Shown one piece after another: positions 1 to 64,000 of a stretch of DNA of 64,000 nt. Within the stretch, counting starts at the first letter, position 1, and each line of letters starts with the position of its first letter. Below the pieces are notes generated by a model. It was not told the origin of the DNA and searched no databases. It saw only the letters and a program-made list of their open reading frames with translations. This stretch comes from Paracoccus yeei ATCC BAA-599 (GTDB lineage Bacteria > Pseudomonadota > Alphaproteobacteria > Rhodobacterales > Rhodobacteraceae). Position numbers and translations under genes: made by a program. Location: NCBI RefSeq assembly GCF_000622145.1, contig NZ_KK211404.1, positions 1-64,000 on the forward strand, written 5' to 3'.

Positions 1-136
1 GTAGCTGGCTGAAGAACGCCAGCACCTGGTCCCGCCGAAGCTTCTTGCGCAGCACCGCTCGCCCAGAAGCGTCGGCCCCGTGAAGCTGAAACACATGCTT
101 CGCAAGATCGAGCCCGATCGTGGTAATCTCCGACAT
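1..136 (-). CDS. IS110-family transposase, N-terminal fragment (cut by window edge)
   Basis: Reading leftwards from an ATG at 136, the frame encodes MSEITTIGLDLAKHVFQLHG and continues to the window edge, 45 codons in all. The GLDLAKHVF segment with its early Asp is typical of the RuvC-like DEDD catalytic domain that begins IS110/IS1111-family transposases. These enzymes move circular IS intermediates and usually lack ordinary terminal inverted repeats. Only the first part of the gene is visible, so intactness cannot be judged. The element lies just downstream of pheT. Confidence 0.85.
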   Translation of the reverse strand, partial: MSEITTIGLDLAKHVFQLHGADASGRAVLRKKLRRDQVLAFFSQL

Positions 137-341
137 GACCTCTCCCCTCTGTGGATCGTCCCAGACCCACCCTGGCACAGCGAAGCCGTCGGGGGGGCGG
201 TCACATCATCAGAGCCATATGCAGGGTAAATCTCTGTTCGGTCCGTTCTTTCGCCTACGTTTCGACCGGACTATCCGGTCACGCGACTTCCGCCGGAGGG
301 TTTTCCTGACTCGACCTAGAGCCAAACAGAGCTGAGAATGC
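137..341. mobile_element. Probable non-coding end of the IS110-type element
   Basis: The stretch upstream of the transposase start has no convincing gene. It includes a G-rich run followed by GGTCACATCATCAGAGCC, a sequence style I associate with ends of IS1111-type elements. The exact IS boundary cannot be set because the other end is outside the window and this family often makes no obvious target duplication. Confidence 0.4.
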
Positions 342-367
342 GAAAGCGGCCACTCTTGGCCGCTTTC
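342..367. terminator. Perfect 11-bp hairpin downstream of pheT
   Basis: GAAAGCGGCCA and TGGCCGCTTTC form an 11-bp perfect stem closing a 4-nt loop. It lies about 50 bp past the pheT stop codon, between pheT and the IS. No long T-run follows on either strand. It may be a bidirectional terminator for pheT or belong to the IS boundary. Confidence 0.5.
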
Positions 368-413
368 ATCTGTTAAATACAATCAAGAGCAGATTAGGCA
401 TCGCCTCGGCAGC

Positions 414-2801
414 CTAGCCCCGCAGCACGCCCCCGGTGGCCTTGCCGACCTTTTCGACGATCTTCGCCGAAACCGCCTCGATCTCGGCGTCGGTCAGGGT
501 CTTGTCCCTGGGTTGCAGGCGGGCGGTGATGGCGATGGACTTGCGGCCGTCCTCCAGCCCGGTGAACTGGTCGAACACCGTCACCCGCTCGATCAGCGCC
601 TTGTCGGCGCCGGCGGCGGCGTTGACCAGGGCCAGCGCCTCGACCTGCGGATCGACGACAAAGGCAAAGTCGCGCTCGACCGCCTGCAGGTCCGACAGCG
701 CCAGCGCCGGGCGCGAGGGCGATTTCACCTTGGGCAGCGGCACCGCCGCGATGCGCAGGGTAAAGCCCACCGCCGCGCCCTTGATCCCGAAATGGCGCAG
801 CACGCGCGGGTGGATCTCGCCGAAGGTCGCCAGCGTGTTCGGGCCCAGCGCGATGTTGCCCGCCCGGCCGGGGTGCCACCAGCCGTCCAGCCTGCGGTTG
901 ATCTGCGCTTTCGCCGGCGCGCCGATCTGGGCCAGCACCGCCTCGGCATCGGCCTTGGCGTCATAGATGTCCACCTTGCGGCGCGAGGCGAAGGGATCGC
1001 GCGGCGCGGTATGGCCGACCATGATCGCGGTCAGGTGCAGGTCCTGCTCTCCGGGCTCGCCGCCGCTGAACACCGGCCCGCATTCGAACAGCGCCAGGTC
1101 CATGAAGCCGCGCGCCTGGTTGCGCGCCGCCGCCGCCAGCAGGCCGGGCAGCAGGTCGGGGCGCATATGCGTCATCTCGCTGCTGATCGGGTTCTCGATC
1201 CGTACCGCATCGGACCCGCCGCCGAACAGCGCCGCCGCGGCCTGGTCGATGAAGCTGTAGGTGACGCATTCGTTATAGCCCAAGGCCGCCGCCATGCGCC
1301 GCGCCGCCGATTCCCGGCGCTGCAAGGGGGTCAGCACCGGGGCCGGCACGCCCGCCTGCGGGCGCGGCAGGGGCTGGCCCTGCAAGCCGCTCAGGCTGGC
1401 GATGCGCGCCACCTCCTCGACCAGATCGGCCGCGCCCTGCACGTCGGGACGCCAGCTCGGGACGAAGGCTTGCTGGCCCTCCAGGCGGAAGCCCAGCGCC
1501 TCCAGCGTGGCGCGCTGCCTGTCCTCGGGGATTTCCATGCCGACCAGGCTGGACACCTTGGCCGGGTCCAGCGGATAGCTGCGCGTCGTGTCGGGGATGG
1601 CGCCCGCCGTCACCACCTGCGACGCCTCGCCGCCGCACAGGTCCAGGATCATCCGCGTTGCCAGCTCCAGGCCCTTCTGGGTGAAGGCCGGGTCCGCACC
1701 GCGCTCGAAGCGATAGCGCGCGTCCGAGGTGATCTTCAGCGCTCGGCCGGCGGTAGCAATGGCGATCGGGTCCCAATAGGCGCTTTCCAGGAAGACCTCG
1801 GTGGTCTCCTCGGAACAGCCCGAAAGCTCGCCGCCCATGATGCCGGCAATGCTTTCCGGGCCTTGCTCGTCGGCGATCACCATGGTGCCGGGGGCAAAGG
1901 CATAGGTCTTGCCGTCCAGCGCCAGCAACTCCTCGCCCTCATGCGACGGGCGCACCACCAGGTCGCCCCGGACCTTGGCCGCGTCAAAGACATGCAGCGG
2001 CCGGTTCAGGTCGAAGATGAAGAAGTTCGTGATGTCGACCAGCGCATTGATCGGCCGCAGTCCGATGGCGGTCAGCCGCTTTTGCAGCCAGTCGGGCGAC
2101 GGGCCGTTCCTGACGCCCCGGATCAGCCGGCCGCTGAAGAACGGCGCCTTGTCCGCCACCTCGGGCGCGATGCGGATCCCGATGGGCGAGGCGAAGCCGC
2201 CCGGCACCGTGACCTCGGGAACGGGCTTCAGCGTGCCCAGGCCCCGCGCGGCCAGATCGCGGGCGATGCCATGCACGCCCAGCGCGTCGGGGCGGTTCGG
2301 GGTGATCTTGATCTCGATGACCGGATCGACCGCTTCGGGACGGTTCGCCGCCAGCCAGTCGACGAATTTCTCGCCGACCTCGCCCGAAGGCAGCTCGATG
2401 ATGCCATTGTGCTCGTCCGACAGTTCCAGTTCGCGTTCCGAGGCCATCATGCCATGGCTCTCGACGCCGCGGATCTTGCCCACGCCCAGCGTGGTGTCGA
2501 TGCCGGGAACATAGTCGCCGGGCTTGGCCAGGACCACGGTGATGCCGGCCCGCGCATTCGGGGCACCGCAGACGATCTGTTTCTCGCCCTCGTCCGTCAT
2601 GACCTTGCAGACCCGCAGCCGGTCGGCGTCCGGGTGCTGCACCGCCTCGATCACGCGCGCGATGGTGAAGGGGGCAAGTTTCGCGGCCGGGTCCGTCACC
2701 CCCTCGACCTCAAGGCCCAGGTCGGTCAGCGCCTCGGTGATCTCGTCCAGCGTGGCGGTGGTCTCGAGATGCTCCTTCAGCCAGGAGAGGGTGAATTTCA
2801 T
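414..2801 (-). CDS. pheT: Phenylalanine-tRNA ligase beta subunit
   Basis: This 795-residue protein has the full bacterial PheT length. It makes the alpha2-beta2 enzyme with PheS that charges tRNA-Phe in the cytoplasm. The start MKFTLSWLKEHLE is characteristic. It is followed by the tRNA-binding OB-fold (about residues 40-150), the B3/B4 editing region, the B5 domain and core, and a C-terminal FDX-ACB anticodon-binding domain rich in the usual RDFAFV and FTG motifs. pheS is not adjacent: it lies about 1.7 kb upstream on the same strand, with three opposite-strand genes between. A separate promoter for pheT is therefore likely. Confidence 0.97.
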   Translation of the reverse strand: MKFTLSWLKEHLETTATLDEITEALTDLGLEVEGVTDPAAKLAPFTIARVIEAVQHPDADRLRVCKVMTDEGEKQIVCGAPNARAGITVVLAKPGDYVPGIDTTLGVGKIRGVESHGMMASERELELSDEHNGIIELPSGEVGEKFVDWLAANRPEAVDPVIEIKITPNRPDALGVHGIARDLAARGLGTLKPVPEVTVPGGFASPIGIRIAPEVADKAPFFSGRLIRGVRNGPSPDWLQKRLTAIGLRPINALVDITNFFIFDLNRPLHVFDAAKVRGDLVVRPSHEGEELLALDGKTYAFAPGTMVIADEQGPESIAGIMGGELSGCSEETTEVFLESAYWDPIAIATAGRALKITSDARYRFERGADPAFTQKGLELATRMILDLCGGEASQVVTAGAIPDTTRSYPLDPAKVSSLVGMEIPEDRQRATLEALGFRLEGQQAFVPSWRPDVQGAADLVEEVARIASLSGLQGQPLPRPQAGVPAPVLTPLQRRESAARRMAAALGYNECVTYSFIDQAAAALFGGGSDAVRIENPISSEMTHMRPDLLPGLLAAAARNQARGFMDLALFECGPVFSGGEPGEQDLHLTAIMVGHTAPRDPFASRRKVDIYDAKADAEAVLAQIGAPAKAQINRRLDGWWHPGRAGNIALGPNTLATFGEIHPRVLRHFGIKGAAVGFTLRIAAVPLPKVKSPSRPALALSDLQAVERDFAFVVDPQVEALALVNAAAGADKALIERVTVFDQFTGLEDGRKSIAITARLQPRDKTLTDAEIEAVSAKIVEKVGKATGGVLRG

Positions 2802-2883
2802 TGCGGCGGCTCCGTCGGGTTCGGGCGGTCCATGGGGATCGGCAGGTTCGGGCTCCCTTAGCGCATGGCGCGGCGGAATGGTA

Positions 2884-2901
2884 GGGGCGCGCGGGCGCCC
2901 C
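2884..2901. repeat. GC-rich hairpin before TGTAC array A
   Basis: GGGGCGC and GCGCCCC form a 7-bp stem with a 4-nt loop in the gap between the divergent pheT and the first TM2 gene. It has no T-tract. It sits just upstream of the TGTAC array and may be part of the same intergenic element or only a GC-rich spacer. Confidence 0.35.
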
Positions 2902-2912
2902 CCCCTCCCCCG

Positions 2913-2963
2913 GTCCGACGGCCGGTGTACGGCCTGTGTACGCGCGGTGTACGCCCGTCACGG
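2913..2963 (+). repeat. TGTAC array A: three TGTAC cores at 11-bp spacing
   Basis: TGTAC occurs at 2926, 2937 and 2948, exactly 11 bp apart. The array is preceded by GTCCGACG and followed by GTCACGG. A second copy at 26643-26693 matches at 45 of 51 positions, with every landmark at the same offset; a third, weaker copy lies near 38.8 kb on the other strand. One helical turn between identical cores suggests cooperative protein binding on one face of the DNA. This copy lies directly upstream of a plausible promoter for the first TM2 gene. Confidence 0.8.
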
Positions 2964-2971
2964 CCCGGCGC

Positions 2972-2999
2972 TTGCAGGAAACCCGGCGCGCCCTATATG
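2972..2999 (+). promoter_or_regulatory. Candidate promoter of the first TM2 gene
   Basis: TTGCAG (2972-2977) and TATATG (2994-2999) are separated by 16 bp, about 30 bp before the start codon and 9 bp after TGTAC array A. The pair resembles sigma-70-type promoters of Rhodobacteraceae. Confidence 0.45.
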
Positions 3000-3029
3000 T
3001 AAGGGACATTAACATGGGCAAGGGAGCCA

Positions 3030-3341
3030 ATGGACACGCAACGCGAGATGCTGATCGAACAACGGGTCGCCAATGACGCGAAATCCCCCCTGGTCGCCTA
3101 TCTGCTGGCGATCCTGCTGTGGGGTTTCGGCGCACACCGGATGTATCTCGGCCGCTGGGTCAGCGGTCTGATCATGCTGGCGATGTCGGGCCTGGGCTGG
3201 CTGACCGCGCCCATCCTGATCGGCTGGCCGCTCCTGGGCCTGGTCTGGGTCTGGGCGGTGATCGACCTGTTCCTGATCCCCGGCATGATCCAGGAGGACA
3301 AGGACGAGATCCGCCGCAGGCTCGGCTCGGGCCTGTACTGA
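3030..3341 (+). CDS. TM2 domain membrane protein (copy 1)
   Basis: A 103-residue protein with a TM2 domain: a polar N-terminus, two predicted membrane helices (about residues 24-42 and 45-80), the GAHRMYLGR turn motif that defines the family, and the tail IDLFLIPGM. TM2 proteins have no settled biochemical role in bacteria. The start is supported by AAGGGAG just before the ATG. A paralogue at 4082-4408 shares the MLIEQR, AKSPL and DLFLIPGM blocks. The two copies flank an AmiS/UreI-type channel gene, and all three interrupt pheST. Confidence 0.85.
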   Translation: MDTQREMLIEQRVANDAKSPLVAYLLAILLWGFGAHRMYLGRWVSGLIMLAMSGLGWLTAPILIGWPLLGLVWVWAVIDLFLIPGMIQEDKDEIRRRLGSGLY

Positions 3342-3464
3342 TCCCGCATAACCTGCGGCGATTGCATCGATTTTCCTGATGCTGATTATCCGCGCCGGCC
3401 CATGGCGCCGGGGCGGTGGCCCGGCTAGAGCCTCGCCCAGCCTTCCGGCTGCGATGGGGGAAAC

Positions 3465-3977
3465 ATGCTGACCGGCTTCGTTCTGTTCTATGTGGGCGCC
3501 GTCCTGGTCATCAACGGGCTGTGGCTTCTGGACCGGATCGACGGGCGCGAGATCGTCGTCATCAACATCGTCACCGCGCTGGTCTCCGGCGCCGTGGTGC
3601 TGCACGACGCCTTCGGCCCTAAGGCCGACGCCGAGTCCATCCGCAACGCCACGCTGTCGCTGCTGTTCTGCACGACCTACCTGTGGGTCGCCTGGAACCG
3701 CCTCTCGGGCGCCGACGGCCGCGGCCTGGGCTGGTTCAGCCTGTTCGTGGCCGTAACAGCCCTGCCGGTTTCCGTGCTGGCCTTCCGCGACGCCCTGAAC
3801 ACCGGCGAAACCTGGATGGCCGCGAACTGGCTCGCCTGGGCGGGGCTGTGGTTCCTGTATTTCCTGATGCTTGCGCTGCGCTATCCGGTCACGCGGCAGG
3901 CCGGCTGGGTCACACTGCTGGCGGGGGTGTTTACCGGCTGGCTGCCGGGGTTTCTGATGATCCAGGGGGCATTGTGA
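3465..3977 (+). CDS. AmiS/UreI-family urea or amide channel
   Basis: A 170-residue, almost entirely hydrophobic protein with six to seven predicted helices. It opens MLTGFVLFYVGAVLVINGLW, and the YVGAVL..NG..L segment is the hallmark of the AmiS/UreI family. Characterised members are proton-gated urea channels (UreI) or amide transporters (AmiS). No urease or amidase gene is adjacent here, so the substrate is inferred only from the family. A urea ABC transporter is encoded 23 kb away, which makes urea a reasonable guess. GGGGGA precedes the ATG. Confidence 0.85.
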   Translation: MLTGFVLFYVGAVLVINGLWLLDRIDGREIVVINIVTALVSGAVVLHDAFGPKADAESIRNATLSLLFCTTYLWVAWNRLSGADGRGLGWFSLFVAVTALPVSVLAFRDALNTGETWMAANWLAWAGLWFLYFLMLALRYPVTRQAGWVTLLAGVFTGWLPGFLMIQGAL

Positions 3978-4081
3978 GGGGGCGGTCGACCGACCGTTAA
4001 CCACAAACCCGATCAGCCGTTTTGCGCTGGGACGGCAGGGGCTATTTTCAGGGATATTGTTTCTTTACACGGATTCCGGTC

Positions 4082-4408
4082 ATGGCCCTTGATACCCACC
4101 AACAGATGCTGATCGAACAACGCATCAGCAATGAGGCGAAATCCCCGCTTCTTGCCTATCTTCTGCTGATCTTCGTGGGCGGCCTTGGCATTCACCGCTT
4201 CTATCTGGGGCGCACCGGCTCGGGCGTTGCCATGTTGCTGCTGCTGATCCTGGGCGCCGTCACCCTTCCGATCGGCGTGGGCCTGATCCTGCTGCTGGCC
4301 CTGGGCATCTGGATGCTGGCCGATCTGTTCCTGATCCCCGGCATGGTCAACCAGCAGCGCGACCTGCTGCGCCAAAGCCTGCGCAGCGAGTTTGCAGCGA
4401 ACGCCTGA
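4082..4408 (+). CDS. TM2 domain membrane protein (copy 2)
   Basis: A 108-residue TM2 protein starting MALDTHQQMLIEQR. The frame is open from 4022, but the ATG at 4082 aligns with the start of the paralogue at 3030 and is preferred. Two membrane helices, the GIHRFYLGR motif and DLFLIPGM are present. Similarity to copy 1 is strongest in the N-terminal cytosolic segment and the C-terminal tail, which suggests tandem duplication before or after the AmiS-type gene came to lie between them. The biochemical role is unknown. Confidence 0.83.
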   Translation: MALDTHQQMLIEQRISNEAKSPLLAYLLLIFVGGLGIHRFYLGRTGSGVAMLLLLILGAVTLPIGVGLILLLALGIWMLADLFLIPGMVNQQRDLLRQSLRSEFAANA

Positions 4409-4459
4409 GGCTGCACCAAGGTCGGATGTGCCTGACCACGCACAGGCCAGACACAAGGG

Positions 4460-4532
4460 CCCGAGTTTCTTTCGTGCCGAAATATCCCGGGGGGGAGAGG
4501 AGCGTCAGCGACGAGGGGGGCAGAGCCCCCCC
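4460..4532 (-). repeat. Composite ATATTTC element with two hairpins
   Basis: On the minus strand CCCGGG and CTCGGG pair (one G-T pair) around the 20-nt loop ATATTTCGGCACGAAAGAAA. A second GC hairpin, GGGGGGC-AGA-GCCCCCC, lies at 4515-4531 toward pheS. The loop matches the element at 26149-26182 at 17 of 20 positions while the stem bases differ but still pair. The element sits between the convergent second TM2 gene and pheS, so it may also help end transcription. Confidence 0.65.
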
Positions 4533-4534
4533 GA

Positions 4535-5617
4535 TCACCGCGACAACCCGCCCGCCACGCTCGGCACATCCCCCGCCGCAAAGCCGTAGTGCTTCAGCCA
4601 CCGCAGATCGCTCTCAAAGAACGCCCGCAAATCCGGGATCCCGTATTTCAGCATGGCGATCCGGTCGATGCCCATGCCAAAGGCAAAGCCCTGCCACTGG
4701 TCCGGGTCGATCCCGCCCGCGGCCAGCACCTTGGGGTGCACCATGCCCGAGCCCAGGATCTCCAGCCAGGAATTCCCCTGCCCCAGCGTCAGCTTGCCGC
4801 CCTCCCAGGAACAGCGGATGTCGACCTCGGCCGACGGTTCGGTGAAGGGGAAATGGCTGGCGCGAAAGCGCAGCTCGACCTCGTCCAGTTCAAAGAAGGC
4901 GCGGCAGAATTCCTCCAGCGTCCATTTCAGGTTCGCCATGGAAATGTCGCGGCCGAGCGCCAGCCCCTCGACCTGGTGGAACATCGGCGCATGGGTCTGG
5001 TCCATGTCCATGCGATAGACCCGACCGGGGGCGATCACCCGGATCGGCGCGCCGGTCGCCTGCATCGCCCGGATCTGCACCGGCGAGGTATGCGTGCGCA
5101 AGACATGCGGCGGGCGCGGGTCGCCCTCGGCCCGGGCCATGAAGAAGGTGTCGTGCTCCTGCCGGGCCGGATGTTCGGGCGGGATGTTCAGCGCGTCGAA
5201 GTTGAACCAGTCGGATTCGATCTGCGGCCCCTCGGCCACGCGAAAGCCCATGTCGGCAAAGATAGCGGTGACCTCCTCGGTCACCTGGCTGACGGGATGG
5301 ATGGTGCCCTGCGGACGCGGCCGGCCGGGCAGGGTCACGTCCAGCCATTCCTCGCGCAGCCGGGCGTCCAGCGCCGCATCCTCCAGCCCCTGCTTGCGGG
5401 CGCGCAGCGCGGCATCGACCTCGTCCTTCAGGCGGTTCAGCGCGGCGCCGCGGGTCTGGCGCTCTTCGGGCGTCATGCGGCCCAGTTCCTTCATCATGCC
5501 GCTGATCTCGCCCTTCTTGCCCAGGGCGGCCAGCCGCACCTGTTCCAGTGCGTCGCTGTCGGCGGCGCCGGAAATGCGGTCAAGATAGGTCTGGCGAAGG
5601 CTGGTCAGGTCGGACAT
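4535..5617 (-). CDS. pheS: Phenylalanine-tRNA ligase alpha subunit
   Basis: A 360-residue catalytic alpha subunit with the usual N-terminal coiled-coil (about residues 1-85) and a class II synthetase core. The [11 protein letters not shown] stretch, the [12 protein letters not shown] block (motif 2 region) and the C-terminal [11 protein letters not shown] segment (motif 3) are all present. It pairs with PheT to charge tRNA-Phe. AAGGA precedes the ATG. The gene ends beside the composite repeat rather than running into pheT, which is unusual because pheST are normally co-transcribed. Confidence 0.97.
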
Positions 5618-5663
5618 GGCAGGCTTTCCTTGCGGTTCCGCCGCCGATTAGCACGGCCGGAGA

Positions 5664-6020
5664 TCAGGGAAAAGCCTGGCGGGACAGGGTTTCGCGGACC
5701 AGCTCGGCAGGGCGGCACAAACGCACCCCGCCGGGACCGCAGACGAAGGGACGTTCGACCAGGACGGGGTTCTCGACCATGGCGGCCAGGATCGCCTCGT
5801 CACCGGCATCGGGCAGGCCGCGCTCGGCCGCGTCGGTGCCCTTGACGCGCAGCGCCCCGCGCGGGGTCACGCCGGCGGCGGCGAACAGGCCCAGCAACTG
5901 GGCGCGGGTCCAGCCCTCGCGGACATAGTCGATGACCAGGGGTTCGAACCCCGCATCGCGGATCATCTGCAGGACCTTGCGCGAGGTCGAGCAGTTCGGC
6001 TTGTGATGGATGACGATCAT
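5664..6020 (-). CDS. ArsC/Spx-fold glutaredoxin-like reductase (arsenate reductase family)
   Basis: A 118-residue protein starting MIVIHHKPNCSTSRKVLQ. Cys10 in the NCSTSR motif matches the catalytic cysteine of glutaredoxin-dependent ArsC arsenate reductases, and the VERPFV block is the usual conserved C-terminal part. The frame extends 23 codons upstream, but the ATG at 6020 gives the normal family start. No arsR, arsB or other arsenic gene is near. The protein could equally be a YfgD-type member without a proven arsenate role. It lies 46 bp downstream of pheS's start, pointing the same way. Confidence 0.8.
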   Translation of the reverse strand: MIVIHHKPNCSTSRKVLQMIRDAGFEPLVIDYVREGWTRAQLLGLFAAAGVTPRGALRVKGTDAAERGLPDAGDEAILAAMVENPVLVERPFVCGPGGVRLCRPAELVRETLSRQAFP

Positions 6021-6051
6021 GGCCGCGACCTTAGCGCCCCGCACGCCGGGA

Positions 6052-7398
6052 TCAAGCCCGCGCGCGAACCGACAGCCACAGCCCGCCATGCGGGCGCAGC
6101 GTCAGGATCATGCGCGGCTGCGGCTGGCGGGCGGTCAGGTCGAACCGCAGCCGGGCGACCAGCGTGGCCAGGATGATCACCGCCTCCTGCAGGGCAAAGC
6201 TCGCGCCGATGCAGATGCGGGGACCGGCGCCGAAGGGCAGGAAGGCAAAGCGGTCGCGCGTCACGCCGGGGGCAAAGCGGTCCGGGTCGAAGGCGTCGGG
6301 ATCGTCCCACAGCAGGTGGTGGCGATGCAGCGCATAGATCGGCAGCATCACCGTGTCCCCCGGCAGCACCTCGCGCCCGCCCAGGCTGTCGTGGATGCGG
6401 GCGGTGCGCGACAGGAACGCGGCCGGAGGGTAAAGCCGCAGCGCCTCGTCCACGATCTGGCGGACATAGGGCAGGCGCGGCAGGTCGACGGCCGTGGCGG
6501 CGCGATCCCCCAGCGCGGCCCGCGCCTCGGCGGCCGCCCGGTCCTGCACCGCCGGGTCGAAAGCCAGCAGGTAAAGCGCCCAGGCCAGCGTCAGGGCGGT
6601 CGTCTCGTGCCCCGCGACGATGAAGGTCAGCAGGTTGTCGCGCAGCTCGCCCGGGGTCATGCGGCGATGCGTCTCGGGATCCTCGCCCGCGCGCAGCAGA
6701 TCCAGCAGATCCGGCACCGGGCGCGGCCCCGACCGGGCGCGGGCGCGGATCGCATCGTCGGCCACCCGCTTCATCCGCCGCAGGTCGCCCCCCGACCGCA
6801 GCCGCCCCGGGCGCGGGATCCAGCCCGGCAGGCCCAGGATGTCCAGGACCGAGATCCGCGCCGTACTCTCGATATAGGCGTCGATGGCATGGTGCACCGC
6901 GTCGCGGTCGAAGCCCTCGTCGCCGGAAAAGGTCACGTCGGAAATCACCTCGAAGGTCGCGGCGACGGTTTCGGCGAACACGTCGACCGTGCCGCCAGCC
7001 GCTGCCGACAGCCGCCGGGCGCTCGCCTCGGCGGCGGCGGTCATCACTGGCGCCAGGGCCTCGACATGGCGCTGGGCAAAGGCCGGGGCGGCGGCGCGGC
7101 GTTGCCAGCGCCAATGCGCGCCCTCGGCCACGAACAGCGACTCGCCCACCGCCGGCTCAAGCAGCAGCTTGGTGACCAGCGACTTCGGGTAATCCTCGAC
7201 CCGGTCCTTCAGCACCACGCGCAGGGCGTCGGGGTCCATGACCATGTGCCAACGCTTGCCGACCTTGCCCGAGACCATGGGCTGGCGCACGGCGATCTCG
7301 GGGATCAGCTCCAGCACATTGCGCCGCGCGACCAGGGCGCTGCCGATCACGCCCAGGGGCTTGCGGTGCAGGGGAACGCGGGCTGGATAACGGCTCAT
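6052..7398 (-). CDS. Cytochrome P450
   Basis: A 448-residue soluble P450 starting MSRYPARVPLH. Heme-enzyme landmarks are clear: the I-helix AGHETT at 262-267 (oxygen activation), the E318-A-L-R321 motif of the K-helix, and FGAGPRICIG at 389-398 with the heme-ligating Cys396. The family hydroxylates or otherwise oxidises organic substrates using electrons from a ferredoxin or reductase partner. No redox partner or biosynthetic cluster is adjacent, so the substrate is unknown. The upstream reading frame adds 69 codons of low-complexity sequence that overlaps a repeat and is not credible. Confidence 0.93.
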   Translation of the reverse strand: MSRYPARVPLHRKPLGVIGSALVARRNVLELIPEIAVRQPMVSGKVGKRWHMVMDPDALRVVLKDRVEDYPKSLVTKLLLEPAVGESLFVAEGAHWRWQRRAAAPAFAQRHVEALAPVMTAAAEASARRLSAAAGGTVDVFAETVAATFEVISDVTFSGDEGFDRDAVHHAIDAYIESTARISVLDILGLPGWIPRPGRLRSGGDLRRMKRVADDAIRARARSGPRPVPDLLDLLRAGEDPETHRRMTPGELRDNLLTFIVAGHETTALTLAWALYLLAFDPAVQDRAAAEARAALGDRAATAVDLPRLPYVRQIVDEALRLYPPAAFLSRTARIHDSLGGREVLPGDTVMLPIYALHRHHLLWDDPDAFDPDRFAPGVTRDRFAFLPFGAGPRICIGASFALQEAVIILATLVARLRFDLTARQPQPRMILTLRPHGGLWLSVRARA

Positions 7399-7436
7399 GC
7401 CTTCAAAACCGCCGCGGCCTCGCCCGGTTCCTCGTG

Positions 7437-7500
7437 TTTTCACCGTTTCCCAAATACCCCCGGGGGTGCCGGGCCTGCCCGGCGCGGGGGCAGCGCCCCC
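7437..7500 (-). repeat. TATTTGG element with flanking GC hairpins
   Basis: On the minus strand GGGTATTTGGGAAACGGTG (within 7437-7459) matches the arms of the inverted repeat at 16677-16766. Next to it lie a GCCGGGC-CT-GCCCGGC hairpin (7468-7483) and a GGGGGC-AGC-GCCCCC hairpin (7486-7500). The whole block fills the gap between the P450 start and the rplT terminator. Confidence 0.6.
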
Positions 7501-7512
7501 CGAACGCAAAGC

Positions 7513-7541
7513 AAAAAACCCGCGCCGAGGCGCGGGTTTTT
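7513..7541 (-). terminator. Rho-independent terminator after rpmI-rplT
   Basis: An 8-bp GC stem CCCGCGCC/GGCGCGGG is flanked by six A and five T. In the minus direction it ends in a T-run 27 bp after the rplT stop codon, a classic intrinsic terminator. The symmetric A/T flanks mean it could work both ways. Confidence 0.85.
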
Positions 7542-7567
7542 CCGTATTCCTGCAAGCCTGCCGGCAA

Positions 7568-7927
7568 TCAGGCGGCGGCTTTCGCCTGCGCGACCACGGC
7601 GGCAAAGGCCTCGGGCTCGTGCACGGCCAGGTCGGCCAGGACCTTGCGGTCCACCTCGATCCCGGCTTTCGCCAGCGCGGCGATGAAGCGCGAATAGGTC
7701 ATCTCGGCATCGACGGCGCGGACGGCGGCGTTGATGCGCTGGATCCACAGAGCGCGGAAGTTGCGCTTGCGCGTCTTGCGGTCGCGGGTCGCGTACTGGT
7801 TGGCCTTGTCGACCGCCTGGGTCGCGGTGCGGAAGTTGCGCGACCGGTTGCCGTAATAGCCTTTCGCCGCGTCAAGAACCTTCTTGTGGCGGGCGTGGGT
7901 GACTTTACCCGATTTGACTCGTGCCAT
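7568..7927 (-). CDS. rplT: 50S ribosomal protein L20
   Basis: A 119-residue, highly basic protein starting [18 protein letters not shown] and containing [11 protein letters not shown] and [11 protein letters not shown], all diagnostic of L20. It binds 23S rRNA early in large-subunit assembly. It follows rpmI by 12 bp, the standard bacterial order. infC, often upstream of this pair, is not here. A strong hairpin terminator follows. Confidence 0.98.
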
Positions 7928-7939
7928 GTCCGGTTCTCC

Positions 7940-8140
7940 TTAGCGGTTATAGGGCATGTATTTCTTGACGATCTTCGCGTCCGCGTCGGACAGGATCATG
8001 GTCCCGGTCACGTCGCGGATGAATTTCGTCGAGCGCTTGATCATGCCGTGGCGCTTGCCGGCCGGACCAGCTTTCACTTTGCCCGAGGCCGTCATCGAGA
8101 ACCGCTTTTTCGCGGCCGATTTGGTCTTCATCTTCGGCAT
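7940..8140 (-). CDS. rpmI: 50S ribosomal protein L35
   Basis: A 66-residue basic protein [14 protein letters not shown] that ends VKKYMPYNR, the normal L35 size and ends. The frame runs further upstream, but the ATG at 8140 is preceded by AAGGAG and gives the canonical N-terminus. It is the first gene of a two-gene operon with rplT. Confidence 0.98.
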
Positions 8141-8217
8141 TTTACTCTCCTTGCGGTCAGAGTGAACGCGCGACTCGGCAATGCCATATCGGCCGGCCGC
8201 GCGGGTGGAAGCGCGCC

Positions 8218-8245
8218 CTATAAGGCCGCGCCGGCGAATTGGCAA
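8218..8245 (-). promoter_or_regulatory. Promoter of rpmI-rplT
   Basis: On the minus strand TTGCCA is followed after 16 bp by TTATAG, about 75 bp before the rpmI start. This matches the sigma-70-like promoters common before ribosomal genes in Rhodobacteraceae. Confidence 0.6.
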
Positions 8246-8248
8246 GCC

Positions 8249-8617
8249 TTATTGGGCCGGAGCCGGGGTCTGGGGCGCCCCAGCAGACGTCGGAGCCGGA
8301 GCGGGTTCCGGCGCCGGCGCAGGCTCGGCCACAGGCGCCGCGGGCTCGGCGGTCGGCTCGGCAGCGGGGTCGGCCGGCGGCAGCACCGGGTCGGCGCCAA
8401 AGCTTTTCCCGCTGACCAGCCGCTCCCACGCGTCGCAGACGCTGCGCCAGCCAAAGGGCCGCTCGTCCAGCCAGCTTGCCGCGAACAGCGCCACGATGCC
8501 CAGCACCAGGGCCAGCGCGGCCCCGCGCGGCGCGCGCGTGCGCGCCACCGAAACGACGGCCATCACGACCGAGAGCGCGCAAAGCGCCACCCCCGCCAGC
8601 AGCAGAAGGTCGATCAT
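8249..8617 (-). CDS. Small membrane protein with Pro/Ala-rich tail, function unknown
   Basis: A 122-residue protein that starts MIDLLLLAGVALCALSVVMA. Two hydrophobic helices (about residues 2-20 and 30-48) are followed by a short soluble segment with WLDERPFGWRSVCDAWERL. The last 45 residues consist almost wholly of Pro, Ala and Glu (for example AEPAPAPEPAPAPT). Such tails are often flexible periplasmic or wall-spanning linkers. I do not recognise a family. It lies 41 bp downstream of pyk on the same strand and may be co-transcribed with it. Confidence 0.65.
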   Translation of the reverse strand: MIDLLLLAGVALCALSVVMAVVSVARTRAPRGAALALVLGIVALFAASWLDERPFGWRSVCDAWERLVSGKSFGADPVLPPADPAAEPTAEPAAPVAEPAPAPEPAPAPTSAGAPQTPAPAQ

Positions 8618-8658
8618 CGGGGCCACCCTTTCCTTGCTAAATCCCTTGGCTCCGGGAC

Positions 8659-10104
8659 TTATTCCGGATCGGTGCGATAGATCAAGCGTTCGTCGCAGGG
8701 CGCGATGCGCAGGATGTTGGTCGTGCCCGACTGGTTGAAGGGCACGCCGGCCATCACGACGATCTGGTTCGTCTCGTCGGCAAAGCCGAAATCGCGCGCC
8801 GCCTTGGCCGCGTTGACCACCGCCTGCTTGAAGCGCACCAGCTCGGGCGTCAGCACGCAATGCGTGCCCCAGGTCAGGCACAGCCGGCGCAGGGTGGTTT
8901 CCTCGGCGGTCATGGCAATGATCGGCACCCGCGGGCGTTCGCGCGCCACCAGGCTGACCGTGGTCCCGGACGAGGTGAAGGCGCAGATCGCGGAAATGTC
9001 GGTCGTCTCGGCGATCTCGCGCGCGGCGGCGACGATGGCGTCGGCCACGGTCTGGCGCTTGGCCTGGCGCGAGCTTTCGATGATCTCGCGATAGGTCGGA
9101 TCGCTTTCGACCGAGCGCGCGACATTGTCCATGGTCGCCACCGCCTCGACCGGATAGCTGCCGGCGGCGCTTTCGGCCGACAGCATGATCGCGTCCGCCC
9201 CCTCATAGATCGCGGTCGCCACGTCGCTGACCTCGGCCCGGGTGGGCATCGGGCTTTCGATCATGGATTCCAGCATCTGGGTGGCGACGATCACCGGCTT
9301 GGCGGCCGCACGGCAGGCCCGCGTCAGGCGTTTCTGGATCGGCGGCACGGAATGGACCGGCAGTTCCACCCCCAGGTCGCCCCGCGCCACCATGATCCCG
9401 TCCGAGACCTTCAGGATCTCGGGAAAGGCCCGCACGGCGGCCGGCTTCTCGATCTTGCTCAGGATCGCGGCGCGGCCCTTGGCCAGTTCGCGGGCCTCGA
9501 TCACGTCCTCGGGGCGCTGGACGAAGGACAGCGCCAGCCAGTCCACGCCCAGCTGGCAGGCGAATTCCAGGTCGTCGCGGTCCTTGTCCGACAGCGCCGC
9601 CAGGGGCAGCACCACGTCGGGCACGTTCACGCCCTTGCGGTTCGAGATCGGCCCGCCCGCCGTCACCACGCAATCGGCGAAATCCGGCCCGCAGCGTTCG
9701 ACCCGCAGCCGGATCTTGCCGTCGTTGACCAGAAGCTCGGCGCCCGCGTCCAGCGCGGCGAATATCTCGGGATGGGGCAGCTGCACGCGCGCCGTGTCCC
9801 CCGGCGCCGGGTCCAGGTCAAAGCGGAAGCTCTGGCCGTCGTGCAGGTCGTGAGGCCCCTGGGCAAAGGTGCCGACGCGCAGCTTCGGCCCCTGCAGGTC
9901 GGCCAGCACCGCGATGGGGCGGCCCGATTCCGCCTCGACCCGGCGGATGATGTCATAGCGGGCGCGCTGTTCGTCGTGGGTCCCGTGGCTCATGTTCAGG
10001 CGGAACACGTCCGCCCCGGCCTCGAAAAGCGCGCGGATGGTGGCGAAATCGCTGGAGGATGGTCCCAGCGTTGCCACGATCTTGACCTTGCGATGCCGTC
10101 TCAT
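8659..10104 (-). CDS. pyk: Pyruvate kinase
   Basis: A 481-residue enzyme converting phosphoenolpyruvate and ADP to pyruvate and ATP. Recognisable blocks are KIVATLGPSS at the start, FRLNMSHGTHDEQ, the ILSKIEKPAAV active-site lysine region and MVARGDLGVELP, then the DVATAIYEGADAIMLSAESA block and the C-terminal regulatory domain. Length and order are normal for a full type II bacterial enzyme. Confidence 0.97.
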   Translation of the reverse strand: MRRHRKVKIVATLGPSSSDFATIRALFEAGADVFRLNMSHGTHDEQRARYDIIRRVEAESGRPIAVLADLQGPKLRVGTFAQGPHDLHDGQSFRFDLDPAPGDTARVQLPHPEIFAALDAGAELLVNDGKIRLRVERCGPDFADCVVTAGGPISNRKGVNVPDVVLPLAALSDKDRDDLEFACQLGVDWLALSFVQRPEDVIEARELAKGRAAILSKIEKPAAVRAFPEILKVSDGIMVARGDLGVELPVHSVPPIQKRLTRACRAAAKPVIVATQMLESMIESPMPTRAEVSDVATAIYEGADAIMLSAESAAGSYPVEAVATMDNVARSVESDPTYREIIESSRQAKRQTVADAIVAAAREIAETTDISAICAFTSSGTTVSLVARERPRVPIIAMTAEETTLRRLCLTWGTHCVLTPELVRFKQAVVNAAKAARDFGFADETNQIVVMAGVPFNQSGTTNILRIAPCDERLIYRTDPE

Positions 10105-10227
10105 CCCTGATCCCCCGGACTGTTTGCGCTATCACCTGCGCTGTCTTACGTCAGGCCCCGCCCCGCGGCAACTGGCCCCGTGGACATGGCTTGCACTAAT
10201 GTTTGCCCCATGCAAGGCAAAGGGACC

Positions 10228-10968
10228 ATGACGGCAGAACCATTTTCCATCCTGGGCGAGGACCGCCCCTCGCGCTGGCTGATCACCTGCGATCACGCCA
10301 CGAACCGCGTTCCCGACTGGATCGGGGGCGGCGATCTGGGGCTTCCGCCCGAGGACATGGCCCGCCACATCGCCTATGACGTGGGCGCGGCGGGGCTGAC
10401 GCGAAAGCTGGCCCAGCGGATGGGGGCGCCGGCGATCCTGTCGGATTTCTCGCGCCTGGTGATCGACCCGAACCGGGGCGAGGACGACCCCACCCTGCTG
10501 ATGCGGATCTATGACGGCACCGTCATCCCCGCGAACCGCCACGCCGACGCGGCCGAGCGCGAACGCCGGCTGGACCGGCTTTACCGCCCCTATCACGCCG
10601 CCTATGCCGCGCTGGCCGCCCGGCGCCCAGACCGGGCGATCTGCGCCGTCCACAGCTTTACCCGCCAGCTGCGCGGCCGCCCGCGCCGGCCCTGGTCGGT
10701 CGGCGTGCTCTATTCCCACGACGACGCGCGGCTGGGCCCCGCCCTGATCCGCGAATGCCGCGCGCAGGGCTGGGTCACCGGCGACAACGAACCCTATGCC
10801 GGGCATCTGGCGGGCGATTCCATCGACCGCCACGCCATCGCCCACGGCCGCCCCAACGTGCTGATCGAGGTCAGGAACGACCTGATCGAGGACGACGCCG
10901 GCCAGACGCTCTGGGCCGAGCGGCTGGCCGGGGTGCTCGACGGCTTCCTGGAACGCTGCGGGGTCTAG
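10228..10968 (+). CDS. N-formylglutamate amidohydrolase family protein
   Basis: A protein of 246 residues from the ATG at 10228; the frame is open from 10180 with other ATGs at 10180 and 10210. An AAAGGGA just upstream mildly favours 10228, although its spacing is short. The WLITCDHATNRVP, HIAYDVGAAGLTRKLA and CAVHSFTRQLRGRPR blocks are those of the FGase family (metal-binding hydrolases acting on N-formylglutamate in histidine breakdown, or on related N-acyl amino acids). No hut genes are adjacent, so the true substrate is open. The next gene begins after a 1-bp gap, implying co-transcription with the CDF-type transporter. Confidence 0.82.
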   Translation: MTAEPFSILGEDRPSRWLITCDHATNRVPDWIGGGDLGLPPEDMARHIAYDVGAAGLTRKLAQRMGAPAILSDFSRLVIDPNRGEDDPTLLMRIYDGTVIPANRHADAAERERRLDRLYRPYHAAYAALAARRPDRAICAVHSFTRQLRGRPRRPWSVGVLYSHDDARLGPALIRECRAQGWVTGDNEPYAGHLAGDSIDRHAIAHGRPNVLIEVRNDLIEDDAGQTLWAERLAGVLDGFLERCGV

Positions 10969-10969
10969 G

Positions 10970-11893
10970 ATGCGGTCCGAGCAGTCGATCCTGCGCCTGT
11001 CCATCGCAGTGACCTTTGCGCTGGCCGGGTTCGGGGTGATCTTCGGCGTGCTGACCGGCTCGTCCTCGATCATCTTCGACGGCATCTATTCGGCCATGGA
11101 CGCCAGCATGACCATGCTGGCCCTGCTGGTCTCGCGCCTGATCACGCAGTCGCTGGCCGAGCGGACCCAGGCCCGGCTGCGGCCGCATTTCACCATGGGC
11201 TTCTGGCATCTGGAGCCGATGGTGCTGGGGCTCAGCGGCAGCCTGCTGATCGGGGCGGCGGGCTATGCGCTGGTCACGGCGGTCAGCAGCCTGATGGCGG
11301 GCGGGCGCGAGCTGCAGTTCGGCCAGGCCATCCTTTACGCCATCGTCACCGTCGTCACGGCGTCGGGCATGGCGCTTTACGGCCGCCGGGCGAACCGGCG
11401 CATCGGGTCGATGTTTCTGGAACTCGACGCCAAGGCCTGGGCCATTTCGGCCGCGATGACCGGGGCGCTGCTGACGGCCTTCGGCTTTGGCTGGGCGATC
11501 CAGGGGACGGCCTGGGACTGGATGTCGCCCTATGTCGACCCGACGATCCTGGCCGTGGTCAGCCTGGTCGTGCTGCCGATGCCGATCCCGACCGTGCGCC
11601 AGGCGCTGGCCGACATCCTGCTGGTCACGCCGCAGGACCTGAAAAGCCATGTCGACGACGTGGCCCGGGCCGCCGCCGCGCGGCACGGGTTCCTGGGCCA
11701 CCGCGCCTATGTCGCGCGGGTCGGCCGGGGCCGCCAGATCGAGCTGTTCTTCATCGTGCCCCAGGGCGCCCCCGCCCGCACGCTGGAGGAATGGGACGCG
11801 ATCCGGGACGAGGTCGGGGACCAGATCGGCGACGAAGGCCCCGACCGCTGGCTGACCATCGCCTTCACCACGGACCCCGAATGGGCGTCCTGA
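10970..11893 (+). CDS. Cation diffusion facilitator-type transporter with altered metal site
   Basis: A 307-residue membrane protein with about six helices and a C-terminal cytosolic domain (from about residue 215). The N-terminal FDGIYSAMDASMTML matches helix 2 of CDF exporters, giving Tyr40 and Asp44 at the two usual metal-ligand positions. In the helix 5 block (MFLELDAKAWAISAAMTG) the usual His and Asp appear to be Ala156 and Ser160. The canonical transport site may therefore be incomplete, or the substrate may differ from Zn. It starts 1 bp after the preceding amidohydrolase gene. Confidence 0.75.
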   Translation: MRSEQSILRLSIAVTFALAGFGVIFGVLTGSSSIIFDGIYSAMDASMTMLALLVSRLITQSLAERTQARLRPHFTMGFWHLEPMVLGLSGSLLIGAAGYALVTAVSSLMAGGRELQFGQAILYAIVTVVTASGMALYGRRANRRIGSMFLELDAKAWAISAAMTGALLTAFGFGWAIQGTAWDWMSPYVDPTILAVVSLVVLPMPIPTVRQALADILLVTPQDLKSHVDDVARAAAARHGFLGHRAYVARVGRGRQIELFFIVPQGAPARTLEEWDAIRDEVGDQIGDEGPDRWLTIAFTTDPEWAS

Positions 11894-11918
11894 CCGGGAC
11901 GCGCGCGGGCCCTGCCCG

Positions 11919-14120
11919 TCAGAAAAAGCTTTGCGGGTCGATGTCCACCGACAGGCGCAGGTTGGTGGGCGGCTTCGGCGCCCCGGCCAGCCATTCGGCG
12001 ATGGCCTGCTGCACCGGCGCCTGGCGCGGCGCGCGGATCAGCATGCGCACGCGGTGGCGGCCCCGGATGCGGGCGATGGGCGCGGGCGCGGGCCCCCAAA
12101 GCTCGGCCCCCACCGCCTGCAGGGGCGCGGCGCGGCGGGCCAGGGCGCGGGCGTAATCCTCGACCACGGGCTGGTCGGGGTGGGACAGGATGATGCCCGC
12201 CAGCCGGCCGAAGGGCGGCATCCCCGCCGCCTGCCGCTGCGCCGCCTCGGCATCCCAGAACGCCTCGTCCTCGCCCGACAGGATGGCGCGGATCACCGGG
12301 TGGTCGGGCTGATAGGTCTGCAGAAGCGCCAGCCCCCGCGCCTCGCCCCCCTCGCGCCCGGCGCGGCCCGCGACCTGGCGCATCAGCTGGAACGACCGCT
12401 CGGCCGCGCGCAGGTCGGCGCCCTGCAACCCCAGGTCGGCGTCGATCACGCCGACCAGCGTCAGGCGGGGAAAGTTGTGGCCCTTGGCGACGATCTGGGT
12501 GCCGATGATGATGTCGGTCTCGCCCGCGCTGATCTGGGCGATCGCCTCCTTCAGCGCGCGGGCCGAATGGAACAGGTCCGAGGACAGCACCGCCGCCCGC
12601 GCCTCGGGAAAGCGCTCGGCCACCTCCTCGGCCAGGCGCTCGACGCCGGGGCCGATGGCGGTCATCTTGCCCTCGGTCCCGCAGCTCGGGCAGGCGGTGG
12701 GGATGGGCTTCGTCGCGCCGCACTGGTGGCAGACCAGGCGGTTCTGGAAGCGGTGCTCGACCATGCGGGCGTCGCACTGGTCGCAGCCGATCTGCTGGCC
12801 GCAGGCCCGGCAGGCGGTGATCGGGGCATAGCCGCGCCGGTTCAGGAACAAAAGCGACTGTTCGCCGCGTTCCTTGCGCGCCGCCACCTCGGCAGCCAGG
12901 CGCGGGCTGATCCAGCGGCCGCGCTCGGTCTCCTGCGCGCGCAGGTCGATGGTGCCCATCTCGGGCAGTTCGGCGCTGCCATAGCGCGCGCGCAGGTCGA
13001 TGCGTGCGTATTTCCCGGCCTGCGCATTGACCCAGCTTTCCAGCGACGGCGTGGCCGAGGCCAGCACCACCTGCGCCCCCTCGATGCTGGCGCGCAGCAC
13101 GGCCATGTCGCGGGCGCTGTAATAGACCGCGTCCTCCTGCTTATAGGACGAATCGTGCTCCTCATCGACGACGATCAGGCCCAGGTCGGCAAAGGGCAGG
13201 AACAGGGCCGAGCGGGCGCCGACGACCAGGCCCACGTTCTGCGTCGCGGCCATGGTCCACAGCCGCCGCCGCTCGGCCCGGGTGATACCCGAATGCCATT
13301 CGCCGGGCCGCGCGCCGAAGCGCGCCTCGACCCGGTCCAGGAACTCGGCCGACAGCGCGATCTCGGGCAGCAGGACCAGCGCCTGCCGGCCCTGGCGCAG
13401 ACATTCCGCGACGGCCTCGAGATAGACCTCGGTCTTGCCCGAGCCGGTGACGCCGCGCAGCAGCGTGGTGCCATAGCCCCGGCCCCGCAGCGCCCCCTGC
13501 AGCGCGGCCGCGGCCTCGGCCTGGTCGGGCGCCAGCGGCTTTCCGGGCAGCGCGGGGTCGAGCCGCGGATAGGGCAGATCGCGCGGCGCCAGAACCTCGG
13601 TCAGGGTGCCGGCCTTGACCAGCCCGTGGACGACCGAGGCGCCGACCCCGGCCAGCTGCGCCAGTTCGCCCGGGGCGAACCCCGCCCCGCCGTGGTCCTC
13701 GATCACCCGCAGCACGGCGGCGCGGGCGTCGGTCATCCGCTCGGGCGCGGGACCCGCGCGATGGACGATGCGCCGGGCACCGGGCGGCTGGTCCAGGTCC
13801 GGCGCCCGCGTCGCCATGCGCAGCATCGCGGGCAGCGGCGTCAGCGTGTATTCCGCCATCCGGGCCATGAACTCCAGCATCCCGGGCGCCAGCGGCGGGG
13901 CGTCGATCAGCCGCGCCACGGGCCGCAGCCGGGCCAGGTCGAAATCGCCCACCCCCGGCCCCCAGACCGCGCCCATGACCCGGCGCGGGCCCAGAGGCAC
14001 GACGACCAGCTGGCCCAGCCGCACGCCGCCCTCGGGCGCCAGGTAGTCCAGGATGCCCACCACCTCCTGCGTCAGCACGGCGATGCGGGCGCCCTGGGGA
14101 TAGAACGGCGGCCGGTTCAT
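11919..14120 (-). CDS. priA: Primosomal replication-restart helicase PriA
   Basis: A 733-residue 3'-5' DNA helicase that reloads the replisome at stalled forks. In order: an N-terminal 3'-DNA-binding domain, Walker A GVTGSGKTE, Walker B VDEEHDSSYKQE, then eight zinc-binding cysteines in CRACGQQIGCDQC and CHQCG/CPSCG pairs, and helicase motifs V-VI (DIIIGTQIVAKGH, QVAGRAGR). The frame extends 50 codons upstream, but the ATG at 14120 (MNRPPFYPQGARIAVL) is the normal family start. Confidence 0.96.
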   Translation of the reverse strand: MNRPPFYPQGARIAVLTQEVVGILDYLAPEGGVRLGQLVVVPLGPRRVMGAVWGPGVGDFDLARLRPVARLIDAPPLAPGMLEFMARMAEYTLTPLPAMLRMATRAPDLDQPPGARRIVHRAGPAPERMTDARAAVLRVIEDHGGAGFAPGELAQLAGVGASVVHGLVKAGTLTEVLAPRDLPYPRLDPALPGKPLAPDQAEAAAALQGALRGRGYGTTLLRGVTGSGKTEVYLEAVAECLRQGRQALVLLPEIALSAEFLDRVEARFGARPGEWHSGITRAERRRLWTMAATQNVGLVVGARSALFLPFADLGLIVVDEEHDSSYKQEDAVYYSARDMAVLRASIEGAQVVLASATPSLESWVNAQAGKYARIDLRARYGSAELPEMGTIDLRAQETERGRWISPRLAAEVAARKERGEQSLLFLNRRGYAPITACRACGQQIGCDQCDARMVEHRFQNRLVCHQCGATKPIPTACPSCGTEGKMTAIGPGVERLAEEVAERFPEARAAVLSSDLFHSARALKEAIAQISAGETDIIIGTQIVAKGHNFPRLTLVGVIDADLGLQGADLRAAERSFQLMRQVAGRAGREGGEARGLALLQTYQPDHPVIRAILSGEDEAFWDAEAAQRQAAGMPPFGRLAGIILSHPDQPVVEDYARALARRAAPLQAVGAELWGPAPAPIARIRGRHRVRMLIRAPRQAPVQQAIAEWLAGAPKPPTNLRLSVDIDPQSFF

Positions 14121-14291
14121 CAGGGCAGCGGGCGCGGCTGGGGTCTGGCGGTCAAGGCGGCCTCCGGGGAAACTGGACAGGGGCGGACTGTGCCACGGGC
14201 GCGACAGGCCCCGCAAGCGGCCCCCTGCGGACTTTCCGCCCTGCCGGTTTTGCGCTAAACCCCTGGGCAAAGCCTATGGAGGGGCCCGAGC

Positions 14292-14945
14292 ATGAAATTC
14301 TTCGTCGACACCGCCGACACCGCCGCCATCCGAGAGCTGAACGACCTGGGCATGGTCGACGGCGTGACCACCAACCCCTCGCTGATCCTGAAGTCGGGCC
14401 GCGCCATCGCCGAGGTGACGCGCGAGATCTGCGAGATGGTCCAGGGCCCCGTCAGCGCCGAGGTGGTGGCCGCCGACGCGCAGGAGATGATCCGCGAAGG
14501 CAAGCACCTGGCGCAGATCGCGTCCAATATCGCGGTCAAGGTGCCGCTGACCTGGGACGGGCTCAAGGCCTGCAAGGCGCTGTCCTCCGAGGGCCACATG
14601 GTCAACGTCACGCTGTGCTTTTCCGCCGCGCAGGCGATCCTGGCGGCCAAGGCGGGGGCCACGTTCATCAGCCCCTTCATCGGCCGGCTCGACGACCTGA
14701 ACCTGGACGGCATGCAGCTGATCGAGGACATCCGCACGATCTACGACAACTACGACGTCCAGACGCAGATCCTCGCGGCCTCGATCCGCTCGGTGAACCA
14801 CATCACCGACGCGGCCCGCATCGGCGCCGACGTGATCACCGCGCCCCCCGCCGTCATCAAGGCGATGGCCAGCCACGTGCTGACCGACAAGGGGCTCGAC
14901 CAGTTCAACGCCGACTGGGCCAAGACGGGGCAGAAGATCGGATGA
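14292..14945 (+). CDS. tal: Transaldolase / fructose-6-phosphate aldolase-type, short form
   Basis: A 217-residue TIM-barrel enzyme of the short TalC/Fsa class. [13 protein letters not shown] provides the conserved Asp6, [10 protein letters not shown] is the family signature, and Lys83 in NIAVKVPLT is the Schiff-base lysine. It moves three-carbon units between sugar phosphates in the pentose phosphate pathway. GGAGGGG lies 5-10 bp before the ATG. Its stop codon overlaps the start of the following DUF484 gene, so the two are translationally coupled. It is divergent from priA. Confidence 0.94.
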
Positions 14946-15691
14946 GCGGCGCACCCGCCGACCCCGGGGCCGCCGCCGCGCCCACATCCGAAACCGCGCC
15001 CGAGGCGCTGTCCCCCGAGGACCGCGCCCGCCTGCTGGCCCGCCCGGACCTGATCCTCGGCGACCGCGACCTGATGCGGGCGCTGATCGGCGCGCGCGAC
15101 GCAGACCTGGGCGACAATGTCATCGACATCCGGGGCCGCGCCATGCAGGCCCTGGAAAGCCGGCTCGACCGGCTGGAATCGGCCCATGAATCGGTGATCT
15201 CGGCCGCCTACGAGAACCAGTCGGGCATGAACACCATCCACCGGGCGGTGATCTCGCTGCTCGAGCCGGTCGATTTCGACGGCTTCCTGGAAAACCTGGG
15301 CAGCTCGGTCGCGCCGATCCTGCGCATCGACACGCTGCGGCTGCTGATGGAATCGGGGGCGGCGCCGGCCGCGGACCTGTCCGGGCCCCTGGTCATCACC
15401 CCCGCCGGCCGTATCGCCGAGCTGATTCGCGCCGGCCGCCGCACGCCGCGCGGCGACGACATCGTGCTGCGCGCCGCGGCCGCCGAAACCCTGCCCTATC
15501 ACGAGGGCGCCCGCGCGCCCATCCGGTCCGAGGCGCTGCTGCCCATCGACCTCGGGCCGCAGCGCTTCCCCGCGCTGCTGCTGATGGGCTCGGCCGAGGC
15601 GGGGCGCTTCACCCCGGCCCAGGGCACGGACCTGCTGCGCTTCTTCGGGCAGGTGTTCCGGCTGGTGCTGATCTCGTGGCTGCGCGAGTAA
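14942..15691 (+). CDS. DUF484 family protein
   Basis: A 249-residue protein whose ATG overlaps the TGA of the transaldolase gene (ATGA). After a Pro/Ala-rich leader it has [19 protein letters not shown], a helical segment [23 protein letters not shown], and a GAF-like C-terminal half. This layout is that of the DUF484 family. In many proteobacteria DUF484 genes precede xerC, as here (11-bp gap). The molecular function is not established. Confidence 0.82.
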
Positions 15692-15702
15692 GGGGCCAGG
15701 GC

Positions 15703-16641
15703 ATGACCGGCCCCGAGCAGCCCCTGGCGCTGGCCCCGCTGATGGCCGACCAGCTGCAGCGCTGGCTGGACAGCGAACGGGGTGCGCGCGACCGCTCGGA
15801 CCATACGATCAAGGCCTATCAGGGCGACCTGCTGGCTTTCCTGTCCTTCCTCGGCCGCCACCAGGGCGGGCCCGCCCTGCCCGCGACGCTGGGCAGCCTG
15901 ACGCAAACGGACATGCGCGCCTTTGCCGCGTCCGAGCGGGCGCGGGGCCTGGGCGCGCGCTCGCTGGCGCGGCGGCTGTCGGCGGTGCGCAGCTTCCTGC
16001 GCTGGATGTCGGACCGGCACGGGTTCGACGCCTCCAGGGCGCTCGCCTCGCGCGGGCCGCGCTTTACCCGGTCCCTGCCCCGCCCGCTCGAGGTGGATCA
16101 GGCCCGCGAGTTGCTGGACCTTGCCGGCCATACCCACCCCGAGCCCTGGATCGCGGCCCGCGACGCGGCGGTGCTGACGCTGCTTTACGGCTGCGGCCTG
16201 CGCATCTCGGAAGCGCTGGGACTGACGGGCGCCGACTGGCCCTTCCGCGAGGCGCTGACCATCCGCGGCAAGGGCAAGAAGGAGCGCCAGGTCCCCGTCC
16301 TGCCGGTCGCGCGCCAGGCGGTCGCGGCCTATCTGGAGCTCTGCCCCCATCCCCGCGCGCCGGACCAGCCGCTGTTTCGCGGCGCGCGCGGCGGCCCGCT
16401 CAACGCCTCGGTCATGGCCAAGGCCATGAGCCTGATGCGCCAGTCCCTGGGCCTGCCGGACACGGCGACGCCGCATGCGCTGCGCCATTCCTTCGCCACC
16501 CACCTTCTGGCCGCCGGGGGCGATCTGCGCACGATCCAGGAATTGCTGGGCCACGCGAGCCTTTCGACCACGCAGGTCTATACCGGGGTGGACAACGCCC
16601 ATCTGCTGGCCGTCTACCGCGCGGCCCACCCCCGGCGCTAG
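15703..16641 (+). CDS. xerC: Tyrosine recombinase XerC
   Basis: A 312-residue site-specific recombinase resolving chromosome dimers at dif with XerD. An N-terminal SAM-like core-binding domain (about 15-105) is followed by the catalytic domain with Arg167 (CGLRISEALGL), Lys192/193 (GKGKKERQVP), His258 and Arg261 (HALRHSFATHLL), His284 (LGHASLSTTQ) and Tyr293. The ATG at 15703 follows GGGGCCAGGGC and is preferred to one nine codons upstream. It closes a tal-DUF484-xerC operon; the inverted repeat at 16677-16766 follows. Confidence 0.94.
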   Translation: MTGPEQPLALAPLMADQLQRWLDSERGARDRSDHTIKAYQGDLLAFLSFLGRHQGGPALPATLGSLTQTDMRAFAASERARGLGARSLARRLSAVRSFLRWMSDRHGFDASRALASRGPRFTRSLPRPLEVDQARELLDLAGHTHPEPWIAARDAAVLTLLYGCGLRISEALGLTGADWPFREALTIRGKGKKERQVPVLPVARQAVAAYLELCPHPRAPDQPLFRGARGGPLNASVMAKAMSLMRQSLGLPDTATPHALRHSFATHLLAAGGDLRTIQELLGHASLSTTQVYTGVDNAHLLAVYRAAHPRR

Positions 16642-16676
16642 GCACCCCGCGCGCCCTGCCCGTGGCCGGCGCCGCA

Positions 16677-16766
16677 ATGGGTATTTGGAAAACAGTGAAA
16701 GAGAGCCCGCCCGCGCCCTTGCAGACGTCAGGACCCAGGGGTTCTCACCGTTTTCCAAATACCCAT
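16677..16766. repeat. 22-bp inverted repeat made of two facing TATTTGG elements
   Basis: ATGGGTATTTGGAAAACAGTGA (16677-16698) and its reverse complement (16745-16766) pair at 21 of 22 positions around a 46-nt spacer. Each arm is a copy of the TATTTGG element also found near 7.4, 45.9 and, in diverged form, 4.5 and 26.2 kb. The pair fills the gap between xerC and the TauE-type gene. It could form a long stem in RNA and act as a terminator or mRNA-end structure, or mark a small mobile unit. Confidence 0.75.
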
Positions 16767-16828
16767 GCGACCGCGCCATCCTCGCCGCCCTTTACAATTC
16801 CGCGCCCCCGCCGCATCACGCCCCGGCC

Positions 16829-17587
16829 ATGTTCGAGCTTTCCCTTGATCTTGTCCTGATGCTGGTGGCCGCGGCCTTTGCCGCCGGCTTCGTCGATGCC
16901 ATCGCCGGCGGCGGCGGGCTGATCACCGTGCCCGCGCTGATGCTGGCGGGCATTCCTCCGGCGCAGGCGCTGGCCACGAACAAGGTGCAGGGCGCCTTCG
17001 GCGCGGCGACGGCGGCGATCTCCTATGCCCGGCGCGGCCTGGTGGACCTGCGCGCGCAAAAGGGCGCGGCGGCCGTGGCCTTCGCCGGCGGGCTGGCGGG
17101 CGCGCTCTGCGTCGCGGCGATCCCCACCGACCTGCTGCGCTATCTCCTGCCGGTCCTTCTGATCGCCATCGCGGTGTTCTTTGCCCTGAAGCCGGGGCTG
17201 AACGACCTCGACCGCGCGCGGCGGCTTTCTCCGGGGCTTTTCACCGCCAGCGTGGTGCCGCTGATCGCCTTTTACGACGGGCTGCTCGGGCCCGGGACCG
17301 GGGCCTTCCTGATGCTGGGTTTCGTCATGCTGGCGGGCTACGGCATCCTCAAGGCGACGGCTCATACCAAGCTGTTGAACTTCGCCTCGAACCTGGGCGG
17401 GCTGGTGGCCTTTGCCGCGGTGGGCAAGCCGCTGTGGCTTCTGGGCGCGGCGATGGCCGTGGCCCAGATCGCCGGGGCCACGCTGGGCGCGCGCCTGGCC
17501 ATGCGGATCGGCGCGCGCATCATCAAGCCCCTGCTGGTCGCGACCTCGACCCTGCTGGCGCTGCGGCTGATCTGGCAGATGCTGTGA
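16829..17587 (+). CDS. TauE/SafE-family membrane transporter
   Basis: A 252-residue protein with eight or so hydrophobic helices. The first repeat carries AAGFVDAIAGGGGLITVPAL and the second LGPGTGAFLMLGFVMLAGY, the duplicated Gly-rich signature of TauE/SafE (YfcA-like) proteins. Characterised relatives export sulfite or sulfoacetate or move other small organic anions. The substrate cannot be told from sequence. The ATG at 16829 is preferred because the upstream frame overlaps the inverted repeat and xerC. Confidence 0.85.
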   Translation: MFELSLDLVLMLVAAAFAAGFVDAIAGGGGLITVPALMLAGIPPAQALATNKVQGAFGAATAAISYARRGLVDLRAQKGAAAVAFAGGLAGALCVAAIPTDLLRYLLPVLLIAIAVFFALKPGLNDLDRARRLSPGLFTASVVPLIAFYDGLLGPGTGAFLMLGFVMLAGYGILKATAHTKLLNFASNLGGLVAFAAVGKPLWLLGAAMAVAQIAGATLGARLAMRIGARIIKPLLVATSTLLALRLIWQML

Positions 17588-17602
17588 CCCGCCGCGGCCC
17601 GT

Positions 17603-17690
17603 TCAGGTAAAGTCGAACATCGAGGCGCCGAGCTGGGACAGCGGCACCCCTCCAGCACCAGGCTGTCGCCGCCATGGGTTCTCCTTGGGA
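17603..17690 (-). pseudogene. Possible remnant of an RTX-type C-terminus, frameshifted
   Basis: On the minus strand the codons read GGDSLVLEG and, after what looks like a one-base deletion, VPLSQLGASMFDFT followed by a stop. The combined string resembles the last residues of RTX calcium-binding proteins (typically SLTLEGV.L.QL....F.F). Only about 25 codons remain and no nonapeptide repeats or secretion genes are nearby. The idea is a similarity judgement on a very short sequence; the rest of the 17588-17783 gap shows no gene. Confidence 0.35.
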
Positions 17691-17783
17691 CAAAGTGCGG
17701 ATGCCCCGACCTTATGCCACAGCCGTGACGCTGCGGCGACGCGCATCGCACGGATGGGCGGATTTTCGACGCGGCCGCCGCGA

Positions 17784-18770
17784 TCAGGCCGGAAAGCCCG
17801 CCGCCAGGCGCAGCCCGCCCGTGACCAGCCCGCGCCAGTTCCGCTGCGGCCCGGTCAGCAGCGCATCGACCACCGGATCCCCGGCGTCGAGCAGCCCCAG
17901 GTGCAGCAGAAGCGCGGTGATCGCGGCCTCGGACCCGCGCGTCGCCCCGTCCGAGATCTTCAGCGCGATCCCCAGGCCGCGCTCGGGCACGATGCCGACG
18001 AAGACGCCCTCGGCCCCGGTCTTGACGGCGGCGCGCCCGCGCAGGGCGCGCATCAAGGCCGTGCAGGCCCGCCCCTCGCCCGCGACCAGGTCGGGATGGG
18101 CGATCATCGCCTGGACCAGCCGGGCCTGCGCCTCGCCCCGCCGGCCGGGGCCGGGCCGGGCGAACGCGGCCATCGCGCGCGCCAGACCTTCCAGCGTGCA
18201 GGCAAAGTTCGGGGCCGAGCAGCCGTCGATGCCCCAGCCCGCGGCGGTCTCGCCCGTCACCTCCTCGAAGGCGCGGCGCACGGCGCGCTGCACGGGATGG
18301 TCGATCGCGACATATTCCGGCCCGGCCTTCACATGCCGCACCAGCGTCAGAAAGCCCGCATGCTTGCCCGAACAGTTGTTGTGCGCCTGGCAGGGGCTTT
18401 CGTCCGAACAGACCACGCGCTTGCGCTCGGCCGGGTCGGCCGGCAGATGCGCGCCGCAGCGCAGGTCCTCGTCCTCGAGCCCGAGCCCCGCCAGCCAGGC
18501 CCGCACCCGCCCGACATGCGCCGCCCCGCCCTGGTGGCTGGCGCAGGCCAGGGCCAGATGCTCGGTGGACAGCCCCGCCGCATCGGCCGCACCGCTTTCG
18601 ACCAGCGGCAGCGCCTGGATCATCTTGCAGGACGAGCGCGGATAGATCACGGCCGCCGGATTGCCCCAGGCCTCGACGATGCCGCCCGCGTCGGCGATCA
18701 CCGCATGGCCCAGATGCGCGCTCTCGCACAGGCCGCCGCGCCACAATTCCACAAGTCTGGCCGCCGTCAT
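17784..18770 (-). CDS. Asparaginase, Rhizobium etli ReAV-type
   Basis: A 328-residue protein of the AnsA/ReAV class, unrelated to the classical E. coli enzymes. The conserved catalytic elements are visible: SSCKM (Ser46, Ser47, Lys49), NNCSGKHAG (Cys133, Lys136) and GIDGCSAPNFA (Cys184). These match the serine-lysine pair and the metal-holding Cys/Lys/Cys of ReAV. The expected reaction is L-asparagine to aspartate plus ammonia. The ATG at 18770 is taken because the N-terminus (MTAARLVELWRGG) fits the family; the open frame continues 23 codons upstream. Confidence 0.88.
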   Translation of the reverse strand: MTAARLVELWRGGLCESAHLGHAVIADAGGIVEAWGNPAAVIYPRSSCKMIQALPLVESGAADAAGLSTEHLALACASHQGGAAHVGRVRAWLAGLGLEDEDLRCGAHLPADPAERKRVVCSDESPCQAHNNCSGKHAGFLTLVRHVKAGPEYVAIDHPVQRAVRRAFEEVTGETAAGWGIDGCSAPNFACTLEGLARAMAAFARPGPGRRGEAQARLVQAMIAHPDLVAGEGRACTALMRALRGRAAVKTGAEGVFVGIVPERGLGIALKISDGATRGSEAAITALLLHLGLLDAGDPVVDALLTGPQRNWRGLVTGGLRLAAGFPA

Positions 18771-18921
18771 GGGTCGTTTTCCTCTGACAATCGCGCGATT
18801 TTCTGAACGAGGGGGTTTTTCCCGCCGGGTTTTTCGCATTATCCTGCCGCCGGATGGTTGAAAACGCCACCACGATCAGCAACAAGCCCGGACAAACCGG
18901 ACCATGGCAGGAGGCCAGAGC

Positions 18922-19449
18922 ATGTTCACATCCGCGCCGCGTGTGGCGGCCGCAGCCACCGCATTCGCAATCGCGCTTTCCACCCCCCTGATGGCGCAGG
19001 AATCGACGAACGCCATCGGGTCCGAAGGGGACTGGACCGCGTTCTCGGCCGCCAGCCCCAAGGAATGCTGGGCCGTCTCGGCGCCGAAATCGACGCAGAA
19101 CACCGACGCGAACGGCAATCCGCGCGAAGTGACGCGCGGCGACATCCGGCTTTACGTCGCCTATCGCCCCGGCCAGTCGGGCGAGGTCTCCTTCGCCGGC
19201 GGCTATCCCTTCGCGCCCGATTCCACGGTCGAGGTCAATGTGGGCGGCAATGTCTTCAAGCTGTTCACCGAAGGCGAAAGCGCCTGGACCGGCTCGCCGT
19301 CCGAGGATGGCAAGCTGATCTCGGCGCTGCGCGGCGGCTCCTCGGCCATCGTGACCGGGCGTTCGGCGCGCGGCACCGTGACCAAGGACACGTTCAGCCT
19401 GGCCGGCATCACCGCCATGACGAACAAGGCCCAGGCCGCCTGCAAGTAA
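18922..19449 (+). CDS. Invasion-associated locus B (IalB) family periplasmic protein
   Basis: A 175-residue protein with a signal peptide ([20 protein letters not shown], cleavage likely after MAQ). The mature part contains [37 protein letters not shown] and a single C-terminal Cys before the last Lys, as in IalB-family proteins. Two conserved cysteines could form a disulfide. AGGAGG lies 8 bp before the ATG at 18922, favouring it over the ATG at 18904. IalB was named in Bartonella, but most alphaproteobacterial members have no known role. A good hairpin terminator follows. Confidence 0.85.
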
Positions 19450-19472
19450 GACGCCGGACCGGGACGACACAG

Positions 19473-19500
19473 ACAGGGGCCTCGGCCCCTGTTTTCTTTT
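19473..19500 (+). terminator. Rho-independent terminator after the ialB-family gene
   Basis: ACAGGGGC-CTCG-GCCCCTGT forms an 8-bp stem with a 4-nt loop, followed by TTTCTTTT. It begins 24 bp after the stop codon and is a textbook intrinsic terminator. Confidence 0.88.
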
Positions 19501-19559
19501 GGGGCGTTTTACCTTATATAGACGCCTTCGCCCCCCATCCGCCCGGACCTCGCCCAGCC

Positions 19560-20744
19560 ATGAACGCCCCGATCACCCAAGACCTTCTGACCATTCCGCG
19601 CAAGCTGCCCGACACGGCGCTGACCAACATCGTCGGCCTGACCCGCGACCAGCTGCGCCAGGCGCTGATCGACGCCGGCACGCCGGAAAAGCAGGCCAAG
19701 ATGCGCGTGGGCCAGATCTGGCAATGGGTCTATCACTGGGGTGTGCGCGACTTCGCGCAGATGACGAACCTGGCCAAGGACTACCGCGCCTTCCTGGCCC
19801 AGCGGTTCGAGATCGCCCTGCCCGAGATCGTGACCCGCCAGATCAGCGCCGACGGTACCCGCAAGTATCTGCTGCGCATCAGCGGCGGACACGAGGTCGA
19901 GACCGTCTACATCCCCGAGGAAAACCGCGGCACGCTGTGCATTTCCAGCCAGGTCGGCTGCACGCTGACCTGTTCCTTCTGCCACACCGGCACGCAGAAG
20001 CTGGTGCGCAACCTGACGGCGGGGGAAATCGTGGGCCAGGTCATGGTCGCCCGCGACGACCTGGGCGAATGGCCGCAGCCCGGCGCGCCCAAGGACGAAA
20101 CCCGGCTGGTCTCCAACGTCGTGCTGATGGGCATGGGCGAGCCGCTTTACAATTTCGAGAACGTCCGCGACGCCATGAAGGTGGTGATGGACGGCGAAGG
20201 CCTCAGCCTGTCGCGCCGCCGCATCACGCTGTCGACCAGCGGAATCGTGCCCGAAATCGCCCGCACGGCCGAGGAGATCGGCTGCCTGCTGGCCGTCAGC
20301 TTCCACGCCACCACCGACGAGACGCGCAACATGCTGGTGCCGGTGAACCGCAAGTGGAACATCGAGACGCTGCTGAACGCGCTGCGCGACTATCCGCGCC
20401 TGTCGAACAGCGAACGCATCACCTTCGAATATGTCATGCTGGACGGCGTGAACGACAGCGACGAGGACGCCCGCCGCCTGGTCAGGCTGATCCGCGGCAT
20501 CCCGGCCAAGATCAACCTGATCCCGTTCAACGAATGGCCGGGCGTGGCCTACAAGCGCTCAAGCTGGGAGCGGATCGAGGCATTCGCCGACATCATCCAC
20601 AAGGCCGGCTATGCCAGCCCCATCCGCACGCCGCGGGGCGAGGACATCATGGCCGCCTGCGGCCAGTTGAAATCCGCGACCGAACGCGGCAGGAAATCGC
20701 GGGCCGAGATCGCGGCCGAGGCCGCGGGCGCCGCCCCGGCCTGA
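19560..20744 (+). CDS. rlmN: Dual-specificity RNA methyltransferase RlmN
   Basis: A 394-residue radical-SAM enzyme that methylates C2 of A2503 in 23S rRNA and A37 in some tRNAs. The iron-sulfur motif CTLTCSFC (CxxxCxxC) follows SSQVG, and the [12 protein letters not shown] block and the C-terminal [15 protein letters not shown] block, with its methyl-carrying Cys, are intact. The start [10 protein letters not shown] follows the terminator of the previous gene by about 60 bp, so it probably has its own promoter. Confidence 0.97.
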
Positions 20745-20807
20745 CCGGCTGACAGAAGCCGCCATTCCTGCTAGCATCGACGCAGGCCCCAGCCCGGGAT
20801 GTTTGCG

Positions 20808-21215
20808 ATGCCGACGGTCCTTGCCGAGTTCACCGATCTGCCCGGAACGCAGGCGGCCGTGGGCCGGTCGGGCGGGCATGTCGTCGTGGCCGACCGCCCC
20901 GAGGGCGCGGCGGGGGGCGCGGGCCTGGGCTTCAACGGCGCCCAACTGCTGGCGCTCGCGCTGGGGGCGTGCCTGTGCAACGACCTGCGCTATCTGGCGC
21001 AACGCCGGGGCGTCGCCATCGCCGCGCTGTCGGTCCGCGTCGCGCTGCAGCTGGACGGCGATCCGGTCGTCGCGACCTCGGCGGAACTCACGGTCGATTG
21101 CCGGCTGGCCGATGGCAGCCCCGGCCTTGCCCTGATCGACGAGGCGCGGGGCAGCTCGATGGTCGCCCTGACCCTGGCCCGGGGCATCCCGGTCACGATC
21201 ACGCCGCGGGCCTGA
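20808..21215 (+). CDS. OsmC-like protein lacking the second active cysteine
   Basis: A 135-residue OsmC-fold protein. Classical OsmC/Ohr thiol peroxidases use two cysteines. The first, in GAQLLALALGACLCNDL (Cys55, with an extra Cys57), is present. At the place of the second, usually ...C near the end of the long helix, the sequence reads DEARGSSMVAL (Ser116, Ser117). A disulfide peroxidase cycle is therefore doubtful, although Cys55-Cys57 or Cys98 might substitute. GGGA with 8-bp spacing favours the ATG at 20808 over 20799. Confidence 0.75.
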   Translation: MPTVLAEFTDLPGTQAAVGRSGGHVVVADRPEGAAGGAGLGFNGAQLLALALGACLCNDLRYLAQRRGVAIAALSVRVALQLDGDPVVATSAELTVDCRLADGSPGLALIDEARGSSMVALTLARGIPVTITPRA

Positions 21216-21321
21216 TCCGGCGCTGGCCTGATCCGGCATCGAACCGCCCCCAGGCTGTGCGCCGAACTTGCCCCGCGCGCCGCACGGGCGTAGAAAGCGC
21301 CGACCCGCGAACGAGGCACCC

Positions 21322-22842
21322 ATGACCCATCCGAAACCCGTCGTCCTGTGCATCCTCGATGGCTGGGGCATTTCCAACCGCCCCGACCAGAGCGCGCCGG
21401 ACCAGGCCCGGACGCCGAACTTCGACCGGCTGATGCGCGATTGCCCGCATGGGACGCTGGTGACCTTCGGGCCGGACGTGGGCCTGCCGCGCGGCCAGAT
21501 GGGCAATTCCGAGGTCGGCCACACCAACATCGGCGCCGGCCGGGTGGTGGCGATGGACCTGGGCCAGATCGACCTCGCCATCGAGGACGGCAGCTTCTAC
21601 GAAAACGCCGCGATCCGCGAATTCGTGCGCAAGCTGCGCGCCAGCCACGGCACGGCGCATCTGATGGGCGTGGTGTCGGACGGGGGCGTGCACGGGCATA
21701 TCCAGCACGTCATCGCCGCCGCCCGCGCCATCGCCGACAAGGGCGTGCCGGTCGTCGTCCATGCCATCACCGACGGGCGCGACGTGCCGCCGAGTTCCGC
21801 CCTGGCCTTCGTCAAGGAACTGCGGGCCGCCCTGCCCGAAGGCGCGCGCATCGGCACCGTGATTGGGCGCTACTACGCGATGGACCGCGACAACCGCTGG
21901 GAGCGCGTGGCCCGCGCCTACGCCGCCATGGTCCGGGCCGAGGGGCTCTCGGCCGCCGATCCGGTCGAGGCCGTGACCGCCTCCTATGCGCGCGAGGAAA
22001 CCGACGAATTCATCCGGCCCACCGTGATCGGCGATTACGCAGGCGCGCGCGACGGCGACGGCTTCTTCTGCCTGAACTTCCGCGCCGACCGCGCGCGCGA
22101 GATCCTGGCCGCCATCGGCCAGCCGGGCTTCGACGCCTTCGACACCGGCACCCGGCCGCAATGGGCGGCGCTGCTGGGCATGGTGGATTATTCGGCGAAA
22201 CACGACGCATACATGCAGGCCGCCTATCCCAAGCGGCAGGTCGAAAACACGCTCGGCGCCTGGGTCGCGCAGCGCGGCCTCAGGCAGTTCCGCCTGGCCG
22301 AGACCGAGAAATACCCCCATGTCACCTTCTTCCTGAACGGCGGCAAGGAGACGCCCGAACCCGGCGAGGACCGCTTCATGCCGCAAAGCCCCAAGGTCGC
22401 GACCTATGACCTGGCGCCCGAGATGGCCGCGCCCGAGGTCAGCGCCAGCCTGGTCGGCGCGATCGAGGCGGGCTACGACCTGATCGTGGTGAACTACGCC
22501 AATCCCGACATGGTCGGCCATACCGGCAGCCTGCCCGCCGCCGTCCGCGCCTGCGAGGCGGTGGACCGCGGCCTCGGCCAGATGCTGGACGCGCTGGAGC
22601 GCGCGGGCGGCGCGGCCGTCGTCATCGCCGACCACGGCAATTGCGAAACCATGATCGACCCGGAAACCGGCGGCCCGCACACCGCCCATACCGTGAACCC
22701 GGTGCCGGTCATCGTCTATGGCGGCCCCCAGGGCGCCAGCCTGCGCAACGGCCGCCTGGCCGACGTCGCGCCGACGGTCCTCGACCTGATGGGCCTGCCG
22801 CTCCCGCCCGAGATGACCGGCCGGTCGCTGATCGTCCGATGA
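21322..22842 (+). CDS. gpmI: 2,3-bisphosphoglycerate-independent phosphoglycerate mutase
   Basis: A 506-residue alkaline-phosphatase-superfamily enzyme interconverting 3- and 2-phosphoglycerate in glycolysis. Asp13 in LCILDGWG and the phosphoserine Ser63 in GQMGNSEVGHTNIGAG are the metal/nucleophile residues. VVSDGGVHGH, TDGRDVPP and IADHGNCE are the other conserved metal sites. The upstream frame is ignored in favour of MTHPKPVVL. Its stop overlaps the ATG of the EnvC-like gene, starting a four-gene run with ATGA overlaps. Confidence 0.96.
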   Translation: MTHPKPVVLCILDGWGISNRPDQSAPDQARTPNFDRLMRDCPHGTLVTFGPDVGLPRGQMGNSEVGHTNIGAGRVVAMDLGQIDLAIEDGSFYENAAIREFVRKLRASHGTAHLMGVVSDGGVHGHIQHVIAAARAIADKGVPVVVHAITDGRDVPPSSALAFVKELRAALPEGARIGTVIGRYYAMDRDNRWERVARAYAAMVRAEGLSAADPVEAVTASYAREETDEFIRPTVIGDYAGARDGDGFFCLNFRADRAREILAAIGQPGFDAFDTGTRPQWAALLGMVDYSAKHDAYMQAAYPKRQVENTLGAWVAQRGLRQFRLAETEKYPHVTFFLNGGKETPEPGEDRFMPQSPKVATYDLAPEMAAPEVSASLVGAIEAGYDLIVVNYANPDMVGHTGSLPAAVRACEAVDRGLGQMLDALERAGGAAVVIADHGNCETMIDPETGGPHTAHTVNPVPVIVYGGPQGASLRNGRLADVAPTVLDLMGLPLPPEMTGRSLIVR

Positions 22843-24047
22843 ACCGTCCCGCCCTTGCCCTGCTGCTGGCCGCATCCCTGGGCCTTGCCGCCCCCGCCGT
22901 CCCCGCCCAGCCGGCCGAGCCGCTGGGCCAGGCCGCCGACGAGGCCGCCCGCGCCGCCGAGATGCTGCGCCAGGCCACCGGCCAGCTTGACCAGGCCCTG
23001 ACCAAGGAGGATCAGGTCGCCTCGCTGACGCAGATGATCCGCGCCTATGAACAGGGCCTTGCCGCCCTGCGCGAGGGGCTGCGCCGCGCCGGTGTCCGCG
23101 AACAGGAGATCCGCGCCGAGTTCGACGCCCGCCGCGACAGCCTGGGCCGCGTGCTGGGGGTGATGACCTCGATGCAGCGCTCGCCCGAAACCATGCTGCT
23201 CCTGCACCCCTCGGGGCCCGAATCCTCGGCCCGGGCGGGGATGATCCTGTCCTCGGTCGCGCCGGGGCTGCAGGCCGAGGCGCAGGCCATGCAGGACAAG
23301 CTGCAGGAAATCCGCACCGTCCGCACCATCCAGCTGAACGCCGCGAACACCCTGGCCCAGGGCCTGGGCCAGGTGCAGGAGGCGCGCCGCCTGCTGGCCT
23401 CGGCCACCACCGACCGCTCGGACATGCCCGCCCGCTATGGCGAGGACCCCGAGGAGCTGCGCCAGCTGGTGCAGTCGGCCGACACGCTCGACGCCTTCGC
23501 CTCGGGCATCACCAGCATGGAAAACGACGTCGGCGCCCCCATGGCCGATTTCGAGGGGGCCCAGGGCAGCCTGGCCCTGCCGGTGATCGGAACCGTGCTG
23601 CGGCGCTACAACGAACCCGACGCGGCCGGCGTTACCCGGCCCGGCCTGGTCATCGCGACCGGCCCCGCGGCGCTGGTCACCACGCCCTGGGCCGCCACCA
23701 TCCGCTATCGCGGCCCGCTGCTGGATTACGGCAATGTGATGATCGTTGAACCCGCGCGCGGCTATCTGATGATATTCGCCGGGCTGGCGCAGGTTTTCGG
23801 CGAAACCGGCGACGTGCTGGTGGCGGGCGAGCCGGTCGGCCTGATGGGCGGCACCGAGCCCCCCGCGCAGGAGTTCGGCGCCCAGTTCGTCGCCGACGCC
23901 GCCACCGGCACCGGCGCTGGACAGACCGAAACACTGTATGTTGAACTCCGCAAGGGCAAGGAAACACTGGACCCGGCGGAATGGTTCGTGATGAATCCCA
24001 TTGTGGCCCAGACAGGCGACGCAACCGCGCAGGACGCAACCGAATGA
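22839..24047 (+). CDS. EnvC-like murein hydrolase activator with degenerate LytM domain
   Basis: A 402-residue secreted protein: signal peptide MNRPALALLLAASLGLAAPA, a long helical and probably coiled-coil region (about 25-240), then an M23/LytM-like domain with VIATGPAALVTTPWAATI, YGNVMIVEPARGYLMIFAGL and VLVAGEPVGLMGG. In active M23 peptidases these segments carry the zinc-binding His and Asp residues; here they are replaced. Like E. coli EnvC, it is expected to activate cell-wall amidases at division rather than cut peptidoglycan. The ATG overlaps the gpmI stop, and its own stop overlaps ctpA. Confidence 0.85.
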   Translation: MNRPALALLLAASLGLAAPAVPAQPAEPLGQAADEAARAAEMLRQATGQLDQALTKEDQVASLTQMIRAYEQGLAALREGLRRAGVREQEIRAEFDARRDSLGRVLGVMTSMQRSPETMLLLHPSGPESSARAGMILSSVAPGLQAEAQAMQDKLQEIRTVRTIQLNAANTLAQGLGQVQEARRLLASATTDRSDMPARYGEDPEELRQLVQSADTLDAFASGITSMENDVGAPMADFEGAQGSLALPVIGTVLRRYNEPDAAGVTRPGLVIATGPAALVTTPWAATIRYRGPLLDYGNVMIVEPARGYLMIFAGLAQVFGETGDVLVAGEPVGLMGGTEPPAQEFGAQFVADAATGTGAGQTETLYVELRKGKETLDPAEWFVMNPIVAQTGDATAQDATE

Positions 24048-25498
24048 AACATTATCTTCTGGCCGGCGCGATCGGCACCCTTGCAGGCGCGGTCGCGGCC
24101 ACGCAGCTGGCCGGCCCGCTGATCGCGCAGGAAACCGGCAAGAACGCCTCGGTCTATGAACAGCTCGACCTGTTCGGCAACGTGTTCGAACGCGTGCGCT
24201 CGGATTACGTCGAACAGGTCGACGACAAGAAGCTGATCGAATCCGCGATCAACGGCATGCTGACCTCGCTCGACCCGCACAGCTCGTTCCTGTCGGCCCG
24301 CGACTACGAGGACATGCAGACCCAGACCCGCGGCAGCTTCGGCGGCCTCGGCATCGAGGTCGGGCAGGAGGACGGCCTGGTGAAGGTCATCTCGCCCATC
24401 GACGACACCCCGGCGGCCGAAGCCGGCGTCAAGGCCGGCGACTACATCACCCATGTCAACGGCGAATCGCTGATGGGGCTGAACCTCGACGAGGCGGTCG
24501 AGAAGATGCGCGGCCCGGTCGGGTCCGAAATCAAGATCACCATCCTGCGCGAGGGCGAGAAAGAGCCCTTCGACCTGACCATCACCCGCGACGTGATCAA
24601 GCTGACCGTGGTCAAGACCCGCATCGAAGGCCATGCGGTCGTCCTGCGCGTCACCACCTTCAACGACGAAACCATGTCGACCCTGCGGACCGAGATGGAA
24701 AAGGCGATCCAGCAGGCCGGCGGCATCGACAAGGTGACGGGCTTCGTCCTCGACCTGCGCAACAACCCCGGCGGCCTTCTGAACCAGGCCATCGAAGTGT
24801 CCGACGCCTTCCTCGACAAGGGCGAGATCGTGTCGACCCGCGGCCGCAAGCCCGAGGAATCGGAACGCTGGAACGCCAAGCTGGGCGATCTTGCGCAAGG
24901 CAAGCCGATGGTCGTGCTGATCAACGGGGGCTCGGCCAGCGCGTCCGAAATCGTGACCGGCGCGCTCCAGGACCACCGCCGCGCCATCGTCGTGGGGACG
25001 AAATCCTTCGGCAAAGGCTCGGTCCAGACGGTGATGCAGGTGACACCCGACAGCGCCATCCGCCTGACCACGGCGCGCTATTACACGCCCTCGGGCCGGT
25101 CGATCCAGGCGCTGGGCATCCAGCCCGACATCATCGTCGAACAGCCCGCGCCCAAGCCCAAGGACGAGGAGGACGCCGACACCCCGCGCAGCGCCTCGAA
25201 ATTCTCGAACTCGGAAGCCGACCTGCGCGGCGCGCTGAACAACGACGCCGTGTCGGACGAAGAGAAGAAGCAGATCGAGGAAGAGGCCCGCCAGGTCGAG
25301 GCCACCGCCAAGCTGCGCGAAGAGGACTACCAGCTCGCCTATGCGGTCGACATCCTCAAGGGCCTGTCGGCGGTCGATTTCCGCGCCGATGCCGTGCCGG
25401 AAAGCGTCAAGCCCGCCGTGACCGGCGAGGGCGCGGCCGATGGCGACGCCCCCGGCGGGACGCAGGGCGGCGACAGCGGGGGCGCGTTGCGGCAATGA
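24044..25498 (+). CDS. ctpA: C-terminal processing peptidase CtpA (S41 family)
   Basis: A 484-residue exported serine protease. An N-terminal signal/anchor ([20 protein letters not shown]) is followed by a helical segment, a PDZ domain (about 98-180) and the S41 catalytic core. The core has nucleophile Ser299 in [10 protein letters not shown] and Lys324 in KSFGKGSVQ forming the Ser-Lys dyad. After residue 375 comes an acidic, charged tail ([20 protein letters not shown]). It degrades or trims envelope proteins, and the adjacent envC-like gene fits a role in controlling cell-wall enzymes. Start and stop both overlap the neighbouring genes. Confidence 0.93.
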
Positions 25499-26016
25499 TC
25501 GACCCGATCCACGACAACCTGATGGTGGGCCCCTCGGGCCTGCCCTATCGGCCCTGCGCGGGCGTCCTGCTGATCAACGACCAAGGCCTGGTCTTTGCCG
25601 GGCAGCGCATCGACCAGGGCGGCGGCGAGCCGGGCGGCGCCTGGCAGATGCCCCAGGGCGGCATCGACCGGGGCGAGACCCCGCGCGACGCCGCGCTGCG
25701 CGAACTGGGCGAGGAAACCGGCATCACCGACCCCGACCTGGTCGAGATCCTGGCCGAATCGCCCCGCTGGGTGACCTATGAACTGCCGCCCGAGCTTCTG
25801 GGCAAGATCTGGAAGGGCCGCTACGGCGGCCAGCAGCAGAAATGGTTCGCCATGCGCTTCCTGGGCGAGGATTCGCAGGTCGACATCAAGACCGAGGAAC
25901 CCGAGTTCCTGCGCTGGCAATGGATGCGCGCGGGCGACCTGATCGGCGCCATCGTGCCCTTCAAGCGCGCCGTCTATGAACAGGTCTTCGCCGATTTCCG
26001 CGACTATCTGGCCTGA
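25495..26016 (+). CDS. rppH: RNA pyrophosphohydrolase
   Basis: A 173-residue Nudix hydrolase that removes pyrophosphate from mRNA 5' ends, triggering decay. The Nudix box spans residues 55-77 ([20 protein letters not shown]) with all catalytic glutamates. [11 protein letters not shown] upstream and [12 protein letters not shown] downstream are the RppH-specific blocks. Its ATG overlaps the ctpA stop. The order envC-ctpA-rppH is typical of alphaproteobacteria. Confidence 0.95.
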
Positions 26017-26148
26017 AGGCCCAAGTCTGAGGGCGCTGGCCTGTCGGCCCGCGCCGGGCCGGGGCGCCTTGCCCCCCCATCAGACCTGTCAGCCCCTTCC
26101 TCGCTGAAAAAGGCGCGCCGGACCGTTTTCCCGGGGCGTTCGGAGGCC

Positions 26149-26182
26149 CCCAAGGATATTTGCGCACGAAAGAAGCCTTGGG
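26149..26182 (+). repeat. ATATTTG element in a 7-bp hairpin
   Basis: CCCAAGG (26149-26155) and CCTTGGG (26176-26182) enclose the 20-nt loop ATATTTGCGCACGAAAGAAG. The loop matches the element at 4460-4491 at 17 of 20 positions while the stems differ but still pair. It lies about 130 bp after rppH, within a 305-bp gene-free gap that also holds the guanidine riboswitch. The remainder of that gap (26017-26148) contains no recognisable feature. Confidence 0.65.
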
Positions 26183-26259
26183 ATCGTCGCGCCGGGGGGC
26201 GTGGCGCGCGCGTGGCGGCGGCGCTTGTCCTTGGCCCCGGCCTGTTTCATAGTGGCGGC

Positions 26260-26302
26260 GGGGACGGCCCCACCATCACGGTCAAGCGCGCGGGACGGCC
26301 CG
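26260..26302 (+). promoter_or_regulatory. Guanidine-II (mini-ykkC) riboswitch
   Basis: Two near-identical hairpins, GGGGACGGCCCC (26260-26271) and CGGGACGGCCCG (26291-26302), each present a 4-nt ACGG loop on a short GC stem and are joined by 19 nt. Tandem ACGR-loop hairpins are the defining signature of the guanidine-II riboswitch. AGGACAAGGA, the ribosome-binding site, follows at once and the gene starts 20 nt later. This suggests that guanidinium controls access to the Shine-Dalgarno sequence. The downstream gene is an SMR exporter, the standard target. Confidence 0.88.
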
Positions 26303-26321
26303 GCAGGACAAGGATTGTGTC

Positions 26322-26639
26322 GTGGCCTGGTTCTATCTTTTCACCGCAGGCATCCTGGAAATCGTCTGGGCCTTCGCCATGAAGAAATCGGCGGGCTTCA
26401 CCCTGCTGGTGCCCAGCATCGTTACCCTGGTCGGCATGGTGGCCAGCTTCGGCCTGCTGGCGCTGGCGATGCGCTCGCTGCCGCTGGGGACGGCCTATAC
26501 GGTCTGGACCGGCATCGGCGCGGTCGGCGCCTTCGTGCTGGGCGTCCTGCTGCTGGGCGAGGGGCTGAGCCCCGGACGGGTTCTGGCGGCGGCGCTGATC
26601 GTCGCGGGGATCGCGATGATGAAGCTGTCTAGCCCCTGA
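26322..26639 (+). CDS. sugE: SMR-family guanidinium exporter (SugE/Gdx type)
   Basis: A 105-residue, four-helix small multidrug resistance protein starting with GTG (MAWFYLFTAGILEIVWAFAM). Glu13 in the first helix (GILEIVWAF) is the universal proton/substrate residue, and the AMKKSAGFT and GTAYTVWTGIG blocks match the SugE/Gdx subfamily, whose characterised members exchange guanidinium for protons. AAGGA lies 7-8 nt upstream. The guanidine-II riboswitch just before it independently supports the substrate. It converges on urtE. Confidence 0.92.
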   Translation: MAWFYLFTAGILEIVWAFAMKKSAGFTLLVPSIVTLVGMVASFGLLALAMRSLPLGTAYTVWTGIGAVGAFVLGVLLLGEGLSPGRVLAAALIVAGIAMMKLSSP

Positions 26640-26642
26640 CGC

Positions 26643-26693
26643 GTCCGACGCGCGGTGTACGCCCCGTGTACGCGCGGTGTACGCATGTCACGG
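26643..26693 (+). repeat. TGTAC array B: three TGTAC cores at 11-bp spacing
   Basis: TGTAC occurs at 26656, 26667 and 26678, again exactly 11 bp apart, preceded by GTCCGACG and followed by GTCACGG at the same offsets as array A. It starts 4 bp after the sugE stop codon, between the convergent sugE and urtE genes. An ordinary promoter role is therefore less obvious here than at array A. Confidence 0.8.
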
Positions 26694-26722
26694 GCGGTTT
26701 TCGTTGCATTTGAAAGGCTTGG

Positions 26723-26745
26723 GCCGGGGGCGTTGCGCCCCCGGC
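26723..26745. terminator. 9-bp GC hairpin between convergent sugE and urtE
   Basis: GCCGGGGGC and GCCCCCGGC form a perfect 9-bp stem with a 5-nt loop, 20 bp from the urtE stop codon. No T-run follows, but the position suits a shared terminator for the two converging genes. Confidence 0.5.
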
Positions 26746-26764
26746 GCACGCTTGTTGCGCGCCC

Positions 26765-27475
26765 TCAGGCCGCCGCGCCCAGTCCCGCCAGCCGCGCCTT
26801 GAGCGTGTCGCGCGCCACCTCCGCGCGGCTGCCCGAGATAACCGCCCGGCCCCGCTCCAGCATCAGGAAGCGGTCGCCCAGGTCATAGGCGAAGTCGAAG
26901 AACTGCTCGACCAGCACGATCGCCATGTCGCCCCTGTCGCGCAAGCCCTTGATGACGCGGCCGATCTGCTGGATGATATTGGGCTGGATGCCCTCGGTCG
27001 GCTCGTCCAGCAGCAGGACGCGCGGCCGCGTGACCAGGGCCCGGGCGATGGCCAGCTGCTGCTGCTGGCCGCCCGACAGATCGCCGCCGCGCCGGTGGCT
27101 CATCTCGGCAAGCACCGGGAAGTGCTGGAAAATCTCCTCGGGCACCTGGCGTTCGCCGCGCGGCAGCAGGCCAAAGCCGGTCTCGAGGTTCTCGCGCACG
27201 GTCAGCAGCGGAAAGATCATCCGCCCCTGCGGCACATAGGCCAGGCCGCGCGCCGCCATGGCTTGGGCGTTGACGCGGCCCAGTTCCTCGCCATTCAGCC
27301 GCAGGCTGCCGCCCGACCGCGGGTGGCTGCCGGACAGGACCTTGAGAAGGCTGGTCTTTCCGACCCCGTTGTTGCCCATGACGCAGGTGACCTCGCCCGG
27401 CCGGGCGATCAGGTCGACGCCGTAAAGGATCTGGCTGCCGCCGTAATGCAGCGTGATTCCGGTCGCTTCCAGCAT
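26765..27475 (-). CDS. urtE: Urea ABC transporter ATPase UrtE
   Basis: A 236-residue ABC ATPase (LivF-like). Walker A GNNGVGKTS is at 34-42, the signature LSGGQQQQLAIARAL near 133, and Walker B RVLLLDEPTEG follows. The phrases ILYGVDL and GRMIFPLLTVRENLETG are typical of UrtE. It powers high-affinity urea import with UrtD through UrtBC. The ATG lies one base after the urtD stop. It is the last gene of the operon. Confidence 0.93.
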   Translation of the reverse strand: MLEATGITLHYGGSQILYGVDLIARPGEVTCVMGNNGVGKTSLLKVLSGSHPRSGGSLRLNGEELGRVNAQAMAARGLAYVPQGRMIFPLLTVRENLETGFGLLPRGERQVPEEIFQHFPVLAEMSHRRGGDLSGGQQQQLAIARALVTRPRVLLLDEPTEGIQPNIIQQIGRVIKGLRDRGDMAIVLVEQFFDFAYDLGDRFLMLERGRAVISGSRAEVARDTLKARLAGLGAAA

Positions 27476-27476
27476 G

Positions 27477-28220
27477 TCAGCCCCTTCCCAGATAGACTTC
27501 GACAACCTGTGGATTGGCGGTGACGTGGTCCAGGCTGCCCTCGGCCAGGACCGAGCCTTCATGCAGCACGGTGACCTTGCACTCCAGCCGCCGCACGAAA
27601 TCCATGTCATGTTCGACCACCACCACCGCGTGCCGCTGCGCCAGCCGGCGCAGCAGGGTCGTGGTCTGTTCCCGCTCGGCCAGGGTCATGCCGGCGGCCG
27701 GCTCGTCGACCAGCAGCAGGCGCGGTTCCTGCGCCAGCAGCATCCCGATCTCAAGCCATTGTTTTTGCCCGTGGGACAGCTCTCCGGACTTACGGGAAAG
27801 CTGGTCGGCGAGCCCCACCTCGGCGGCCAGCTCCGCCACCCGCGCCAGGCTGTCGGCCGATGGTTTCCACCACAGCACGCTGAACGGGCCCCGCGCCGCC
27901 TTCAGCGCCATGGTCAGGTTCTCGGCCACGGTCTGGTCCTCGAAGACCGTGGGGCGCTGGAACTTGCGGCCGACGCCGGCTCGGGCGATCTGCGCCTCGT
28001 TCATCTTCAGCAGGCTGCGCGAGGTTTCGCCCCACAGGACCTGGCCTTCGTCGGGCCGGGTCTTGCCGGTCACGATATCCATGAAGGTGGTCTTGCCGGC
28101 GCCGTTCGGGCCGATGATGGCGCGCAGCTCGCGTTCGGCGATGGCGAAGCTGAGGTTGTTGATCGCCCTAAATCCGTCGAAACTGACCGAGATTCCGATG
28201 ACTTCCAAAAGCGCGCTCAT
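27477..28220 (-). CDS. urtD: Urea ABC transporter ATPase UrtD
   Basis: A 247-residue ABC ATPase (LivG-like) with Walker A GPNGAGKTT at 37-45, a branched-chain-type signature LSHGQKQWLEIGMLLAQ and Walker B RLLLVDEPAAGM, followed by HDMDFVRRL. The GKTRPDEGQVLWG and GVGRKFQRPTVFEDQTV blocks are those of UrtD. Its ATG overlaps the urtC stop. A very long in-frame extension into urtC is an artefact of high GC. Confidence 0.93.
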   Translation of the reverse strand: MSALLEVIGISVSFDGFRAINNLSFAIAERELRAIIGPNGAGKTTFMDIVTGKTRPDEGQVLWGETSRSLLKMNEAQIARAGVGRKFQRPTVFEDQTVAENLTMALKAARGPFSVLWWKPSADSLARVAELAAEVGLADQLSRKSGELSHGQKQWLEIGMLLAQEPRLLLVDEPAAGMTLAEREQTTTLLRRLAQRHAVVVVEHDMDFVRRLECKVTVLHEGSVLAEGSLDHVTANPQVVEVYLGRG

Positions 28221-29449
28221 TCCGTGGCCTCGCGTTCCTGCAATGCGCCCATGTCGGGGCCAAGGGGGGCGCCGCCGCGTTTCGGGGGCCGCAGCCCTTC
28301 CAGCAGGTCGACCAGCCCGGCGATGCCCTTGGGCGCGAACAGCGTGACCAGCACGAAGGACAGGCCCAGCAGCACCTGCCACCAGTCCACCCATTTCACC
28401 GTATAGAAGCCCAGGTTCAGGTCGGGCGCGCGGCCCCCGGTGAACCAGCTGGACACCAGCGAGACGAAGACCGCCCCGATCGCCGCGCCGTAAAGCCGGC
28501 CCCGGCCGCCGATCGCCACCCAGACCGCCAGATAGATCGAGGCGATGGGGGCAAGCTCGGCCGGGTTGATGATGCCCGCCTGCGGATAGTACAGCGCCCC
28601 GGCGATGCCCGTGATGACGGCCGCCAGCACGAAGATCACCAGCTTGTAGCCCTCGACCGAATAGCCCAGGAAGCGGACCCGCGCCTCGTCGTCGCGGATG
28701 GCGCGGGCGACGCTGCCGAACTTGCCGGACGCCACCCAGGCGATCATGAGATAGCCCAGTCCCAGCGCCAGGGCCGAGGCCCAGAGGAACCAGACCGACA
28801 GCCGTTCCTGCCCCACGCTCTCCAGCCCCGGGATGTTCTGCAACCCCGACAGCCCGTTGTTGCCGCGCAGGCCGGAATCGTTCTGGAACAGGTAAAGCGC
28901 CAGGGCCAGCGTCATCGCCTGGGTCAGGATCGACAGGTAAACCCCGTTCACGCGGCTGCGGAACGCCAGCCAGCCAAAGACCAGCGCCAAGAGCCCCGGC
29001 ACCAGCACGACCAGCGCCAGCTGGCCGATGAGCGAGCCCGACAGCGCCCAGATCGCCGGGAACTGGTCCGAGCCCACGACGCCAAAGATCTGCGTGGCGA
29101 CGGCCTGGGAAATCTCGGCCTCGGTCGGCGGGATCGGCAGGTTCGCCAGCGATCCAGTGACGATGCCCTCGGTCCGGGCGACCATCAGCCACATGCCGAT
29201 CATGTAGCCGCCAAGCGCAAAGAACGCCATCTGGCCCAGGGACAGGATGCCGACATAGCCCCAGACCAGATCCATGGCGACGGCGGCCAGCGCCAGGCAC
29301 AGGGTCTTGCCCAGCGTCTTGACCATGCTGGTGGAAATCGCGCCCGTGCCATAGCCCGCCGACAGCATGGTGACGGCCAGGGTAAAGACCGCGAGCACGG
29401 CCAGGAACACCAGGATCGAGGGATGGCGAAGCACCAAGGGTTTGCGCAT
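28217..29449 (-). CDS. urtC: Urea ABC transporter permease UrtC
   Basis: A 410-residue inner-membrane permease of the LivM type with about ten helices. AAVAMDLVWGYVGILSLGQ and FFALGGYMIGMWLM near the N-terminus, and RAIRDDEARVRFLGY in the cytosolic coupling loop, are diagnostic of UrtC. It forms the channel with UrtB. The gene starts 1 bp after urtB and overlaps urtD, showing a tight operon. Confidence 0.95.
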   Translation of the reverse strand: MRKPLVLRHPSILVFLAVLAVFTLAVTMLSAGYGTGAISTSMVKTLGKTLCLALAAVAMDLVWGYVGILSLGQMAFFALGGYMIGMWLMVARTEGIVTGSLANLPIPPTEAEISQAVATQIFGVVGSDQFPAIWALSGSLIGQLALVVLVPGLLALVFGWLAFRSRVNGVYLSILTQAMTLALALYLFQNDSGLRGNNGLSGLQNIPGLESVGQERLSVWFLWASALALGLGYLMIAWVASGKFGSVARAIRDDEARVRFLGYSVEGYKLVIFVLAAVITGIAGALYYPQAGIINPAELAPIASIYLAVWVAIGGRGRLYGAAIGAVFVSLVSSWFTGGRAPDLNLGFYTVKWVDWWQVLLGLSFVLVTLFAPKGIAGLVDLLEGLRPPKRGGAPLGPDMGALQEREATE

Positions 29450-29450
29450 G

Positions 29451-31370
29451 TCAGGCCCCCACGGCGGCGCGGCCCCGGGCGGCGATGATGCCGCGCGGCC
29501 GGAACTGGATGAAGATGATGATGAACAGGATCATGTAGGTCTGCGCGGCCAGCGTGTTGGCGGGGTTCAGCCACTCGATCCCCTTCTGCAGGAAGCCGAT
29601 CAGCGCGGCGCCGGCGAGCGTGCCCCAGATGTTGCCGACCCCGCCCACGACGACCGTCATGAAGCTTTGCACGATGTAGTCGCTGCCCAGTTCGGACGTG
29701 ACCTTGGCGAACAGGCCGATGGCCACCCCCGCGATGCCGGCGATGCCGGAACCCAGGCCGAACGTCAGCATGTTGATGCGGTCGGGACTGATGCCCATGC
29801 TGGCCGCCATGCCGGGATTCTGGGTCACGGCCCGCACCTCGAGCCCCAGCCGGGTGCGGTTCATGATGAACAGGTAAAGCCCCAGGAACACCAGCGCGAG
29901 GACAAAGATCGCGATGCGGATATAGCTGACCCCGACGATGTCGTTCAGCGTCCAGGCCCCGTCCAGCCAGGCGGGCGCGGTCAGCGGCCGGGCCTGCGTG
30001 CCGAAGATGTTCTTGGCCAGCTGTTGCAGGGCGATGCTGACGCCGAAGGTCGCAAGCAGCGTTTCCAGTGGGCGCTTGTAGAGGTGGCGGATCACCAGCC
30101 GCTCGAGCGCGACGCCGGCGGCGAAGGTGACGATAAAGGCCAATGGCAGCGCCACGATCAGCGACAGCGTGCGGTCGGCGATGAACTGCTGCGTCACATA
30201 GCCGGTATAGGCGCCCATCATGATGAATTCGCCATGCGCCATGTTGATGACGCCCATCACGCCAAAGGTGATGGCCAGGCCGATGGCCGCCAGGAAATAG
30301 ATCGAGGCGAGCGACAGCGCGTCCAGCGACAGGTCGGCGGCCTGCATCAGGCCGATGCGCGTCTCGGTTCCACGCAGGGCGGCGCGGGCGGCGTCGGTAA
30401 CGGTCTGGTCAGGCTCGGCATAGACGTCCAGGAAATGAAAGCGGTCAAGCGCGGCGGTCACCTCGTCCTCGCTGGCGGCGGGCTGGACGAGGCCCTGGCT
30501 CTCCAGTGCGGTCCAGGCGCGGTCGCGGGCGGCATCATGGCCCAGCTGCGCCAGGGGAACGCCGCCGACCATGCCGCCCTGGATGTGCTGGGCCAGCATG
30601 GCGCGTTCGGCCTGGGGGGTCAGGCGGGCGGGGGCAAGCCCGGCCTCGACCAGCATGGCATAGGCGGCATCGCGCGAGATGTCGTCGCCCGGGCTCAGCT
30701 CCGCCGCGACATTGGCGCCCGGCGGGACGGTTTCCAGCGCCACGCGGCGGGTCGCCAGGATCGGGTTCAGGGCGGCGCGGAAATCAAGCCCCGTGTCGCC
30801 GCCAAAGCCTTCGATGGCGGCGATCCGCGCCGCCGGGTCGGGGTCGTGCTGGATCGTCAGCAACCGTTCCAGCCGCGCCTTGCGGGCGGCCAGGCCAGGG
30901 TCGGGATCGTCGAGCGCCGCGCGCAGCAGGACAAGCTGGCTGGCGTCGGCGCGGCGCGACAGCGCATCCAGCGCCTGGGCCCGGCGCGCCGGATCGGGGT
31001 CCGACAGCGCCGCCCCCGCCAGCGCGTCCGAGATCACCCCCCGCACGCCCGAGTTCGGCCGCAGCAGCGTCACTTCGGCCGGGGGCAGGTCGGCCCCGGT
31101 CGCGGCATCGGTCAGCCGGTCGCCATCGACGATCACCAGAAGCCCGTCGGATTTGCGCAGACCCAGCGCCCGGTCGCCCCAGGCTTGCAGCAGCGCCGCG
31201 CCCTGCGGGCCGGTCGCGGCGATGGCCTGGACCACCGGGCCGATGCTTTGGCGCGAGGGCTTTTCGATCTGACCGCGATGCTGGGCGATCACCGCCCCCA
31301 GGTCGGGGGCCTGGGCCGCAGCCGGCAGGGCCAGCGCCATGAGCGCCAGGGCAATGAAAATGAAGCGCAT
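29451..31370 (-). CDS. urtB: Urea ABC transporter permease UrtB with long N-terminal domain
   Basis: A 639-residue protein. A signal sequence (MRFIFIALALMALALPAAAQ) leads into about 325 residues of Ala-rich helical sequence with repeated DPDP-containing turns, probably HEAT-like and periplasmic. From about residue 350 the LivH-type permease follows (SLASIYFLAAIGLAITFGVMG, NMAHGEFIMMGAYT). This two-part layout is known for proteobacterial UrtB, while cyanobacterial forms are shorter. The N-terminal domain's role is not established; contact with UrtA is a plausible guess. Confidence 0.92.
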   Translation of the reverse strand: MRFIFIALALMALALPAAAQAPDLGAVIAQHRGQIEKPSRQSIGPVVQAIAATGPQGAALLQAWGDRALGLRKSDGLLVIVDGDRLTDAATGADLPPAEVTLLRPNSGVRGVISDALAGAALSDPDPARRAQALDALSRRADASQLVLLRAALDDPDPGLAARKARLERLLTIQHDPDPAARIAAIEGFGGDTGLDFRAALNPILATRRVALETVPPGANVAAELSPGDDISRDAAYAMLVEAGLAPARLTPQAERAMLAQHIQGGMVGGVPLAQLGHDAARDRAWTALESQGLVQPAASEDEVTAALDRFHFLDVYAEPDQTVTDAARAALRGTETRIGLMQAADLSLDALSLASIYFLAAIGLAITFGVMGVINMAHGEFIMMGAYTGYVTQQFIADRTLSLIVALPLAFIVTFAAGVALERLVIRHLYKRPLETLLATFGVSIALQQLAKNIFGTQARPLTAPAWLDGAWTLNDIVGVSYIRIAIFVLALVFLGLYLFIMNRTRLGLEVRAVTQNPGMAASMGISPDRINMLTFGLGSGIAGIAGVAIGLFAKVTSELGSDYIVQSFMTVVVGGVGNIWGTLAGAALIGFLQKGIEWLNPANTLAAQTYMILFIIIFIQFRPRGIIAARGRAAVGA

Positions 31371-31421
31371 GAAATCCTCGCGACCCGGAAAGGGGGGCGG
31401 CGGGCGCCGCCCCGTCAGCGG

Positions 31422-32705
31422 TCAGTAGTTCGACTTGACCTGCACGCAGGCGTTGGTTTCGGTGTTCCACATGCCGCATTGCTTGCCCGGCCAATCGCTG
31501 TCGAGCTTGGCGCTTTCGGGCAGGAAGTCGGTCCAGGCGTCGCCCGGCACCTCGGGGGTCTGGCTGACGATGTCGAACTGGCCATCCTCGCGGATCTCGC
31601 CGATCAGCACGGGCTTGGTCAGGTGGTGGTTCGGCAGGACCTTGGCCGTGCCGCCGGTCAGGTTCGGCACCTCGACCCCGACGATGGCATCGAGCACCTT
31701 GTCGGTGTCGGTGCTGCCGGCCTTTTCCACCGCCGCGACCCAGGCGTTGAAGCCGATCATGGTGGCCTCCATCGGGTCGTTGGTCACGCGCTTGTCGTCG
31801 CCGGTGAACCTGTGCCAGCCATCAATGAAGGCCTTGTTTTCGGGGGTGTCAGCGGATTCGAAATAGTTCCAGGCCGCCAGATGGCCGACCAGGTTCGCGG
31901 TATCCAGGCCCGCCAGTTCCTCCTCGCCCACGGAAAACGCCATGACGGGGATGTCATCCGCCGACACGCCCGCGGCGGCCAGTTCCTTGTAGAAGCCGAT
32001 GTTCGCGTCGCCGTTGACGGTCGAGACCACGCCGACCTTCTTGCCGTCCGCGCCAAGCGCCACCACGTCGGCAACGATCTTGGACCAGTCGGAATGGCCG
32101 AAGGGGGTGTAGTTGACGAAAATGTCCCCCGTCGCGACGCCCTTGCCCTTCAGATAGGCGTCCAGGATGTTGTTCGTGGTGCGCGGATAGACGTAGTCGG
32201 TGCCCAGCAGCGCCCATTTCTCGACGCCCAGTTCCTCCATCATGTAATCGACCGCCGGGATCGCCTGCTGGTTCGGGGCGGCGCCGGTATAGATCACGTT
32301 CTTGGACGACTCCTCGCCCTCGTACTGCACGGGATAGAACAGCAGCCCGTTCAATTCCTCGATGACCGGCAGGACCGACTTGCGGCTGACGCTGGTCCAG
32401 CAGCCAAAGATCGCGTCCACGCCGTTCACCGAGATCAGCTCGCGCGCCTTTTCCGCGAACAGCGGCCAGTCCGAGGCCGGGTCCACCACGACCGCCTCGA
32501 TCTTCTTGCCCAGGACGCCGCCCTTGGCGTTCTGCTGATCGACCATCATCAGCACGGTGTCCTTCAGCGTGGTTTCCGAAATCGCCATCGTGCCCGACAG
32601 CGAATGCAGCACGCCGATCTTGATCGTGTCGTCCTGTGCCCAGGCGGCGCCCGCGCAACCGGCCAGAATGGCAAGACCGGCGCAGGCACTGGTGAACGTG
32701 TTCAT
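31422..32705 (-). CDS. urtA: Urea ABC transporter substrate-binding protein UrtA
   Basis: A 427-residue periplasmic binding protein with signal peptide MNTFTSACAGLAILAGCAGA (cleavage near AWA-QDD). The mature sequence IKIGVLHSLSGTMAISE, CWTSVSRKSVLPVIEELNG and YPVQYEGEESSKNVIYTG is characteristic of UrtA. GAGGGAAACAGGG precedes the ATG at 32705. As first gene of urtABCDE it is normally under nitrogen control. I could not identify an NtrC site with confidence. Confidence 0.96.
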   Translation of the reverse strand: MNTFTSACAGLAILAGCAGAAWAQDDTIKIGVLHSLSGTMAISETTLKDTVLMMVDQQNAKGGVLGKKIEAVVVDPASDWPLFAEKARELISVNGVDAIFGCWTSVSRKSVLPVIEELNGLLFYPVQYEGEESSKNVIYTGAAPNQQAIPAVDYMMEELGVEKWALLGTDYVYPRTTNNILDAYLKGKGVATGDIFVNYTPFGHSDWSKIVADVVALGADGKKVGVVSTVNGDANIGFYKELAAAGVSADDIPVMAFSVGEEELAGLDTANLVGHLAAWNYFESADTPENKAFIDGWHRFTGDDKRVTNDPMEATMIGFNAWVAAVEKAGSTDTDKVLDAIVGVEVPNLTGGTAKVLPNHHLTKPVLIGEIREDGQFDIVSQTPEVPGDAWTDFLPESAKLDSDWPGKQCGMWNTETNACVQVKSNY

Positions 32706-32811
32706 CCCTGTTTCCCTCTTGTTGGTGCCGCATGACGGCAAGGGGATCAGGGCAGGAAACGGGCGGCGCTGCCACGTTCCGGGGCAGTTTGCGCGCAAGG
32801 CTTTGTTCGTT

Positions 32812-32857
32812 GCCCGGTTTTTGGTCCATGCCGGATGCAGATGACCGAAAACCGGGC
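32812..32857. repeat. Long hairpin between the MltB-type gene and urtA
   Basis: GCCCGGTTTT (32812-32821) and AAAACCGGGC (32848-32857) pair perfectly, and the stem continues with GGTC/GACC (32823-32826 with 32843-32846) after one T/G position, giving about 15 bp around a 16-nt loop. It starts 17 bp past the end of the transglycosylase gene. It may terminate that transcript or act as an operator upstream of urtA. No T-run follows. Confidence 0.6.
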
Positions 32858-32873
32858 GACGGTGGTGCGCGCC

Positions 32874-34127
32874 TTATCCGCGCAGCAGCGCCAGCAGGTT
32901 TGCGTCGGCATAGCCGTCCGGCACCATCCCGCGCGAGCGCTGGAAGCCCTTGACCGCCTCGACCGACTTCGCGCCCAGCTTGCCGTCGGCGCCGCCGGTG
33001 TCGAAGCCGCGCGCCATCAGCAGGCGCTGGATCTCGGCCTTTTCGCTGTTCGACAGGGTGCGGTCGCCGCGCGGCCAGGCGCCCTGGATGCCCGGGCGCC
33101 CGGCAATCGCGTCGCCCAGGAAGCTGACCGCCAGCGCATAGCTGTCCGAGGCGTTGTATTTCAGGATCGCCCGGAAGTTCTGCGTGATCAGGAAGGCCGG
33201 CCCCCGCGCCCCCGCCGGCGCGATGATCGCGCCCGAGGGCACCGGCCGGCCGCTTGCCGTCCTGACCCCCATCGCGGTCCACTGGCTGCCCGATTTCTCG
33301 ACCGACTTGCTGACCTGGTTGTAGTCGAAGCCCGAGGGCAGGATCACCTCGGCCCCCCAGGGCTGGCCGGGCTGCCAGCCGTTCTGGCGCAGGTAATGCT
33401 CGGTCGAGGCCAGCGCGTCGGTCGGATCGTCCGACCAGATGTCGCGCCGCCCGTCGCCGTTGAAATCGACCGCGTGCGACAGGAAGGAACTGGGCATGAA
33501 CTGCGTGTGCCCCATGGCGCCCGCCCAACTGCCCACCATATGGGCGCTGTCCACGTCGCCCGCCTGGATGATGCGCAGCGCGGCGACCAGTTCGCCGGCG
33601 AAGAACTCGCCCCGCCGCCCGTCATAGGCCAGCGTGGCCAGAGCCGGCACGATGGGCGTGCTGCCCCGGCCCGCCCCGAAGTTCGATTCCATCCCCCAGA
33701 CGGCCAGCACGATCTCGCGCGGGACGCCGTAGCGCGCCTCGATGGCCGCCAGCGTGGACGCGTATTGCGCCGCCTTGGACCGGCCGGTCCCGACGCGGGT
33801 GCCGATGGCCCCGTCCAGATAGTCCCAGATCGGCTTGGAGAACTCGGATTGCTTGCGGTCCAGCGCGATCAGGCTGGGCATGAAATGCGCCTGCCCCATC
33901 GCGCTGTCAAAGACCTGGGGCGAAATCCCGGCGGCCAGCGCCCGGGGGCGGAAGCTGGCGACCCAGGTCTGGAACCCTGCCTCGGACCCCTGCCCGTTCG
34001 CGGTCGGAAGCCCGCCGAAATGGCCGCCACCCAGGGCGCCGGGCGACTGGTTCATGGATGCGCCGCAGCCCGCCAGCGCCAGGGTCAGCAGCCCGGTGGC
34101 CGCCATGCGATAGATGCCTTTGTTCAT
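32874..34127 (-). CDS. MltB-type lytic murein transglycosylase with PG-binding domain
   Basis: A 417-residue lipoprotein: LLTLALAGCGAS is a lipobox with Cys21. A transglycosylase domain (about 50-335) holds the catalytic Glu in VWGMESNFGAGRG and the GHTQFMPSSF and GWQPGQPWG blocks of the MltB family. A C-terminal peptidoglycan-binding domain (about 355-417) has EIQRLLMARGFDTGGADGKLG. It cleaves glycan strands to 1,6-anhydro-muropeptides at the outer membrane. It is transcribed towards urtA but separated by a strong hairpin. Confidence 0.92.
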   Translation of the reverse strand: MNKGIYRMAATGLLTLALAGCGASMNQSPGALGGGHFGGLPTANGQGSEAGFQTWVASFRPRALAAGISPQVFDSAMGQAHFMPSLIALDRKQSEFSKPIWDYLDGAIGTRVGTGRSKAAQYASTLAAIEARYGVPREIVLAVWGMESNFGAGRGSTPIVPALATLAYDGRRGEFFAGELVAALRIIQAGDVDSAHMVGSWAGAMGHTQFMPSSFLSHAVDFNGDGRRDIWSDDPTDALASTEHYLRQNGWQPGQPWGAEVILPSGFDYNQVSKSVEKSGSQWTAMGVRTASGRPVPSGAIIAPAGARGPAFLITQNFRAILKYNASDSYALAVSFLGDAIAGRPGIQGAWPRGDRTLSNSEKAEIQRLLMARGFDTGGADGKLGAKSVEAVKGFQRSRGMVPDGYADANLLALLRG

Positions 34128-34195
34128 GCCTGTCCTTGCCCGCGCTCTTGTTATGGTTGCGGGCAGTCTAGCGCAGGCCGCGCCGGGTGGATAGG

Positions 34196-34522
34196 TCAGT
34201 CCTGATCGGGAAACAGGGGCTCCATCTGGGCCACGATCACCGCGTTCTCGGCCAGCGCGCGGTCCATCAGGTCCCGCTCCTCGGTCGGGATCTCATGCCC
34301 CTCGGCCAGGCGTTCGTCGATGCTGCCGTGGCCCGTCACCTCAAGCGGCGCAAGGCCCGCCTGCTTGAGGATGGCGACGGTCTCGCGCACCGCCTCGTCC
34401 TCGTCCCGGCCCGAGGCGTAGCAGACCAGCGCCGCGCCCGTCGCGCCCTCGGGCAAGCCGTCGTCAGCGGCGCGTCCGACCTGGACCAGAAGCGTATAGA
34501 CCTGTTGGCTGGCGTTCGTCAT
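34196..34522 (-). CDS. Conserved-looking hypothetical protein, 108 aa
   Basis: A small acidic soluble protein from the ATG at 34522 (MTNASQQVYTLLVQVGRAAD). It has an alpha/beta look: VYTLLVQVG, AALVCYASGRDEDEAVRETV, then a helix-rich end DLMDRALAENAVIVAQ. I do not recognise a named family. The open frame extends upstream, but that part is Arg-rich shadow sequence. It is flanked by the transglycosylase and a GlsB-type gene on the same strand with gaps of 68 and 112 bp. Confidence 0.6.
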   Translation of the reverse strand: MTNASQQVYTLLVQVGRAADDGLPEGATGAALVCYASGRDEDEAVRETVAILKQAGLAPLEVTGHGSIDERLAEGHEIPTEERDLMDRALAENAVIVAQMEPLFPDQD

Positions 34523-34634
34523 CGCGTCCTTCCCATCGTCCTTTCCGGATGTGACAGGCCCCGGCCCGATGCGCAAGGCGGCAAAAAGGGCGGCCCCGGC
34601 AGGACCGCCCCGTTCTCGATCAGCCCGCAGGGGC

Positions 34635-34889
34635 TTAGCGGTTGCGTCGCAGCATCCGACCCAGCGCAATCAGGATGCAGGCGCCGATCACGCCGACCAC
34701 AAGCTGTCCAAGCCAGCCGCCCAGGGTCGACCCCAGCAGGTTGATGAAGATGAAGTTCATCAGAACCGCACCCAGGATGCCCAGGATGATGTTCATCAGC
34801 AGCCCGTGTTCGGACTTCATGAGGTTTTCCGCAATCCAGCCCGCCAGAGCGCCGACGATGATCGCGGCGATCCATCCCATTCCTTCCAT
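34635..34889 (-). CDS. GlsB/YeaQ/YmgE-type stress-response membrane protein
   Basis: An 84-residue protein with three hydrophobic helices and the family pattern GWIAAIIVGALAGWIAENLM, then LLMNIILGILGAVLMN and a basic end RMLRRNR. Transglycosylase-associated/YeaQ-type proteins are small inner-membrane proteins often induced by stress; their mechanism is unknown. The strong GGGGAAGGGAAT before the ATG at 34889 sets the start and argues against the longer frame reading back through dapD. Confidence 0.85.
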   Translation of the reverse strand: MEGMGWIAAIIVGALAGWIAENLMKSEHGLLMNIILGILGAVLMNFIFINLLGSTLGGWLGQLVVGVIGACILIALGRMLRRNR

Positions 34890-34957
34890 ATTCCCTTCCC
34901 CTTCATAAGGTTGTCTTGGTCGGGCAACGCGGAAACGGGCGGCGCGGTTCCGCGTCC

Positions 34958-35782
34958 TCAGTCGCGCAGAAGCTCGTTGATCGAGGTTTTCGAGCGCGTC
35001 TGCGCGTCCACCCGCTTGACGATCACTGCGCAGTACAGGTTCACGCCGTTCTTGGACGGCATCGAGCCCGCGACCACGACCGAACCCGCCGGCACCTCGC
35101 CATACATGACTTCGCCGGTCTCGCGGTCCACGATCTTGGTCGATTTGCCGATGAACACGCCCATGCCCAGGACCGAGCCTTCGCGCACGATGCAGCCCTC
35201 GACCACCTCGGAGCGGGCGCCGATGAAGCAGTTGTCCTCGATGATGGTCGGGCCGGCCTGCATCGGTTCCAGCACGCCACCGATGCCGACGCCGCCCGAC
35301 AGGTGGACGTTCTTGCCGATCTGCGCGCAGGACCCGACTGTGGCCCAGGTATCGACCATGGTGCCTTCGTCGACATAGGCGCCCAGGTTCACGAAACTGG
35401 GCATCAGGACCACGCCCTTGGCGATATAGGCCGAGCGGCGCACGACGCAGTTCGGCACGGCGCGGAACCCGGCCTCGCGCCAGCGCGCATCGTCCCAGCC
35501 CAGGAACTTGCTGTCCACCTTGTCCCACCAGCCGCCGCCCTGCGGACCGCCCGACTGCATCTCCATGTCCTTCAGGCGAAAGCCCAGCAGCACGGCCTTT
35601 TTCGCCCACTGGTTCACATGCCAGTCGGCGCCGCGCTTTTCGGCCACGCGCAGGACGCCCTTGTCCAGCGCCTCGAGCGTCGCCTCGATGGCATCGCGGG
35701 CCTCGCCCCGGGTGTCGGGGGTGATCCGGTCCCGGGTCTCCCAGGCGGATTCGATGGCGGCTTCTAGGGCGTCATTCGACAT
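34958..35782 (-). CDS. dapD: 2,3,4,5-tetrahydropyridine-2,6-dicarboxylate N-succinyltransferase
   Basis: A 274-residue trimeric acyltransferase with a left-handed beta-helix made of hexapeptide repeats (about 100-235: [46 protein letters not shown]). It adds succinyl from succinyl-CoA to tetrahydrodipicolinate in lysine/diaminopimelate synthesis and so feeds peptidoglycan assembly. The start [14 protein letters not shown] is chosen over an ATG 12 codons upstream. Confidence 0.96.
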
Positions 35783-35874
35783 GGGTCTGGCCTCTCTCGG
35801 GTGGAAACTGTCACGCAAGGGCTATAAGCCCAGGGGTGCGGTCGCGCAATCCGCGCCGCCTGCCAGAGGTTTCG

Positions 35875-36732
35875 ATGATCGACGAAGACGAGCGCGCCCA
35901 CCCGTTCCGCGACAGCCAGCAGGATGCCGCCGCCATCCGGCAGGTGCCCGACACGCCCCAGACCCGCGCTCCGGCCTATCGGCTGGCCTTTACCGACAAC
36001 GAATTCCTGCTGCGCGAGGAATTGCGCCCGGTGCGGCTGCAGCTGGAGTTGCTGAAGCCGCAGATGATCATGGATGCCCTAGGCGTGCGTTCGACCATCG
36101 TCATGTTCGGCGGCGCGCGCATCCCCGCCCCCGAGGCGCGGGCCGGTGCGCGCACCCCCGTCCTGGCCGAACTGTCCCGCTATTACGAGGAAGCGCGGAT
36201 CTTTGCCCGGCTGGTGACGCGGCGCAGCCTGGAGAGCAAGGGCGCCGAGAACGTGATCTGCACCGGCGGCGGCCCCGGCGTGATGGAGGCGGGCAACCTG
36301 GGCGCGGCCGAGGCCGGGGGCGTCTCCATCGGCCTGTCGATCGTGCTGCCGCACGAACAGGCGCCGAACGCCTATGTGACGCCAGACCTGTGCTTCAACT
36401 TCCACTATTTCGCGATCCGCAAGATGCATTTCCTGATGCGGGCGCGGGCGGTCACGGTGTTCCCCGGCGGCTTCGGCACCATGGACGAGATGTTCGAGGC
36501 GCTGACCCTGATCCAGACCGGCCGGATGACGCGGGTGCCCTTCATCCTGTTCGGCAAGGAGTTCTGGGACCGGGTGATCGACTGGCAGGCCCTGGCCGAG
36601 GCCGGCACCATCAGCCCCGAGGACCTGGACCTGATCAGCTTTGTCGACACGGCCGAGGAAGCGCTGGCGATCATCGACGCATGGCCCGATCCGGAGCCCG
36701 ATCCGGAGCCCGATCCGGGGCCTGAGGCCTAA
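35875..36732 (+). CDS. LOG-family protein (TIGR00730 type)
   Basis: A 285-residue Rossmann-fold protein with the LOG motif FPGGFGTMDEMFE and the nucleotide-binding VICTGGGPGVMEAGNLGA. LOG enzymes cleave nucleoside 5'-monophosphates to ribose phosphate plus base; in plants this activates cytokinins. The C-terminus ends in a short tandem repeat, PDPEPDPEPDPGPEA, encoded by three 12-bp units at 36685-36720, which looks recent and is probably disordered. The stop codon overlaps the convergent gene's stop by a few bases. Confidence 0.87.
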   Translation: MIDEDERAHPFRDSQQDAAAIRQVPDTPQTRAPAYRLAFTDNEFLLREELRPVRLQLELLKPQMIMDALGVRSTIVMFGGARIPAPEARAGARTPVLAELSRYYEEARIFARLVTRRSLESKGAENVICTGGGPGVMEAGNLGAAEAGGVSIGLSIVLPHEQAPNAYVTPDLCFNFHYFAIRKMHFLMRARAVTVFPGGFGTMDEMFEALTLIQTGRMTRVPFILFGKEFWDRVIDWQALAEAGTISPEDLDLISFVDTAEEALAIIDAWPDPEPDPEPDPGPEA

Positions 36733-37304
36733 TGCGGCCACCAGGCCACGAAGTCGTTACTGTCCACGCCCTCGCCCGGCAGCGGCGCGCCTGAACGCAG
36801 CGCGCCGCTGCGATAGACGGCGTGGGTCAGTTCGGGCTGCATCTGCGGGTCCTCGTCGCCCGCTGCGGGGCGGACGACGATGGTCCCGCGTTCAAGCGCG
36901 CGGGCAAAGGCCGGATCGCTCAGGTAGATCGCCTTGAGATAGTCGATGACCTCGGCGCGGAACGCGGCCTGATCCAGGGGCGTGTCGGCATTGGCTGCCA
37001 TCGCGCGGGCGCGGGCCAGCGCGGCCTCGGCCTCGGCGCGGATGCGCGCCTCAAGCGCGGGGTCTTCGCGTCCCAGCCGCTCGATGGCATCGTCGCTGAG
37101 CCGGAAGCCGTCGCGGGGCGCGGTGTCGTCCCGGGATCCGGCCTGGTCGCGACCGGGCCGCAGCCTGACATCCTCCTCGCCCGGGCGGGTGGCTTCGGGG
37201 GGCACCACAACGCGGCCGGGGCTGACGGAAGGGTCCCGCGCCGCGCCCGGGGCGGGGGCCAGGGCCGGAACCGGAGAAGAGCTGCTGATCGAAGGCGAGG
37301 CCAT
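36729..37304 (-). CDS. Hypothetical protein with disordered Pro/Ser N-terminus
   Basis: A 191-residue protein. The first 65 residues are rich in Ser, Pro, Arg and Asp and look unstructured. A helical segment (about 70-150, with LGREDPALEARIRAEAEAAL and VIDYLKAIYLSDPAFARALE) follows, then a short end DSNDFVAWWPH. There is no signal peptide or membrane helix and I recognise no family. It sits downstream of rlmH on the same strand and converges with the LOG gene, sharing about 4 bp. Confidence 0.6.
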   Translation of the reverse strand: MASPSISSSSPVPALAPAPGAARDPSVSPGRVVVPPEATRPGEEDVRLRPGRDQAGSRDDTAPRDGFRLSDDAIERLGREDPALEARIRAEAEAALARARAMAANADTPLDQAAFRAEVIDYLKAIYLSDPAFARALERGTIVVRPAAGDEDPQMQPELTHAVYRSGALRSGAPLPGEGVDSNDFVAWWPH

Positions 37305-37403
37305 GCCGAAACCCGGGAATCATCATGCGGACAGGATCATGTTAACCTTCGTCGCGCGATTTTAACCCATTGTTAAGGTTAAATATTCCTAAAGTTTTAA
37401 CGA

Positions 37404-37871
37404 TCAGGCGCGGTGATAGGGGCTGCCGGCCAGGATGGTGGTCGCGCGATAGATCTGTTCGGCCAGCATGACACGCACCAGCATATGGGGCCAGACCATG
37501 CGGCCCAGGCTGACCGACAGCGCGGCGCGGGCCCGCAGGGCGGGGTCGATCCCGTCGGCGCCGCCGATGACGAAGGCGATGTCGCGGGCCTGGTCCCGGA
37601 ACCCCGCGATCCGGTCTGCGAATTCCGGCGAGGTCAGCATCTGGCCGCGTTCGTCCAGCGTCACCAGCGCCGCATCGGAGGGAATGACCCGATCCAGCAG
37701 TGCCGCCTCGGCCGCCATGCCGCCGCCGCGCTTGTCCTCGACCTCGGCGATGGTCACGGGGGGCAGGCCCAAGGCGCGGCCCGCCTTGGCGTGACGGTCG
37801 AGATAATCGGCGATCAGCGTCGCCTCGGGGCCCTGCCGCAGCCGCCCGACCGCGGCAATGACCATCCGCAT
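37404..37871 (-). CDS. rlmH: 23S rRNA pseudouridine1915 N3-methyltransferase
   Basis: A 155-residue SPOUT methyltransferase that modifies pseudouridine 1915 in helix 69 on assembled ribosomes. ALVTLDERGQMLTSPEFA, FVIGGADGIDP and the C-terminal knot SLGRMVWPHMLVRVMLAEQIYRA are characteristic, and the protein ends with the conserved SPYHRA. It follows rsfS by 12 bp, the common order in alphaproteobacteria. Confidence 0.96.
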   Translation of the reverse strand: MRMVIAAVGRLRQGPEATLIADYLDRHAKAGRALGLPPVTIAEVEDKRGGGMAAEAALLDRVIPSDAALVTLDERGQMLTSPEFADRIAGFRDQARDIAFVIGGADGIDPALRARAALSVSLGRMVWPHMLVRVMLAEQIYRATTILAGSPYHRA

Positions 37872-37883
37872 GCGTCCGGCCCG

Positions 37884-38321
37884 TCAGCCCTGCGGGCGTT
37901 GGGCGGCTTCGTCGGCGGCGTGATCGGCGCGCAGCCTGTCCAGCGTGGCCGAGCGCAGCGCATCCGCCGGCATCCACATCTTTTCAAGCTGATAGAACTC
38001 GCGCACCTCGGGGCGGAAGACATGGACGATCACGTCGTCGGTGTCGATCAGCACCCAGTCGCCGGTGTCCTTGCCTTCGACGCGGGCCGAGCGGCCGGTC
38101 TGCTCCTTCAGACGCTCGACCAGCTTTTCCGCGATCGACGCGACCTGGCGCGCGTTCCGGCCCGAGGCGATCACCATGTGGTCGGCCATGGCCGAGCGGC
38201 CGCGCAGGTCGATGGTCACGACCTCTTCGGCCTTGTCGTCGTCGAGCGAGGCAAGAATGCGATCCAGAAGCTGATCGCTGGTCAGCCCGGGCATCGCGGC
38301 GGTCGCAGCCGGTGCAGTCAC
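37884..38321 (-). CDS. rsfS: Ribosomal silencing factor RsfS
   Basis: A 145-residue Iojap-family protein that binds L14 and blocks 30S-50S joining during starvation. The conserved core runs from DDKAEEVVTIDLRGRSAMAD through HMVIASGRNARQV to GDWVLIDTDDVIVHVF and REFYQLEKMW. The start is uncertain: GTG at 38321, ATG at 38294, or a non-standard CTG further up that would fit the GGAGG sequence better. nadD, often upstream of rsfS, is absent here. Confidence 0.93.
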   Translation of the reverse strand: MTAPAATAAMPGLTSDQLLDRILASLDDDKAEEVVTIDLRGRSAMADHMVIASGRNARQVASIAEKLVERLKEQTGRSARVEGKDTGDWVLIDTDDVIVHVFRPEVREFYQLEKMWMPADALRSATLDRLRADHAADEAAQRPQG

Positions 38322-38418
38322 CGGCGAGACGGTATTGGACAGGGGTTCATCCTCCGGTCATCGCGCCGCTCTCCCCCGGCGCCGGGGCCCTTATAATGTA
38401 GCATGGAATTGCCCCGGC

Positions 38419-38664
38419 TCAATGCGGGGCGGCCAGATTTGTGGGCAGGACGCGGGCCGCGGCTTGGACCCGGCAGGCCGACAGCGGAAGATTATCCCAT
38501 GTTTCCGGGCATTTGACTAAGCCTTCGGCCCAGGCCAGGCGGTCGGTTTCCAGCCGCAACAGTTGGCGCGCGCGTTCCGCCGGGGTTTGCGCGACGAAGA
38601 CGGCGAGCGTGAAGAGCGCGGCGCAAAGCAGCGGAAACGCCCGCAGGAAAATACGAATCATCAT
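38419..38664 (-). CDS. Small secreted or anchored protein, function unknown
   Basis: An 81-residue protein with a hydrophobic N-terminus (MMIRIFLRAFPLLCAALFTL) that could be a signal peptide or single membrane anchor, followed by QTPAERARQLLRLETDRLAW and two cysteines (KCPETWDN, ACRVQ) that might form a disulfide. AAAGGTGATC precedes the ATG. I recognise no family. It is the first gene downstream of TGTAC array C, about 110 bp from it. Confidence 0.55.
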   Translation of the reverse strand: MMIRIFLRAFPLLCAALFTLAVFVAQTPAERARQLLRLETDRLAWAEGLVKCPETWDNLPLSACRVQAAARVLPTNLAAPH

Positions 38665-38775
38665 GGCAGATCACCTTTCGTCCGGGCTTGACCATAGGGA
38701 CCGGATGCCAAGAATGAATTAACAGAACCGTGCCCGCCGCGTGACCGAAGGCCCCTCGGGGCGCCCGCACCGGGC

Positions 38776-38803
38776 GTACACCGCGCGTACACAGGGCGTG
38801 CAC
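38776..38803 (-). repeat. TGTAC array C: weaker third copy
   Basis: Read on the minus strand this site is TGCAC-n6-TGTAC-n6-TGTAC, once more with 11-bp spacing, including the same central GTGTACGCGCGGTGTACGC as arrays A and B. One core has changed from TGTAC to TGCAC. GTCACG lies about 30 bp further on rather than directly adjacent. It sits in a 397-bp gap between the 81-aa gene and leuC, pointing at the former. Confidence 0.7.
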
Positions 38804-38867
38804 CGCCGGTCCTCCGCCCCGGCCTGCCATATTGCCTGATGGCGAAAACCGGCGTAAAACGGCGCTC

Positions 38868-38960
38868 ATGCAAGGATTCGTCTATTTCGACATCCATGAC
38901 CGCGCCCGGCTGCCGGGTCGGTTCTACGGCGAAAGCCTGTCCGTCACCGCCCGACTTTGA
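38868..38960 (+). CDS. Possible 30-codon ORF upstream of leuC
   Basis: ATG to TGA encodes MQGFVYFDIHDRARLPGRFY plus ten more residues. It ends about 100 bp before leuC. It has no strong Shine-Dalgarno sequence and only three leucines, so it does not look like a leucine attenuation peptide. The composition is normal for a protein and it lies in an otherwise unexplained 397-bp gap, but chance occurrence is quite possible. Confidence 0.25.
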   Translation: MQGFVYFDIHDRARLPGRFYGESLSVTARL

Positions 38961-39061
38961 CGGCAGCGGGCGCATGCTTGTGCGCGCCCCTGGGACACCC
39001 CCCGACAGGCGGGCGGTCCGATCCATGACCCCACCAGCTACTCTTTCGGAAAGAGAAAGCC

Positions 39062-40498
39062 ATGACAGGCACCATGAACGCGGGCGCGCCCCGCACGCTG
39101 TACGACAAGATCTTTGACGCCCATGTGGTCGAGCGGGCCGAGGACGGCACCTGCGTGCTGTACATCGACCGCCACCTGGTCCACGAGGTGACCTCGCCCC
39201 AGGCCTTCGAGGGGCTGCGCATGGCCGGGCGCAAGGTGCGCCGGCCCGACCAGACCATCGCCGTGCCGGACCACAACGTGCCGACCACGCCTGACCGCGT
39301 GAACGGGATCGAGAACCCCGAGGGCCGCATCCAGGTCGCGGAGCTGGACAAGAACGCCCGCGAGTTCGGCCTGAACTATTACCCGATGAGCGACATCCGC
39401 CAGGGCATCGTGCATATCGTCGGCCCCGAACAGGGCTGGACCCTGCCCGGCATGACCGTCGTCTGCGGCGACAGCCACACCGCGACGCATGGCGCCTTTG
39501 GGGCGCTGGCGCATGGCATCGGCACCTCCGAGGTGGAGCACGTCCTGGCCACCCAGACGCTGATCCAGAAGAAATCGAAGAACATGAAGGTCGAGATCAC
39601 CGGCCGCCTGATGCCCGGCGTCACCGCCAAGGACATCACGCTGGCGGTGATCGGCAAGACCGGCACCGCCGGCGGCACCGGCTATGTCATCGAATACTGC
39701 GGCGAGGCGATCCGCGCCCTGTCGATGGAAGGCCGCATGACCGTCTGCAACATGGCGATCGAGGGCGGCGCCCGCGCCGGGCTGATCGCGCCGGACGAAA
39801 AGACCTTCGAATACTGCATGGGCCGCCCGCATGCCCCCAAGGGCGCGGCCTGGGAAGCCGCCGTCGCCTGGTGGAAGACGCTGTTTTCCGACGAGGGCGC
39901 GCATTGGGACAAGGTCGTCACCATCCGCGGCGAGGACATCGCCCCGGTCGTGACCTGGGGCACCTCGCCCGAGGACGTGCTGCCGATCACCGCCGCCGTC
40001 CCCGCCCCCGAGGATTTCGAGGGCGGCAAGGTCGAGGCCGCGCGCCGCAGCCTGGACTATATGGGCCTGAAGCCCGGCACGCCGCTGGAGGAGATCAAGA
40101 TCGACGCGGTCTTTATCGGGTCCTGCACCAACGGCCGGATCGAGGACCTGCGCGCCGCCGCCGGCATCCTGAAGGGCCAGAAGCTGGCGCCGGGCGTGCG
40201 GGGCATGGTCGTCCCCGGCTCGGGCCTGGTCCGCATGCAGGCCGAGGAGGAGGGCCTGGACAAGATCTTCACCGATGCCGGGTTCGAATGGCGGCTGGCG
40301 GGCTGTTCCATGTGCCTGGGCATGAACCCCGACCAGCTGGCGCCGGGCGAGCGCTGCGCCGCAACCTCGAACCGCAACTTCGAGGGCCGCATGGGCCGGG
40401 GCGGGCGCACGCATCTGATGTCGCCGGTGATGGCGGCGGCGGCGGCGATCAGGGGCCACCTGACCGACGTGCGCGCGCTTATCTCTGAAACGGTCTGA
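39062..40498 (+). CDS. leuC: 3-isopropylmalate dehydratase large subunit
   Basis: A 478-residue aconitase-family subunit of leucine biosynthesis that isomerises 2- to 3-isopropylmalate with LeuD. It carries the [4Fe-4S]-binding cysteines in FIGSCTNGR and [11 protein letters not shown], plus [20 protein letters not shown] and the [10 protein letters not shown] block. GGAAAGAGAAAG precedes the ATG at 39062. Its last 20 bp overlap the end of an opposite-strand membrane-protein gene. Confidence 0.97.
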
Positions 40499-41093
40499 CG
40501 GCGGCTGGGCGGGGCGCGCTGTCCCGCCCGGCCAGCCACAGGGCATTGACGGCGATCAGGAAAAGCCCCGCGTTCTCGAACCAGAAGTTGAACGGGAGAC
40601 GCGCGAAATCCATGCTGATGAGTTGGTCCACGTGATGAAAGCCCACCGCCCGCACCAGGACGAAACCGCAGAGCACGGCAAGGCCCAGAAGGGCCAGCCC
40701 GTTCATGCGCAGCCGTCCCTTGAGCGAACGGAGCGCGACCGTCAGGACCAGCACCACCAGCAGGATGAGGCCCGCGATGAAGCCCAGCTGCACCAGCGCG
40801 CGGTTGTCGTACCAGCCCTGGGCATGGGCCATGCAGCGCCCGGTCGCGGTCAGCGCGGTCTGCAGGTCGAGCTGCTTGTTCAGCGCCAGAAAGCCCATCA
40901 GCGGCGCGATGCCCAGCCACAGCCCGCGCGCGGCCTGGGGCGGGCGGCGGGTCAGCACCCGCACCGCCAGAACCATGCACAGCAGATAGGCCAGGACCGT
41001 CAGCCAGCCCGTCACCTCCGGGTCGCCGATGGCGGGCGTCCAGTCGCGGGACACGCAGGCGCGCAGCGCCGCGAAACTTGCAAAGCCAAACAT
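40479..41093 (-). CDS. Six-helix membrane protein between leuC and leuD, function unknown
   Basis: A 204-residue hydrophobic protein starting [20 protein letters not shown] from the ATG at 41093 (AAGGA 8 bp upstream; the earlier ATG overlaps that site). About five or six helices are predicted and there are no catalytic motifs. Relatives in Rhodobacteraceae have been labelled isopropylmalate isomerase, apparently only because of their position between leuC and leuD. Nothing in the sequence supports that. It is transcribed against both leu genes. Confidence 0.7.
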
Positions 41094-41180
41094 ATGAAAC
41101 ATCCTTGCGGCGGAACTCGGAAACCGGCGCGAAAAGGTTAACGGCCGCAGGGGCGGCCAGTCAATTCCACGAGGACATCC

Positions 41181-41786
41181 ATGGACAAGTTCACCACCCT
41201 GACCGGCATCGCGGCCCCCATGCCGCTGGTCAACATCGACACCGACATGATCATCCCCAAGCAGTTCCTGAAGACGATCCATCGTTCGGGCCTGGGCAAG
41301 AACCTGTTCGACGAGATGCGCTACAACCCCGACGGCAGCGAAGTCCCGGATTTCGTGCTGAACCAGCCGGCCTATCGCCAGGCCGAGATCATCGTGGCGG
41401 GCGACAATTTCGGCTGCGGGTCGTCGCGCGAGCACGCGCCCTGGGCGCTGCTGGATTTCGGCATCCGCTGCGTGATCTCGACCAGCTTTGCCGACATCTT
41501 CTTCAACAACTGCTTCAAGAACGGCATCCTGCCCATCGTCATGCCGCCCGAAGTGGTCGAGGTGCTGATGGAGGATGCCCGCAAGGGCGCCAACGCGCGC
41601 ATGACGGTCGATCTGGAAAACCAGACCGTGACGACCTCGGACGGGCAGAGCTTTCCGTTCCAGGTGGACCCGTTCCGCAAGCACTGCCTGCTGAACGGGT
41701 TGGACGACATCGGCCTGACCATGGAGAAGGCCCCCGCCATCGACGCCTACGAGGCGCAGATGGCCCAGAGCCGGCCTTGGGTCTGA
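41181..41786 (+). CDS. leuD: 3-isopropylmalate dehydratase small subunit
   Basis: A 201-residue swivelling subunit that completes the LeuCD enzyme. [33 protein letters not shown], the substrate loop [14 protein letters not shown] and [20 protein letters not shown] are diagnostic. GAGGA lies 6 bp before the ATG. The end of the gene overlaps the start of the secreted EEP-family gene. Confidence 0.97.
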
Positions 41787-42814
41787 TCCGGCTGATCGCG
41801 CTGCTGTCGGCGCTGGCCGCCCCGGCGGCCTGGGGCCAGCCGCTGCGGATCGCCACGTTCGACCCCGGCCTGTCGCGCGACGGGCCGGGGCTTTTGTTGC
41901 GCGATCTTGGCCGCAAGGACGCGCAGATCGACGCGGTTCTGGGCGTGATCGCGGCGGTGCGGCCCGACATCCTGCTGCTGACCGGCTTTGACTGGGACCA
42001 CGAGGGGCGCGCGCTGGCCGCCTTTCGCGCCCGGCTGGCGGCGGCGGGGGTGGACTACCCCCATGCCTTCGCCGGGCGGCCGAACGCGGGCATGGTCACC
42101 GGGCTGGACATGGACGGCGACGGGCGGCGCGGCACGCCCGACGACCGGCAGGGCTTTGGCCGGTTTTCGGGCCAGGGCGGCATGGTCCTGCTGTCGCGCC
42201 ACCCGATCGGGCCGGTCACGGATTACAGCGGTTTCCTGTGGCGCGACCTGCCCGGCAACCGGATGCCCCCGGCCCCGCCCGAGGTGGCGGCGGTGCAGCG
42301 CCTGCCATCGGTGGCGCATTGGGATGCGGTGGTGACGGTCGGCGGGCGGGGGCTGCATGTGCTGGCGATGGCGGCCTCGCCCCCGGCCTTCGGGCGGGGC
42401 GAGCGCAACATCGGGCGCAACCACGACGAGCTGGCCTTCTGGCTGGGGCACCTGCCGGACGCGCCCTTCGTGCTGGCGGGCAAGCTGAACATGGATGCCC
42501 TTGACAGCGCGGGCGACCCGGGCGCGCTGGCGCGGATCATGGCGCGGGTGCAGGACCCCCTGCCCCGCAGCGAAGGCGGGCGGCGCGCCGGCGCGCTGGG
42601 GGTGAACGCGGCGCAGAAGGGGGACCCGGGGCTGGACACCGGCGACTGGCCCGACGACAGGCCGCCGGGCAACCTGCGGGTGGATTACGTCCTGCCGGGA
42701 AAGGGGCTGGGCGTTCTGGGCGCGGGCGTCCACTGGCCCGAGGACGGGACCGCCGAGGCCGCCTCCAGCCATCGGCTGGTCTGGGTGGACATCGACTGGC
42801 CCCTAGCGCCCTAG
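41777..42814 (+). CDS. Secreted endonuclease/exonuclease/phosphatase-family protein
   Basis: From a TTG at 41777 that overlaps the leuD stop, the frame gives 345 residues with a signal peptide ([20 protein letters not shown]). The mature part has an EEP fold: [49 protein letters not shown] and a final RLVWVDIDW. The usual Asn and Asp-His catalytic residues are only partly recognisable: LLLTGFDWD stands where family members have LQE. TTG is the only plausible initiation codon, so coupling to leuD translation is likely. Confidence 0.75.
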
Positions 42815-43578
42815 CGGCCGGGCGGCAGCAGCACCAGGCAGCTGTCGCGCCCGTCGGCCTGGATGGTGCGCGCGCCCGAGACGATGGCCCGGGTCCGGGC
42901 CGAGCCGGTCTGCGGGTTGCGCGTCTTGGGCGCGGGCAGGATCGAGGCCAGCGCCGCCGCCTGCGCCATCGTCAGCCGGTCGGGGGTGGTCTTGAAATAG
43001 TGCTGCGCCGCGGCGTGGACGCCGAAGACGCCGCGCCCGAACTCGGCCAGGTTCAGATAGACCTCGACGATGCGGCGCTTGGACCAGAGCGCCTCGATCA
43101 TCGGGGTGTAGAGCGTTTCCAGCGCCTTGCGCGGCCAGCTGCGGCCCTGCCACAGAAAGACGTTCTTGGCGGTCTGCTGGGTGATGGTCGATGCCCCCCG
43201 GCTGGAGCCCGAGGCGATGACGCGGCGGATCTCGACCATGTCGAAGCCCCAGTGGCGGCAGAAATTGGCGTCCTCGGCGGCGACGACGGCGCGCACCATC
43301 TGGGGGGCGATGTCGTCGATGTCGGTCCATTGCCGTTCGGCGCGGCCCGGGAATTCGCGCTGGCCGGCGATGATGGTCCAGCTGGTCGGCGGGTTCACGA
43401 CCGAGAACAGCAGGACCAGCGCCGCCATCAGCGCCAAGAGCCGCAGCCCGATCCAGCGCAGCCAGCCGGCCAGCCACCAGGCGCCCCGGCGCAGCGGGCG
43501 CAGGCGGCGGCGGGCCCTTGGCGCATCGCTCTGGGCCAGGGCCTCGGGGTCGGGAAGGGTGTCGCTGCGGCGGGGCAT
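42811..43578 (-). CDS. mtgA: Monofunctional peptidoglycan glycosyltransferase
   Basis: A 255-residue GT51 enzyme that polymerises lipid II without a transpeptidase domain. After a basic N-terminus there is one membrane anchor (about 38-60). The catalytic block has MVRAVVAAEDANFCRHWGFD (catalytic Glu and the ED pair), RGASTITQQTAKNVFLW and KRRIVEVYLNLAEFG. It converges on the EEP-type gene with a 4-bp overlap. Confidence 0.95.
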   Translation of the reverse strand: MPRRSDTLPDPEALAQSDAPRARRRLRPLRRGAWWLAGWLRWIGLRLLALMAALVLLFSVVNPPTSWTIIAGQREFPGRAERQWTDIDDIAPQMVRAVVAAEDANFCRHWGFDMVEIRRVIASGSSRGASTITQQTAKNVFLWQGRSWPRKALETLYTPMIEALWSKRRIVEVYLNLAEFGRGVFGVHAAAQHYFKTTPDRLTMAQAAALASILPAPKTRNPQTGSARTRAIVSGARTIQADGRDSCLVLLPPGR

Positions 43579-43636
43579 GGCCGCGTCCTGTCACGGCCAG
43601 CCCCTTTGCGTCAAGCGTCCCGCGCCCGCGCCCCCG

Positions 43637-44257
43637 TCACGAGGACGAGGCGAAGCCCGAGGAGCTGGTGCCCTGGCCCGAGGCGGGGGCGGTTTCGGAT
43701 TCCGCCGCGGCGGCGCCGGAGGCGGGGGCGGTGTCGGCCGCCGGAACCCCGAGCGCGCTGCCGAGCTTGCCGCCGGCGAAGGCCTCGCGCAGCCGCTCCT
43801 CCTGGGCGTCGGGCAGCGAGGTCTGCAGCACGCGGCCGCGCAGGCGGAAGCTTTCCAGCCGCGCCAGCACCTTGTCGGCCGTCATCTTGCGCACCAGGAT
43901 GAACACCGCCGAGCCGCCGGGCGGGATCGACTGGCCGAGGCTGCGCATGAAGTCGTCGTTGATCCCGACATCGCTGAGCTTGCCCGCGATCGCCCCCGAG
44001 GCCGCGCCGACCGCCGCGCCGAGCAGAGGGTTCAGGAACAAAAGCCCGACCAGCGTGCCCCAGAAGCCGCCGCCCACCGCGCCGGCGGCGGTCAGGTTCA
44101 CCGCCTGGTGCAGCTGGATGTCTTCGGCCGAGGGACGGGTGACGACCACCGCGTCCTCGAGCTGGATCAGGTATTCGGTCTGCATCTTGACCAGTTCGCT
44201 GCGCAGCTCGAAGCCCGTCGCCTCGTCATCGAAGGCAATGACCACAAGATCGGACAT
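43637..44257 (-). CDS. DUF1269-type membrane-associated protein
   Basis: A 206-residue protein starting MSDLVVIAFDDEATGFELRS, the beginning typical of DUF1269 proteins. A Gly/Ala-rich hairpin (GAVGGGFWGTLVGLLFLNPL, GAAVGAASGAIAGKL) resembles glycine-zipper membrane segments. A second alpha/beta half (SAVFILVRKMTADKVLARLE) follows, then a low-complexity Ser/Ala/Pro tail. Function is unknown. The ATG at 44257 is preferred over the frame start at 44305. Confidence 0.78.
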   Translation of the reverse strand: MSDLVVIAFDDEATGFELRSELVKMQTEYLIQLEDAVVVTRPSAEDIQLHQAVNLTAAGAVGGGFWGTLVGLLFLNPLLGAAVGAASGAIAGKLSDVGINDDFMRSLGQSIPPGGSAVFILVRKMTADKVLARLESFRLRGRVLQTSLPDAQEERLREAFAGGKLGSALGVPAADTAPASGAAAAESETAPASGQGTSSSGFASSS

Positions 44258-44427
44258 GCTGAAAATCCTTTCGGTTGTGCGGCGGGGATCGCCGCGAGGG
44301 AACACCCGGGCCCTGACCGGGTTTCGTTGACACAGGCACCGTTGCGGCGCTTCGCCCTTGTCTCGGCCCGGCGTTATGGTGCCAAATGCAAGCGTCGCTC
44401 GCCAGACCCATTGACCCAGGAGTTTTC

Positions 44428-44766
44428 ATGTTGATCCAGCTTGTCCAGTTCGAGGTGCGCCCCGGCCAGCGGGACGCCTTTGTCGCGGCCTTCCGGATCA
44501 ACTGGGAGGGGACGCGGGCCGAGCCGGGCAACATCCGCTTCGACCTGCTGGCCGACCCCGAGGACGAGAACCGCTTCCATTGCTACGAGATCTTTGCCGA
44601 CGAGGCGGCGCTGGACGCCCATCGCGCGACCGAGCATTACCGGCGCTGCGTCGAGCTGATCGGGCCGCTGACCACGGGCAGCCGCAGCAAGCGGTTCTTT
44701 TCCCCGGTGCTGGTCGAGGGGGCGGCCGGGGAGCGGGCGGCCGAGAGCACGGGGGACCGCGCCTGA
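44428..44766 (+). CDS. Antibiotic biosynthesis monooxygenase-domain protein
   Basis: A 112-residue ferredoxin-like ABM protein. MLIQLVQFEVRPGQRDAFVA, GNIRFDLLADPEDENRFHCY and DAHRATEHYRRC match small YgiN/LsrG-type members that act on quinones or signalling lactones, or detoxify aldehydes. AGGAG lies 7 bp before the ATG at 44428. It ends 3 bp before the glycosyltransferase gene, so the two are probably co-transcribed, though no shared pathway is evident. Confidence 0.82.
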   Translation: MLIQLVQFEVRPGQRDAFVAAFRINWEGTRAEPGNIRFDLLADPEDENRFHCYEIFADEAALDAHRATEHYRRCVELIGPLTTGSRSKRFFSPVLVEGAAGERAAESTGDRA

Positions 44767-44769
44767 GCC

Positions 44770-45822
44770 ATGCCCAACCCCCTGCGCCCCTATAGCGCGC
44801 GCCTGCGCAAGCTTGCCCGTCGCCCCGAGCCGCATTTCACCGACGGCGCCGTCGAGACCTGGGAGGAGGCGTCGGCCTCGACGCTGGTGTTCCGCCCCTC
44901 GGTCAGCCTGCCGGGCCAGGTCGGCCGCATCCGGGCCAGCGTCTTCGCCACCCTGCCCGAGACCATCGAGGCGCTGACCCGCGACGGCGAGGCCTGGGAA
45001 GGGCCGACCATGGGCTGGCGCTTTCGCGACGTCGACCTGGTGGACGGGGTGCTGTACCGGCCCGGAGCCGAGCTGCATCTGCGCAGCCGCCGGAACCGGC
45101 TGGGGCTGGCGTTCCAGCCCCGGGAAACGGTCAGCGCGGCGCTTTACGAGACCTGGACCACGAACCGCTGGTTCGGAAGCTGGCTGATGGACGGGCTGGT
45201 GACCTGGCCCCTGGCGCAGGCGACTGGCATGGCGATGACCACGGCCCCCGCCCCCGCGCCGAACAGCCATGCCGCGCGCTACGAGGCGTTGCTGGGCGTG
45301 ACCCCGGACCGCATCGCGGGCGACGTGCATTTCGACGAGCTGGTGCTGTTCGGCGATCTGTCGAACAACGCCGACAAATGGCGCCGCCAGCGCGAACTGC
45401 GCGACCGGCTGCTGGCCGGGCGCAGCCCCGCGCCGGTGCCGGGCGTGTTCCTGCTGCGCGGGCGCGGCGGCGACCTGCGGCTGCTGCGCAACGAGGCGGA
45501 GTTGGCCGAGCGGCTGGAGCGCGAGCGCGGCTTTCTGGTCATCGACCCGCTGAAGGTCACGGCGGACGACCTGATCGAGGCCTGCGGGAACGCCCGCGCC
45601 ATCGTCGGCGTCGAGGGCAGCCATCTGGTCCACGGCATCAACGTCGCGCCCCCGGACGCCGCCATCGTGCCGATCCAGCCGCCCGACCGGGTGGCCGCCA
45701 CGCTGAAGCAGCTGTCCGACCGGCTGGGCCAGCGTTACGGCCTGCTGGTGGCCGAGGGCAACGACACGGTCTTTACCCTGGACTGGAGCGATCTGGCGCG
45801 GACGCTGGACCTGTTCGACTGA
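44770..45822 (+). CDS. Glycosyltransferase family 61-like protein
   Basis: A 350-residue protein with the GT61/DUF563 layout: a variable N-terminal half, then VHFDELVLFGDLSNNADKWR, VPGVFLLRGRGGDLRLLRNE and the C-terminal nucleotide-sugar block AIVGVEGSHLVHGINVAPPD. It probably transfers a sugar onto a cell-surface glycan or protein. There is no signal peptide, so it acts in the cytoplasm. It is remote from the main glycan cluster that starts at 51 kb. Confidence 0.75.
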   Translation: MPNPLRPYSARLRKLARRPEPHFTDGAVETWEEASASTLVFRPSVSLPGQVGRIRASVFATLPETIEALTRDGEAWEGPTMGWRFRDVDLVDGVLYRPGAELHLRSRRNRLGLAFQPRETVSAALYETWTTNRWFGSWLMDGLVTWPLAQATGMAMTTAPAPAPNSHAARYEALLGVTPDRIAGDVHFDELVLFGDLSNNADKWRRQRELRDRLLAGRSPAPVPGVFLLRGRGGDLRLLRNEAELAERLERERGFLVIDPLKVTADDLIEACGNARAIVGVEGSHLVHGINVAPPDAAIVPIQPPDRVAATLKQLSDRLGQRYGLLVAEGNDTVFTLDWSDLARTLDLFD

Positions 45823-45851
45823 AGCGTTCCGAGGACGGCGCGGGGTCGGGT

Positions 45852-45889
45852 GGGTATTTGGGCAACAAGGAAACCCTGCCATGTTGCCC
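45852..45889. repeat. TATTTGG element with hairpin between convergent genes
   Basis: GGGTATTTGGGCAACAAGG is another member of the TATTTGG family. Its 3' part GGGCAACA (45860-45867) pairs with TGTTGCCC (45882-45889) in a perfect 8-bp stem around 14 nt. It lies between the GT61 gene and betC, which converge, so termination in either direction is a plausible role. Confidence 0.6.
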
Positions 45890-45919
45890 TGCCGGGCGAC
45901 CCGCGCGCTTCGTCCGGCC

Positions 45920-47416
45920 CTATTCCCCGCGCGGGAAGCGTTTGGAATCCTCGAGCACGTTCAGGTCCATGTGGTTGCGCATGTAGCGTTCGGAGGCCTG
46001 CATCAGCGGCTGGTGGTCCCAGGGGAAATAGGCGCCGTTGCGCAGCGCCTCGTAGACCACCCAGCGGCGGGCCTGGCTTTCGCGCACCTCGGCGTCATAG
46101 GCGTCGAGATCCCAGCGGTCGGCCGCCATCGCCCGCAGGCGGTCCAGCGCCGGGGCGCAGGCGGGGTCGGCGGCGCGGTTCACCTGTTCGGCGGGATCCT
46201 CGGCCAGGTTGAAGAGCATTTCGGGGTCGGCCTTGCAGGCGATGTATTTCCAGTCGCCGTCGCGCAGGCAGACCAGCGGCGCGATGCTGCCCTCGGCCGC
46301 ATATTCCATCGCCACCGGGCCGCGGTCGGCCGCGCCGCGGGCCAGCGAACGGCCGTCGGTCCAGGGCATCACCTCGTCCATCGAGATGCCGGCGAGGTCG
46401 CAGAGCGTCGGCAGCACGTCGATGGTCGAGACGGGCGTGTCGATGCGGCCGGGCGCCATGCCGGGGGCGGCGATCATCAGGGGCACGCGGGCCGAGGGTT
46501 CGAAGAAGTTCATCTTGAACCACAGGCCGCGCTGGCCCAGCATCTCGCCATGGTCGGACAGGAAGAGGACGATGGCCTCTTGCCGGGTGCGCGTGAGCAC
46601 GTCCATCAGCTCGCCCAGCTTGTCGTCGATATAGCTGATGTTGGCAAAATAGCCCTGGCGCGCGCGGCGGATGTGGTCGGGCGTGACGGTCAGGCCGCGC
46701 CAGTCGCAGGCGTCCATCAGGCGCTGCGAATGGGGGTCCATGTCCTGGTAGTCCATGCCTGCGGGCGGTTCGAGTTCCGGGATGCCGTCGTACAGGTCCC
46801 AATACTTGCGCCGGGCGACGAAGGGGTCGTGCGGATGGGTAAAGCTGACCGTCAGGCACCAGGGCCGGTCGTCATTGCCGCGCGACAGGTCGTAGAGCTT
46901 GCGGGTGGCGTTGTAGGCCACCTCGTCGTCGTATTCGTACTGGTTGGTGATCTCGGCCACGCCGGCGCCGGTGACCGAGCCGAGGTTGTGATACCACCAG
47001 TCGATCCGCTCGCCCGGCTTGCGATAGTCGGGGGTCCAGCCGAAATCGGCGGGATAGATGTCGGTGGTCAGCCGCTCCTCGAACCCGTGCAGCTGGTCGG
47101 GGCCGACGAAATGCATCTTGCCCGACAGGCAGGTGTGATAGCCCGCCCGGCGCAGGTGGTGGGCATAGGTCGGGATGTCCGAGCAGAACTCGGCCGCGTT
47201 GTCATAGACCCGGGTGCGGCGGGGCAGCTGGCCCGACATGAAGCTGGCCCGGCCCGGTGCGCAAAGCGGGCTGCCGGTATAGCAGTTCGCATAGCGCGTC
47301 GCGCGTTCGGCCAGCGCCCGCAGGTGCGGAACATGCAGGAAATCGGCGGGGCCGTCGGGGAACAGGACCCCCGACAGCTGGTCCGCCATGACGATCAGGA
47401 TATTGGGTCGTTTCAC
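45920..47416 (-). CDS. betC: Choline-sulfatase
   Basis: A 498-residue type I sulfatase hydrolysing choline-O-sulfate to choline and sulfate. The formylglycine motif LCAPGRASFMSG places the modified Cys at residue 52. MADQLSG, KMHFVGPDQLHGFEERL and LSDHGEMLGQRGLWFKMN are the BetC-type blocks. The start is GTG at 47416, directly abutting the choX stop codon (TAA then GTG), so translation is coupled to choX. A formylglycine-generating enzyme gene is not seen here. Confidence 0.94.
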   Translation of the reverse strand: MKRPNILIVMADQLSGVLFPDGPADFLHVPHLRALAERATRYANCYTGSPLCAPGRASFMSGQLPRRTRVYDNAAEFCSDIPTYAHHLRRAGYHTCLSGKMHFVGPDQLHGFEERLTTDIYPADFGWTPDYRKPGERIDWWYHNLGSVTGAGVAEITNQYEYDDEVAYNATRKLYDLSRGNDDRPWCLTVSFTHPHDPFVARRKYWDLYDGIPELEPPAGMDYQDMDPHSQRLMDACDWRGLTVTPDHIRRARQGYFANISYIDDKLGELMDVLTRTRQEAIVLFLSDHGEMLGQRGLWFKMNFFEPSARVPLMIAAPGMAPGRIDTPVSTIDVLPTLCDLAGISMDEVMPWTDGRSLARGAADRGPVAMEYAAEGSIAPLVCLRDGDWKYIACKADPEMLFNLAEDPAEQVNRAADPACAPALDRLRAMAADRWDLDAYDAEVRESQARRWVVYEALRNGAYFPWDHQPLMQASERYMRNHMDLNVLEDSKRFPRGE

Positions 47417-48361
47417 TTATTCCACCGAGGCGAGGACTGCATCCGCGCCGGGTTTTCCATCCAGAGTGGTGACGCCGTCAAGCCATGCTTTCGCCGCATC
47501 GGGATTGGCCTTGATCCAGTCCTTCGCAGCATCGGTCGCATCCGCGCCCTCGTCCAGGATCTTGCCCATCAGCTGGTTTTCCTGGTCCACGGTAAAGACC
47601 ATCTGCCGGAAGAGCTTGGCGACATTCGGGCAGGCCGCGACCCATTCCTTGCGGGCGACGGTGTGGACGGTGGCGCCGCCGAAGTTCGGGCCGAACTCCT
47701 CGTCGCCGCCCGACAGGTAGGTGATCTTGAGGTTCACGTTCATCGGATGCGGCGCCCAGGCCAGAAAGACCGAAGGGGTGCCCGCGCCGTCGTTGCGCGC
47801 AACCTGCGCCAGCATCGCCTGTTCGCCCGATTCGACCAGTTCCCAGTCGCCCAGGCCGAACTTGTCCTCGGCGATCATCTTGGCGATGGACTGGTTGGCG
47901 GGGGCGCCGGGCTCGATGCCGTAGATCTTGCCCTGGAAGGCGTCCTTGTGCGCGTCGAGATCGGCGAAGTCCTTGACGTTCAGGTCCTTGGCGGCGTCGG
48001 TCACGGCCAGGGTGAACTTGGCGCCCTCGAGGTTCTGGACCAGCACCTCGGTCACGCCCGAGGCGTCGAGGTCGTCGCGGAACTTCTGCTGGGCCGGCAT
48101 CCAGTTGCCCAGGAAGACGTCGGTGTCGCCCTTTTTCAGCGCCTCGTAGCCGACGGGGACGGACAGGGTGGCAACGTTGGGCTTGTAGCCGAGGCCGGTC
48201 AGCACGGCGGTGGCGACGCCGTTCGTGGCGGTGATGTCGGTCCAGCCCGGGTCGGACAGGCGGACGGTTGCGCAGTGCGCCGGGTCCTGGGCCAGGGCGG
48301 GCAGGGCGGCGGCGGCGGTCAGGAGAGCGGCGGCGGCGGTGATCCTTGCGCTTCGGGTCAT
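47417..48361 (-). CDS. choX: Choline ABC transporter substrate-binding protein
   Basis: A 314-residue periplasmic protein with signal peptide MTRSARITAAAALLTAAAAL, cleaved near LAQ-DPA. VRLSDPGWTDITATNG, DVFLGNWMPAQQ and FLAWAPHPMNVN carry the aromatic residues that in ChoX form the cage for the choline headgroup. The expected partners choV (ATPase) and choW (permease) are not in this window, and neither is betI. choX-betC is the whole local unit; periplasmic ChoX may rely on a distant membrane complex. Confidence 0.92.
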   Translation of the reverse strand: MTRSARITAAAALLTAAAALPALAQDPAHCATVRLSDPGWTDITATNGVATAVLTGLGYKPNVATLSVPVGYEALKKGDTDVFLGNWMPAQQKFRDDLDASGVTEVLVQNLEGAKFTLAVTDAAKDLNVKDFADLDAHKDAFQGKIYGIEPGAPANQSIAKMIAEDKFGLGDWELVESGEQAMLAQVARNDGAGTPSVFLAWAPHPMNVNLKITYLSGGDEEFGPNFGGATVHTVARKEWVAACPNVAKLFRQMVFTVDQENQLMGKILDEGADATDAAKDWIKANPDAAKAWLDGVTTLDGKPGADAVLASVE

Positions 48362-48542
48362 GGCGTTCCTCTGCTGTTGGGCGGGCCTTGGCGCCCGGCA
48401 CTGGCGGACATCAGCCCACAGCCCGCAGCGGCACGCAAGCGGTTTCCGGCGGGCGGGCGCGCGCGCCACCCATCCCGGTTGAAACCCGGGCCCCCGAGGC
48501 GTATCAGACGGGATGGTTCGCGACAAAGCCGGTTTTCCCCAG

Positions 48543-49223
48543 ATGAACAGTCAGTCCACGATTCGCCTTTACCACATTGCGCTGTCGCCGTTCTGCCGCA
48601 AGGTGCGGCTGGTGCTGGCCGAGAAGCGGATCGAGGTCGAGCTGGTCGAGGACCGCTACTGGGAGCCGGGCTCGGAAATCTGGCGCCGCAACCCGGCGGG
48701 CAAGCTGCCGGTCTTGCGCATGGATGGCCGGCTGCTGGCCGAAAGCCAGGCGATCTGCGAATACCTGGACGAAAGCGTCCCGACCCCCGCGCTGATGCCC
48801 CATGCCGCCATCGACCGCTACGAGGTGCGGCGGCTGTGTTCCTGGTTCGACGACAAGTTCAACGCCGAATGCACCCGCCCGGTGATGAACGAGCGGGTCT
48901 GGAAGAAGGTCATGCGCGCCGGATACCCCGACAGCCGCACCGTCAAGGCCGGCCTCTCGGCGATCCGCTATCACATGGACTACATGAAATCGCTGCTGGA
49001 GCACCGGCGCTGGCTGGCGGGCGACGTGATGACGCTGGCCGATTTCACGGCGGCGGCGCATATTTCCTGTCTCGACTACATCTCGGACGTGGACTGGACC
49101 CATTCGACCGAGGTGCAGGAATGGTATGCCAAGATCAAGTCGCGCCCGGCCTTCCGCAGCCTGCTGGCCGACCACCTGCCGGGGGTGCACCCGGCGCCGC
49201 ATTATGCGCTGCTGGATTTCTGA
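48543..49223 (+). CDS. fzlA: FzlA-like GST-fold division protein
   Basis: A 226-residue glutathione S-transferase-fold protein. [20 protein letters not shown] and [19 protein letters not shown] form the thioredoxin-like domain. The helical half ends [15 protein letters not shown] and then [11 protein letters not shown]. This C-terminal pattern matches FzlA, which binds FtsZ and is needed for division in Caulobacter. A plain GST role cannot be excluded. The ATG at 48543 gives the usual start, and the gene overlaps queG by 20 bp, a pairing common in alphaproteobacteria. Confidence 0.82.
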
Positions 49224-50247
49224 CCCGGTCGAGATCCGTTCGCGGCTGACCGAGCAGGCCCGGGCCGAGGGGTTTTCGGCCCTGGGCATCTGCGCCCCCG
49301 ACGCCAACCCGCAGCTGCCCGAACGGCTGGCGGCGTTCCTGGAGCAGGGCCGCCACGGCCAGATGGACTGGATGGCGGATCGCGCGCATTGGCGTGCCGA
49401 TCCGTCCGCGCTGTGGCCCGAGGCGCGGTCGGTCATCATGCTGGCCGAGCTTTACACCCCGGGCCACGACCCGCTGGCGGTGCTGGACCAGCGTGATCGC
49501 GGCGCGGTCAGCGTCTATGCCCAAGGCCGCGATTATCACGACCTGGTCAAGAAGCGGCTGAAGCGGCTGGGCGGCTGGCTGGTCAACCTGACCGGGTGTG
49601 AGATCAAGGTGTTCGTGGACACCGCCCCGGTGATGGAGAAGCCGCTGGCGCAGGCGGCGGGGCTGGGCTGGCAGGGCAAGCACACCAACCTTCTGTCGCG
49701 GACCTTAGGCAGCTGGTTCTTCCTGGGCGCGATCTTCACCACGCTGGAACTGCCCCGCGACGCGCCCGAGGCCGAGCGGTGCGGGTCCTGCCGCGCCTGC
49801 CTGGACGCCTGCCCGACCGGCGCCTTTCCCGCGCCCTATCAGCTGGATGCGCGGCGCTGCGTGTCCTATCTGACGATCGAGCATCGCGGCCCGGTCGATC
49901 CCGAACTGCGCCCGGGCTTGGGCAACCGCATCTATGGCTGCGACGACTGCCTGGCCGCCTGTCCCTGGAACAAGTTCGCGCAAGAGGCCAGCGAGATGCG
50001 CTATCACGGCCCGCATGGCGCGCCGGCGCTGGCCGAGCTGGCGCAGCTGGACGATGCGGCGTTCCGAGCGCGTTTTTCGGGCAGTCCGATCAAGCGGATC
50101 GGGCGCGACCGCATGGTTCGAAACGTGCTTTACGCCATCGGCAATTCGGGGCTTGCACATCTGCGGCCCTTGGCCGAAGCCTTGCGCGATGATCCCGATC
50201 CCGCGGTCGCCGACGCGGCCGGCTGGGCCTGCGAACGGTTGCCATGA
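49204..50247 (+). CDS. queG: Epoxyqueuosine reductase QueG
   Basis: A 347-residue cobalamin and iron-sulfur enzyme doing the last step of queuosine synthesis in tRNA. Two [4Fe-4S] motifs, [12 protein letters not shown] and [14 protein letters not shown], are intact, with [20 protein letters not shown] and the [15 protein letters not shown] active-site loop upstream. The ATG at 49204 lies inside the end of fzlA. A HEAT-like C-terminus ([14 protein letters not shown]) follows. The downstream transporter gene starts within its stop region. Confidence 0.95.
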
Positions 50248-51185
50248 TCCCGACCCAATCAAGCCCGCTGCGCGGCATCCTGCTGAAAAGCCTCAGCGTC
50301 GTCGTGTTCACGGTGATGTCGTCCCTGGTCAAGGCCACTGCCGGGGGCGCGCTGCCGATTCCGCCGGGGCAGCAGATGTTCTTCCGCTCCTTCTTTGCCA
50401 TCCCGGTCATCCTGGTCTGGCTTGCGATGCGCGGGGAACTGGGCGTCGGCCTGCGCACGCACCGGCCGATGGGGCATTTCTATCGCGGGCTGGTCGGCAG
50501 CGCCGCCATGTGCATGAGCTTCTGGGCCTTGGCGCTGCTGCCCCTGCCCGAGGTCACGGCCATCGGCTATGCCGCGCCGCTGCTGACGGTGATCCTGGCC
50601 GCGATGTTTCTGGGCGAGCCGGTGCGCCTGTTCCGCTTGTCGATGGTGGCGCTGGGCCTGCTGGGGGTGGTGATCGTCTTGTCGCCCCGGCTGGGCGCCG
50701 GCGTCACGGGCGACCCGCGCCACAGCCTGGGCGCGGTCGTCACGCTGACCGGGGCGGCCTGCACCGCCATGGCCATGATCTTTGTGCGCAAGCTGGCGCA
50801 AGAGGAGCGCACCTCGGCCATCGTGTTCTGGTTTTCGGTCACCTCGACGCTGCTGGGCCTGCTGACGCTGCCGTTCGGCTGGGTCATGCCCGACGCGGGC
50901 ACCCTGGCCATGCTGGTCGCGATCGGGCTGCTGGGGGGCGTGGCGCAGATCCTGCTGACCTCGGCCTATCGCTATGCCGATGCCTCGCTGATCGCGCCCT
51001 TCGACTATGTGTCGATGGTGCTGGCGCTGCTGATCGGCTGGTTCGTCTTTGCCGAGGCCCCGACCGGCGCCATGCTGGCCGGCGCCGCCCTGGTCATCCT
51101 GGCGGGCATCCTGATCATCTGGCGCGAACGCCAGCTGGGGCTGGAGCGCAACCGCCAGCGCAAGGCGATGACGCCGCAGGGCTAG
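50244..51185 (+). CDS. DMT/EamA-family transporter
   Basis: A 313-residue protein with ten predicted helices arranged as two EamA repeats ([20 protein letters not shown] at the start of the first, [20 protein letters not shown] at the start of the second). The FFRSFFAIP and [23 protein letters not shown]-like segments are typical. Substrates of such proteins include amino acids, nucleobases, vitamins and S-adenosylmethionine; none can be assigned here. The ATG overlaps the end of queG by 4 bp. Confidence 0.85.
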
Positions 51186-51188
51186 GGA

Positions 51189-52583
51189 TCAGGGCTGGCC
51201 CGAAAAGCCGAAGGCCACATAGTCGCGCAGATAGGCCCGCTTGGCCGCGCCGCGCAGTTTCTGGTCGTTCAGAAAGGCGGGCATCGGCTCGGGCACGGGC
51301 AGATCGGCCGGGGCCTTGATCCCGGCGCTGGCCGCAAGCCAGGACAGGTCGCGCGCCAGATCGCTTTCGCGCAGCACCATGTCGGGCGCGCCGAAGCGGG
51401 AAAACCCGGCCAGGACCTCGGACTGGCTGGCCCAGCCGGGATAGGTCGGCAAGGTGGTCTGGGCGTTCAGGTTGCGGCGCAGGAAATCCAGGAACGCCTC
51501 GAACAGCTCGGCCTGCCGGCCTTCCGGCAGGTCCGCCAGCGCCTCCTCGGGCGGCAGCGGCACGCGGTGGATGCGGCGCATCAGCTCGCGCAGTTCGGCG
51601 TTCTTGCCGTGGATGAGCGAGGCGAAGGCGGTCCAGGCGCGGCGCAGCGGGTGGCGCAGCACGGTGAAGCTGCGGTGGCCGGGGTGGTCGCGCTTCCACT
51701 GGCGCAGGCCGTTCTGGTTCAGGTCCCCCGCGACCGCGCCCATCGCCCTAAGCCAGGTCTCGACCGGGCCCGAGGGGCCGCCCTTGATCGGCATGAAGAC
51801 CAGCCCCCGCCCCGCCTCGGCCGCCAGGAAGCTGGGCACGTTCGGGCCCTTGCGCGGCTCGAAGTTCGGGATCTTGCGCAGCGCGAAGGGGTCGAGCCGG
51901 GCCAGTTCCGCCTGCATCTGGTCGAAGTTCTGGACCTTTTCGGACAGTTCGCGCGGGTTTTGCGGCACCTGATCGTTGGCCGGCTCGACCCGCTCCAGTT
52001 CGGTGCGGCCCAGCCAGTGCAGCAGGCCCGTCATCACGTCCGCGTCGCGCAGATCCTCGTACCCCAGCCAGAAGGCGGTCTGGCCGGTGACCTGCAGGCG
52101 GTGCTGGATCTTCAGCTGGAACTCCTCGACCTCGGCCAGGACCTGGCGGAACTCGGCCCCGTCGAAGGGGACCGAGGCGGGAATCGGGGTCTCGGTCTCG
52201 TTCAGCTTCCACTGGTTGGTCTGGCGGGCGAGCGCGGTCGAGACGTAGCTGTCGACCGGGTTGCGGGTCAGCACGATCTTGGCGCAGGCGCGGTCGTCCA
52301 GGATCGCGTCGAGGACGCGGGGATCGTGGTCGTGGAAATAGCGAAAGCCCGACAGGTGGTTGGGCTTGTCCCACAGCGCCCGCAGCAGGCGCATCGGGTC
52401 GGCCTCGCGCTCGGCGCGGGTGATGCCCTTCAGTTCGTCCTTGTCGGGCCAGCCCATCATGTAGGGGTTGAACGCCTCGCCAAAGCAGGTGACGCGCTTG
52501 ACGGCGTTCAGCGTCGCCTCGAGCAGGTTCGAGCCGGTGCGCATTTCCGCAAAGATCACGAAGCGCTGGAAGGTCTGGGTCAT
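51189..52583 (-). CDS. Two-part sulfotransferase-like protein
   Basis: A 464-residue protein. The N-terminal half has the PAPS 5'-phosphosulfate loop (EMRTGSNLLEATL, residues 13-25) and the 3'-phosphate motif IVLTRNPVDSYVS (103-115), marking an active sulfotransferase fold. From about residue 260 a second similar signature appears, GLVFMPIKGGPSGPVETWLR then SFTVLRHPLRRAWTAFASL, resembling the Sulfotransfer_2 family. It may be a tandem fusion or a single enzyme with a diverged second domain. It lies directly next to glycosyltransferase genes, so the likely acceptor is a surface glycan. Confidence 0.8.
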   Translation of the reverse strand: MTQTFQRFVIFAEMRTGSNLLEATLNAVKRVTCFGEAFNPYMMGWPDKDELKGITRAEREADPMRLLRALWDKPNHLSGFRYFHDHDPRVLDAILDDRACAKIVLTRNPVDSYVSTALARQTNQWKLNETETPIPASVPFDGAEFRQVLAEVEEFQLKIQHRLQVTGQTAFWLGYEDLRDADVMTGLLHWLGRTELERVEPANDQVPQNPRELSEKVQNFDQMQAELARLDPFALRKIPNFEPRKGPNVPSFLAAEAGRGLVFMPIKGGPSGPVETWLRAMGAVAGDLNQNGLRQWKRDHPGHRSFTVLRHPLRRAWTAFASLIHGKNAELRELMRRIHRVPLPPEEALADLPEGRQAELFEAFLDFLRRNLNAQTTLPTYPGWASQSEVLAGFSRFGAPDMVLRESDLARDLSWLAASAGIKAPADLPVPEPMPAFLNDQKLRGAAKRAYLRDYVAFGFSGQP

Positions 52584-52584
52584 G

Positions 52585-54291
52585 TCAGGCGGGATCCTTG
52601 GTCGGAAGGGTGTCGGTCACGGGGAAATCCCCCATGAGCTGGGGCCGCAGCCCCGCGTTGCGCAGCCGTTGCAGGAACCGCCCCATGCCCGCCAGTTCGC
52701 GCATCGCCGGCAGGTTGGCGGCGGATTCGGGATCGCCGCCCAGATCGCGCAGCACCGATTGCAGCGCACCGGCGGGGCGGGCGCAGAAATCGCCCAGGTT
52801 CCAGATCCGGGTGCGCGCCTTGAGCCAGACCGAGTTCAGCACGTCGATCTGCGCCAGTTCGGTGCGCTGCAGGATGGCCGCGACCCGGCGGATGTCGTCG
52901 AAGGGCATGCCCGAATGCAGCAGCGGCACTGCCCAGGCGCCGGTGATGACGAAGATCCGGGCGTTCGGGTCGGTCGCCATCAGCCAGTTCAGGTTCTGCT
53001 GGTCGCGCGGGCTGTACTGGATGACCTGCATCCGCGGCGACACCCGGATCAGGTTGGCGATGAAGCCGCGCGGGTCCATGTCGCGCAGCTGCGCGCTGTC
53101 CGAGAGCCCCCCCGGCCCGATCCGGCGCTGACCGGCGTATTCGACCCCGTGCTGGGCCATGACATGGCCGTGGACATCGGCATCCAGGCGCTGGCCCAGC
53201 CAGTCGGGGAAATCGGGAAAGATGTCGGTAAAGCCCTGCATCACCGCATAGGCGGCCGAGGTCTTGCCGTTCTCGCGGTCCTTCAGCGGATAGCGGCTTT
53301 GCATGTAAAGCCCGGGGCGCCCCAGGCGGCGACGCGCGACGGCCTGGCCGATCACGCGGTCGATGCGCTCGGGCTGCGGCTCGGCGGCCGAGGGCGCGCC
53401 CTGCGCCGGGCGGGGGAAATGGGCGTAAAGCGTGGTCGCGTTGGGCCAGATCTTGCGGGCGACGAAGCAGCGCGATTCCTCGAGCATCTGGCAATGGTCG
53501 TTGTAGAAGATATAGGGCTTGCCCTGATCGTCGAACTTGGAGAGCGTCAGCGACCGGCTTTCGATGCGGTTGGAATGCAGCCGCGCCAGGGTCTGGAAAT
53601 AGCTTTCGTCGGGGATCCAGACGCGGTTGAAATACTGGTCGTATTCCGGCCGCCGGGGGTCCTGCAGGATCGCCAGCAGCGTCTGGCGGGTCAGGCACCA
53701 CCATTGCGACCCCAGGTGCGGGACCAGCCCCTCGGGGATCTTGCGGCGGATCTTCCAGCGGCGCTGGAAATCGACATAGCGGTCGAACAGCCGGCGGTGG
53801 CGGCGATAGGCAAAGGGAAAGCGCAGGGTGAAGCGTTCCTCGTTCAGCCCGCCGACGGTCCAGCCCACGTCCTCGGCCGTGACGCTTTCGATGAAGTCGC
53901 GCCGCGGATAGCGCGACAGGAAGGCCACCAGATCCGCCACCGGCCGCAGCGGCAGGCACGAGCCCGAGACGGTCAGCACATGCGTCACCTCGGGGAAGCG
54001 CTCCAGCAGCAGTTCCGCCGCATCCTGCGTCGCGCGGACCAGGCTGAACATGCCCCATTCGCAGCTGTAGCGCGGCGACACGACGATCCGGTCCTGGCCG
54101 GCCAGGTCCGTCATCAGCGTCGCGAAGGCATCGCGCGAGACATCGGCATCGACATGGATCACGACACGGGCGCCGCCTTCGGCCCAGACGCGGGCCATCC
54201 GCGTGGCCGTCGGCATCTCGTTGTGGCACAGCATCACCACGCCCAGCTGCACCGGCCCCGGCGCACCCGTCCTGTCCGCCGCGCCCGTCAT
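52585..54291 (-). CDS. Core-2/I-branching-type glycosyltransferase with extra C-terminal domain
   Basis: A 568-residue protein. The first 330 residues resemble the beta-1,6-N-acetylglucosaminyltransferase (GT14) fold: LGVVMLCHNEMPTATRMARV, VVIHVDADVSRDAF, HVLTVSGSCLPLRPVADLV, GSQWWCLTRQTLLAIL and WIPDESYFQTLA. The remaining part (about 335-568) has no family I can name confidently; Rhodobacterales homologues carry a DUF5928-like region. It starts 1 bp after the sulfotransferase's neighbour boundary and overlaps the next GT gene by 4 bp, showing one operon. Confidence 0.78.
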   Translation of the reverse strand: MTGAADRTGAPGPVQLGVVMLCHNEMPTATRMARVWAEGGARVVIHVDADVSRDAFATLMTDLAGQDRIVVSPRYSCEWGMFSLVRATQDAAELLLERFPEVTHVLTVSGSCLPLRPVADLVAFLSRYPRRDFIESVTAEDVGWTVGGLNEERFTLRFPFAYRRHRRLFDRYVDFQRRWKIRRKIPEGLVPHLGSQWWCLTRQTLLAILQDPRRPEYDQYFNRVWIPDESYFQTLARLHSNRIESRSLTLSKFDDQGKPYIFYNDHCQMLEESRCFVARKIWPNATTLYAHFPRPAQGAPSAAEPQPERIDRVIGQAVARRRLGRPGLYMQSRYPLKDRENGKTSAAYAVMQGFTDIFPDFPDWLGQRLDADVHGHVMAQHGVEYAGQRRIGPGGLSDSAQLRDMDPRGFIANLIRVSPRMQVIQYSPRDQQNLNWLMATDPNARIFVITGAWAVPLLHSGMPFDDIRRVAAILQRTELAQIDVLNSVWLKARTRIWNLGDFCARPAGALQSVLRDLGGDPESAANLPAMRELAGMGRFLQRLRNAGLRPQLMGDFPVTDTLPTKDPA

Positions 54292-55313
54292 GCCCAGTTC
54301 CCCTTGGAGATCAGGCCCAGATCCTCGAGCTGGCGCCAGTCCTCGAGCCTGCGCGATTCCTCGCACCAGAAATCGGGATCGTCCTGCAGGCCCGAGTGAT
54401 AGGCCATGTATTCCTGGCTGTCGGCGTAATGCTGGCGGCGCGACAGCTCCTCGGCCGATTTCTCGACGAAGGTGGACAGGAACTTGGCGTGCAGCAGGCA
54501 GCCCGAGGCCTTTTCGCCCCCGTCCTCGTCATAGACCACATTGAGCGAGCGCGGCAGCAGCATGTGCGTCGAACTGACATAGACATAGGGCCGTTCCCAG
54601 CGCACCAGCGGGATCTTGTTCAGAGCCGGGCCCTTTTCGGGATTGTCGGGAAAGAACACCCGGCCGCGCGGCCCGCCCTGGATCCACAGGTTCCAGTATT
54701 CGCCGTTCTTGCGGATCGTGTAGTTCGCCGGATCGAACCAGTTGGCGATCTGGAACGGGTCGCCCCCCTCGCGGTAGGGCTGGGCGTTCAGCGGGCCCTT
54801 GGGATACATGTCCAGCAGCATGGCCGAGAAGGACCGCACCGCCGACGCGTCGAGCCAGTCCGTCAGCGCCTTCAGCGGCCGGGAATCGTGGTGGGGATAG
54901 ATCAGGAACTCGTCGGGATCGACCGTCACGCACCAGTGCCCGGCGCCATGGCGGCGCAGCAGCCAGTTCATCCAGTCCATGCCAAAGCGCGATTCCTTGT
55001 AGCTGGCATGGGTCAGCCAGACCGACACGTCCATCTGCTCGGTCAGGTATTCGCGTCCGCCGTCGTCCGAGCCGTTGTCCACGACCAGGAAGTGCTGCAC
55101 CCCCATGCGCCGGTAATAGTCCAGGAAGAACGGCAGCCGGATCTTTTCGTTGCGCAGCACCATGAACAGCAGGATGTCGCCCGGGCGGATGCGGCGGGTG
55201 CGGTCCTGCACCGGCTTCAGCGCGCGGCCACGTCGGATCGCCCGCGCCAGCAGATATTGCCTGCGGGCGCGCAGCCTGAGTTTCTTGCGAAAGATCCTGA
55301 AAAAGCGCGGCAC
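54288..55313 (-). CDS. Glycosyltransferase family 2-like (Glyco_tranf_2_4 type)
   Basis: A 341-residue protein with a basic N-terminus and the block ILLFMVLRNEKIRLPFFLDY, then QHFLVVDNGSDDGGREYL and VTVDPDEFLIYPH, where the DxD-like DPD is the probable metal/nucleotide-sugar site. This set is typical of family 92-like/GT2 enzymes found in polysaccharide clusters. Acceptor and sugar are unknown. The end overlaps the start of the core-2-type gene. Confidence 0.8.
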   Translation of the reverse strand: MPRFFRIFRKKLRLRARRQYLLARAIRRGRALKPVQDRTRRIRPGDILLFMVLRNEKIRLPFFLDYYRRMGVQHFLVVDNGSDDGGREYLTEQMDVSVWLTHASYKESRFGMDWMNWLLRRHGAGHWCVTVDPDEFLIYPHHDSRPLKALTDWLDASAVRSFSAMLLDMYPKGPLNAQPYREGGDPFQIANWFDPANYTIRKNGEYWNLWIQGGPRGRVFFPDNPEKGPALNKIPLVRWERPYVYVSSTHMLLPRSLNVVYDEDGGEKASGCLLHAKFLSTFVEKSAEELSRRQHYADSQEYMAYHSGLQDDPDFWCEESRRLEDWRQLEDLGLISKGNWA

Positions 55314-55329
55314 GGGTCTTGTTCACATC

Positions 55330-56586
55330 CTATCGCGGCATAGCGCCTGCCGCCCCGGCAGGCAATCGTTCCCTGATCGCGGCCGCGACCTGGGCAAAGT
55401 GGCCGTCCCATTGCGGCACCGGATGGGGCGGCAGGCGCAGGGGCAAAGCCGCCGCCAGCAGCGCCACGGCCCCGGCCCAGGCGCGGGCATCGTCGGGTGG
55501 CAGGTACCGGGCGTAACCGCCCAGCAGCTCGCGTGCAACCGGAAGTGGTGCGGAGATGACGGGAATGCCCCGCGCCGCCGCCTCGGTCAGGGGCAGGCCG
55601 AAGCCTTCGGCGCGGCTGGGCATCAAGAGGCCGTGGCTGCGGCCCAGGAGTTCCGCCACCGCGCCGTCGTCCAGCCCGTTCAGTTCCCGCACCGGCCCGC
55701 CCGGCGGCAGCGCGTCGAGCCGGGCGAAGGTTTCCGCGTTTTCCCAGCCGCGGCTGCCGACGATGAACAGCTGCGGCAGGCGCGGCGGGTCCAGCCGGCG
55801 GGAGAGTTCCTGCCAGGCGTCCAGCAGCAGGGCGTGGTTCTTGCGCGGCTCGATCGTGCCCAGGGTGACGAAGAAGGGCCGCGACAGGTCCAGGCCGGGC
55901 GGCAGCCCCGCCGGATCGGGCGCGGCCAGGCGCGTGCCGATGGGGGCGGCGACCACCGGCAGGGCACGGCGCTGGCGCAACCTGCCCTGCCAGTCCCGCA
56001 CCGACTGGGCGCTGGCCTGCGATACGGTCAGCACCAGGTCGGCGCCGGCCAGCACCGCGGCGAAGCGGTCGCGAAACAGCGCGCTCTGGCCCTGGCGGGT
56101 ATATTCGGGATGATCCAGCGGGATGGCGTCGTGGACCATGACCACGCGCGGCAGCGGCGACAGGGCGGCCATCACCCGCCGGTCCCAGTTGGCATGGCCA
56201 AGGTTCAGATAGGCCGCATCCGCGCCCAGCCGGCGCGCGACATCGGCGCCGAGCCCCCGGGGCGCGCGGCCATAACGGCGCAGCGCCATGCGCCGCAGCC
56301 CCCGGACCGCCCGCAGCCGCAGCGTGTCACGGCCCAGCAGGCGGTGCCACGGGCCGGGGCGCGGCAGGTCGGCCAGATCGCCCGCCAGCCAGCGCAGCAG
56401 CGCCGCCCCGGCGGGGGGCGGCAGCAGCAGCTGGCCGCGCGGCACGCGGCACAGCAGCAGGTGGTCGCGGGTTTGCAGATGGGCCAGCCATTCGGCCTCG
56501 ACCCGGTCGATCCCGGTGGCGGTGCCGCGCCCCAGCCGGGACAAGAGCCGCGAGATGTCCAGCAGGATCGCCGGATCAGCGGGCAT
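55330..56586 (-). CDS. Glycosyltransferase family 4-like
   Basis: A 418-residue GT-B enzyme starting MPADPAILLDISRLLSRLGR from the ATG at 56586. The C-terminal nucleotide-sugar domain has FVTLGTIEPRKNHALLLDAW, HGLLMPSRAEGFGLPLTEAA and the EX7E-type glutamates. The N-terminal acceptor domain includes VVMVHDAIPLDHPEY. This resembles mannosyl- or rhamnosyl-type transferases in O-antigen and capsule clusters. It overlaps galE by 11 bp. The long upstream open frame is galE antisense-phase shadow and is not used. Confidence 0.85.
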   Translation of the reverse strand: MPADPAILLDISRLLSRLGRGTATGIDRVEAEWLAHLQTRDHLLLCRVPRGQLLLPPPAGAALLRWLAGDLADLPRPGPWHRLLGRDTLRLRAVRGLRRMALRRYGRAPRGLGADVARRLGADAAYLNLGHANWDRRVMAALSPLPRVVMVHDAIPLDHPEYTRQGQSALFRDRFAAVLAGADLVLTVSQASAQSVRDWQGRLRQRRALPVVAAPIGTRLAAPDPAGLPPGLDLSRPFFVTLGTIEPRKNHALLLDAWQELSRRLDPPRLPQLFIVGSRGWENAETFARLDALPPGGPVRELNGLDDGAVAELLGRSHGLLMPSRAEGFGLPLTEAAARGIPVISAPLPVARELLGGYARYLPPDDARAWAGAVALLAAALPLRLPPHPVPQWDGHFAQVAAAIRERLPAGAAGAMPR

Positions 56587-57574
56587 AACCGCCGTTCTGG
56601 TGCCAGCGCCAGGCATCGGCCACCATCTGCTGCATGGTCGAACGCGCCGGGTTCCACCCCAGGACCGAGACGGCCTTTTCGCTGCCCGAGACCAGCTTGA
56701 CCGCATCGCCACCGCGCCGCGGCCCGTCCTGCATGGGCACGGGCCGGTTGGTGACATGACGCGCCTCGGCCACGACCTCGCGCACCGAGAAGCCGTTGCC
56801 GGTGCCCAGGCAGAACACCTCGTGACCGCCGTCCGCGACCTTGCCGGCCAGCAGGTGGCGCAGGCCCAGCACATGCGCATCGACCAGGTCCATGACATGG
56901 ACATAGTCGCGGATGCAGGTCCCGTCCGGCGTCGGATAGTCGGTGCCGTGGATGGTCAGCGCCGCGCGCTTGCCGTCGACGGCGTCCAGGATCAGCGGGA
57001 TCAGGTGGGTTTCGGGCTGGTGGAATTCGCCCACCTCGCCATCGGGGTCCGCGCCCGCCACGTTGAAATAGCGGAAGATCACCGAACGCAGCCCGTCCGA
57101 GGCGCCGAAATCCTTCAGCATGTCCTCGATCGCGCGCTTGGAGGCGCCATAGGCGTTCAGCGGCGTCTGGACAGTGTTTTCGTCCAGCACCACCCCATCA
57201 TGGTCGCCATAGGTCGCGCAGGTCGAGGAAAAGACGAAGTTCCCGACCCCGGCGGCCAGCGTCGCCTCGATGAGGTTCAGCGAGGCGCTGACATTGCCGC
57301 GCCAGTACTTGCCCGGCTCGCGCATTGCCTCGCCCACCTGGCTCAGCGCGGCGAAATGCATCACCGCGACGGGCTTGTGGGTGGCAAAGACCTGGTCCAG
57401 CCGCGCGCGGTCCATCAGGTCGCCCTGCTCGAAGGGGCCGAACTTCACCGCCTCCTGCCAGCCGGTGCACAGGTTGTCATAGGTCACGGGCACGAAGCCC
57501 GCGTCGCGCAATGCCTTGCAGGCGTGCGAGCCGATATAGCCGGCGCCGCCCGTCACCAATACGGTCTGGGTCAT
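56576..57574 (-). CDS. galE: UDP-glucose 4-epimerase
   Basis: A 332-residue short-chain dehydrogenase-type epimerase interconverting UDP-glucose and UDP-galactose. NAD-binding GGAGYIGSH is at 9-17, catalytic SSTCATYGD near 116 and Tyr142/Lys146 in AYGASK, with the RYFNVAGADPDGEVGE loop and YVHVMDL following. It supplies UDP-galactose for the adjacent glycosyltransferases and starts 2 bp after galU ends. Confidence 0.95.
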   Translation of the reverse strand: MTQTVLVTGGAGYIGSHACKALRDAGFVPVTYDNLCTGWQEAVKFGPFEQGDLMDRARLDQVFATHKPVAVMHFAALSQVGEAMREPGKYWRGNVSASLNLIEATLAAGVGNFVFSSTCATYGDHDGVVLDENTVQTPLNAYGASKRAIEDMLKDFGASDGLRSVIFRYFNVAGADPDGEVGEFHQPETHLIPLILDAVDGKRAALTIHGTDYPTPDGTCIRDYVHVMDLVDAHVLGLRHLLAGKVADGGHEVFCLGTGNGFSVREVVAEARHVTNRPVPMQDGPRRGGDAVKLVSGSEKAVSVLGWNPARSTMQQMVADAWRWHQNGGYAR

Positions 57575-57576
57575 GG

Positions 57577-58467
57577 TTATTCGGCGGCTTTTCGCATGGC
57601 CATGACATCGGCCAGATAGTCGGCGAATTCGTCCTTGAGCTCATCCCGGGCCAGGCCGAAGGCGACGGTCGCCTGCAGGAAGCCGGCTTTCGAGCCGCAG
57701 TCGAAGCGCTGGCCGCGGAAGCGCAGGCCGAAGACGTCGCGCCCCTCCTCGATCTCGTCGGCGATGGCGTCGGTCAGCTGGATCTCGCCGCCGGCCCCCT
57801 GCTTGAGCTTGTTGAGGTTTTCCATGACGGTCGAGGCCAGGATGTAGCGCCCGATCACCGCCAGGTTCGAGGGCGGGTTTTCCTTGGGCTTTTCGACCAT
57901 GCCCTTGGCGCGCACGATGGCGCCCATGTCCTCGGCCACGTCGAGAACGCCGTAGGACTTGGTCTTTTCGAGCGGGACCTCCATGGTCGCGACCATGGTG
58001 CCGCCGGTTTCCTGATAGGCCTCGATCATCTGCTGCAGGCAGGGCGGCTCGCCCATGATGACGTCGTCGGTCAGGATCACGGCCACGGGTTCGTCATGGA
58101 CCAGGCGGCGGGCGCACCAGACCGCGTGGCCAAGGCCCAGGGCCTTGTGCTGGCGGACATAGGCGATGGCGCCCGAATCCATGTTGGTCGACCGCAGGAT
58201 ATCCAGCAGGTCGTTCTTGCCGGCCTTTTTCAGGCTGGATTCCAGTTCGTGGGAATGGTCGAAATAATCCTCGAGCGCGCCCTTGCCGCGCGAGGTGACG
58301 AAAATGAATTCCTCGATCCCGGCGGCGCGCGCCTCGTCGATCGCATATTGGATCAGGGGGCGGTCGACCAGCGTCATGATTTCTTTCGGGACGCTTTTGG
58401 TGGCAGGCAGAAAACGGGTTCCGAGGCCGGCAACCGGGAAGATCGCCTTGGTGACTTTGCGGCTCAT
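57577..58467 (-). CDS. galU: UTP-glucose-1-phosphate uridylyltransferase
   Basis: A 296-residue nucleotidyltransferase making UDP-glucose. KAIFPVAGLGTRFLPATKS is the UTP-binding loop, followed by PKEIMTLVDRPLIQYAIDEA, LGLGHAVWCAR and VEKPKENPPSNLAVIGRYIL. AGGAG precedes the ATG at 58467. The 149 bp between galU and the next upstream gene is gene-free and contains two direct AATGGCCGG repeats; it probably holds the galU-galE promoter. Confidence 0.96.
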   Translation of the reverse strand: MSRKVTKAIFPVAGLGTRFLPATKSVPKEIMTLVDRPLIQYAIDEARAAGIEEFIFVTSRGKGALEDYFDHSHELESSLKKAGKNDLLDILRSTNMDSGAIAYVRQHKALGLGHAVWCARRLVHDEPVAVILTDDVIMGEPPCLQQMIEAYQETGGTMVATMEVPLEKTKSYGVLDVAEDMGAIVRAKGMVEKPKENPPSNLAVIGRYILASTVMENLNKLKQGAGGEIQLTDAIADEIEEGRDVFGLRFRGQRFDCGSKAGFLQATVAFGLARDELKDEFADYLADVMAMRKAAE

Positions 58468-58616
58468 CAATATGGTCTCCTGATGTCTGCGCCAGTTTGG
58501 CAAAGCTTATCCTCTTTTGCCACCGTTAGCGCAACAATCGCTTAACAAAGGGAATGGCCGGTTTTTGCCAGCAATGGCCGGAAAAGAACAAGGCCCGACG
58601 GCAGCTTCCCGCCCAT

Positions 58617-59819
58617 TTAACGCCGCAGTGCGGCAAAAATCTTCCGTTCCCGTTCCGTCCTGCCCTGCAGGCGGCAGAACATCAGCGCAGAATCACCCGG
58701 GCGCGACGGTCCCCAAAGGCCGCCGCGCTGTTCCCACCAGCCGCCCGGGGTCAGGATCAGCCGGTGCGGCAGGAGACTGGGCGTCAGCAGCAGCAGCGTG
58801 ACGCGCCGGCCCTGCGCCACCGCCTGCGCAGCGCGGCGGCGCAATGTGCGGGCGCGCCAGTGCCAGCCGGCCAGAAACAGCGCCTCGCCCGGGCGCGCAG
58901 GCAGGGGCAGGAAGGCCGGCGGATCGGGGGCAAGCGGGCCGGGCCGCGGCGGGGCCATGCCCTGCGCCTCGGCCAGGCCCGCGCGCAGGGTGGCAAGCAC
59001 GCGGCCGACGGCGCGGGGCTCCAGCCGGCCCGCCACCATCAGCCGCAGCAGGCGCCTGCGCTGCGCGGCCGCCAGCCAGTCCGCGCTGCCGCCATGGCGC
59101 GCCGCGAAGATCGCGGTCGAGCGGCCCACCGCGCGCAGGTCGTGCGGCACCCCCCGGCTGGCGCGCGAGGTGCCGGGCTCCAGGCCGTGGATCACCTCGG
59201 CCCCGGGCACCACGGCGGTCAGGCCCTGCGGGAAGGCCTGGGCCAGCCGCCGGTTCACGTCGCTTTCGTCCAGGTGATAGGCGAAAGCCGGATCGAACCC
59301 GCCGACTGCCAGCAGCGCATCGCGGCGAAAGGCGCAGTTCGTGCCCAGGGTGCTGACCGGATCGCCCCATTCGGGGGCCAGCAGGGCCGGGCCTTCGACC
59401 GGGATCGGATAGCTGCGTCCCGAGGCGTCGATCCGCTCGGCCCGCGCCTGCCAGTTCAGCCCGTCGGGACCGCGGGTGAAGCCGGTCGCGGCGATGACGC
59501 GCGGGTCGGCGAAGGGCGCGACCAGATCGCGCACCCAACCCGGTTCCGCCAGCGCGTCGTCGTCGATGAACAGCACGACATCGCCCGCCGCCCGGGCCAG
59601 CCCGAGGTTGCGGGCCAGCGAGATGTTGGGCCGGTCGAAGGCCACCCGCTTGGCGGGCAGATCGGGCCGGATCCCGACCGCGCCGGGATCCGCGACCAGC
59701 ACCAGTTCCAGCGGGTGGTCCTGCAGGGTCAGCGCGGCCAGGCAGCGCGCCAGCGCCTCGGGCCGGTGCCGCGAGACGACGACGACGCTGGCCCGCAGCG
59801 CGGGCACGTCATCAGGCAA
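58617..59819 (-). CDS. Glycosyltransferase family 2 protein
   Basis: A 400-residue protein. The N-terminal GT-A domain has ASVVVVSRHRPEALARCLAA, ISLARNLGLARAAGDVVLFI and the metal-binding DDD (IDDDALAEPGW), then GTNCAFRRDALLAVGGFD and HLDESDVNRRLA. From about residue 240 there is a helical, Arg-rich region without known motifs. It probably adds a sugar to a surface glycan. The start overlaps the end of kdsB by 8 bp. Confidence 0.85.
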   Translation of the reverse strand: MPDDVPALRASVVVVSRHRPEALARCLAALTLQDHPLELVLVADPGAVGIRPDLPAKRVAFDRPNISLARNLGLARAAGDVVLFIDDDALAEPGWVRDLVAPFADPRVIAATGFTRGPDGLNWQARAERIDASGRSYPIPVEGPALLAPEWGDPVSTLGTNCAFRRDALLAVGGFDPAFAYHLDESDVNRRLAQAFPQGLTAVVPGAEVIHGLEPGTSRASRGVPHDLRAVGRSTAIFAARHGGSADWLAAAQRRRLLRLMVAGRLEPRAVGRVLATLRAGLAEAQGMAPPRPGPLAPDPPAFLPLPARPGEALFLAGWHWRARTLRRRAAQAVAQGRRVTLLLLTPSLLPHRLILTPGGWWEQRGGLWGPSRPGDSALMFCRLQGRTERERKIFAALRR

Positions 59820-60612
59820 GGCCCATCCGCTGCATCATCGCTTCCAGTTTCGGCACGTCCGAGGGGTTGTTCAGTTCCCAGAACTCGCGCCCGCGCGCTT
59901 CGACCTCGACGCAGAGGATGCGGCGGCCGCGTTCCAGAAAGCGCAACTGCTCGAGCCCCTCGAGCGCCTCGAGCCGGCCCTCGCCCCAGCCGGGGTATTC
60001 GGCCAGCGCGGCCGGGCGGTAGGCATAGACGCCGACATGGTGAAACACCGGCGTCGGGTCCGAGGGGCCGAAATCATCCGCCGCGAAGGGAATGACTTCC
60101 TTGGAGAAGTAAAGCGCACGGCCGTCATGGCCGAAGACGGCCGTGGTGCCGCCGACCCGCCCCGCCACGCGGTCGGCGATCAGGTCCGAGCGCATCGCGC
60201 CCGAGCAGCGCAGCACCGGCGTCGCCACGTCGGCGCCCGGATCGGCCCGCAGGCCCGCGACCAGATCCTCGACGAACCAGGCGGGGGTCAGCGGCGCGTC
60301 GCCCTGCAGGTTGACCACGATCTCATGCGTCAGGCCAAGCCTGGCCACCGCCTCGGCGCAGCGTTCGGTGCCGTTGCGGGCCTGGGTCGAGGTCATGGCG
60401 GTCTCGGCCCCGAAGCCCGCGGCATGGTCGGCGATGCGCTCGTCGTCGGTGGCGACGATCACCCGGTCCACGTCCCGGACCTGGCGCGCGGCCTCCCAGC
60501 TGCGGCGGATCAGGGTCAGGGCCTGCCCGGTCGCGCCGCGCAATTCGACCAGCGGCTTGCCCGGATAGCGTGTCGAGGCGTGCCGCGCGGGGATTACGAT
60601 GACGACGGACAT
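59812..60612 (-). CDS. kdsB: 3-deoxy-manno-octulosonate cytidylyltransferase
   Basis: A 266-residue enzyme activating Kdo as CMP-Kdo for lipopolysaccharide core or capsule linkers. VIVIPARHASTRYPGKPL, RVIVATDDERIADHAAGFG and EIVVNLQGDAPLTPAW are the substrate and CTP sites; HHVGVYAYRPAAL and RLEALEGLEQLRFLERG complete the fold. The ATG at 60612 fits the family; an earlier one lies in cysQ. It follows cysQ by 4 bp. Confidence 0.94.
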   Translation of the reverse strand: MSVVIVIPARHASTRYPGKPLVELRGATGQALTLIRRSWEAARQVRDVDRVIVATDDERIADHAAGFGAETAMTSTQARNGTERCAEAVARLGLTHEIVVNLQGDAPLTPAWFVEDLVAGLRADPGADVATPVLRCSGAMRSDLIADRVAGRVGGTTAVFGHDGRALYFSKEVIPFAADDFGPSDPTPVFHHVGVYAYRPAALAEYPGWGEGRLEALEGLEQLRFLERGRRILCVEVEARGREFWELNNPSDVPKLEAMMQRMGLA

Positions 60613-60616
60613 GGAC

Positions 60617-61414
60617 CTAGTCCCGCGCCAGCAGCACGCCCGGCGCGAAGGCGATGAAGAAGGGGTTGGCAAAGCCTTCCTTGCCATAGGCCAGGGGCGT
60701 GTGGTCGTCGAACCGCACCACCTGCCCGCCCGCGCCGCGCAGGACCGCGTCGCCCGCCGCCGTGTCCCACTCCATCGTGCGGCCCAGGCGCGGGTAAAGG
60801 TCGGCCTCGCCGGTGGCGACCAGGCAGAACTTCAGCGACGATCCGGCCGAGGTCATGTCGCGCACGCCGTAGCGGGCGATGTATTCGTCCGTCGCCGCGT
60901 CGCGGTGCGATTTCGAGGCGACGACCATCAGCGCGCGGTTGTCGGGCATGGAGTTGACGCCGATCGGCGTGACCTCGCCCGGCTGATCGCCGAAGGGGGC
61001 CTTTTCCTCGACCGAGCCGCCCTCGGCCAGGGTATAGAACAGCCGGCCCTTGGCCGGGGCATAGACCACGCCGAACCGGGGCGTGCCGTTTTCCACATAG
61101 GCGATGTTGACGGTGAAATCGCCGCGGCGCTGCACGAATTCCTTGGTCCCGTCCAGCGGATCGACGATCAGGAAGGTGGACAGGCTTTGCCCGTGCGTGG
61201 CGGCCTGTTCCTCGGTCACCAGCGGGATGTCGGGAAAGGCCTCGCGCAGCCCGGCCGAGATCAGCGCGTCCGCCGCCTCGTCCGCCGCCGTCACCGGCGA
61301 GGCGTCGGATTTCGCGCGCACGTCGAAATCCTCGGACCCGTAGATCTTCATGATTTCGTCGCCCGCCTGCAGGGCAAGGCGGCGCATCTGGGCGATCATT
61401 CGATCGAATTGCAT
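60617..61414 (-). CDS. cysQ: 3'(2'),5'-bisphosphate nucleotidase CysQ
   Basis: A 265-residue Li-sensitive phosphatase that hydrolyses PAP to AMP. LVTEEQ, IVDPLDGTKEFVQRRGDFTV and the C-terminal EWDTAAGDAVLRGAGG are the inositol-monophosphatase-superfamily metal sites. PAP is the by-product of sulfotransferases, so its presence at the head of a cluster that also encodes a sulfotransferase is functionally meaningful. It is divergent from the permease gene. Confidence 0.94.
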   Translation of the reverse strand: MQFDRMIAQMRRLALQAGDEIMKIYGSEDFDVRAKSDASPVTAADEAADALISAGLREAFPDIPLVTEEQAATHGQSLSTFLIVDPLDGTKEFVQRRGDFTVNIAYVENGTPRFGVVYAPAKGRLFYTLAEGGSVEEKAPFGDQPGEVTPIGVNSMPDNRALMVVASKSHRDAATDEYIARYGVRDMTSAGSSLKFCLVATGEADLYPRLGRTMEWDTAAGDAVLRGAGGQVVRFDDHTPLAYGKEGFANPFFIAFAPGVLLARD

Positions 61415-61457
61415 GGTTTATCCTTTTCGTCGCGGCCGGCCGGGCATGTGGCGGCGA

Positions 61458-61486
61458 TTGAATTGGGCGGTTTGCTTCCTTATGAT
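61458..61486 (+). promoter_or_regulatory. Promoter of the KpsM-like permease gene
   Basis: TTGAAT and TATGAT are separated by exactly 17 bp, 59 bp before the permease start codon in the divergent gap with cysQ. This is a close match to a sigma-70 promoter. Confidence 0.65.
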
Positions 61487-61544
61487 GCCAGCCATCGCGC
61501 AGGGCAAGCGCCGCCCTCATGCCAGTCAGGGAATCCCGCAAGAC

Positions 61545-62366
61545 ATGTTCGCACAGCGTCGCAGCCGCAATCTGGTCGAGGCCGCGTTCACCACGCTGGC
61601 GCTGATCTATCACATCACCGCAAACAACCTGCGCAAGGGCCAGCGCAACGCCGTCGTGGGCCTTTTGATGACGGTCCTGCAGGCGGTCACGATGATCGCG
61701 GGCTTTTGGCTGATGTTCTCGATCCTGGGCGTGCGGAACTCGCCCATTCGCGGCGACTTCATCGTCTACATCATGAGCGGCATCTTCATGTTCATGGCCC
61801 ATGCCCAGGCCATCGGCGCGGTCGCGGGCGCGGGCAGCCCGACGAACCAGATGATGAAGCACGGGCCGATGAACACCGCCGTCATGATGGCGGGCGCGGC
61901 CCTGGCGGCGCTTTACCGGCAGACCTTCTCGGCCATCGTGGTGCTGTCGGCCTATCACTACCTGATCCAGCCGGTGCATATCGACAAGCCGCTGGCCTGC
62001 TACGGAATGCTGCTGATGGCCTGGTTCTCGGGCTGCTGCATCGGGCTGATCTTTCTGTCCTTCCGGCCCTGGTGGCCCGAAGGGTCGCAGGTGCTGACAA
62101 GCTTTTACCAGCGCATGAACATGATCTTTTCTGGCAAGATGTTCGTCGCCAACACCCTGCCGCTTTACATGCTGCACGCCTTTGCCTGGAACCCGCTGTT
62201 CCACATCATCGACCAGACGCGGGGCTTCGCCTTCATCAATTATTCGCCGCGCAATTCCTCGTTGAGCTATCCGCTTTACTGCATCGTGGCGCTGCTGATG
62301 ATCGGGCTGATGGCGGAATACGTCAGCCGCAAGTCGGTTTCCATCTCGACGCTCGCGGGGCGCTGA
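61545..62366 (+). CDS. ABC-2-type polysaccharide export permease (KpsM-like)
   Basis: A 273-residue membrane protein with about six helices. NAVVGLLMTVLQAVTMIAGF and ALYRQTFSAIVVLSAYHYL are in the style of KpsM/RfbA-type inner-membrane permeases that export capsule or O-antigen chains with a KpsT-type ATPase. No ATPase gene is adjacent; dnaK follows. The start MFAQRRSRNLVEAAF is chosen over a longer frame that runs through cysQ's upstream region. Confidence 0.75.
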   Translation: MFAQRRSRNLVEAAFTTLALIYHITANNLRKGQRNAVVGLLMTVLQAVTMIAGFWLMFSILGVRNSPIRGDFIVYIMSGIFMFMAHAQAIGAVAGAGSPTNQMMKHGPMNTAVMMAGAALAALYRQTFSAIVVLSAYHYLIQPVHIDKPLACYGMLLMAWFSGCCIGLIFLSFRPWWPEGSQVLTSFYQRMNMIFSGKMFVANTLPLYMLHAFAWNPLFHIIDQTRGFAFINYSPRNSSLSYPLYCIVALLMIGLMAEYVSRKSVSISTLAGR

Positions 62367-62405
62367 CGCCCTGCGCAAGGGCCACAGATTCTGCCGCAGG
62401 CTCAG

Positions 62406-62434
62406 CTTGCAGGCCGTTTGCGGCCTTCCTATAT
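62406..62434 (+). promoter_or_regulatory. dnaK: Candidate heat-shock promoter of dnaK
   Basis: CTTGCA (62406-62411) and CCTATAT (62428-62434) are spaced 16 bp apart, 113 bp before the dnaK start codon. The CTTG...CYTATNT pattern resembles RpoH (sigma-32) promoters of alphaproteobacteria, though a housekeeping sigma factor could also use it. Confidence 0.55.
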
Positions 62435-62546
62435 AGCCCCACAGAGTTCGGAAGGGCCTGGCCCTCCGATGAAATCCAAGGGATCGGGCTTCGGGGGCCG
62501 CTTGAGGACCCAAGGCCCAGAATATCGCCGCAAGAAAGGTTACTGC

Positions 62547-64000
62547 ATGTCTAAAGTCATCGGCATCGACCTCGGGACCACCAACAGCTGCGTCGCCATC
62601 ATGGACGGCAGCCAGCCCAAGGTTATCGAGAACTCGGAAGGCGCGCGCACGACGCCTTCGATCGTCGGCTTCACCGACAGCGAACGCCTGGTCGGCCAGC
62701 CCGCGAAACGCCAGGCGGTCACCAACCCCTCGAACACCATCTTCGCGGTCAAGCGCCTGATCGGCCGCCGCACCACCGACCCGGAAGTCGAAAAGGACAA
62801 GAAGCTCGTCCCCTATGCCATCGTCGATGGCGGCAATGGCGACGCCTGGGTCGAGGTCCGGGGCGAGAAGTATTCGCCCAGCCAGGTGTCGGCCTTCATC
62901 CTGCAGAAGATGAAGGAAACCGCCGAATCCTATCTGGGCGAGCCGGTGACGCAGGCCGTCATCACGGTGCCCGCCTATTTCAACGACGCCCAGCGTCAGG
63001 CCACCAAGGACGCCGGCAAGATCGCGGGCCTGGAAGTGCTGCGCATCATCAACGAGCCGACCGCGGCCGCGCTGGCCTACGGCCTGGACAAGAAGGACAG
63101 CAAGACCATCGCCGTCTATGACCTTGGCGGCGGCACCTTCGACATCACCATCCTGGAGATCGACGACGGGTTGTTCGAGGTGAAGTCCACCAACGGGGAC
63201 ACGTTCCTGGGCGGTGAAGACTTCGACATGCGCATCGTCAACTACCTGGCCGACGAGTTCAAAAAGGAACACGGCGTCGACCTGACCAAGGACAAGATGG
63301 CGCTGCAGCGGCTGAAGGAAGCCGCCGAGAAAGCCAAGATCGAGCTGTCGAGCTCGAGCCAGACCGAGATCAACCAGCCGTTCATCTCGATGGACCGCGA
63401 CTCGGGCACGCCGCTGCACCTGGTCATGAAGCTGACCCGCGCCAAACTGGAAAGCCTGGTCGGCGATCTGATCAAGCGCACCATGAAGCCCGTCCAGGAC
63501 GCGCTGAAGGATGCCGGCATGTCCAAGGGCGACATCGACGAGATCGTGCTGGTCGGCGGCATGACCCGGATGCCCAAGGTGGTCGAGGAAGTGACCGCCT
63601 TCTTCGGCAAGGAGCCGCACAAGGGCGTGAACCCCGACGAGGTCGTGGCGCTGGGCGCCGCCATCCAGGCGGGCGTGCTGCAGGGCGACGTCAAGGACGT
63701 GGTGCTGCTGGACGTGACGCCGCTGTCCCTGGGCATCGAGACGCTGGGCGGGGTCTTCACCCGGCTGATCGACCGCAACACCACGATCCCGACCAAGAAG
63801 TCGCAGATCTTCTCGACCGCCGAGGACAACCAGAATGCCGTGACCATCCGGGTCTTCCAGGGTGAGCGCGAGATGGCCTCGGACAACAAGCTGCTGGGCC
63901 AGTTCAATCTGGAGGACATCCCCCCGGCGCCGCGCGGCATGCCGCAGATCGAGGTGACCTTCGACATCGACGCGAACGGCATCGTCTCGGTCAGCGCCAA
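62547..64000 (+). CDS. dnaK: Chaperone DnaK (truncated by window edge)
   Basis: The first 484 codons of Hsp70 are present. [20 protein letters not shown] opens the ATPase domain, and [32 protein letters not shown] and the [12 protein letters not shown] block are intact. The sequence then enters the peptide-binding domain ([16 protein letters not shown]) and is cut at the window end. It refolds proteins with DnaJ and GrpE. AAGAAAGG precedes the ATG. A large open frame on the opposite strand is a well-known antisense artefact of dnaK. Confidence 0.98.

Follow-up and report, generated by a model that had tools for sequence, protein, structure and literature searches.

The met boxes of MetJ and the heptads of the omega repressor are arrays of short boxes on which ribbon-helix-helix (RHH) dimers bind cooperatively; the boxes measure 8 bp in the first case and 7 bp in the second, and targets are few in both. 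ParR of R1 requires at least two 11-bp repeats (PMC9426499), and ParR architecture has been described (PMC5016525). In Brucella abortus the BrnAT complex of the BrnT/BrnA type II toxin-antitoxin system reduces expression from its own promoter, to which it binds (PMC5086665). In the RHH strand alternate residues face the bases, as do Lys18, Val20 and Arg22 of the Pseudomonas aeruginosa regulator AmrZ (PMC3325190).

The window analysed here, which is the whole 64-kb stretch of DNA (G000:C9:1-64000 of a 4.43 Mb genome), carries short arrays that repeat at 11 bp. The likeness to MetJ and the omega repressor would lie in cooperative arrays of short boxes, and the difference in their 8-bp and 7-bp boxes and few targets. 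As with ParR and parC, the putative arrangement is that of an RHH protein on tandem direct repeats, to which a family match and the repeats themselves point; however, the centromere lies beside the par operon there, whereas G000 has 29 dispersed short arrays. The G000 protein resembles BrnA in matching the Pfam family BrnA_antitoxin, but about 28 further arrays are present in the same genome and no BrnT-like gene was found near the BrnA-like gene in 30 loci, where a simple six-frame signature rather than a profile was used together with the predicted neighbours, and where the downstream side in G000 is cut by a contig end. Because no such neighbour was found by this signature, a BrnTA module is not shown at the BrnA-like locus. 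AmrZ is likewise an RHH regulator that reads bases with strand residues, yet it acts on two half sites and not on 11-bp arrays, and re-spelling of a regulon is absent from the excerpt of PMC3325190 drawn on here.

The explanation considered highly likely is that a BrnA-like RHH protein binds the arrays and represses its own gene, and that its sites are re-spelled along with the residues of its ribbon. The kind of system is known, and the scale of genome-wide rewiring is unusual. It is rare to catch a full set of sites being rewired as the specificity of its regulator changes, and an orphan antitoxin-like family would gain a likely function.

Three arrays in the window

Array A contains three TGTAC cores placed 11 bp apart (Table 1), as the original prediction had described them. 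The two distant copies that it had reported were also recovered: array B is identical to the 51-bp array A element at 45 of 51 positions, and the weaker array C, on the opposite strand, at 41 of 51 with one core mismatch (TGCAC). With up to three mismatches the triple pattern is matched 9 times in the window, where shuffles lead one to expect 0.04, and these 9 are the same three arrays, shifted and opposite-strand matches included.

Table 1. Arrays and neighbouring genes in the window
Feature	Position	Strand	Details
Array A	2913..2963	+	left degenerate box CCGACG; TGTAC boxes 2926, 2937, 2948 (triple 2926-2952); right end GTCACGG
Array B	26643..26693	+	TGTAC boxes 26656, 26667, 26678 (triple 26656-26682)
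Array C	38765..38813	-	TGCAC, TGTAC, TGTAC (38776-38802) and flanks
pheT (presumed from the protein family)	414..2801	-	ORF; divergent neighbour of array A
TM2-type membrane protein gene	3030..3341	+	ORF; name from the original prediction
SMR-type transporter gene (name presumed)	26322..26639	+	gene call
Gene with its stop facing array B, 82 bp distant	26765..27475	-	gene call

Array A is situated in the gap between the divergent pheT and TM2 genes, 77 bp ahead of the TM2 ATG, and the first box of array B begins 16 bp past the stop codon of the SMR-type gene. Upstream of the latter gene a Guanidine-II riboswitch match was noted at 26256-26303 (33.5 bits; gathering score 32), and a match to the Ruegeria cis2 sRNA (RF02645, 66.7 bits) is found at 62109-62255. 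The TM2-type gene is similar to a second small membrane-protein gene at 4106-4408, from which it is separated by one other gene; the two have the N-terminal motif QxMLIEQRxxNxAKSPLxAYLL in common.

Distribution of arrays in the genome and their gene context

The original prediction turned on genome-wide counts in excess of a control, and in this respect it is borne out by 35 occurrences of TGTAC-n6-TGTAC in G000 against 4 of the reversed pattern. The 35 pairs fall into 29 places, among which C8:200051 and C44:6370 have identical sequences and might, lying at contig ends, be a single place. A third box is seen in most G000 arrays once TGCAC is allowed, so that most have three or more boxes, with a repeat unit of approximately TGTACRNNCKG. 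Several arrays (L009, L022, L024, L027, L031 and others) are followed on their right by TCACAGCGAAAACCCCAGCAATTGCTGGG-like hairpins, and the inverted repeat GCAACGCNCGCNNNCGTTGC has 7 matches in G000 with at most one mismatch, all 7 within about 100 bp of an array. The same species is represented in the genome set by a one-contig genome (G356). The G000 loci resemble those of Paracoccus mutanolyticus, from which one array (L031/L045) differs in length by exactly one 11-bp unit; slower evolution of the cores between the two was not significant (3 of 185 core positions changed, versus 3-4% elsewhere).

Genes were called with a small, purpose-written codon model trained on the window. In G000 and its relatives 159 arrays were placed (91 between tandem genes, 30 convergent, 19 divergent and 19 in-gene), these counts including orthologous sites that are not independent. 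The original statement that the motif is not explained by coding applies to the three window arrays; elsewhere in the genome four arrays lie inside predicted genes. Of the arrays between tandem genes, 62 lie closer to the stop codon and 29 closer to the start. The median distances are 34.5 bp to the stop and 109 bp to the next start for forward pairs (n=50), and 25 and 82 bp for reverse pairs (n=41); 49 of the 91 arrays lie at most 31 bp past a stop codon, in both orientations. These stop and start distances argue against a promoter element as a general rule. The placement upstream of a TM2 promoter, as originally proposed, describes array A, one of the exceptions to the placement at gene ends, and does not extend to the arrays as a class.

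Their location after stop codons would also suit an RNA element, in which near-palindromic boxes form hairpins in 3′ untranslated regions, and some arrays do fold well (41 of 206 with z < -2; L004 with z -3.9). Folding is nevertheless weak on average (mean z -0.9 over the 206), the arrays occur in both orientations, no Rfam match at gathering scores was obtained for 14 array loci, and flanking stems are on average no better than permuted pairs, all of which makes such an element extremely unlikely. Hairpin arms as a general feature round the arrays were rejected, with a mean arm score of 5.22 versus 5.20 for permuted pairs (184 arrays). Scores of at least 9 were reached by 9 of these 184 arrays, whereas in the permuted pairs the number reaching this score averaged 4.1, with a maximum of 8; the 9 include the clear arms seen between rpoA and rplQ in three Paracoccus genomes (L010, L134, L153).

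If the arrays are bound by a protein, a promoter switch accounts less well for their orientation-free placement after stops than does a roadblock, an insulator or a chromosome organiser. A gene-end role as a bound roadblock, insulator or regional organiser, in preference to that of a promoter regulator, is offered tentatively and is on the doubtful side. The distribution raises the question of why a bacterium should need tens of arrays, many of them just after stops.

An orphan BrnA-like protein as candidate binder

An array stands 56-80 bp upstream of a BrnA-like gene in 7 loci from 7 genomes and 3 genera, and in all 7 it reads away from the gene. In G000 the distance is 80 bp, and the gene falls outside the window. 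The protein, 163 aa long in G000, matches Pfam BrnA_antitoxin (PF14384, RHH) with 55.3 bits in G000 and 48.0 bits in G344 (cut-off 26.1). A profile search (E<=1e-15) with profile A1, built from six proteins that were all found beside arrays, detected it in 62 of 295 family genomes, a set with nearly one genome per genus that includes three of the profile sources (G000, G191, G344). In the predicted monomer two helices (61-69 and 74-90) lie where expected. They follow residues 46-60, which contain the conserved xRVTIRLD and have no assigned structure; DSSP gave no strand in the monomer, and a structure comparison gave no match with Z>=2 among 9 aligned chains. Literature searches found no paper on the arrays described here or on BrnA in Rhodobacteraceae.

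The 11-bp period extends beyond the TGTAC genomes. Upstream of the BrnA-like gene in 30 loci obtained by a profile search, 11 bp is the strict best of the periods 6-20 in 22, shares first place in 3 and is surpassed in 5 (a count of 24/30 includes ties, 22/30 being strict); with the six TGTAC genomes removed the corresponding figures are 16, 3 and 5 of 24 loci. For comparison, 42 other genes of these loci were taken, among them divergent neighbours with which the BrnA-like gene shares its gap; 11 bp is best upstream of 12 of the 42 (Fisher 3e-4 against 22/30). The cores before the gene differ by genus, being TGTAC, ATGCA (ATGCAC), TATGG, GTCTGG or GTCTTC.

Direct repeats at 11 bp are typical of PhoB-type sites, and the arrays might accordingly be operators of another regulator, for example of the OmpR/PhoB type, with the BrnA-like gene merely one target among others. 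This is very improbable in view of the 11-bp period that precedes the BrnA-like gene across genera (22/30 strict) and of the ability of its ribbon residues to predict the core. The array binder is very probably the orphan RHH protein of the BrnA_antitoxin family, as judged from sequence. The cooperative binding by an unnamed regulator that was first proposed is supported, in the sense that binding is the likely reading and the regulator has a named candidate. One dimer would occupy each 11-bp box with its two-stranded ribbon laid in the major groove, and adjacent dimers would sit on the same face of the helix and bind cooperatively. The protein would repress its own gene from the array that lies 80 bp ahead of that gene, and it would also occupy the roughly 28 further arrays in G000, many of them just past stop codons.

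If a BrnA-like protein reads the arrays, the cores of its operators should recur genome-wide in the same genomes. Family scans found arrays of the predicted cores with two misses, the operators of G107 and G181, for which there were no genome-wide triples. The scans count exact triples only and thus give lower bounds for arrays of the scanned cores, and overlapping triples are counted, so that a four-box array counts twice. Exact TGTAC triples occur in 10 of the 295 genomes, TATGG triples in 16 (mainly G127 152, G205 71, G190 36, G109 26, G165 16, with 3 in G345), ATGCA triples in 18 (mainly G292 67, G092 38, G321 35, G144 26, G123 19, G151 17) and GTCT-type triples in 11 (mainly G235 23, G251 6, G137 3). 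In the 11 predicted genomes (G127, G205, G109, G345, G292, G092, G144, G151, G235, G251, G137) the reversed controls total 1.

Array-rich genomes were taken as those with three or more triples of any scanned pattern (TGTAC, TATGG, ATGCA or GTCT-type), a threshold picked after the counts had been seen. Of these 28, 26 have the protein (E<=1e-15), versus 36 of 267 others (Fisher 5e-18, a guide only, as the test ignores relatedness of genomes). Without the three profile-source genomes, 23 of 25 array-rich genomes have it (4e-16); the array-rich G309 and G134 have no BrnA-like protein at E<=1e-15.

The reversed TATGG control is itself rich in some genomes, as GGTAT triples (G342 52, G302 48, G277 23). 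Triples of GGTAT-n6 are found in G302, G342, G277, G211, G329, G179 and G321, and the GGTAT core recurs in the operators of G277, G179 and one G321 copy. The ribbon residues are Lys-Thr-Tyr in G302, G277, G179 and one G321 copy, and GGTAT is probably a fifth spelling. Nine genomes have at least three control matches; the protein occurs in five (G302, G277, G179, G321, G346), and at E<=1e-15 it was not found in G342, G211, G329 and G168.

Covariation of ribbon residues with the core and changed spelling at shared places

The residue at position 1 of xRVTIRLD varies with the core. All 15 loci with [AG]T[AG]CA operator boxes have Arg there, and the 7 with T[AC]TGG boxes have Lys without exception, the comparison using 22 of the 30 loci and omitting the unclassed G265, G285, G164, G081, G204 and G076 as well as the GTCTT-class G137 and G181. 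On the protein tree residue and core each change four times; the independent pairs number 4 on all branches and 2 on well-supported ones, numbers that do not suffice for a sign test. At position 5, proteins that go with TGTAC have Arg and those that go with ATGCA another residue (M, G, S, S, A or A); Asn at position 3 occurs only with GTCTT. Contact of AmrZ Lys18 with two adjacent G (PMC3325190) fits the pairing of Lys with GG cores.

Nine residue predictions fixed before the proteins were read were all correct. The newly read proteins numbered 20, and the automatic patterns assigned no operator class to 7 of them (one G190 copy, G302, G346, G131, G326, G200, G340); the prediction for G321 covered one of its three copies. 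In G190, where TATGG and ATGCA arrays occur together, one copy has Lys and one has Arg, as predicted, and no clear array was seen ahead of the gene of the Lys copy itself. A counter-case from outside the residue comparison is G204, in which Arg goes with repeats that contain GG but whose period is not 11 bp.

A number of array places, as identified by flanking proteins, are common to several species and genera, among them those by gltD, in the rpoA/rplQ gap, ahead of a chorismate-mutase-like gene, by lpd and between pheT and TM2. These places have the conservation of position on which the original prediction had staked itself, where scattered in-gene matches would have spoken against it. The names of genes at shared places, serA/serC and the ArfB-like and DUF3445-like genes below included, are presumptive. 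In the groups read, array orientation is usually retained; the pheT/TM2 array is reversed in P. limosus, G009 and G026. TGTAC arrays are present in P. aminovorans as well as in P. limosus. Among fetched rpoA-rplQ and pheT loci (30 each), an 11-bp array was found at the threshold used only in genomes with known TGTAC arrays and in G079, where it is of the CATATG type.

The same place may carry different cores, as seen in a comparison of 24 TATGG arrays. In the serA-serC gap both G265 and G176 have TATGG, and G316 has TGTAC; ahead of the ArfB-like gene TATGG is found in G109, and five other loci have TGTAC there; and the DUF3445-like gene has in-gene arrays about 11 codons apart, TATGG in G345 and TGTAC in two Paracoccus genomes. 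In the 10 genomes with exact TGTAC triples the spacers too are often spelled in a genome-specific manner (TGTACGCAAGA in G191, TGTACGGGTTG in G316, TGTACGGGGGG in G246).

Likeness of spelling within a genome is also what dispersed mobile repeats, MITE- or minisatellite-like, would produce if they settled at gene ends and spread in the genome with no cognate regulator. Several G000 copies share a right flank with the hairpin and the inverted repeat, five G246 copies have a longer left flank in common, and G000 and P. mutanolyticus differ in one array by a single 11-bp unit, as such repeats might. Against this, a number of positions are kept across genera despite different spelling. At one locus, in a glycosyltransferase-like gene, the in-gene array differs from array-less relatives by substitutions with no change in length (AVEGLRALGVRAVQVD in the array-less G011, TVYRLCTLGVRAVHVD in the array-bearing G026); this array would be a gain and not a loss. 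Mobile repeats would, moreover, predict neither the residue-core covariation nor an array before the regulator gene, and they are regarded as quite unlikely.

Under the preferred reading, in which the BrnA-like protein binds the arrays, a change in a ribbon residue would be followed by re-spelling of the array set while many positions are kept, and related bacteria seem to have rewired the whole binding network on several occasions. It is quite possible, if somewhat short of probable, that a former antitoxin, free of its toxin, is now a global DNA-binding protein that marks gene ends in Rhodobacteraceae with parC-like 11-bp arrays serving as roadblocks, insulators or nucleoid organisers, and that single ribbon residues switch its specificity, with tens of sites re-spelled in place, even within genes at a cost to protein sequence. 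With five or more core spellings, a short predictive residue code and shared positions, the family makes co-evolution of protein and site directly testable.

Some further features of individual genomes were noted. The common left flank in G246 (L218, L220, L223, L224, L225) measures about 190 bp in four loci and about 90 bp in L224. Viral contigs contain 82 array-like stretches, and 30 of the 80 listed loci match on both strands at one place, as simple or palindromic repeats do. In Palleronia aestuarii (L046, L053, L069, L079) the arrays are long, with some eight to twelve 11-bp units as judged by eye, and appear canonical at their right end, with degeneracy rising leftward.
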